Positions 1 through 34,377 of a stretch of 34,377 nucleotides of DNA are shown here, piece by piece. Position 1 is the first letter of the stretch, and the number at the start of each line of letters is the position of its first letter. A program made the translations under genes and the position numbers. Under the pieces are notes generated by a model. The model worked only from the letters and a program-made list of their open reading frames with translations. It was not told where the DNA came from and searched no databases. The DNA comes from Patescibacteria group bacterium. GTDB taxonomy: Bacteria > Patescibacteriota > Minisyncoccia > Phycocordibacterales > UBA918. The stretch covers positions 1-34,377 of the forward strand of contig WFTF01000065.1 of assembly GCA_015485575.1 (NCBI GenBank), written 5' to 3'.

Positions 1-2
1 TT

Positions 3-698
3 GCCTTATTGCCGCGTTACTTTCATATTCGCGAAATTATACAGGAGGCACGTCAACATGTAGCAACAAAACTATTCCCGCAGTTTTCTTTTGTCATTTT
101 GTATGTTGGTCAGCTCAATTCTGACAGTATGCTGTTTCGCGCACTAGATGCTTCACGTACACTTTTGCAGACACCTTCAATTGGATTTGTGGTGGTGGGA
201 GATGGACCTTTGCGACCAAAATTGGAAGAGCGTACTCATTTGTTGGGCATAGAAAAACAGGTGATTTTTACCCCTCCTAAAGTGGAAATGATTGACTATA
301 TGCGATCCGCTGATGTGCTACTTATGCCAGACACCACAAGTGAAAGTGAGGAGGTGGTGATCAAAGCAGCGGCAACAGGACTTCCGCTTATTATGTCTCA
401 TACACCGCTGCGTGATGATTTGTTTGTTGATGGGCAGGATGCCTTTTTGTGTGAACCAGATGATACCATTGAGTTTTCACAGAAGCTGACTAAATTTCTG
501 AACACAAACGCACTACGCGTGCAATTTTCCGAGAACGGAAAAGAAGTAGTGGCTACTCGCATCGAGGAAAGTCCCGAGATGTATAATTTGGCATACCGTG
601 ACACCATTGAAAGTGTGTTGTATATGAACACGTCCGCAAGAGAGGGTGAGTCCGATTCCAAACAACTATCAGCTGAAAATACTGGACCTACAACATAA
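3..698 (+). CDS. Glycosyltransferase family 4 (group 1), C-terminal part; 5' end lies outside the window
   Basis: VVVGDGPLRPKLEE and DVLLMPDTTSESEEVVIKAAATGLPLI are GT-B group 1 motifs; frame is open to the window edge upstream of the TTG at 9. Confidence 0.85.
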   Translation, partial: ALLPRYFHIREIIQEARQHVATKLFPQFSFVILYVGQLNSDSMLFRALDASRTLLQTPSIGFVVVGDGPLRPKLEERTHLLGIEKQVIFTPPKVEMIDYMRSADVLLMPDTTSESEEVVIKAAATGLPLIMSHTPLRDDLFVDGQDAFLCEPDDTIEFSQKLTKFLNTNALRVQFSENGKEVVATRIEESPEMYNLAYRDTIESVLYMNTSAREGESDSKQLSAENTGPTT

Positions 699-762
699 CT
701 TTCCTGTTGCACCCATAACTTTCTGATTGTTAGCTTGTTATAGTATACACACTTTTCACACT

Positions 763-1779
763 ATGAAATTGCTTATTGTGACACAAGTAGTAGACAAAAG
801 TCACCCTATCCTTGGTTTTTTTCATAGGTGGATAGAAGAGTTCGCAAAGCACTTTGACGAAGTGCATGTTATTTGTCTTCAAAAAGGAGTCCACACACTC
901 CCCGCTAATGTCTTCGTTTATTCGCTTGGTAAAGAAAAAGGATTGGGGAAACTGTCTTATACTCTCAACTTTTATAAATATATTTGGATGCTACGCAAAC
1001 AATATGACTCCGTATTTGTGCACATGAACCAGATTTACATCTTACTCGGCGGCATCTTATGGAAATTGCAGAGGAAGAAAGTGGGGTTGTGGTATACACA
1101 CGGCAGTGTATCAGCAAGTCTTCGTATTGCAGAGAAGTTGACCAACTTAGTATTCACTGGCTCTCCAGACAGTTTTCGTCTTCATTCAAAAAAAGTTGTT
1201 GTCACGGGACATGGTATTGATACTCAAAGGTTTTTGCCGCAGAAAGATGTCCGTAAGAATATAGATTTAATAACAGTTGGTAGAATTTCAAAGTCAAAAA
1301 ATATCGTTGAATTGATTGATGTGCTAATAGAGGTGAGAAAAATAAAAGATATATCACTTACTATTGTTGGGAGACCGTTGTCGTCAGAAGATATGCACTA
1401 TGAAAAAACTATAAAGAGGTATGCACAAAAAAGAGGTGTTTATAATGCTGTGCATTTTATTGGCGCAGTCTCAAATGAACAGTTGCCTACTTTACTCAAT
1501 TCAGCGAGAGTATTTGTGCACGCAGCAACAAATGGTAGCCTTGATAAAGCATTGCTGGAACCTCTGGCAGTAGGGTTACCTGTGGTAAGTTCAGGAATGG
1601 GTGCTCAATCATTACCTCTACATGACTGGCAGGTTAAAACAGTATCCAGTTTTGCGGAAAAAATAGGAGAGATTCTTGAGACAGATGTATCAAAACAGTG
1701 TCATCTATTGAGACGATATGTTATTGAAAATCATAGTATACTGTCTTTAATTCCAAAAATACGACTGCAATATGAATAA
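763..1779 (+). CDS. Glycosyltransferase family 4
   Basis: ITVGRISKSKNIVELIDVL...LTIVGRPL...ARVFVHAATNGSLDKALLEPLAVGLPVVSS; ATG at 763 preferred over the TTG at 727. Confidence 0.88.
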   Translation: MKLLIVTQVVDKSHPILGFFHRWIEEFAKHFDEVHVICLQKGVHTLPANVFVYSLGKEKGLGKLSYTLNFYKYIWMLRKQYDSVFVHMNQIYILLGGILWKLQRKKVGLWYTHGSVSASLRIAEKLTNLVFTGSPDSFRLHSKKVVVTGHGIDTQRFLPQKDVRKNIDLITVGRISKSKNIVELIDVLIEVRKIKDISLTIVGRPLSSEDMHYEKTIKRYAQKRGVYNAVHFIGAVSNEQLPTLLNSARVFVHAATNGSLDKALLEPLAVGLPVVSSGMGAQSLPLHDWQVKTVSSFAEKIGEILETDVSKQCHLLRRYVIENHSILSLIPKIRLQYE

Positions 1780-2419
1780 CCAGCAATATGTATCTCAGGT
1801 ACCCGCAAATCATTATCGTTTTGAGAAGTATTTTTTTTCAGCTCGTTGGATGAGCTACTTCTATCAAATAAGAGAAATTGTCAATCGTAAGGATATACAT
1901 TCCGTACTTGATATTGGACCGGGCACTCCATTTTTACGTAACTCACTTGTAACTTTTAGGGAGGATATCACCTATAAGACGCTAGATATAGCTGAAGACA
2001 CTCATCCTGATATTATAGGGGGCGTAACAAATATTCCGATTGCGGACAATTCATATGACGTGGTGTGTGCCTTTCAGGTCCTTGAACATATTGAGTATAG
2101 GGATATGGAAAAAGCATTAAGAGAAATGAAGCGTGTATCTAAGAAATACGTGTTTATTAGTCTGCCACACTTTGGTCCTTCTGTGGAACTGTCTTTTAAG
2201 CTACCATTTATTAAAAGAGTAAAACTGGCGTGGAAAATTCCGTATATGCCGGTACATACTTTCAATGGACAGCATTATTGGGAAATAGGGAAAAAGGGGT
2301 ACTCGGTTCAGAAGATTCGTAAAATAATGAAAAAACACTTTCATATTATTGACGAATATGTTCCATTTGAAAATCAGTATCACCGCTTTTATATTTTACG
2401 AAAAATACATACAAGCTAA
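1772..2419 (+). CDS. Class I SAM-dependent methyltransferase
   Basis: VLDIGPGTPFLRNSL motif I, DVVCAFQVLEHIEY motif; overlaps upstream stop by 8 nt. Confidence 0.85.
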   Translation: MNNQQYVSQVPANHYRFEKYFFSARWMSYFYQIREIVNRKDIHSVLDIGPGTPFLRNSLVTFREDITYKTLDIAEDTHPDIIGGVTNIPIADNSYDVVCAFQVLEHIEYRDMEKALREMKRVSKKYVFISLPHFGPSVELSFKLPFIKRVKLAWKIPYMPVHTFNGQHYWEIGKKGYSVQKIRKIMKKHFHIIDEYVPFENQYHRFYILRKIHTS

Positions 2420-2447
2420 GCATCTGTTAGTAACACCAGCATTTATT

Positions 2448-3173
2448 ATGAAATCGAAAGACGTTAAAGAGATATATAACACCACCCTACGAAACTCCAA
2501 AACTACATATGAGCAGAGTAGGTGGTTTACCTCCCCGCAAGCGCAGGCAGGATATGAAAGTACAAAATCAGCAATACTGAAGTATGCAATGCCGTATATC
2601 TCAGATACTATGAAGGTGTTGGAATTAGGACCAGGTCCTGGAACGTGGACAAAAATATTGTTGCAGAAAGCTCCAAATGCTCACTATGATCTGGTCGATA
2701 TTTCTAGTGAAATGTTAAAGCAAGCAGCAGAAAATTTATCAATACATTCAAATATTCACTATATTACCTCTGATATTTTATCTTTTTCTCAGCAAGTGCA
2801 TTATGATTTTTTCTTTTCTTCTCGGATGATTGAATATGTTGGTGATAAAAAATCTGCAGTTGCAGTTATCGCAGGTGCCCTGAAGCCAAACGGGTATGGA
2901 TATATCGTAACGAAGACACCTCAATACAACCGTATCTTTAGCAATCAAGTTCAGTCCGCGTTTCATCAAGATCAGATAGGACCAGACTTGTTAAAATCTT
3001 TATTTGAGGAGGCCGGATGTCGTATTATTAAAAGGGTACATGTGACTTGTGTGTTCCCCAAACTCCGTAGCGGGACACTTGATAAAGTGCTTACCCGAAT
3101 TTGTAGGAGACTACCGTTTAGAATCGGTATGCCGGTAAGTGAGTCATATGCACTAATCTTTCAAAAAAAATGA
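2448..3173 (+). CDS. Class I SAM-dependent methyltransferase
   Basis: VLELGPGPGTWTKILLQ motif I, YDLVDISSEMLKQA; ATG at 2448 (MKSKDVKEIYN) preferred over ORF start 2349. Confidence 0.85.
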   Translation: MKSKDVKEIYNTTLRNSKTTYEQSRWFTSPQAQAGYESTKSAILKYAMPYISDTMKVLELGPGPGTWTKILLQKAPNAHYDLVDISSEMLKQAAENLSIHSNIHYITSDILSFSQQVHYDFFFSSRMIEYVGDKKSAVAVIAGALKPNGYGYIVTKTPQYNRIFSNQVQSAFHQDQIGPDLLKSLFEEAGCRIIKRVHVTCVFPKLRSGTLDKVLTRICRRLPFRIGMPVSESYALIFQKK

Positions 3174-3781
3174 TTGTTGAATTATATGGACTACCAGGTG
3201 CAGGAAAAACCACCCTCGCTAAAGAGTTGTCCACACTTCCCGGCTGGGAGAAGATCCAGCTACATAATAAAGGACAAATTATATTTTATTACTTGATTGG
3301 TTTTATCTTTCACCCACTACTTTTTTTACGGGGGGCGTGGTTATTACTTTACTATCAAAATATTTCCATGTTTCATATATGGAACTCGTATTGCTTTCGC
3401 TTTGCGAAGTATCAAAAGGCGTATATGTGTAGAACGGACCATGTAATACTCGACGAAGGATTACTTCAATATTTACTATCTATCATACCCAAAGAGACCG
3501 ATGAGCAATTAATACACAAACAAATATTATGGTTCTTTAAGTCTGATTTTTTAGTAGTCTTGAATCCACCCTTAGAAACACGAATGAGTCAATTAGAACA
3601 AAAACAAACACAAAGACTTAATACGTTAAGGTCCTTAAAATGGAGAGAGGAGGTTCTAGAGAGAAATAACAAAATGATTGTTGCCATTCTAGGTCAGTAT
3701 ACTAATGTTTTGTATGTAAATAATACACAAAAAGCATCTCAGATCATAAAAGATGCAGTAAAAAATAACGCGTATGCTTAG
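3170..3781 (+). CDS. P-loop NTPase / small kinase-like protein
   Basis: N-terminal Walker A GLPGAGKTT; ATGA overlap with upstream gene. Confidence 0.75.
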   Translation: MIVELYGLPGAGKTTLAKELSTLPGWEKIQLHNKGQIIFYYLIGFIFHPLLFLRGAWLLLYYQNISMFHIWNSYCFRFAKYQKAYMCRTDHVILDEGLLQYLLSIIPKETDEQLIHKQILWFFKSDFLVVLNPPLETRMSQLEQKQTQRLNTLRSLKWREEVLERNNKMIVAILGQYTNVLYVNNTQKASQIIKDAVKNNAYA

Positions 3782-4562
3782 AACTATTCTAAAGACCAAT
3801 GCATTGTATGCTTGCAACATACTTGCATTTTTGTGTCGATTACCTTCCCGCCCTTCCGTGTTAATGTATCATTCTTTTGATAATACCAACTGGAAACATA
3901 GTGTCTCACCAGCGCAGCTACAACAACAACTCCTATTTCTTACTAAAAAGAAAGATGTCGTCCCTTTGAAAGACGTTGTCGCCTTTGTCAAAGGAGAGAA
4001 AAAGATTTCTGCCAAAAGTGTTGCCATTACTGTTGACGATGGATATGAGAATACATACACGGTATTATTCCCACTAGCAAAAAAATATGGTATACCCTTT
4101 ACCATTTTTCTTACTACCAATCTTTCTTCAATGGAAAAACTTGGGAATGCGCCACGCCCGACATGGGCTCAGTTACAAGAAATGGTTGATTCTGGTTTGG
4201 TGCATGTTGGTGTGCATGGGCATACACATATAAATTTTCCAGAAGTATTACGTTTCAGTATACAGGAGGCGGAGATTATTGAGTCTAAGTCACTCATTGC
4301 TCGCAAACTTGGTGTTGAGCCACTTTTTGTGGCATACCCAGCTGGACGTTACGATATGGCAACGTACCAATATGTACAACAACACTTCACTGCAGCTTTT
4401 AGTACACATCAAGGTCATGTACATATCAATGATGATATATTTATGCTCAGGCGAGTTCCGGTTGATAGAGGTACTACACTCAGGTTATTTAAGGCGCGGC
4501 TGCTGTCAGGATATCAAGTTTATTTGCGGTTAGCACATAATATAAGAAAAATACATGCATAA
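3774..4562 (+). CDS. Polysaccharide deacetylase (NodB-like)
   Basis: ITVDDGYENTYTVLFPLAKKYGIPFTIFLTT (motif 1), HGHTHINF (motif 2), VAYPAGRYD (motif 3). Confidence 0.9.
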   Translation: MLRTILKTNALYACNILAFLCRLPSRPSVLMYHSFDNTNWKHSVSPAQLQQQLLFLTKKKDVVPLKDVVAFVKGEKKISAKSVAITVDDGYENTYTVLFPLAKKYGIPFTIFLTTNLSSMEKLGNAPRPTWAQLQEMVDSGLVHVGVHGHTHINFPEVLRFSIQEAEIIESKSLIARKLGVEPLFVAYPAGRYDMATYQYVQQHFTAAFSTHQGHVHINDDIFMLRRVPVDRGTTLRLFKARLLSGYQVYLRLAHNIRKIHA

Positions 4563-5154
4563 ATATATTCGTATACTTAAAAAGATTTTGCGTGGTGAAA
4601 ATGTAACAATAGTACCTTTTTCCCGTGAAGAATGGGATAATCAGTTTCGTAGAGGGAAGTGGGATTTTTTGCTTGATGCTCCTTACAACGTAGCAATTAT
4701 TTCTCAAATGTTAAATAAGCTGTATATGGATCAAGGGTCCCTACGGGTACTTGATATTGGATGTGGTAATGGTGCACTGGTACGAGAACTGGATGCATCA
4801 ATTGCTTATACGGGGACTGATATATCTGAGGTCGCTCTTTTGCAGGCCCAGCGTGCGCGTACATCGGGAACTTTCATACAGAGTTCCATGGAAAATCCCT
4901 CAGGCATTACCGGCGAATACGACGTGTTGGTTTTTAGTGAAGTATTATTGTACGGCGACTACAAAACGATTTTACAGAAACACAAACCTTTTCTGAAGAA
5001 CGGTGGATTGATCATTGTATCTCTGTACGATACATGGCGTACAAAGCTAATTTGGCGCAGTGTAAGGCAACAGATTTTACCACAGGAGCAGGTACGCGTT
5101 ATGAATCGGCGAAAAAAGGTTGCGTGGGATATTATTTTAGGTGTATACAAGTAA
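4555..5154 (+). CDS. Class I SAM-dependent methyltransferase
   Basis: VLDIGCGNGALVREL motif I; YDVLVFSEVLLYG; overlaps upstream gene by 8 nt. Confidence 0.85.
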   Translation: MHKYIRILKKILRGENVTIVPFSREEWDNQFRRGKWDFLLDAPYNVAIISQMLNKLYMDQGSLRVLDIGCGNGALVRELDASIAYTGTDISEVALLQAQRARTSGTFIQSSMENPSGITGEYDVLVFSEVLLYGDYKTILQKHKPFLKNGGLIIVSLYDTWRTKLIWRSVRQQILPQEQVRVMNRRKKVAWDIILGVYK

Positions 5155-5164
5155 CGCATATTGT

Positions 5165-6010
5165 ATGAATACAGATAATCGAATTCCTTGCAGCGTCGGT
5201 ATTCTTACTTATAATTCTGCAAAGACGCTTAGGCGGACATTGGAGAGTGTAAAGGACTTTTCTGACATAATTATTTCTGATGGAGGAAGTACCGATGAAA
5301 CAGTGGAGATTGCTTCTGAGTATGGCTGTAGGGTGATTGACCAAGATGCAAAACATAATCCAGGACCCCACCCTGATTATCCAATTGAAGATTTTGCGAG
5401 TGAGCGCAATAAACTACTTGCTGTTGCCAAGGAAGATTGGTTTTTGTGGCTTGATTCTGATGAGTATATTTCTAGACAGTTGCACGACGAAATCATTGAA
5501 GTATGTACACAAAATCATCAAAAGTATTTGGTATATGAATTAGGAATTGTTAGGCAGAATACAGACGGGACCATATCTTATAAAGACTGGAATCAAACGT
5601 ATCAGACTCGATTTTTTAATCGCAAAATGGGATGCGTATTTGAACGAAAAATACACGAGCGTATTGTGTTTAATCGAGATCTGTATCCAGTAGGAAGGTT
5701 GAAAGGGGCATGGTATGTACCTATCAGCAAGATAGAATTTTCTGTTTACAAAGAAGCGGTTAATTACAGATTGGAACTGATGCTAAGCGAGAATGTGCCA
5801 ACCACCTTCCCTGTTTATTTGAAAAAAGCCTTTTGGTTACCTCTCAAACGGGCTATTGGGACTTGTTACCGCTATGTGCGTTTGAGATTATTTTTTTCGG
5901 CTGATGAAATACCACCTACACAATATTTCTTGAATCGCCTTTATTCTCAATGGGTTACTTTTTGTGTGGTCACGAGGTTATATTTTGGACATAGAGATAG
6001 AACACCATAA
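5165..6010 (+). CDS. Glycosyltransferase family 2
   Basis: CSVGILTYNSAKTLRRTLESVKDFSDIIISDGGSTDET...WFLWLDSDEYIS is the GT-A family 2 signature; ATG at 5165. Confidence 0.9.
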   Translation: MNTDNRIPCSVGILTYNSAKTLRRTLESVKDFSDIIISDGGSTDETVEIASEYGCRVIDQDAKHNPGPHPDYPIEDFASERNKLLAVAKEDWFLWLDSDEYISRQLHDEIIEVCTQNHQKYLVYELGIVRQNTDGTISYKDWNQTYQTRFFNRKMGCVFERKIHERIVFNRDLYPVGRLKGAWYVPISKIEFSVYKEAVNYRLELMLSENVPTTFPVYLKKAFWLPLKRAIGTCYRYVRLRLFFSADEIPPTQYFLNRLYSQWVTFCVVTRLYFGHRDRTP

Positions 6011-6145
6011 ACACTGAGTCAGTTGTTACTCACCATATTTATTATGTATATAGCAAAAGGAAGCACTCGTGCGTACACTTTGGTGAAAGGTATTTAAACT
6101 TTTTTAGTATGGAAAGCATAAGGAGGTTTTATTTCTAGTGATAGT

Positions 6146-7519
6146 ATGACAGCTTCGCTTAAACGAACAATTGGTGAAGGGGCAGCATGGATTTCTACCG
6201 GAAATGCACTGTTGAAGATTTTAGGTATCTTATACTCCATATTGCTACTTAGCCAGCTGTCCGTATACGAATATGGTGTGGTTGAACTTTTGCTGTCTAT
6301 TCCCCCACTTTTGGGTTTTTTATCTCTGGCAGGTTTAGAAAATGTATTAGTTGCTGACATGAGTAATGCCAAAGGAAAGTGTCAGACAGAGAAGGTACGA
6401 TATATACTCTCTTCATACTTTTCTATACGCTTTTTACTTGCCTGCATAGGAACTTTCATGTTGTTTTTTGCTGCAGATGTGATTGCACGATTCTATAATG
6501 AATCAGTAGTTTTAATGATTCAACTATTGTCAATCACTTTTGTCATAGGATCAGTACGATCTGTTTTTCTAATTGTGTTTAATGTAAATTACGATTTTCA
6601 CTTAGTGGCATTGTATCGTTTTGCAGAAGAACTAATCAGATTTTTAATTATTCTGACAGCTTTTGTTTGGTTCACTGTAAACCCTCTAGCTGTGATAATA
6701 GCTTATGTATTTACAGATATTGTAACGGTGTCCATTTTTATACCAGCTTTTTATGCTTCCAAGAAGAGATTACTAGGTCATGTTTGGTTTTCAGAGGGAT
6801 TTTTACATCCGCTATATATACTTAAAAATCATGGAAAGTGGAGTATTTTTCAGACCTATCTAGGTTTGTTTGGACAAAATATCAGGCCATGGATTATTAA
6901 GACACTTTTAGGTACCCAGGCAGTTGGTATTTTTGCATTGGCAATCGGAATGTATAAACATACCGTTTCTTTATTCCCGTTAGCAAAAATTGTTGCTCCG
7001 ATAATTCCCAGATTTTTAGAAAAGCCACAACAGCTGTATAAATTAGTCAATGGGACGATTAAATATCAGATGTTTATTTTAATTGTGGTGAGTATTTCTG
7101 TATCATTTGTTATGTTATTGCTGGTAACTTACTTATTCCCTGACTACATCAAAGCATACCCGCTGTACTTGGCTATGCTGGTTTCTGTCATCCCAGCAAG
7201 CTTTTCAAGTATTTTTGAAACGGTTTTTCACGGATTACGAGCACAAAAAAACCTTTTTTTCGTTGGGGTGTTGAGACTGGTAGTAATTTTATTGTTACTC
7301 CCAGTTAGTTTGTGGGTATTTGGACTGTATGGTGTTGCTGTAGAATTGCTGATAACAGGAGCTGTTTATACTTATGAACGGTATAAAAAATTGAAACATC
7401 TATTGCCTGGGTATCAATTTAGATTAGCCGACCTGATACATTTTTCGGAACTAGACAAAATGCTTTTACAGAGGATACAAAAAACTGGACAAAAGGTGTT
7501 TGGTGTGGGTAGTAAATAA
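6146..7519 (+). CDS. Polysaccharide flippase (Wzx/MATE-like, MOP superfamily)
   Basis: 457 aa, roughly 12-14 hydrophobic segments; GEGAAWISTGNALLKILGILYSILLL N-terminus typical of Wzx; AAGGAGG upstream. Confidence 0.8.
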   Translation: MTASLKRTIGEGAAWISTGNALLKILGILYSILLLSQLSVYEYGVVELLLSIPPLLGFLSLAGLENVLVADMSNAKGKCQTEKVRYILSSYFSIRFLLACIGTFMLFFAADVIARFYNESVVLMIQLLSITFVIGSVRSVFLIVFNVNYDFHLVALYRFAEELIRFLIILTAFVWFTVNPLAVIIAYVFTDIVTVSIFIPAFYASKKRLLGHVWFSEGFLHPLYILKNHGKWSIFQTYLGLFGQNIRPWIIKTLLGTQAVGIFALAIGMYKHTVSLFPLAKIVAPIIPRFLEKPQQLYKLVNGTIKYQMFILIVVSISVSFVMLLLVTYLFPDYIKAYPLYLAMLVSVIPASFSSIFETVFHGLRAQKNLFFVGVLRLVVILLLLPVSLWVFGLYGVAVELLITGAVYTYERYKKLKHLLPGYQFRLADLIHFSELDKMLLQRIQKTGQKVFGVGSK

Positions 7520-7530
7520 GATACTCGTTT

Positions 7531-8664
7531 ATGAAGCAGATTGTTTATATTAGTTTTGTTCGCTTTCCGTCTGAAAAGGCACATGCAATATATATAAATA
7601 AACATTGTGAATCGTTGGTAAAAAGGGGATATAAAGTTGCATTACTGGTCCCCCGGAGACTGAATAAAGTTTACTTCACGACATGCAAAGAAGATAATTG
7701 TACATACCATTTTTCAGTCGTAAGGCTACCGACTATAGACTTACTTATTTTACCATTTGGTAAAGCATTTTTTCACCGCTTAGGGGTAATTATTTTTGGA
7801 ATAGGATCATTGTTATATGCTTTAGTGCATAAACATAGGCATTATATTACCAACGAATTTTTGGTCGCACTACTACTTTCTTTTGTGCCTATAGATCTTA
7901 CTTATGAAGTTCATGACTACCCTAAAAATACCGGTTGGCTATATCGATGGGTGTTTGTTAGAGTATCCAGAATACAAACAAATAACCATCAAAAGGTAAC
8001 GCGTTTGATACGTGATTTTAAACTGTCACCAAAAAAAGTATATGCTGTGCATAATGGAGTCACCATTAGTGACTTTGACATAAAGATTACACAAAAAGAA
8101 GCAAGGGAACGCTTACAGCTCAAGTTAAATGAAAAGTATATTGTATATACCGGACACTTGTACAGATGGAAAGGGGTTGATGTGCTTGCACGTGCTGCGT
8201 TACATTTGCCCGAGGCGACCGTGCTTTTTGTCGGGGGTACTGATTTAGATATTGTACGCATGAGACAAACATATCAAGAAATTCAAAATATTATTTTTTA
8301 CGGACATAAACCCCATTCACAAATCCCTCTTTTCTTAAAAGCGGCAGACGTGTTGGTATTGCCAAACACAGCAAAAGAAGAAATTTCTGCACTGCACACG
8401 TCACCAATGAAAGTTTTTGAATATATGGCAAGTAAGCGACCAATTGTCGCAAGTGACATACCGTCAATCCGGGAGGTGTTAAACAACGCAAATGCTACAC
8501 TGGTACCTGCTGATGAACCAGAGTTGCTTGCGCGCGCGCTGCGGCATACGTTGGCACAAGTTCCGACAGAAAAAGTTCAGCAAGCGTTTGAGGATGTCCG
8601 GATGTATACGTGGAAGAAAAGAGTGAAGAAGGTGACAAAATATTTAGAAAATGGTATGGAATAA
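7531..8664 (+). CDS. Glycosyltransferase family 4
   Basis: YTGHLYRWKGVDVLARAALHLPEATVLFVGG; ADVLVLPNTAKEEISALHTSPMKVFEYMASKRPIVASDIPSIREVL. Confidence 0.92.
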   Translation: MKQIVYISFVRFPSEKAHAIYINKHCESLVKRGYKVALLVPRRLNKVYFTTCKEDNCTYHFSVVRLPTIDLLILPFGKAFFHRLGVIIFGIGSLLYALVHKHRHYITNEFLVALLLSFVPIDLTYEVHDYPKNTGWLYRWVFVRVSRIQTNNHQKVTRLIRDFKLSPKKVYAVHNGVTISDFDIKITQKEARERLQLKLNEKYIVYTGHLYRWKGVDVLARAALHLPEATVLFVGGTDLDIVRMRQTYQEIQNIIFYGHKPHSQIPLFLKAADVLVLPNTAKEEISALHTSPMKVFEYMASKRPIVASDIPSIREVLNNANATLVPADEPELLARALRHTLAQVPTEKVQQAFEDVRMYTWKKRVKKVTKYLENGME

Positions 8665-8679
8665 GGTATACTGTTGGCT

Positions 8680-10335
8680 ATGAAAATTTTAGGAATAAAC
8701 CAAGTGCCAGGCATAATTGGTTGGATGCACGATAGTGCCGCTGCTATTGTTGTTGATGGAAAGATCATTGCAACAGCGGAAGAGGAACGTTTCAACAGAA
8801 TCCGGCATGCAAGAGGTACCCCCAGATTGGCAATAAACTACTGTTTACAAGAAGCGGGGCTGAAAATGGCCGATCTTGATATTATTGCTATCGCCAACAA
8901 TCCCTACGCACCCATAAAGTTCCTGAGAATAAATCTGCATCCAATAAATTTCATACGAGATTTTGTGAATATCATTATTTTTCGGTGGTATAAGAAAAAT
9001 CTGGAAAAAGAGTCGGGGGCAAAGGTTATGTTTGTAGATCATCACCTCGCACATGCTGCAAGTGCTTTCTACTGTTCGGGGTATAATCAAGCGAACGTAC
9101 TTACTATAGACGGATCCGGAGAGACGGAGAGTTTTGCTTTTTTTATTGGAGAGAACAACACCTTGAGACGTGTATGGGACATACCACTTGGGACGGTTTT
9201 TTCAAAAAAGAAGTGGAACTCAATAGGAGGTGTGTATTCACGCCTTACTACATTTTTAGGTCTTGGAACACATGCTGAAGGAAAAACGATGGGGCTGGCA
9301 AGTTATGGTACTCCAGTCTACGACTTTTCCAAAATTTTAAACGTTAAGAAACATAACGATTTTGTTATTGATCGTCGTAATATAGAAGTGATATATAAAC
9401 ATCTCGAAAGAAAATCAGATGACTTACCTTTTACGCAAGGACAAAAAGATCTTGCAGCCAGTTTACAGAAAGCATTGGAAGACTCAGTGGTAAATCTGGC
9501 ACGAGAAGCATACAACCATACAAAAGTGAAAAACTTTGCTTTTGCTGGCGGTGTAACGCTTAATTGCAATGCAAATACACGGGTGTTACTGGAAGATTTT
9601 TGTGACCAGTTGTTTATACAACCTGCCGCAAATGACGGCGGGTTGGCACTGGGAGCAGCACTGGAACTTGCTGCAAGAAGTGGGGATAAACCAAATAGGA
9701 AACTTACTCATGCATACTATGGCCCGGGTTTTTCAAATGAATATATAGCAAAGGTCTTGAAAAATACAAAATTGCAATACGAGTATCATGAAGATATTGA
9801 GTCGGTAGTAGCAGATCTCTTGAGAGCGGGGTACATTGTTGGCTGGTTCCAGGGTAGGATGGAAATAGGACCCCGCGCGCTTGGTAATCGTTCCATTCTC
9901 GCCGATCCAACATTTGAGGGCATAAACGATAAGATTAATAAAGATGTAAAACATAGAGAAGTGTGGCGTCCTTTTGCGCCATCGGTAGCGGAAGAGGATG
10001 CCAGTCTGTATTTTGAAGGGGTAGATAAAACAGGAGAGAGTCCATTTATGCTCCATACATTTTATGTGCGGGAAGAATTTCAAGATACATTTCCCGCTAT
10101 TACCCACGTGGATAGGAGTAGTCGCATTCAGACAGTGAACGAACAGCAAAACAAACGTTACCACACACTATTGAAAAAGATGAAAGAGAGGTGTGGGCAC
10201 GCCATGGTATTGAACACTTCTTTCAATGACAAAGGAGAACCGATTGTATGTACTCCTCAGGATGCAATCCGTTGTTATTCATCAACAGGGATTGATGCAC
10301 TTGCGATAGGTAATTATCTGTTGAAGAAAGGATGA
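8680..10335 (+). CDS. Carbamoyltransferase, NodU/CmcH family
   Basis: DHHLAHAASAFYCSGYNQANVLTIDGSGETES; GWFQGRMEIGPRALGNRSILADP; HREVWRPFAPSV; VLNTSFNDKGEPIVCTPQDA; ATG at 8680. Confidence 0.95.
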   Translation: MKILGINQVPGIIGWMHDSAAAIVVDGKIIATAEEERFNRIRHARGTPRLAINYCLQEAGLKMADLDIIAIANNPYAPIKFLRINLHPINFIRDFVNIIIFRWYKKNLEKESGAKVMFVDHHLAHAASAFYCSGYNQANVLTIDGSGETESFAFFIGENNTLRRVWDIPLGTVFSKKKWNSIGGVYSRLTTFLGLGTHAEGKTMGLASYGTPVYDFSKILNVKKHNDFVIDRRNIEVIYKHLERKSDDLPFTQGQKDLAASLQKALEDSVVNLAREAYNHTKVKNFAFAGGVTLNCNANTRVLLEDFCDQLFIQPAANDGGLALGAALELAARSGDKPNRKLTHAYYGPGFSNEYIAKVLKNTKLQYEYHEDIESVVADLLRAGYIVGWFQGRMEIGPRALGNRSILADPTFEGINDKINKDVKHREVWRPFAPSVAEEDASLYFEGVDKTGESPFMLHTFYVREEFQDTFPAITHVDRSSRIQTVNEQQNKRYHTLLKKMKERCGHAMVLNTSFNDKGEPIVCTPQDAIRCYSSTGIDALAIGNYLLKKG

Positions 10336-10350
10336 GTAACTGATTATTTT

Positions 10351-11238
10351 ATGACTCAGAAAAAATTAGATTTCGTTGGAGTAGGATTTCCTCGTTGTGG
10401 TACTACCTGGCTTTCTAGGTGCCTCAGGGATCACCCAGAAATTGCTTTTGCTGAGGATAAAAATGGAAATTTCACAAAAGAACCCCATTTTTTTAATCGT
10501 GATTACGAATATCAAAAGGGGTTGCCTTGGTTTTTTGAGACGTACTTTAGTCATGCACAAGAAGGGCAGTTATGTGGTGAGTACACAACCACTTATTTTG
10601 AAAATGTCACTGCTTTGCAGAGAATCAAGGAGCATTTTCCGGATGTTAAAATAATTTTACAAATACGAAATCCTTATGACCGGGCATTTTCTCACTTTTT
10701 ATATAGAAAGAGAAAAGGGGGTAAACCAAAACAGTTCAAAGAACTGTTTAAAAATGATCCCCATAAAGTAGTTGAATGGGGGCATTACGAAAAATATATT
10801 AGACAGATTTTTGCACTGTTCCCGAGGGAAAATATTTTAGTGGTAAATCACGATGACCACAAGAAAGACTCGCAGAAGTACATAGAACAGGTATATTCTT
10901 TTTTAGGTGTGGATGCCATGTTTGTACCTGAGTCACTATATCAAGATATAAACCGGTCAAAAAATTTGCGATATTACTTCCCATGGTTTCAGTGGGTTTT
11001 TGCCCTACGCTATAAAGTTTTAGAGTATCAGCTAGGCAGGATTGCTGTAAAAACAATGAAAATTACAGGTATTGCGAGTATACTTATTTATCTAAGGGGA
11101 AAGAACATTAAGCCAAATGTTGACACCGATACTGAGTTTTTGTCTGACAGAGATCGAGAACGTCTCAAGGTCATATATAAGCCTAGTATTGAAGAGTTGG
11201 AAAAGTTCCTAAAAATTGATTTGACAGACTGGAAGTAA
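10351..11238 (+). CDS. Sulfotransferase (PAPS-dependent type)
   Basis: GVGFPRCGTTWLSRCLRDHPEI (5'-phosphosulfate loop) and IRNPYDRAFSHF (3'-phosphate motif). Confidence 0.9.
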   Translation: MTQKKLDFVGVGFPRCGTTWLSRCLRDHPEIAFAEDKNGNFTKEPHFFNRDYEYQKGLPWFFETYFSHAQEGQLCGEYTTTYFENVTALQRIKEHFPDVKIILQIRNPYDRAFSHFLYRKRKGGKPKQFKELFKNDPHKVVEWGHYEKYIRQIFALFPRENILVVNHDDHKKDSQKYIEQVYSFLGVDAMFVPESLYQDINRSKNLRYYFPWFQWVFALRYKVLEYQLGRIAVKTMKITGIASILIYLRGKNIKPNVDTDTEFLSDRDRERLKVIYKPSIEELEKFLKIDLTDWK

Positions 11239-11253
11239 TTAATAAATGAGCTT

Positions 11254-12126
11254 ATGACAAGGGTAAAAGTAATTGCAGGACACATAATTGCCATCTTTAA
11301 AAAAGAACATTTACCGTTAAAGAAACGAGCTGCTTTATGTTTCGGGTATCTACGAGTGACAGGAAAGAGATTTTTACTTGGTAGAATTCCATTTTTAGAT
11401 GGTATGACCGCCTCATTTTTAGGTTTTAAAATAAACGTAGGTCTGTTTTCTGACTTTTATTGGACTTTTGTTGAAATTTTTATTGAAGAAGATTATTACT
11501 TTGCCACCAATAATCCCCGCCCCCGTATCATAGATTGTGGTGCGAATATTGGTATCGCCACCTTGTATTTTAAGTGGTTATACCCCAAAGCGGAAATTGT
11601 GGCATTTGAAATAGAGCCTGACAACATAAAAATATATGAAAAGAATATAGAAAGTAACAAACTGAAAAATGTTACCTTGCATAAGAAAGCAGTAGGAGGT
11701 CATTCTGGTCCGGTAATACTTTACGGGAACAGGCGAGCAGGTACAATTTCCACAACACTGTTGGATGAACAGGTAAAAAAAGATCAGTCATATGAAGCGC
11801 ATTGTGTGGAGGTAGACATGGTGTTACTATCTAACTATATCCACGAGAGAATTGATTTTCTAAAGATGGATATTGAAGGTGCTGAATCTGATGTTTTTGT
11901 GGATTTAAGTGAAACGGGTACACTAAAATACGTTGAAAATACCACACTTGAATTTCATAGGTTTTCGTCCGGCGAGAATAAACTGTCCACCATCACCAAA
12001 GCATTAGAAGATTACAATTTTGATATTATTTTTCCACATAATTTTAATGCCCTATCAGAAGTTAAGCGATCTTATTATAACTACATGATTCGGGCAGGGA
12101 AGCGCAAGAGGAGTAAGTCTTTGTAA
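11254..12126 (+). CDS. FkbM family methyltransferase
   Basis: IIDCGANIGIATLYFKWLYPKAEIVAFEIEPDNIKIYEKNIESN; IDFLKMDIEGAESDVF. Confidence 0.92.
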   Translation: MTRVKVIAGHIIAIFKKEHLPLKKRAALCFGYLRVTGKRFLLGRIPFLDGMTASFLGFKINVGLFSDFYWTFVEIFIEEDYYFATNNPRPRIIDCGANIGIATLYFKWLYPKAEIVAFEIEPDNIKIYEKNIESNKLKNVTLHKKAVGGHSGPVILYGNRRAGTISTTLLDEQVKKDQSYEAHCVEVDMVLLSNYIHERIDFLKMDIEGAESDVFVDLSETGTLKYVENTTLEFHRFSSGENKLSTITKALEDYNFDIIFPHNFNALSEVKRSYYNYMIRAGKRKRSKSL

Positions 12127-12133
12127 CAAACAT

Positions 12134-13513
12134 ATGAAACACATATTTCTCATAATCTCAAAGGATATTATACGACGAAACATACTCGATACTGCTTTCT
12201 GGGGTACATTTCTTGAAAAATTGCCTCAAGAGGTTAGCATCGTGCTGATTGTCGATCAGGCAAGTGTAGAATCACTCAGAAAGACACATGAAAGCGATAG
12301 AGTAAGAGTTGAAGGATACATCAAGGGAGAACATGTTGGCTTTCAAAAGCTCTTAAACTTTTTGATTCGTACCGGTATTAACTCACATAGTACTCGTACG
12401 TACCGCAACCGCGCGCTTCGTCGAGGTAAAAGTTCATATGCTGGATATGCAGCGAAAGCAATTTTAGCGAACACTCTTGGTAGGTATGCCTGGTATAAGC
12501 ATGTTTTACGATCTTTGTTTACATACACTAAAGCCCCAAAGGCTGTGTATACGTTGTATGAAAAATATACACCGATTGCTGTTTTCGCCCCTTCGTTGAT
12601 AGATAGCGAGTTTGATGCACAGTTTGGGCGGGTAGCAAAACAAAAGAAAGTGCGGTTACTTGGTATGGTGCGTAGTTGGGATAACTTGAATAATCACGGG
12701 GTACTTTCGGTAGTGCCTGATGTATGGTATTTTCAAAATAACTTCTTGCGGGAAATGGCGGAAGAAATACAAGATATTGTTTTATCAAAGATTGAGGTGA
12801 GAAGAGTGGGGTTGCCACACTACGATGAGTATTATGATCCAACTCATATTGTCATTGATCGTGAATCTTTTTTTAACGGTTTAGGTCTTAGTCCGGAGAA
12901 GAAACTGATTTTACTGGGAGGGTCTGATTTTTACTACAGTGAAGATACCCTACCTAAAAAACTTAATGACGCGGTGGAAAAAGGACACATCCAGAAGGAA
13001 GTGCAGATTGTTTTTCGTCCGCATCCAGCACGTTTATTTTCACTTGAAGCATATCAATTAGAAAAGCTGCCTCACGTGATTTTAAATGATGCCTTTAGTG
13101 GAAAAGAGAAGTTTAAAGATACAGATGTATTTATCAATCTGATGTATCATGCGGATATTATTATTAATATCGCATCCACTTTGTCTATTGATGCCGCAGT
13201 GTTTGACACGCCGGCAATTTGTATAAACTTTGATGATGTTGAGAAAAAACTTTCATATTATGAATCGGTACATCGTCTCTATGATCATTTCGACCATTAT
13301 GAACGATTGGTCGCTACGGGTGGTGTGCGGACACCCGATAGTTTAGAACAGCTTATAGAAGATATAAATGCCTATCTTAATAATCCACAGATGGATGCAG
13401 AAGGCAGAAAGAAGATGATAGAAACATTTGTTGAACCGTTTGATGGTCGAGCAAGTGAACGTTTGGCGAACGCGATTGTCAATGATATACGACGTATAGT
13501 GCATGTACAATAA
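12134..13513 (+). CDS. Putative GT-B transferase (CDP-glycerol glycerophosphotransferase / surface carbohydrate biosynthesis-like fold)
   Basis: C-terminal IVFRPHPARL...ADIIINIASTLSIDAAVFDTPAICINFDD resembles GT-B donor-site regions; N-terminal half not recognised. Confidence 0.6.
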   Translation: MKHIFLIISKDIIRRNILDTAFWGTFLEKLPQEVSIVLIVDQASVESLRKTHESDRVRVEGYIKGEHVGFQKLLNFLIRTGINSHSTRTYRNRALRRGKSSYAGYAAKAILANTLGRYAWYKHVLRSLFTYTKAPKAVYTLYEKYTPIAVFAPSLIDSEFDAQFGRVAKQKKVRLLGMVRSWDNLNNHGVLSVVPDVWYFQNNFLREMAEEIQDIVLSKIEVRRVGLPHYDEYYDPTHIVIDRESFFNGLGLSPEKKLILLGGSDFYYSEDTLPKKLNDAVEKGHIQKEVQIVFRPHPARLFSLEAYQLEKLPHVILNDAFSGKEKFKDTDVFINLMYHADIIINIASTLSIDAAVFDTPAICINFDDVEKKLSYYESVHRLYDHFDHYERLVATGGVRTPDSLEQLIEDINAYLNNPQMDAEGRKKMIETFVEPFDGRASERLANAIVNDIRRIVHVQ

Positions 13514-13555
13514 AACCTTTTTGTACATGTGGTAGTTATATCAGGAAAAGAAATT

Positions 13556-14662
13556 ATGACTAAAGAGATGTCTCAAGAAGAAGCGAGAGAACTGTTTACT
13601 GATTTATTCGTCTTAGAACTCGCAAACAATCATTGGGGTAGTGTTGAACGAGGCAAACAAATTATTCGTGAGCACGGCGCTATTGTGAAGAAGCATGGTG
13701 TTAAAGCTGCTATCAAATTGCAATTCCGTGATACAGAAGGATTTGTGAAAAAGGAGTTTGAGGTGGATACGGTTGCCAGAGAGGGAGAAGTGGTGGAACC
13801 ACCAGGATCACCTTCACGCTACGTGAAAAAAACTATTGCAACGAGGTTGCAAAAAGAAGACTTTCGGGTTTTATTTGATGAAATACGAGCACATGGCATG
13901 CTGACCATGGCAACACCCTTTGACGAGAAAACAGTACAGTGGTGTGATGATTTCGATTTGGACTTAGTCAAAATATCAAGCCATGACGCAAGTACGCACA
14001 TTTTGGTTGATCATATTTTAGACTTGAAACGCCCCACAATAGTGTCAAACGGAGGCACGTGTATTGAAGATATAGACACATTGGTGCATCGTTTCAAACA
14101 GGTGAGCGTACCTCTGGCGATTAATCATTGTGTTTCTTTGTACCCCAGTGAGGACCATCATCTGGAACTCAATCAAATAGACTTTTTACGTAAACGATAT
14201 CCAGACCATGTCTTGGGTTTTTCAACACACGAGTACCGAGATTGGTATGCTTCAATGATGATGTCTTATGCAAAAGGGGCCCGAACGTGGGAGCGACATA
14301 TAGATATTGAAGATATGGAGGGAACTCCTGTTTCTAAGTATTGTTCATTACCACATCAAATTGACGAATGGTTTTCTGCATATAAAAAGGCAAAAATTAT
14401 GTGCGGACAGGAGGCATTGCACCCCCGCAAAATTCCCGATGAAGAAAAAAAATACGTACAAAGTGTAGCTCGAGGGATATATGCATTGCGGGACTTAAGA
14501 CCAGGCGATATACTTACTAAAAAAGGCTTGGGCGTTGACTATGAATTAGCAATTCCATTGCAAGAAGGTCAATATTCTGCACATGACCTCAATGAGCCCA
14601 TTACTGTTCAAAATAAGGTACAAAAGGGAAATCCTGTGTTAATAAAAAATAATTATGCTTAG
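13556..14662 (+). CDS. N-acetylneuraminate synthase family protein (NeuB-like, PEP-condensing) with SAF-like C-terminal domain
   Basis: LELANNHWGSVERGKQII...KAAIKLQF; DLVKISSHDA; LAINHCVSLYPS; GFSTHEY; GARTWERHIDIED; ATG at 13556. Confidence 0.88.
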   Translation: MTKEMSQEEARELFTDLFVLELANNHWGSVERGKQIIREHGAIVKKHGVKAAIKLQFRDTEGFVKKEFEVDTVAREGEVVEPPGSPSRYVKKTIATRLQKEDFRVLFDEIRAHGMLTMATPFDEKTVQWCDDFDLDLVKISSHDASTHILVDHILDLKRPTIVSNGGTCIEDIDTLVHRFKQVSVPLAINHCVSLYPSEDHHLELNQIDFLRKRYPDHVLGFSTHEYRDWYASMMMSYAKGARTWERHIDIEDMEGTPVSKYCSLPHQIDEWFSAYKKAKIMCGQEALHPRKIPDEEKKYVQSVARGIYALRDLRPGDILTKKGLGVDYELAIPLQEGQYSAHDLNEPITVQNKVQKGNPVLIKNNYA

Positions 14663-15533
14663 AGACCAGAATATAATACTAAGGACACATTGGGGATTAT
14701 TGATATTTTTTTCCTCGGTGTTAACTGTTGGAGTAATTCAAATACTCAGGAGTATATTAGTGCAATTTGCAGTACCAAATATTATTGTCCTCCTTTTACT
14801 TGTAGTGGGACTAGTGTTGCTGGTATTAGGATTCTTTTTAACGAAACGTGCCCATTATGAAGTGTATCCAACACATGTGCAGGTATTTGGAGCGGTTATA
14901 AATGGTGTCCTTCTGGCGACTGCTTTAGTGATGTTGTTACTGTCAATACTCATTGCGCCTGGGACATCTTTGATGCTTATCGCACTTGCGAGTGCAATTG
15001 AATTTTTGGCAATTCGTCTATCCCAATCAAGACAACTGACTATCGCTCGTGTTTTTGCGCTGTTATTACTTATTGGTTCGATTTACATGACAGCGGTTAC
15101 CTCTCTATCGTTAGCAAAGCTCGTATATATTTTTATAGGCGCACTGGTTTTAAAAGAAGTATTTGGTCGTTATACTAAAACATATTTGCTTTCGTCCTGG
15201 GTGAATAGTATTTGGCACGGAGTAGTTTTTGTCGTGCTAGGTCTCGTTGGCGGATTGATCTGGCCAGTGAACGTAGCCCTGTCCGGGGTGTTGACCTTGC
15301 CGATTTGGGTTGGCTTTGTTGCGTTGAGTATAGGTGTGACGGTTGTGCTTCTACAATTTTTGAAGAGAAAAATCATAATTGCAGTTGGATATTTACAACA
15401 TAAAGTACAGTTATGGACATTATTGCTCGCCCTCGGTGCATATTGGTTTGCCGGTATAGAGGTAGTTCCAATTTTTTTATTGCTCATAGTATTGTATTCT
15501 GTATCAGAAAAAACATTATTCCCTAAAACATAA
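14655..15533 (+). CDS. Polytopic membrane protein of unknown function (about 9-10 predicted TM segments by eye)
   Basis: Almost entirely hydrophobic 292-aa ORF; overlaps neuB-like stop by 8 nt. Confidence 0.75.
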   Translation: MLRDQNIILRTHWGLLIFFSSVLTVGVIQILRSILVQFAVPNIIVLLLLVVGLVLLVLGFFLTKRAHYEVYPTHVQVFGAVINGVLLATALVMLLLSILIAPGTSLMLIALASAIEFLAIRLSQSRQLTIARVFALLLLIGSIYMTAVTSLSLAKLVYIFIGALVLKEVFGRYTKTYLLSSWVNSIWHGVVFVVLGLVGGLIWPVNVALSGVLTLPIWVGFVALSIGVTVVLLQFLKRKIIIAVGYLQHKVQLWTLLLALGAYWFAGIEVVPIFLLLIVLYSVSEKTLFPKT

Positions 15534-15543
15534 TCGGTATCAT

Positions 15544-16275
15544 ATGAAAGAAGAGAAGTATACATGTATTATTGCTGCACGCTATAAGTCTTCTCGATTT
15601 GAGGGGAAACCATTACATCCCATTCATGGAAAACCCATGATTCTTTGGGTTGCTGAACATGCAAATAGAGCAAATCGTGTCAAGGAAGCTATTGTTGCCA
15701 CAGATGATGAACGTATATATACCACAGTTGCTGATGCGGGATTTAAGGCCATGTATACCAGTGAAGATTGTCCGAACGGATCGGCACGAGTTGCAGAAGC
15801 TGTAAACAATTTGGATGATGAATGGGTATTTGAAATGCAGGGAGATCAACCGATGGTGACACCGGACATTATTGACGACTTCATTGAACGATCGGTTGCA
15901 GCAATTAAAAAAACTAACGATATACGGGTCATTATTCCATTCTCAGAAGCAACTCCAGAACATACTGCGTCACCCGATGTGGTAAAAGTCGTGGTAACAA
16001 AATCAAATCGCTTAGCATTTCAAACTCGTTTGCCGATTGAAACAGGGTATAGAACTCTTGGATTATATTTCTGGCATCGTGACGCATTGAACACCTTTGT
16101 AAGTAGTGACCGTTCCCCTGTAGAAATAGCAGAAGATAGCCATCCGATTCGCCTCTATATGAATGATATATATGTACATGGAATTAAGATTCAAGATACA
16201 TCATGGGTTGAAGTAGACCGCCCTCATCAAATTCAAGAGGTGGAGGAAGCAATGGAAAAACGTGGAATTGTGTAA
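15544..16275 (+). CDS. Acylneuraminate/CMP-Kdo-type cytidylyltransferase (KdsB-like)
   Basis: CIIAARYKSSRFEGKPLHPIHGKPMILWV; IVATDDERI; NGSARVAEAV; EMQGDQPMV; TLGLYFWHRDAL match the KdsB layout. Confidence 0.9.
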   Translation: MKEEKYTCIIAARYKSSRFEGKPLHPIHGKPMILWVAEHANRANRVKEAIVATDDERIYTTVADAGFKAMYTSEDCPNGSARVAEAVNNLDDEWVFEMQGDQPMVTPDIIDDFIERSVAAIKKTNDIRVIIPFSEATPEHTASPDVVKVVVTKSNRLAFQTRLPIETGYRTLGLYFWHRDALNTFVSSDRSPVEIAEDSHPIRLYMNDIYVHGIKIQDTSWVEVDRPHQIQEVEEAMEKRGIV

Positions 16276-16383
16276 ATTATACAAGTCAGTAGGAATGAGA
16301 AACAGTTAACCTTCCGATTGCTATCAGGTAAATTTCTAAATGGAGGTAGACTGTTAATATATTCCTATCTAAGGAGGTTGCAC

Positions 16384-17310
16384 ATGCATAAAGATAAAAA
16401 ATATCCTTGGCAAATGTTTGCCGCAGGGGAAGGTGCGTTGAAGACAGTACATTTCTTCTTGTATAAATGGGGGATGATTGGGGTTACCAATGCTGCACCA
16501 CTCGCGTTCTTGTGGACAACTGTGGTTGGTACGATTCAAACCATAGTTGGCATTGTTCGATCGCAGTCATCTGGTAAAACACTGATCATATCTACAAGAC
16601 ATGTTGCGGGGGCAAGTTTGTTTGGGACAGTGGCGACATACATGACAGTATTGCCTGCATGGCTTTCAAGTTATGATGAAATTGGTCCATCGATTTTTCC
16701 GTTTATGACTGCTGTGGGTATCCTTCCGGGGTTGCTCTTTGATTTTCAGGAAGGACAGAGGCGCAATCCGTTTCGTGCAGTACTTGGTATTGGGGTGTTT
16801 TTGGTAGGTGTTGGAGCGTACTTTGACTTCAATTTTTCCTCCTCATTTGTCTCTTGGCAAATGGTGTTAGCGTTTACGTTTGCAGTGGCTGCAGCGATCA
16901 ATGAGCAGATTGCACGACGTACTGGATTAGGAGCAGTTGATCCATTTATAATGCAGTTTTGGGTTGGTATGTCTACGGTCATCACCTGTCTGCTATTCAT
17001 CGGTGGATTATTTGGTCTTGGACTTATGTCACTGCACACTATTTTTTCAATCACTGTATTCTACTGGGGACTCTTTGTCCTTTTTGGTGTCTTGATCGTC
17101 CCCTCCATCTTTTGCAAGGTCACCGCGTATGAAGAAGGGAGGGGAGAGGGCAGTATTGTGTCCAAGAAGGTGGTAATGTTAGGTGTCCTTCTCACCCTTT
17201 CACTATTGGTGGAATGGTTATTCTTCGGGATTGATAGAAACCTTTGGACGACATTGTTGTTCTTGGGTTCTACAGTCCTGAGTTACAAATTGCTTGATGT
17301 GACAAAATAA
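16384..17310 (+). CDS. Polytopic membrane protein, possibly DMT/EamA-like, function unknown
   Basis: About 9-10 hydrophobic segments; ATG at 16384 preceded by strong SD (aaggagg); ORF-track start at 16318 is probably too long. Confidence 0.75.
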   Translation: MHKDKKYPWQMFAAGEGALKTVHFFLYKWGMIGVTNAAPLAFLWTTVVGTIQTIVGIVRSQSSGKTLIISTRHVAGASLFGTVATYMTVLPAWLSSYDEIGPSIFPFMTAVGILPGLLFDFQEGQRRNPFRAVLGIGVFLVGVGAYFDFNFSSSFVSWQMVLAFTFAVAAAINEQIARRTGLGAVDPFIMQFWVGMSTVITCLLFIGGLFGLGLMSLHTIFSITVFYWGLFVLFGVLIVPSIFCKVTAYEEGRGEGSIVSKKVVMLGVLLTLSLLVEWLFFGIDRNLWTTLLFLGSTVLSYKLLDVTK

Positions 17311-17316
17311 CATCAT

Positions 17317-17346
17317 CCCCGCAGGCATGTGTCTGCGGGGGTTTTA
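17317..17346 (+). terminator. Rho-independent terminator ending the main glycan gene run
   Basis: CCCCGCAG-gcatgtgt-CTGCGGGG followed by gttttaa, 6 nt after the 17310 stop. Confidence 0.85.
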
Positions 17347-17372
17347 AGTCACCTTACGTACCTAAAATTTTG

Positions 17373-17378
17373 TATAAT
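17373..17378 (+). promoter_or_regulatory. Candidate -10 element (tgTATAAT) upstream of the HAD gene
   Basis: ttttgTATAATataat just after the terminator; no convincing -35, so possibly extended -10. Confidence 0.4.
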
Positions 17379-17425
17379 ATAATAGTTACTGGTATGAAAT
17401 GAGGTGCATCCTCTGTAAGAGGTGA

Positions 17426-18139
17426 GTGGGGGAAAAGTATAAATATGATGATATGATTGCAGATTTTAATCCAGACACCATAAAGGCAGTCGTATTTGAT
17501 GTTGATGATACGATTACACGAGGTACCATCGCCATAAAAGCAGAGGCATGGGATGTGCTTTTTCCTAATAAGCAGGAATTGGTTCGCGAAGCAAGAGAGT
17601 TGTATGAGTATACGGGAAAAGGTGATCGATATAACATTATCGCGCATATTATTGGAGCACCTCAGGATAATTGTTTTGACAACGAAGCAGTACAACAATG
17701 GGCGCAGCGCTTTGAAGCAACAGTGCAGAAAAACGTGCGAGATAATGGCATACACCAAGACGACCTTCATGCGCTTGAGTATGTACATCAAATATTTCCG
17801 GAAGCAATGTATGTGCTTTCCGTTACCCCTCAAAAATCTGTAGAGGAAAATATACAGTTTTTTGCAACACAGTACCCTAGTATGCAAAATATGTTTGTAC
17901 GTATTATAGGGACTCCTTTGGTGGAGGGTAAGGCAGGTGCACTACGTGATATTGCAAAAGAAAATAACTGTAATCCCGGTACGTTGGTGGTGATTGGGGA
18001 TGGAAATAGTGACTACCAAGGGGCATATGATGCGGGTACTCAGTTTATTGGTGTTAATCCAAATGATCGGGCAGACAAGTGGCCTCAGGAGAATTTTCCT
18101 AAAGTGCCGAATATTTCACATATACTCGAGCTACTATAA
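17426..18139 (+). CDS. HAD-superfamily phosphatase
   Basis: AVVFDVDDTITRG (DxDxT motif), VLSVTPQKS, VVIGDGNSDYQGAYDAG; start uncertain (GTG 17426 or ATG 17453). Confidence 0.85.
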   Translation: MGEKYKYDDMIADFNPDTIKAVVFDVDDTITRGTIAIKAEAWDVLFPNKQELVREARELYEYTGKGDRYNIIAHIIGAPQDNCFDNEAVQQWAQRFEATVQKNVRDNGIHQDDLHALEYVHQIFPEAMYVLSVTPQKSVEENIQFFATQYPSMQNMFVRIIGTPLVEGKAGALRDIAKENNCNPGTLVVIGDGNSDYQGAYDAGTQFIGVNPNDRADKWPQENFPKVPNISHILELL

Positions 18140-18616
18140 TGTGTGGCTGATTGTAAGTTGCCATAGAACTGGTATCTCGGATCGATTTATATGTAAATTA
18201 TACAAAACAGGAGAAGATAAAAGTAAAGTTGTGGCACTGCTTATAGAAAACTCAAATGACATGATTGGCACAAGGTAGAAAGAGAATGCAGGGTTACAAA
18301 GGAAACTGTCACAAATGATCGGGACTCTTCAGAACATGTATGTCATACCCTTTTCTTTTTATTAAATGTACGTAGAAGTAGTGACAAAGTAAAATATGAA
18401 TGTGAGTTGAATTACTTTATGTCGTTGGATGTGAAATAATGATACTTACTCTTGTGGTACTTTTCCCGATTGATGATTGGTTTTCTGTAACGTTTTCGTG
18501 GCATGTTTAATCTGATTTGCTTCCCCAGAGTAGATACAATGTATATCACTTCCTCTAGAGTATGTTGTCCAGTATAATTGTTTATAGTACGAGTTTTGTA
18601 CTATAAAGGAAAGACA

Positions 18617-19564
18617 ATGGCTTATGTTATACATGATCACCCTCTTCTGTTCATGTTGAACTGTGCCCCCCAACTTTCTTTTGAAAGGTCTTGCATTATT
18701 TGTAACTTTTTGCATATGCGTGGAGCAATACGAAAAAAGAAAAAAATAGCTTATGCTATACAGAAATATGCACCTTACTGGTTTGTGCAATGGATTGTGT
18801 ATTTGAAGGGTACGGGCACACTTACAACACCACATATGACAGAGGTAAAAAATAGACATTCATTGCAGTGCACTATTGCAAGGAACTCTTACGGGACTTT
18901 TTGTACACCAGATTCTTGCAAATATGACGAGCCGGTACAGTCAGTCTATAGAGGTGAACAATATGAAGCAGATACTATTGAGTACATAAGACGATTAGAG
19001 CTTCCTGGTGATATCGTTCATGCTGGGGCATATTTTGGAGATACTTTACCAGCTCTAGCGACATGTATTGAAGCAGGGGCACATATTTGGGCGTTTGAAC
19101 CCAATATAGAAAGTTACAGGTGTGCAAAGATTACATTATTACTAAATGATCTCAACATGGTCACATTGCAAAATATAGGTCTGGGAAATAAAAATGAAAC
19201 TGCATTTTTACAAACTTACTCCAGTACAGATAGCAAGATTGTAACTTTGGGGGGAGCTTCGTGCATCTTAGATGCTCCAACAGACAATACACAAGAAGTA
19301 CAAATTAAGAAACTCGATGATATACTACCTATGGATAGATGTATTTCACTGCTACATTTAGACGTTGAAGGTTTTGAGTCAGATGTGCTCGCAGGAGCAA
19401 GAGAAGTTATTAAAAAGTGGAAACCTATAATTATTGTTGAGGTAAACAATGATGAAATATACAGCACAATGGAGAAAATAGGGTATGTTTTTGAGGTTGG
19501 TCTGGAGCCTCGAAAATGGAGAGATGGTTATAGGAATGCAGTGTTCAAGAAAAAGAAAAAATAA
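18617..19564 (+). CDS. FkbM family methyltransferase
   Basis: GDIVHAGAYFGDTLPALATCIEAGAHIWAFEPNIESYRCAKITLLLND; ISLLHLDVEGFESDVL; start uncertain (18617 with aaggaaag SD, or 18716). Confidence 0.85.
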   Translation: MAYVIHDHPLLFMLNCAPQLSFERSCIICNFLHMRGAIRKKKKIAYAIQKYAPYWFVQWIVYLKGTGTLTTPHMTEVKNRHSLQCTIARNSYGTFCTPDSCKYDEPVQSVYRGEQYEADTIEYIRRLELPGDIVHAGAYFGDTLPALATCIEAGAHIWAFEPNIESYRCAKITLLLNDLNMVTLQNIGLGNKNETAFLQTYSSTDSKIVTLGGASCILDAPTDNTQEVQIKKLDDILPMDRCISLLHLDVEGFESDVLAGAREVIKKWKPIIIVEVNNDEIYSTMEKIGYVFEVGLEPRKWRDGYRNAVFKKKKK

Positions 19565-19587
19565 TCCCCGATCTATAAAACGGGGAT
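19564..19587 (-). terminator. Terminator for the minus-strand gene 20568..19606
   Basis: On the minus strand: ATCCCCG-ttttatag-at-CGGGGAT followed by TATTTTTTC; lies between convergent genes. Confidence 0.75.
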
Positions 19588-19605
19588 GGTAGTTGAGTGC
19601 TACTG

Positions 19606-20568
19606 TTATATTTTACTTTTCAGTACCTGAGCAATTGCACTCACAGGATCCTTTGCGACCGGAAGGGGAATAATCCGTTCACTGTGCCAGAAAGGATGCG
19701 TTCCCAAAAAGGGAAGTGCGTGTCCGTTTTGCAACAGTGCAGTTTGTGTAGCCCATACCACAGGATCTTGGTCCTGGGGTGGGACGAGCCCTACCGGAAC
19801 TCCTGCTGCTGCGGCCTGTAGCGCCATAGTACTGTTCCAATCACAAACGAACAGCCCGTGCTGACCCAGTGCCATTTGCTCGATGGGACCGTAGTCTCTG
19901 TTTGCATCGGCAAGTGGTATGGCTTGCATGTCTGCAAGTATCGATTCCACTTCTGCAAATGCTTCCGGTGGAAGCTTTGGATGCGTTCGTGCAAAAATGA
20001 CGATATTTTCATGCTGCCGTATTGCAGTTTGGAGCGTTTGCAGCATGCGCATGCATCCTTCAGCATCTCCAGGCATTGCAACTGAAAGCACCGTCTCATC
20101 ATTTTCGATGAAGGGCTCAAACCTATCATCAGGTGTCGCAGCAATTTGTTTTGCTGCGACACTTACCGCAGGCAGCCCCGTTTCCTGGACGTCGTATCCA
20201 GCCACAGGCAGCCCTACAATGGTCAGGTTTTCCCATGTGGACCATTGCTGGAACCGCCGGTCACTGACTAGTGCATTTTCCGAAATCAGTACAACAGACA
20301 CTGTTGCCGGAAGAATCTCTGGGTTTTCCATGGTCCATGTCGGCAAACACGTCAATAGTACATCTTGTGTTGTGACGGTATCGACGATAGACATGCCACT
20401 GATGTCCACTTCACCGGAATCAATTTTACCTTTTGCAACTCCTGAGTTAACGAGTACCGCAACCCCATACCCTTCACCATGAAGCTTTCGTGCAACAGGC
20501 AGTGCGTTTTGAATGCATCCCATGTCTTGCAGGGAGCATACAATTCGTTTTGAGTTCTGTGTGGGCAT
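19606..20568 (-). CDS. Hypothetical GT-B-like protein (UDP-GlcNAc 2-epimerase/glycosyltransferase-like fold)
   Basis: VIFARTHPKLP...GLFVCDWNSTMALQAAAAGVPVGLVPP; strong SD (aaaggagggcaagATG) on the minus strand. Confidence 0.65.
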   Translation of the reverse strand: MPTQNSKRIVCSLQDMGCIQNALPVARKLHGEGYGVAVLVNSGVAKGKIDSGEVDISGMSIVDTVTTQDVLLTCLPTWTMENPEILPATVSVVLISENALVSDRRFQQWSTWENLTIVGLPVAGYDVQETGLPAVSVAAKQIAATPDDRFEPFIENDETVLSVAMPGDAEGCMRMLQTLQTAIRQHENIVIFARTHPKLPPEAFAEVESILADMQAIPLADANRDYGPIEQMALGQHGLFVCDWNSTMALQAAAAGVPVGLVPPQDQDPVVWATQTALLQNGHALPFLGTHPFWHSERIIPLPVAKDPVSAIAQVLKSKI

Positions 20569-20675
20569 CTTGCCCTCCTTTCTGGTGAACGTAAACTATA
20601 GACGATATCAAAGCCCCGTCTTTTTCTGCGGGCAAGCCTACCATTTTTACTAAATAATGCAACTGTTTTTTTTGA

Positions 20676-21473
20676 TCACTTCATTATTTTTAGGAGGTCT
20701 GCGTAGTGCCCATCATCTTCCCATTCCTTCACTTTTTTAGGTGGGTAGGTATAGTGAGGATTGTTTTTTGCCACTATATACAAATGTGGCATCAGAGGAC
20801 TTATGATACGATCTAGAGCAGGGACAGGGAGAAAAAAAGAGCGATTATCTATTACATCCCAGCCAGCCCGCTCAATAGTTAACTGGAATGTTTTTTTTGT
20901 AAAGAAGTTGATATGTGGAGATGCAAGCGATCCTCGGAATTTTTTAATTTTCATTAAAGGCTCAATCTTGGGAACCATGGGCACTCCTAATATCAGTAAC
21001 GTGTCGTCCTTGGCAAATTGTTTTAAGTGTACCAAGAACGCATGTGGAGATAAGAGGTGCTCAAAGAGGTTATTCGCCCAAAAGGCATCAAAATTTTCTG
21101 TTGATGCTATGGTTTGATGAAGTAATTCAACATTTCCAGCTCTTAAGTCGATATGATGGCTCTCTCCGTATGCTACCTCAGCAGGTGTGGTTGTTATACC
21201 GACACTGTCTTTACCAAAACGTTGCATATACTCTCCATAACCACACCCCAGGTCTAACACTCTTTTTTCTTTTAACCCCAAGGTCTCTGCTATGTTTCTA
21301 AATGTACGTGATGCTATTACATCCTTAAATCTTTTTTGTATTCTCCAGGCCTCTGAGTTCATAGTAGTTGGTAGTGTAATGTTCCCATGTTTAGCAATAT
21401 GATTATGATTACCGTACTTGAGTGATAACATAAACTCTGAAAATGTGTGTGTGGAAAGTTGGTTGTGTAACAT
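20676..21473 (-). CDS. Class I SAM-dependent methyltransferase
   Basis: RVLDLGCGYGEYMQRFGKDSVGI; FDAFWANNLFEHLLSPHAFLVHLKQFAKDDTLLILGVP. Confidence 0.88.
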   Translation of the reverse strand: MLHNQLSTHTFSEFMLSLKYGNHNHIAKHGNITLPTTMNSEAWRIQKRFKDVIASRTFRNIAETLGLKEKRVLDLGCGYGEYMQRFGKDSVGITTTPAEVAYGESHHIDLRAGNVELLHQTIASTENFDAFWANNLFEHLLSPHAFLVHLKQFAKDDTLLILGVPMVPKIEPLMKIKKFRGSLASPHINFFTKKTFQLTIERAGWDVIDNRSFFLPVPALDRIISPLMPHLYIVAKNNPHYTYPPKKVKEWEDDGHYADLLKIMK

Positions 21474-21900
21474 GACATACAGACATCTTTAGTCTGAAAG
21501 GTTAATTGTCGGTTCAGATTATGGTCACACACCCTTCCCTTAAAAAGGTTACCCTTTGCACCATAGGATGGATTGTATCATATCATATCCTCAATTTTTA
21601 CAGTTTAATTATATGTAGACTGTTCTGTGTACTTCGGTTATATTGTTTGCATTAGTGAGAGTTATGTTATGTTGCTTGATACGTTACATATTGCAGAATC
21701 CTTCATGAACTACCCCGATGATAAGCATACGGGGTATCGGCGTTGGACTAGGTAGTAAAGAGTGAATCTTGTGTAGGGGCGGAGTGTGGTTGTTTATAGC
21801 CAGGTAATCCTTGGTGAGATATTTCGTAAGAAAGCATATTATCCACTATCGTAAGTCGTCCCTACATTGTTCAGCTGTGCATTGATAACTTACGGGTACG

Positions 21901-21921
21901 CAGAAATAGTGTATATTTCTG
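21901..21921. promoter_or_regulatory. Inverted repeat upstream of the secreted Vps62-like gene
   Basis: CAGAAATA-gtgta-TATTTCTG, perfect 8-bp arms, 32 nt before ATG at 21953. Confidence 0.45.
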
Positions 21922-21952
21922 TACATAGCATAAGTATTTTGTAATTTATAGT

Positions 21953-24103
21953 ATGAGAAAAGTTCTATTTGTTCTTTTGTGTTTACTTCTAGGGAATACT
22001 GTTTCTGCCCAGGAGATGTACACTTTGCGAATCCAGCCAGGACCAGATGAGGGGAAGGATACGTATTATGGAGTAGGTTCAGTTGGCGGCCGTCAGGGAA
22101 GGCCTGACGCGAACCATTTGCGAATCGGGGGGTGGGGAGATGAGTGGTTTAGTTTTTTGGAATTTCCCTTATTTGATATACCCGAGGGTGTCAACATACA
22201 AAAAGCAACGCTAAATTTATACAATTATAGAAGTGACAGTAATCCAAATGCAGGTGCTGTTAGCAGGGTCACTCAGTATTGGAATGAGTCTGATCCATCT
22301 GCAACGTTTCAACCAACTTCTGTACGTCTTGGGACAGGATGGTCACCTGTGGCTGATGATAGCTGGTGGACTGTAGACGTATCTGACACGGTTCAAGGCT
22401 GGGTGAATGGAGTATATCCCAACTATGGTTTTATGCTTCAAGGGAGGTATACCAACAACAACCATGTAAAAGGTTTTTATTCCTCTGACTATATGGAGGA
22501 TCCGAGTTTGAGGCCGTATTTGGAAATTACATATACACTGTCAGACAAACAAAATGAGGTTGATCCCTTGGTGTTACAGTATGCGCCAAAGTTGGCGTTA
22601 CATGAAAATGAAAACTACTTACCTATGGATACCATGAAGTTTGTAGAGGCGAGTTCACTTTGGACGAGGGATGGATTTGATACACTCCTGTACAGTGTGG
22701 AGAATCTAACACCGAATATGTTCCGGAACATTGTGGAGAATGGGTCAACTGAAAAATACTTCCTGTCCTTCAGTAGTCCCGAAGATGCGAAGATTGACCT
22801 TATATCTGCCAGGAGTACATATGATGCATTGAATGCAGAACCGACCATTTACTATGCGAAAAGAGATGATGGCAATTACACGGTATTGCAATATTGGTTT
22901 TTTTATGCAATGAACAATTGGAAAGAACAAGGAGGACTCAATGACCATGAAGGTGACTGGGAATCTGTGTTTGTGTTTCTGGATAGGGATACAAAAGATC
23001 CAAAGTATGTCGCATATTCTGCCCATCATAACGATGGGGATCCAACGCTGAATATTACACAGTACGATTCAGTACGGAGAGAGTGGGAAAGTAATGAGGT
23101 AGTTAAGGAAGATGGCAGACCAGTGTCATTTGTCGCATTGGGATCACATGCTAATTACCCAAATAATAATGGAGGAGTACATCGTGTGTTCACGAAAACA
23201 GACCGTACGTCCACACAGGGGACAATGCTTGATACAGTGAATTTGTTATCTGGAAATGAGTTGACGGAAAGTACGCCATTCTGGATGCAATATGAAGGTC
23301 AGTGGGGTACCGATAAAGTAGATATTAAGGATGGTAAAAGTGGACCAAAAGGTCCACTGTATAGCACAGTGGGAGGTACAGTGCGGTTTTTGAATCCTGT
23401 TGCATGGGCGGGGATAGATAAAATTGCACGGTATACTTTCGGTCTTGAAGATGAACTTATATCCTTTCCTGAGCAAGGAGTTTCACTACAGTTTGTTGGA
23501 GCTCTCCCAGTTGGAGGATATATAAAAATAGACCCGCATGATGAAGTAATCTCCTTTGGGGCATTGCCAGATCAGACAACACTTTTACCAAGATTTTGGG
23601 ACCTAACTTCGGACTTGGAGAATGGGGAGTTCCAGGCAGAGGTGACGTTTGAATTTGATAGGACTGAGGTGAGTGCTCAAGGGGGAGATGTGCGTACTTT
23701 GGAAATATACTACTACGATCCAACGGTAGAAATCTGGAAAGTGCAAGATACGCTATTGGATATGGAAGAATCAACGGTTTCTTTCCAAACTGATCACTTT
23801 TCTCGATATGCAGTAGGGTTTACGAATCCGGAAGTATTTGTGGAAAACTTGTTTAGTCGACTTATGGCAATTATCAATGAAACTGCATTACAGCGACCGT
23901 TTAAGAAGGCGTTGTTACAGTTGGTGCGCACCACTGAGCGTGTGTGGGGTCTGCAATATCCGAACGCAGGAAAGGTTAAACTACGTTTGTTGAAGCCTCT
24001 GGAAAGAACTATAGACAGATATGCGGAGAGAGGGTGGATTAATCCTCAGCAACAAAAGAAGATGCAAGATATCTTAGGTAGGTTGCGGTTGATGGTGCGG
24101 TAG
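21953..24103 (+). CDS. Secreted protein with N-terminal DNRLRE-type beta domain and Vps62-like domain
   Basis: Signal peptide MRKVLFVLLCLLLGNTVSAQ; DNRLRE-like LRIGGWGDEWFSFLEFPLFDIPEGVNIQKATLNLY...SLRPYLEITYT; Vps62-like LQYAPKLALHENENYLP, DHEGDWESVFVFLD, VSFVALGSHANYPNNNG. Confidence 0.8.
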   Translation: MRKVLFVLLCLLLGNTVSAQEMYTLRIQPGPDEGKDTYYGVGSVGGRQGRPDANHLRIGGWGDEWFSFLEFPLFDIPEGVNIQKATLNLYNYRSDSNPNAGAVSRVTQYWNESDPSATFQPTSVRLGTGWSPVADDSWWTVDVSDTVQGWVNGVYPNYGFMLQGRYTNNNHVKGFYSSDYMEDPSLRPYLEITYTLSDKQNEVDPLVLQYAPKLALHENENYLPMDTMKFVEASSLWTRDGFDTLLYSVENLTPNMFRNIVENGSTEKYFLSFSSPEDAKIDLISARSTYDALNAEPTIYYAKRDDGNYTVLQYWFFYAMNNWKEQGGLNDHEGDWESVFVFLDRDTKDPKYVAYSAHHNDGDPTLNITQYDSVRREWESNEVVKEDGRPVSFVALGSHANYPNNNGGVHRVFTKTDRTSTQGTMLDTVNLLSGNELTESTPFWMQYEGQWGTDKVDIKDGKSGPKGPLYSTVGGTVRFLNPVAWAGIDKIARYTFGLEDELISFPEQGVSLQFVGALPVGGYIKIDPHDEVISFGALPDQTTLLPRFWDLTSDLENGEFQAEVTFEFDRTEVSAQGGDVRTLEIYYYDPTVEIWKVQDTLLDMEESTVSFQTDHFSRYAVGFTNPEVFVENLFSRLMAIINETALQRPFKKALLQLVRTTERVWGLQYPNAGKVKLRLLKPLERTIDRYAERGWINPQQQKKMQDILGRLRLMVR

Positions 24104-24118
24104 GTACTATATTGATAA

Positions 24119-24149
24119 AACGCACGGTGCGCGAAGCGTGCCGTGCGTT
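24119..24149. repeat. Long hairpin (14-bp stem with two G-U pairs, GAA loop), possible terminator
   Basis: AACGCACGGTGCGC-gaa-GCGTGCCGTGCGTT; no clear T-tract immediately following. Confidence 0.75.
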
Positions 24150-24229
24150 GGTTGACACAAGTGTATTCTTTCATTTTCTTATTTTTTGGGTGCAGGATTT
24201 TTGTCAGAGCATGGTACTATTTTCCTCAT

Positions 24230-26419
24230 ATGAAAGATATATTGAAGACTGTGGTTGTCGGAGGTTTGTTCCTCGTACTTTTCTTGCCACTGTATGTCGA
24301 AAATGATTTTTTCTTCCCATTTATTACCGGTAAAAATTTTGCTTTTAGAATAATTGTTGAGGTCGTGTTTGCAGCATGGGTACTGTTGGCGCTCTTGGAC
24401 GTACGGTATCGTCCAAAGTTTTCTTGGTTGCTGCCCACCTTTGCCGCACTACTTATCGTCATGTTTTTTGCAAATTTGTTTGGTCAGTATCCGACAAAAA
24501 GTTTTTGGAGTAATTTTGAACGCATGGACGGATATGTCACACTGGTGCATGTATTTCTTTTCACCTTTGTGTTGGGAAGTGTACTGACCACCAAGAAACT
24601 CTGGTCGTATTTCCTCCATACTTCCGTGGTTGTGGCGTTGCTTGTGGCACTGTATGGACTTGGTCAGCAGTCGGGCGTGTTTACGGGCGGGAGAGATCGC
24701 GTTGATTCTCGTTTGGGGAATGCCGCATACATGGCAGTGTATATGCTCTTCAATATATTCTTCGTCGCTTTCCTTACGTTGCGTAGCAAGGTAACCGCAC
24801 ACAGGGTGCTGTATGTGGTGGTGGGCGCGATTTTGGCATACACACTGTTGCAAACAGGGACTCGCGGTACCTTTCTGGGGTTTGTCGGCGGGTCGGCAAC
24901 TGCGATTGCATACATAGCACTTTTTGGTAAGAAGGTGCCACAACTGCGCAAATACGCTGTTGGTGGCCTTTTTGCACTAACGGTTTTAGTGTTGGTGTTT
25001 ATGGGTATTCGGGACACTGACTATATTTCTCAAGGACCACTGAAGCGTATTGCAAGTATTGATCTACAGCGTGACCTAGCGGTTCGTACCACCATTTGGG
25101 GTATGGCGTGGGAAGGGGTACAGGAGCGCCCTCTACTTGGTTGGGGACAGGGAAACTTCAACTATGTGTTTAATGAGAAATATAGGCCGGAGCTGTATGC
25201 ACAGGAGCAGTGGTTTGATCGTGTACATAATATTGTATTTGATTGGTTGATTGCGGGAGGATTTTTGGGGCTGATTGCCTATTTCTCCATTATGGCGGCA
25301 CTGTTGTACTACTTACTGATTCAGCCAGTATTTCAGAAAAAAGAATCTCCTTTTTCTGTGTTGGAGCGCGCGGTTCTACTTGGCTTGGTGGTCGGCTATT
25401 TAATGCATAACCTTGTGGTATTTGACAATATCATCAGCTACATCTTTTACGGCACCTTGCTTGCATTGGTACACTCACGTGTTGCTAAGCCGATTCCTGC
25501 AGTTCAAGCATTTCAAATCCAACCACAAATGGTGACGCAGTTTGTGGCACCTATTGTAATTATCATCACCGGCTTTACCGTGTACTTTGTGAATGTACCG
25601 GGCATTAAAGCTGCCGGGGACATGATTGATGCACTGACCGCACCGACGGTCAAGGGGCGACTGCAGGAGTTCCACAATGCTCTGGCGACAAACTCGTTTG
25701 GCAGACAAGAAGTGGTTGAACAGCTGGCACAACAAGCTATGAATATTGCACGCAATCCGAATTTACCTCCTGATGAAAGGCAGCTCATTGTCCAACGTGC
25801 GGAACTTGAACTGTTGAAATTGGCGGATGAGAAGCCCGGAGATGCACGTATTCACAATTTCATCGCTTCCTTCTACCGGTCTATTGGTGCGGTGGACAAA
25901 GCGCGGGAGCAGGCTGCTATAGCAGTGTCTCTGTCACCCAACAAGCCATCTCTGATCATGGAGCAGGGGATTGTAGAGCTGCAGGCAAATCGACCCGAGG
26001 AGGCGTTGTCATACCTGAAAAAGGCATTTGAACTTGAGGAACGAAATACGCAAGCACGTGTATTGTATGCAGCGGTGCTTGCACAAAACGGTGAGTTGGA
26101 AAAGGCAAAAGAGCTTATCGGTGACAAGTATAAAGAGCAGTTTGCAATGAGTGATTATGCATTATCGGTTATAGAAGCAACGAATGATCTGCCTTATCTC
26201 GCTGAGCTCTTTGAGGTTCGTATTGTGCAACAACCGAGCAATGCACAACATCGTGCCAGTCTTGCGTTTATTTACTATCAGCTTGGTGACACACAGCGTG
26301 CAATTGAGGTACTCGAGCAAGCGGCAGAAGATATACCCGCTTTTGCCTCCGTTGCGAACTGCTATGTCGCCAACTTGGAATCAGGAAATGATCCGGCAGA
26401 GTCATGTGAGCAGCAGTAA
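24230..26419 (+). CDS. O-antigen ligase (Wzy_C) family membrane protein with C-terminal TPR repeats
   Basis: Polytopic N-terminus; GTRGTFLGFVGG; RPLLGWGQGNFNYVF...VHNIVFDWLIAGGFLGLIAYFS; TPR-like DARIHNFIASFYRSIGAVDKAREQAAIAVSLSPNKP; ATG at 24230. Confidence 0.9.
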   Translation: MKDILKTVVVGGLFLVLFLPLYVENDFFFPFITGKNFAFRIIVEVVFAAWVLLALLDVRYRPKFSWLLPTFAALLIVMFFANLFGQYPTKSFWSNFERMDGYVTLVHVFLFTFVLGSVLTTKKLWSYFLHTSVVVALLVALYGLGQQSGVFTGGRDRVDSRLGNAAYMAVYMLFNIFFVAFLTLRSKVTAHRVLYVVVGAILAYTLLQTGTRGTFLGFVGGSATAIAYIALFGKKVPQLRKYAVGGLFALTVLVLVFMGIRDTDYISQGPLKRIASIDLQRDLAVRTTIWGMAWEGVQERPLLGWGQGNFNYVFNEKYRPELYAQEQWFDRVHNIVFDWLIAGGFLGLIAYFSIMAALLYYLLIQPVFQKKESPFSVLERAVLLGLVVGYLMHNLVVFDNIISYIFYGTLLALVHSRVAKPIPAVQAFQIQPQMVTQFVAPIVIIITGFTVYFVNVPGIKAAGDMIDALTAPTVKGRLQEFHNALATNSFGRQEVVEQLAQQAMNIARNPNLPPDERQLIVQRAELELLKLADEKPGDARIHNFIASFYRSIGAVDKAREQAAIAVSLSPNKPSLIMEQGIVELQANRPEEALSYLKKAFELEERNTQARVLYAAVLAQNGELEKAKELIGDKYKEQFAMSDYALSVIEATNDLPYLAELFEVRIVQQPSNAQHRASLAFIYYQLGDTQRAIEVLEQAAEDIPAFASVANCYVANLESGNDPAESCEQQ

Positions 26420-26424
26420 GTACC

Positions 26425-27447
26425 ATGGGAGTACTGCAACACAACAAACCATTGCATAACCTGACTACACTTAAGGTGGGGGGAGCTGCGGATAAATTTT
26501 GGGAGGTGGAGACGGAAAAGGAGCTTGATGAAGCTGTCGGGTACGCACAGTCTCACAGTCTACCGATTACTGTTCTGGGTGGCGGGTCCAATGTGCTCAT
26601 TTCAGATAACGGCATACGGGGGCTGACTATTCATATGGGGATACAGGGGGTATCTCTTACGATACAGGATCAACAGGTATTGGTTACCGCAGCCGCTGGA
26701 GTGGTGTTCGATGACTTGATTGCCGAGATGGTGGCGAAAGGGTACTGGGGATTGGAGAATCTCTCACACATCCCCGGTACCGTTGGGGCAACTCCGGTAC
26801 AAAATGTGGGGGCATATGGGGTTGAGGTGAAAGATCTCATTGAAACGGTCCGAGTGTACAACATTCCTGCGCGTAAGTTTGAGATACTCACAAACGAAGA
26901 GTGTTGCTTTGGGTATCGTGATTCTGTTTTCAAAACTGAGGAAGGGTCACGGTATATTGTTACCGAGGTGTCGTATCGGTTATCACGTATTGCTAATCCT
27001 GTGTTGGAATATGCGGATTTGCAAGAGCGCTTTACATCCGTGGAAGATATGTCTGTGGAAGAAGTACGTGATGCAATTATCGCCATTCGTGCCAAGAAGT
27101 TTCCCGATTGGCATCAGGTAGGTACAGCCGGATCATTTTTTAAAAATCCGATCATAGCGCGCGGAAAGTTCGCAGAACTTTCCGCGCGCTACCCGGGATT
27201 GCCCGGCTATCCGGTAAATGCGGGACAAGTAAAAATACCGCTTGCATGGATATTTGATAAGGTTTTACATCTGAAAGAAGCTGAGGGTAACACAATCGGG
27301 CAGTATGAAGGGCAGGCACTGGTGTTAGTGCATCGAGGCGCTGCTACTGCGGATGATATCGCTACATATGCAAATGATCTTGTAGAGAAAGTAGCTCATG
27401 AAACCGGAATAGAGATTGAGTGGGAAGTGACCCGTATCGGTTTTTGA
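26425..27447 (+). CDS. murB: UDP-N-acetylenolpyruvoylglucosamine reductase
   Basis: NLTTLKVGGAADKFWEVETEKEL; VLGGGSNVLISD; GLENLSHIPGTVGATPVQNVGAYGVEVKD; GYRDSVFK; GSFFKNP; VNAGQVKIPLAWIFD. Confidence 0.97.
   Translation: MGVLQHNKPLHNLTTLKVGGAADKFWEVETEKELDEAVGYAQSHSLPITVLGGGSNVLISDNGIRGLTIHMGIQGVSLTIQDQQVLVTAAAGVVFDDLIAEMVAKGYWGLENLSHIPGTVGATPVQNVGAYGVEVKDLIETVRVYNIPARKFEILTNEECCFGYRDSVFKTEEGSRYIVTEVSYRLSRIANPVLEYADLQERFTSVEDMSVEEVRDAIIAIRAKKFPDWHQVGTAGSFFKNPIIARGKFAELSARYPGLPGYPVNAGQVKIPLAWIFDKVLHLKEAEGNTIGQYEGQALVLVHRGAATADDIATYANDLVEKVAHETGIEIEWEVTRIGF
27155..27191. repeat. Perfect 17-bp inverted repeat with 3-nt loop inside murB
   Basis: TAGCGCGCGGAAAGTTC-gca-GAACTTTCCGCGCGCTA. Confidence 0.95.
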
Positions 27448-27464
27448 TGACGTAACAGTTTTCT

Positions 27465-27494
27465 TTGTGATGAGATGCAGTGCTCTCATATAAT
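27465..27494 (+). promoter_or_regulatory. Candidate sigma70-type promoter upstream of the histone-like gene
   Basis: TTGTGA - 18 nt - TATAAT (27489-27494). Confidence 0.5.
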
Positions 27495-27667
27495 GATATG
27501 TATGGAAGAAGGGTGCGTGTGTCTATGTTATCTACACACATACTCTTGTGTTTGCGATATGACAGCGTGATAATTGCGGGAGCAGACGTCTCTTCCTCGG
27601 AAACGGTTCTTTGTTTGAGAAGTCAGCGGCAGAACACATTATTTACTAATTTTTTATCATACTACAT

Positions 27668-27898
27668 ATGCCAGCAAAAAAGAAAACAGCTCGAAAAGTA
27701 TCTGCAAAGAAAAAGCGCACCACTAAGAAGGTGGCTCGCAAGACGGTCAAAAAATCAGCAAAAAAGGTGACCAAGCGGACAGTTGCCAAGAAGCAGACAA
27801 AGAAGACTGTCGCGAGAAAGAAAGCGACAAAAAAAGCTGCGCGCAAAACGGTACGTAAGGCGGCAAAAAAGAAGACGACACGTCGAAAGAAGAAATAA
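27668..27898 (+). CDS. Lys/Arg/Ala-rich histone H1/Hc1-like DNA-binding protein
   Basis: 76 aa, MPAKKKTARKVSAKKKRTTKKVARKTVKKSAKK...RRKKK; overwhelmingly basic, low complexity. Confidence 0.8.
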   Translation: MPAKKKTARKVSAKKKRTTKKVARKTVKKSAKKVTKRTVAKKQTKKTVARKKATKKAARKTVRKAAKKKTTRRKKK

Positions 27899-27917
27899 AG
27901 TACATACTTATTTCTTG

Positions 27918-27947
27918 CAAAAACCGCTCTCTGTAGCGGTTTTTGTA
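27918..27947 (+). terminator. Rho-independent terminator after the histone-like gene
   Basis: CAAAAACCGCT-ctctgt-AGCGGTTTTTG. Confidence 0.85.
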
Positions 27948-27997
27948 TATGCACACACCTGTTTCCAGAGTGGTATTCATGGTATGATAGCCACACT

Positions 27998-30517
27998 ATG
28001 TCATTTTTAGACCGTTTTTTTGGTCCTTCTTATGAGAAGGAGTTGAAGTCCATCCAGGGCATTGTTGATGCAATTAACAATCAGGAAACAACAATTGCCG
28101 ACCTAAGCGACAAACAATTGCAGGAGACCGCTGATGTTTTTAAGGAACGATATGCGCAGGGAGAATTGCTGGACGACTTACTGGTGGAGATAGCTGCTCG
28201 TACCCGTGAAGCGGCCAAGCGTACGGTTGGGTTACGGCACTATGATGTGCAGCTCATTGGTGGCATTTTACTCCATAAAGGAAAGATTACTGAAATGCGT
28301 ACCGGTGAAGGAAAGACACTGGTTGCCACAATCCCCGCCTCACTCAATGCACTTACCGGTGCGGGAGTACATGTGATTACCGTCAACGACTATCTGGCAC
28401 GACGAGATGCGGTGTGGATGGGACAAGTGTACGCCGCACTGGGTCTAACGGTTGGTGTCATCAATCACGAGACATCGTATTTGTATGATCCGGGACACAC
28501 AGAGGTGGATGCAGAGCGAGATGAGGCAGGTTCGTATAAGGTATTTTATGAATTTTTGCGACCATGTACCCGGCAAGAGGCGTACGCCGCTGACATCACT
28601 TATGGGACCAACAATGAATTCGGGTTTGACTACTTGCGTGACAATATAGAGTTCGAGAAGGACAGACTGCGTCAGCGAGGGCACGCATACGCCATTGTGG
28701 ATGAGATTGACTCCATTTTGATTGATGAAGCCCGCACTCCGCTTATTATTTCAGCTCCCGCAGATGCAGGGGAAGATTTGTATGTGACGTTTGCAAACAT
28801 AGCTCGCCAGCTGAAGGAAGGGGAACACTACGAGCTTGACGAGAAGTTGAAAGCGGCAACGTTGACCGATGCGGGTATAGAAGCAGCGGAGAAGATGTTG
28901 GGTATTGAAAATATCTATACTGATGCGGGTATTAAGTATGTGCATCACTTGGAAACTGCCGTGCGAGCAAAGGGTTTATATAGGCGCGACAAAGAATATG
29001 TAGTACGAGATGGTGAGGTGGTGATTGTCGATGAGTTCACCGGCCGCTTACAGCCCGGTCGTCGTTGGAGTGATGGGCTACATCAAGCTGTTGAAGCAAA
29101 AGAGGGGGTGGCGATACAAAAAGAGTCCCGCACCTATGCGTCCATTACATATCAGAATTACTTTAAGCTCTACGACAAACTGTCGGGCATGACCGGAACC
29201 GCACTGACTTCGCAGGAGGAGTTTTATTCGGTGTATGGATTGGATGTGGTACCTGTGCCAACACATAAACCGGTACGACGTATTGATCACAATGACCTCA
29301 TTTTCCAGACAGTGAAAGGGAAACACGAAGCGGTAATACGGAAAGTGAAAGAACTTCATGAAAAAGGGCAGCCGGTCCTCATTGGCACCGCTTCAATTGA
29401 AACCAATGAAGAACTGTCTGTCGCGTTGACCAAGGCGGGTGTGGAACATACCATGCTCAACGCCAAGAACCATGAGCGTGAAGGAGAGATTATTGCGGAT
29501 GCCGGTAAAAAGGGTAAGGTGACTTTGGCAACAAACATGGCGGGACGCGGGGTTGATATCAAACTGGGAGGAGCTGATGCGACCGAAGAAGAGACACAGG
29601 AAGTGCTTGATCTTGGTGGATTATTTGTTCTGGGAACTGAACGGCATGAGGCGCGCCGCATTGACAATCAGTTGCGTGGGCGTGCCGGACGGCAAGGAGA
29701 CCCCGGGGAAACTCTGTTTATGGTGTCTATGGAAGATCAGCTCATGCGCGTTTTTGGAGGGGAGCGAATTAAAAAGCTGATGGGTACGTTCCGTATCCCC
29801 GAAGACCAGCCGATTGAAAACAGGATGATTACCAAGCAGTTGGAGACTGCGCAGTCGCGTATTGAAGGGTTCCACTTTGATGCCCGCAAGCAGGTACTGG
29901 CATACGACAACGTACTCAATCAACAGAGGCAAGTGGTATACAGCAGACGCCACAAGCTCCTGGTAGGAGTTCAGGAAGAGATTGATGCGGTCTTACAAGA
30001 AGTGATAGAAGCTGTACCTGAAATAGAGAAGGTTATTGAAGCGAAAAAACAAGAATTTTCCGCAGAAGAATGGAATGAGCTATTTCGCAGACTTGCACTA
30101 CAGATGATAGATATACTTTGGGTGGAGCATCTTGAGGTGATGCAGTACACACGTTCAAGTGTGAGTCTGCGTGCGTATGGACAGCGTGATCCGTTGATTG
30201 AATACAGGAAAGAAGGAACACGACTGTTTAAGGAGATGGAAGAAGCTTTGGCACATCGTATTGCGGAGGTGTTACCACGCTTGCAACCGGAAGCGCTCCA
30301 AAAAGAAGAAGAAGCGCTGAAGAAAGCACGTGAAGCGGCACAGCGTGCCGGAGGCAGTCAATCCGAATCGCAACAAAAGAAACGCCAACCGAAGGTTACC
30401 GGAAAAACATACGGCAGAAATGAAATGGTTACCATTACCAATGGAAATGAAGAAAAGCAGTTGAAGTACAAAAAAGCTGAACCACTTCTTGAGAGCGGAC
30501 AGTGGAAACTTAAATAG
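27998..30517 (+). CDS. secA: Preprotein translocase subunit SecA
   Basis: MRTGEGKTLVATIPASLNAL; VITVNDYLARRDA; YGTNNEFGFDYLRDN; VDEIDSILIDEARTPLIIS; GTASIETNEELS; TNMAGRGVDIKLGG; QLRGRAGRQGDPG. Confidence 0.98.
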   Translation: MSFLDRFFGPSYEKELKSIQGIVDAINNQETTIADLSDKQLQETADVFKERYAQGELLDDLLVEIAARTREAAKRTVGLRHYDVQLIGGILLHKGKITEMRTGEGKTLVATIPASLNALTGAGVHVITVNDYLARRDAVWMGQVYAALGLTVGVINHETSYLYDPGHTEVDAERDEAGSYKVFYEFLRPCTRQEAYAADITYGTNNEFGFDYLRDNIEFEKDRLRQRGHAYAIVDEIDSILIDEARTPLIISAPADAGEDLYVTFANIARQLKEGEHYELDEKLKAATLTDAGIEAAEKMLGIENIYTDAGIKYVHHLETAVRAKGLYRRDKEYVVRDGEVVIVDEFTGRLQPGRRWSDGLHQAVEAKEGVAIQKESRTYASITYQNYFKLYDKLSGMTGTALTSQEEFYSVYGLDVVPVPTHKPVRRIDHNDLIFQTVKGKHEAVIRKVKELHEKGQPVLIGTASIETNEELSVALTKAGVEHTMLNAKNHEREGEIIADAGKKGKVTLATNMAGRGVDIKLGGADATEEETQEVLDLGGLFVLGTERHEARRIDNQLRGRAGRQGDPGETLFMVSMEDQLMRVFGGERIKKLMGTFRIPEDQPIENRMITKQLETAQSRIEGFHFDARKQVLAYDNVLNQQRQVVYSRRHKLLVGVQEEIDAVLQEVIEAVPEIEKVIEAKKQEFSAEEWNELFRRLALQMIDILWVEHLEVMQYTRSSVSLRAYGQRDPLIEYRKEGTRLFKEMEEALAHRIAEVLPRLQPEALQKEEEALKKAREAAQRAGGSQSESQQKKRQPKVTGKTYGRNEMVTITNGNEEKQLKYKKAEPLLESGQWKLK

Positions 30518-30524
30518 GGACGGT

Positions 30525-30568
30525 ATAACAAAATGCGCCCAACTGTACAGTTGGGCGCATTTTGTTAT
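30525..30568. terminator. 44-nt perfect palindrome 8 nt after the secA stop, probable bidirectional terminator
   Basis: ATAACAAAATGCGCCCAACTGT|ACAGTTGGGCGCATTTTGTTAT, 22-nt arms fully complementary. Confidence 0.85.
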
Positions 30569-30578
30569 CATAGGCAAT

Positions 30579-30917
30579 ATGGTTTCCATTATAACGAAGG
30601 TGTTCATCACCGCATTGGCGCTTGTTATTACCGCGTACATCATTCCCGGAATGCGCATTGAGAGCATGCAGGCAGCGCTGCTTGGAGCGCTCATCTTGGG
30701 TCTGCTCAACGTACTGGTAAAGCCAGTGTTGATTGCATTGACGCTACCCATTACTATTGTGACACTGGGACTGTTTTTATTTGTCATCAACGCAGCTTTA
30801 CTCATTCTCGCGGCTTCTCCCGTAGAAGGTTTTGTTATAGACAGCTTCCTCTGGGCGCTGTTGGCTTCAGTGAGTGTAAGTGTAGTAAGTGCCTTATTAA
30901 ATAGATTTATCAATTAG
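30579..30917 (+). CDS. Small four-TM membrane protein, phage holin family 4 (PF04020)-like
   Basis: ATG at 30579; ALVITAYIIPGMRIESMQAALLGALILGLLNVLVKPVLIALTLPITIVTLGLFLFVINAALL. Confidence 0.85.
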   Translation: MVSIITKVFITALALVITAYIIPGMRIESMQAALLGALILGLLNVLVKPVLIALTLPITIVTLGLFLFVINAALLILAASPVEGFVIDSFLWALLASVSVSVVSALLNRFIN

Positions 30918-30929
30918 CATGAAGTAAAC

Positions 30930-30957
30930 GATATAACTAGAAAAAACTAGTTATATC
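30930..30957. repeat. AT-rich inverted repeat downstream of the holin-like gene
   Basis: GATATAACTAG-aaaaaa-CTAGTTATATC, perfect 11-bp arms. Confidence 0.75.
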
Positions 30958-31132
30958 ACTTGTGTCGGGAGGACTATGAGTATGGCAGGCACTTGTGTTT
31001 GGTAAGTGAAATGATTGATGGTTCACTTATTTGGTATGTACACAAGCGTCGTTTTTACGGTACTGCAAGCGCGTGACAAAGCCGTATGAATATGGTTTAG
31101 TATGGGTTCTAATCTTTTCTGTAGAAATATAC

Positions 31133-32107
31133 ATGTTTGTTGATGAATTGGAAGTATACGCAAAGGCAGGTGATGGTGGTGATGGTGTTGTGCGCTGGAA
31201 CCGCATGAAGTTTCGCCCCAAAGGAGGTCCTGCCGGCGGTAATGGTGGAAATGGCGGAGATGTGTATCTGCGGGCCGTTCGTGATCTCAATCGGCTAGCA
31301 AAATACACCGGTGCTAAAAAATTTATTGCCAAAGATGGTGAACCCGGACGTTCACAAAGTCAGTGGGGAAAGGGAAGTAAGGATATCTATATTGAAGTCC
31401 CTGTGGGTTCGGTGGTGACTGATTTAGATAGAGATAGGATGTATGAATTGCATACCGAAGGGGAGAGGGTACGTATTTTGCGTGGTGGTCGCGGTGGTTT
31501 GGGGAATGAACACTTTAAGTCTTCTATAAATCGCAGTCCAGAGGAGAGTACGAAAGGAAAGCCGGGTGAGGAGGGACGCTTTCGTATTGTACTATCGTTG
31601 TATGCCGACGTGGGTCTTATCGGGTTACCAAATGCGGGCAAGTCCACACTCCTAAACGCCTTCACCAACGCATCCTCGCAGGTGGGCGCGTATGCATTTA
31701 CCACCCTTGAGCCGCACTTGGGGGATTTGTACGGATACGTGTTGGCGGATATCCCCGGACTCATTGAAGGTGCCTCTGAAGGGAGGGGGTTGGGGCATAG
31801 ATTTTTGCGACATATACAGAAAACGAAGATGCTCCTGCACCTCGTTTCACTTGAGGTGGATAATCCGTTTGATGCATATCTGAAGGTACGAAAAGAGTTA
31901 GCAAAATTTGATAAACAGTTGACCCAAAAAGAAGAGTGGATTGTATTAACGAAAAAAGACCTTGTAAATCAAGCTAAAATTGAGGCGGTACAAAAAGAGT
32001 TTGACAAAATCAAAAAACATGTGTTTGTAATATCTCAAAATGATTGTGAAAGTATAAAAAAATTGCGTGACGTATTGGTGCGATATTTAGAAAGTGCCAC
32101 AACATAA
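31133..32107 (+). CDS. obg: GTPase Obg/CgtA
   Basis: MFVDELEVYAKAGDGGDGVVRWNRMKFRPKGGPAGGNGGNGGDVYLRA; GLPNAGKSTLLNAFTNA; ADIPGLIEGASEGRGLGHRFLRHI; ATG at 31133, not 31031. Confidence 0.97.
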   Translation: MFVDELEVYAKAGDGGDGVVRWNRMKFRPKGGPAGGNGGNGGDVYLRAVRDLNRLAKYTGAKKFIAKDGEPGRSQSQWGKGSKDIYIEVPVGSVVTDLDRDRMYELHTEGERVRILRGGRGGLGNEHFKSSINRSPEESTKGKPGEEGRFRIVLSLYADVGLIGLPNAGKSTLLNAFTNASSQVGAYAFTTLEPHLGDLYGYVLADIPGLIEGASEGRGLGHRFLRHIQKTKMLLHLVSLEVDNPFDAYLKVRKELAKFDKQLTQKEEWIVLTKKDLVNQAKIEAVQKEFDKIKKHVFVISQNDCESIKKLRDVLVRYLESATT

Positions 32108-32123
32108 TCTCGTGCAGCGAGAT
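32107..32123. repeat. Small hairpin between obg and gatB
   Basis: ATCTCG-tgcag-CGAGAT, 6-bp stem overlapping the obg stop. Confidence 0.5.
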
Positions 32124-32144
32124 ATATGGTAGTATGTGAACTGT

Positions 32145-33557
32145 ATGAATGGATATAAAACAACAGTCGGCATCGAAGTGCATGCTGAACTAAAGACAAA
32201 AAGTAAAATGTTCTGCGGATGCAAAAATGATCCGCATGCGGCAGAGGAAAATACACATGTATGTCCGGTATGCATGGCACATCCGGGAACGCTGCCTACC
32301 GTAAATAAGGAAGCGGTACATCTGCTTATGCAAATTGGAACTGCGGTAGGAGGTGAACTTGCCGACTACAGCGAGTTTGACAGAAAAAACTATTTTTATC
32401 CGGATATCCCAAAAGCGTATCAGATAAGCCAGTATCAATTTCCTTTTGTCAGAGGGGGCTCACTTGCAGGTGTGGCACTCACCCGTATTCATTTAGAGGA
32501 AGACACTGCACGCAGTCAGCATGATGATGTACGCAATGTAAGTTATGTGGACTACAATCGAGCAGGTGTACCTTTGATGGAATTGGTTACCGAACCGGTG
32601 ATACATGATCCGGAAACAGCCGGCAGGTTTGCCCGTGAGTTGCAGTTACTGCTTCGGACGCTCGGTGCCTCTGACGCAAATATGGAACGTGGGGAGATGC
32701 GAGTTGAGGCAAATATATCCGTTAGTAAAACTGATACCCTGGGCACTAAGGTTGAGGTGAAGAATCTTAATTCCTTCAAGGCGATGGAATCTGCGATTGC
32801 ATACGAGGTTCAGCGACATATTCAACTGCTGGAAGCGGGAGAAGAGATAGTACAGGAGACACGCGGATGGGATGAAAACAGAGGTAGAACTTTTAGCCAG
32901 AGGGTTAAGGAATCTGCAGATGATTATCGGTATTTCCCCGATCCGGATATCCCGAAGTTTAAGCGGTCGGAGATAGCCGAATTCTCAAATAATCGTCTAT
33001 CCGAGATATCGGCAGAAACACCTGAAAACAAAAGAGTATTTTACCGAGATATCGGGTTGCCTGATGAACATATAGAAGTCATTATTGCTGATCCGCAGCG
33101 AGATACCTTCTTTCGCAAGGCAGTCGACACTTTGTCCAAAGAGAAGGAAGTGCTTACACTTGGTAACTATTTTACCACTGATGTGCTGGGATTATGTGAA
33201 TCAAAAGGGGTTTCATTGGAAGATGCTCACCCACTGTGTTTTGCAAAGCTGATAGAGATGGTTGTTGCGGGGAGCATAAATTCAAGGGTTGCGAAAGATT
33301 TACTTTACGAAACTGTTTTTGCAGGTTCAGATCCTGAAAAAATGGCTAAAGATAAAGGGTTATTGCAGAAAACAAATGCAGCTGACTTGGAACCAATAGT
33401 AGTATCCATCATTGCTGAAAATACGTCTGTAGTTGAAGATTATAAGGCGGGGAAGGAAGCGGCATTGAAGTTTTTGATAGGTCAAGGTATGAAGGTGAGC
33501 AAAGGAACGGCAAATCCGCAAATGCTTGAGCAGCTTTTGAAACAACGTCTCAACTGA
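32145..33557 (+). CDS. gatB: Aspartyl/glutamyl-tRNA amidotransferase subunit B
   Basis: TTVGIEVHAELKTKSKMFCGCKND; VCPVCMAHPGTLPTVNKEAV; DRKNYFYPDIPKAYQISQYQFPF; DYNRAGVPLMELVTEP; MRVEANISV; ATG at 32145. Confidence 0.97.
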   Translation: MNGYKTTVGIEVHAELKTKSKMFCGCKNDPHAAEENTHVCPVCMAHPGTLPTVNKEAVHLLMQIGTAVGGELADYSEFDRKNYFYPDIPKAYQISQYQFPFVRGGSLAGVALTRIHLEEDTARSQHDDVRNVSYVDYNRAGVPLMELVTEPVIHDPETAGRFARELQLLLRTLGASDANMERGEMRVEANISVSKTDTLGTKVEVKNLNSFKAMESAIAYEVQRHIQLLEAGEEIVQETRGWDENRGRTFSQRVKESADDYRYFPDPDIPKFKRSEIAEFSNNRLSEISAETPENKRVFYRDIGLPDEHIEVIIADPQRDTFFRKAVDTLSKEKEVLTLGNYFTTDVLGLCESKGVSLEDAHPLCFAKLIEMVVAGSINSRVAKDLLYETVFAGSDPEKMAKDKGLLQKTNAADLEPIVVSIIAENTSVVEDYKAGKEAALKFLIGQGMKVSKGTANPQMLEQLLKQRLN

Positions 33558-33635
33558 TCCAGCCTCATCAATTGATAAGAACCGCTTGTATAGCATCTGG
33601 TTTTTGTCTTTTGTCTGGTGTATACTTTAAAGGGT

Positions 33636-34377
33636 ATGGAGTCTGTCACTATCAATGGGAAAAAATATGTAAAAGCAAAGGAAATTGCCCGAGATCTCGG
33701 CTACACTGCAGATTATGTGGGACAGCTCTGCCGCTCGGGGAAAGTTGATGCACAGTTGGTGGGGAGGAGTTGGTATGTGCAGGAAGACTCCATTCGTGCA
33801 CATAAAAGCGGACGTTACCGTAGCAATAAAAAAACAGTTCTGAGAAATGTAGAGAGGCAGTTACAGACAAAAGATATGGATAGCAAGGACAGCTACTCTG
33901 TAGCGGTCCATACCACCGCTGCACCTGTGGATACCTCCGTAGATGCACATCACTCCTTTTATAAACGTCTGCAGCGACCGACTGTACGTTACGAATCAGA
34001 TGTTTCCGATTTAATTCCCGATACAAATACTGCACATAAAACCGGCAAAATCAGTGTACAGCTTGCCGATGCATATAACGTACGGGTGCGCACACAAAGC
34101 AGCGAGTATGGTTTTGATGTAACTCCACCCCCAAAACTTCGTTTTCAGGGCAGAGTACCGGTTCGGGACTGTGAAGATGCTGAAGCGCCCGGAAAGTCTC
34201 AGAAGGAGCAAGTGGAACCAACAACGAAAAAAACACAAAAAGAAAAGAAATGGTCATCCGAGACATCTGAAAAAACTAGGAAAATAAAGGTAAAACAGCG
34301 AAGAGTGTCTGCAAAAAAGAAGAAAGGTGCAGTACTGGAACATAACACAAATGGGGTAGTTGCCATGACTCGCGCAA
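33636..34377 (+). CDS. Protein with N-terminal excisionase/MerR-like helix-turn-helix and long basic linker; truncated by the window end
   Basis: Manual translation from ATG 33636: MESVTINGKKYVKAKEIARDLGYTADYVGQLCRSGKVDAQLVGRSWYVQEDSIRAHK...; open to 34377; absent from the ORF track because no stop is present. Confidence 0.8.
   Translation, partial: MESVTINGKKYVKAKEIARDLGYTADYVGQLCRSGKVDAQLVGRSWYVQEDSIRAHKSGRYRSNKKTVLRNVERQLQTKDMDSKDSYSVAVHTTAAPVDTSVDAHHSFYKRLQRPTVRYESDVSDLIPDTNTAHKTGKISVQLADAYNVRVRTQSSEYGFDVTPPPKLRFQGRVPVRDCEDAEAPGKSQKEQVEPTTKKTQKEKKWSSETSEKTRKIKVKQRRVSAKKKKGAVLEHNTNGVVAMTRA

Follow-up and report, generated by a model that had tools for sequence, protein, structure and literature searches.

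The Kdn pathway of Bacteroides thetaiotaomicron and Prymnesium parvum features a sialic-acid-type synthase (the Kdn-9-P synthase), a separate Kdn-9-P phosphatase and a CMP-Kdn synthetase; the route from Man-6-P through Kdn-9-P to Kdn by way of this separate phosphatase is established (PMC6200933). The Kdo pathway (KdsD-KdsA-KdsC-KdsB) combines a phosphatase step with KdsB-type CMP activation. A further group, the SpsE-like NeuB proteins, includes the solved structure 3g8r and Bacillus SpsE, which acts in CMP-legionaminate synthesis (PMC7439481). A TagB-domain protein, SpsB, is encoded next to the Sps pathway; in B. subtilis it is dispensable for Leg transfer. The DMT superfamily includes the EamA permeases and SLC35A1, the eukaryotic CMP-sialic acid transporter. 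No paper in the open-access literature searched ties nonulosonic acids to Patescibacteria/CPR or to EamA transporters.

The locus described here lies in a window of 34,377 nucleotides, the whole stretch of DNA analysed, from a Patescibacteria group bacterium (contig WFTF01000065.1). It resembles the Kdn pathway in having a sialic-acid-type synthase, a separate phosphatase and a cytidylyltransferase; however, its activator is of the KdsB type, its synthase, of the SpsE-like branch, carries an insertion of its own, and DMT-like proteins accompany the enzymes. KdsB-type activation and a phosphatase step are shared with the Kdo pathway, whereas the synthase is NeuB-type and the KdsB pocket motifs are changed. 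The SAF tail without an RP motif and the neighboring TagB-domain protein recall the SpsE-like group, from which the locus differs in its loop insertion, unique to this clade, and its KdsB partner.

The locus is best explained as a lineage-specific CMP-ulosonate cassette within a surface-glycan gene cluster, which would encode an unusual, probably non-N-acylated CMP-ulosonate pathway with an accessory DMT-like transporter; the probability of this reading is put at roughly 0.6. The product is most likely an unusual sialic-acid-like sugar for the cell surface. If true, reduced and probably host-dependent bacteria would make their own acidic sugar by combining enzymes of the sialic-acid type with others of the Kdo type, and CMP-ulosonate synthesis would have a transporter family tied to it.

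Gene order and conservation of the cassette

All five open reading frames are on the forward strand, and their order (NeuB-like synthase, TM1, KdsB-like cytidylyltransferase, TM2, terminator, HAD phosphatase) is that proposed by an earlier sequence-only reading of this DNA; the Pfam matches of the three enzymes lie well above chance (Table 1). The start of TM1 overlaps the stop of the synthase by 8 nt and a gap of 10 nt separates TM1 from the KdsB-like gene; synthase, TM1 and KdsB are therefore considered to form one tight transcription unit. The terminator claimed in the same reading proved real: its stem, CCCCGCAG...CTGCGGGG, is followed by GTTTT, a short T run, and folds with an MFE of -22.8 kcal/mol (z -4.65); the hairpin was not picked up by a simple scanner.

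Table 1. Features of the cassette and its upstream neighbor, in window coordinates
Feature	Position	Strand	Evidence or remark
GT-B glycosyltransferase, TagB/CDP-glycerol glycerophosphotransferase-like	12134..13513	+	PF04464 1.5e-5; NCBIfam NF046086 2e-11
NeuB/SpsE-like PEP-condensing ulosonate synthase (predicted), SAF-like tail	13529..14662 (GTG start; alternative ATG 13556)	+	Pfam NeuB 2.2e-32
TM1, about ten predicted helices, divergent, putatively DMT/EamA-like	14655..15533	+	profile-profile comparison of A5 with A6: prob 96.5, E 9.5e-10
KdsB-like CMP-ulosonate synthetase (predicted)	15544..16275	+	Pfam CTP_transf_3 1.5e-29
TM2, about ten predicted helices, putatively DMT/EamA-like	16384..17310	+	relative L114:1892-2818 matches Pfam EamA
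Intrinsic-terminator-like hairpin	17315..17342	+	closes synthase-TM2 transcription unit
HAD phosphatase	17426..18139	+	Pfam HAD_2 8.9e-8; motifs DVDDT, GDGNSD

A core of TagB-like glycosyltransferase, NeuB-like synthase and KdsB-like cytidylyltransferase is common to six Patescibacteria lineages, and in each of these cassettes the glycosyltransferase gene precedes that of the synthase. The six KdsB-linked synthases form one clade (99/94), as do their KdsB-like partners (100/100); the mixed NeuB-type/KdsB-type pairing noticed in the sequence-only reading is a conserved unit, whose two enzymes score below the NCBIfam NeuB/PseI and KdsB cut-offs and fall outside the sequences of those groups that were compared. 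The ThDP/Rfb-type clusters seen in the sister group were rejected as an explanation of this context, as no homologue of the window's KdsB was seen at those loci.

Synthase and cytidylyltransferase

The synthase scores above the gathering score of the NeuB superfamily (PF03102; 112.9 bits, gathering score 22.1) and below the equivalog cut-off of TIGR03569, the NeuB/NnaB N-acetylneuraminate synthases (94.9 bits, cut-off 399.65); its best PDB match, and closest solved relative, is 3g8r (E 4e-44). The barrel active-site residues E30, Q65, T129, F131, K148, Y205, S232, H234, E255 and H257 are kept, the last aligning with the metal His236 of NeuB; the position of NeuB Asn184 is occupied by Ser, as in PseI. 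The reference set for the NeuB barrel is Glu25, Gln55, Thr110, Phe112, Lys129, Tyr186, Ser213, His215 and Glu234, and in the SAF domain of NmeNeuB Arg314 contacts the N-acetyl group of ManNAc (PMC6795526). No equivalent of this Arg was found in the synthase, as GVDYELAIPLQEGQYSA contains none, and it is missing too in the relatives and in 3g8r. The SAF 'RP' motif seemed to be lacking in the sequence-only reading; the loss holds, but it is common to the wider SpsE-like group, 3g8r included, and so is no peculiarity of this locus. A loop insertion of 11-14 residues is exclusive to the six synthases of the clade among the 84 sequences compared.

The synthase is predicted to condense PEP with an aldose to give a 3-deoxy-2-ulosonate; the aldose is probably phosphorylated and would not carry the 2-N-acetyl group of ManNAc. 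The missing Arg is also in keeping with an ordinary Kdn-type pathway, in which the synthase would use Man-6-P, the HAD enzyme would make Kdn, and the KdsB-like protein would have been recruited as the CMP-Kdn synthetase. The chemistry from Man-6-P through Kdn-9-P and Kdn to CMP-Kdn with a HAD phosphatase is established (PMC6200933), so that the activator alone would differ; a specialised substrate is suggested instead by the loop insertion of the synthase and by pocket motifs peculiar to the KdsB-like group. Kdn is still compatible with both features; this alternative is considered rather unlikely.

The KdsB-like protein is the sole CTP_transf_3 protein found in its own genome and lies under every KdsB cut-off (score/cut-off 178.3/193, 172.8/255, 155.6/234, 128.4/281 and 112.3/155.2). 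When compared to the Mg-binding and CTP-contacting residues of KdsB (PMC3149649), both Mg-binding Asp residues are kept (the D of QGDQP and the D of VEVDRP); the CTP contacts are kept across the KdsB-like group (in the CTP loop R, S, R and K, together with P..GS.R), and the loop Pro is replaced by Ala in the window protein only. The substrate-pocket motifs of KdsB, VN.QGDEP, FSR and RHIGVYAYR (PMC7717453), appear in the window as FEMQGDQP, FQTR and YRTLGLYFW, in which both Arg are retained and the Asn and His are changed. The real departures of the group are FE[ML]QGDQP, TG[YW]RTLGLY and SHPIR, which lie around the ulosonate pocket. The motif NGSARVAEAV, put forward earlier as a departure from KdsB, is not diagnostic and was rejected as a specificity signal; Aquifex KdsB has the similar LPSGSDRVLYVV at the same site. 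The enzyme would join the free acid with CTP to yield an activated CMP-ulosonate.

The conserved metal and CTP residues of a KdsB-type cytidylyltransferase, together with a HAD phosphatase that fits KdsC logic, would also suit the production of ordinary Kdo, with a NeuB-like enzyme in place of KdsA and a true CMP-Kdo synthetase. This is regarded as very unlikely: the Kdo-site motifs are altered ([RK]HVGIY to RTLGLY, N.QGDEP to FE.QGDQP, LEQLR to SHPIR, with a shortened loop), and the protein is below all KdsB cut-offs while KdsB-like proteins of other Patescibacteria exceed subfamily cut-offs in other contexts. Neither KdsA nor KpsF/KdsD, the latter needed for Ara-5-P, was detected in the genome (91% complete); the canonical Kdo pathway was rejected on this ground, and it is very likely the NeuB-like enzyme that supplies the acid. 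Active-site residues, loop insertion and missing genes together suggest a non-canonical product.

Membrane proteins TM1 and TM2

Profile comparison groups TM1 with TM2 as divergent proteins of a single family, probably EamA/DMT-like; the kinship of these two and of the L029 protein is settled by profiles only, not by direct pairwise BLASTP, and identity to TM2 within the family is low (18-30%). Neither protein matches any Pfam or NCBIfam model above cut-off, EamA included; the EamA matches come from relatives, at E<=0.1 in five of the nine family members, and one of these, the TM2 relative L114:1892-2818, is shown over the gathering score (31.8 bits, threshold 28.2). Ten helices are predicted for TM2, and ten plus a short N-terminal one for TM1, close to the roughly ten first proposed and, if correct, to the ten-helix layout of the DMT superfamily; the AF2 models are of low confidence (pLDDT 40 and 53), were built on three-row alignments, and are too poor to confirm the ten-helix 5+5 DMT fold. 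Profile searches of the PDB with the family found nothing, and a SLATT_6 match of TM1 (E 0.0019) was set aside as under gathering.

The family is genetically linked to CMP-ulosonate synthesis, a feature that sets it apart from the DMT superfamily at large; the recurrent linkage expected from the sequence-only reading is seen in several forms. Among the 397 genomes searched, TM1-type proteins were found in three only, all of them with the cassette, and each time TM1 lies between the synthase and KdsB; the position is the same in L029/L140, and in L141 (G532) TM1 is fused to the synthase, a fusion known from a single MAG gene. Of the six TM2 relatives, four belong to NeuB/NeuA (NulO) clusters: two are immediate neighbors of the cytidylyltransferase, and another stands one gene away from it. 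NeuB is encoded in all nine genomes found with the family (including all six with TM2 relatives), versus 10 of 59 relatives.

Three of the six cassettes (L012, L030/L031, L139) have no DMT-family gene, and none was found on searching the G002 and G666 genomes; a membrane protein or transport therefore cannot be an obligate step. Such cassettes, the low identity within the family and the presence of other EamA-like genes near NulO clusters (L131, L129) are what would be expected if TM1 and TM2 stood outside the pathway, as generic DMT/EamA genes drifting through glycan clusters, an idea compatible with the enzymatic part of the preferred reading. The confinement of TM1 to one slot among the 397 genomes searched, its fusion, the NulO context of four of the six TM2 relatives and the co-occurrence with NeuB in all nine carrier genomes argue against drift, which is considered rather unlikely. 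As accessory proteins of the CMP-ulosonate pathway, TM1 and TM2 would most likely move a small pathway molecule, be it the precursor sugar, the free ulosonate or its CMP-activated form, or else anchor the synthase at the membrane. A bolder and unlikely proposal is that they form a bacterial DMT family that moves CMP-ulosonate or ulosonate while physically coupled to the synthase, as in the G532 fusion; this would give bacteria a counterpart of the CMP-sialic acid transporter of the Golgi, serving an extracytoplasmic or scavenging step, alongside an undescribed ulosonic acid in Patescibacteria.

Flanking glycosyltransferase and phosphatase

The TagB-like glycosyltransferase upstream of the synthase is a candidate ulosonate transferase, which would place the ulosonate onto a glycan; its match to the BFO_1060 family is weak. 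The HAD enzyme is a candidate ulosonate-phosphate phosphatase and would remove the terminal phosphate ahead of CMP activation; HAD enzymes are promiscuous. The window HAD gene is located 3' of the terminator, one gene away from KdsB. The surroundings of the L141 cassette yielded no HAD; a HAD gene sits directly beside KdsB in the four other cassettes, which brings those with a nearby HAD to five of six, and the window enzyme is 50% identical to the HAD that adjoins KdsB in the congener G002.

Gene layout and recurrence of the cassette

The window corresponds to a single contig of an 800 kb source genome (91% complete), whose relatives among named genomes are Patescibacteria. The putative ulosonate cassette occupies the end of a surface-glycan gene cluster that includes GT4/GT2 glycosyltransferases, methyltransferases, a deacetylase, a carbamoyltransferase, a sulfotransferase, FkbM methyltransferases and a Wzx-like flippase. 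All five genes claimed by the sequence-only reading are present; the membrane proteins TM1 and TM2 are each predicted, with low confidence, to have about ten TM helices, as had been proposed. The synthase and TM1 genes overlap by 8 nt, and 10 nt separate TM1 from the KdsB-like gene. At the claimed terminator, 3' of TM2, a strong hairpin is followed by a short run of T, so that the HAD gene probably forms a transcription unit of its own. Beyond the cassette, a secreted-looking 716-aa protein adjoins an O-antigen-ligase-like protein.

Positions of cassette genes and of further genes discussed
Locus	Position	Strand	Feature
Window	6146-7519		Wzx-like flippase
Window	12134-13513		TagB-like GT-B protein, directly upstream of synthase
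Window	13529-14662	+	NeuB-like synthase
Window	14655-15533	+	TM1
Window	15544-16275	+	KdsB-like cytidylyltransferase
Window	16384-17310	+	TM2
Window	17426-18139	+	HAD phosphatase
Window	21953-24103		716-aa protein, CBM96/disaggregatase-like repeat domain
Window	24143-26419		O-antigen-ligase-like protein with TPRs
L029	7566-8537		Protein grouping with TM1
L012; L141	9663-10567; 8755-9652		NUDIX and small nucleoside 2-deoxyribosyltransferase-like genes
L144	1808-4758		KdsB-like gene and flanking genes
L142; L143	7372-10133; 9588-12305		DHQ-synthase-like, SDR and KdsB-like genes
L021	11060-14689		DHQ-synthase-like, SDR, NeuB-like synthase and ThDP enzyme genes
L099	3683-5506; 9998 onward		Example of synthase sister group
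L013; L024; L025; L026; L027	8739-10430; 9360-11000; 9089-10681; 9508-11010; 788-2296		SpsE-like synthases with cupin-like extension

The mixed pairing of a NeuB-type synthase with a KdsB-type activator, noted earlier for the window, recurs with a TagB-like GT as a syntenic core in six Patescibacteria lineages: the window, its congener G002 (L012), S141_125/G462 (L029 and L140, whose identical gene sets are counted once), Wolfebacteria (L030/L031), G666 (L139) and G532 (L141). On sequence evidence, the two enzymes form a stable and specialised pair. An HAD gene lies beside the KdsB-like gene in five of the six cassettes (in the window it sits behind TM2), and none was seen near the L141 cassette. 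The membrane-protein gene is found in only some cassettes; its absence from L012, L030/L031 and L139 counts against an essential role. NUDIX and deoxyribosyltransferase-like genes accompany the cassettes of G002 and G532.

The synthase and the cytidylyltransferase

The synthase matches Pfam NeuB at 113 bits, scores far under the NeuB and PseI equivalog cut-offs, and has as its nearest solved structure the SpsE-like protein 3g8r. Most active-site residues of N. meningitidis NeuB (PMC6795526) align; no Arg occurs in the stretch aligned with Arg314, which positions the N-acetyl group of ManNAc, and it is absent from 3g8r too. The synthase is a NeuB superfamily member, not NeuB/NnaB. Among 365 relatives found in named genomes, the best 80 share 47-64% identity; in a tree of 84 sequences the six cassette synthases form one clade (99/94), and only they carry 11-14 extra loop residues, which include a PG...RY motif and precede the conserved RYVKK stretch.

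The six cassette KdsB-like proteins likewise form one clade (100/100) on a long stem. Both cassette enzymes fall outside the NeuB/PseI and KdsB sequences included in the comparison. The KdsB-like proteins keep both Mg-binding Asp residues and the CTP-contacting residues named for Aquifex KdsB (PMC3149649); FE[ML]QGDQP replaces N.QGDEP, TG[YW]RTLGLY with a shortened loop replaces [RK]HVGIY, and a SHPIR-like stretch replaces LEQLR, the first two regions corresponding to substrate-pocket motifs of KdsB (PMC7717453). By cut-offs the window enzyme is KdsB-like, not KdsB. Given that no KdsA, KpsF or second CTP_transf_3 protein was found in its own genome (G000, 91% complete), the ulosonic acid would very probably be supplied by the NeuB-like enzyme.

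Membrane proteins and a proposed pathway

TM2 has relatives (E<=1e-5) in six further genomes of the same order; one exceeds the EamA gathering score, and EamA matches at E<=0.1 were obtained for five of the nine members of the TM1/TM2 family. TM1 groups with two sequences: an L029 protein and the C-terminal half of a 636-residue L141 ORF that fuses synthase and membrane domain. Against all ORFs of the compared loci, a TM2-type profile matched the L141 domain (E 5e-20) and the L029 protein (3e-7), with no match outside the TM1/TM2 family; comparison of the TM1-type and TM2-type profiles (probability 96.5, E 9.5e-10) adds to the argument that both belong to one divergent, putatively DMT-like family, an assignment made by profile.

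The proposed linkage to ulosonate genes is recurrent. A TM1-type gene was found in 3 of the 397 genomes searched in this order, in each case lying between the synthase and KdsB genes or, at L141, fused to the synthase; apart from these, the profile gave just two weak matches, both to TM2-type proteins. TM2 relatives lie within NeuB/NeuA clusters in four of six genomes: directly adjoining NeuA (G520), one cupin gene away (G483), with a NeuA-like gene at a distance of 1.4 kb (G485), or as a presumed single gene split over two contig ends, one of these contigs carrying NeuB and the other an adjoining NeuA (G055). NeuB is encoded in 9/9 genomes in which the family was detected versus 10/59 relatives searched with the window synthase, a rough comparison as methods differ and glycan genes cluster in any case.

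In the best supported enzyme scheme, for which we infer all substrates, the synthase would condense PEP with an aldose (probably a phosphate, without 2-N-acetyl) to an ulosonate or its phosphate, the HAD enzyme would dephosphorylate the latter, the KdsB-like enzyme would activate the ulosonate with CMP, and the TagB-like GT would transfer it. TagB-domain proteins have been named in Tannerella forsythia as plausible transferases of Pse/Leg derivatives, and in B. subtilis as candidates, yet SpsB is dispensable there (PMC7439481). The cassette may operate as does the Kdn pathway known from Bacteroides and Prymnesium (PMC6200933), except that its activator is KdsB-type. The DMT-like proteins would probably transport a metabolite of the pathway or bring the synthase to the membrane; with a Wzx-like protein in the cluster, they need not be the ones that flip repeat units. 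Two features, the linked transporter-like family and a possibly new acid, lend themselves to testing.

Relatives outside the cassettes

Most non-cassette synthase relatives have a ThDP enzyme gene nearby (at 66 of 82 loci, one of them checked by Pfam), along with RfbH/RfbG/RfbF-like genes assigned by inspection; no homologue of the window KdsB-like protein was found at these loci. The sister group (L032-L108), from Proteobacteria, Cyanobacteria, Planctomycetes, Verrucomicrobia and others, sets the NeuB-like enzyme in this CDP-deoxysugar context. Longer SpsE-like synthases (L013, L024-L027) bear a C-terminal extension that is cupin-like by inspection, and some adjoin a cytidylyltransferase, an HAD phosphatase or, in L013, a class II aldolase-like gene.

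Other Patescibacteria KdsB-like proteins (L142, L144) exceed the cut-offs of KdsB subfamilies, and their genes lie in different contexts. That of L144 (G468) is flanked by a DRE-TIM protein (HMG-CoA-lyase-like by inspection) and an HAD phosphatase, possibly a further ulosonate route. DHQ-synthase-like and SDR genes adjoin the KdsB-like gene at L142 and L143 and a NeuB-like synthase with a ThDP enzyme at L021.
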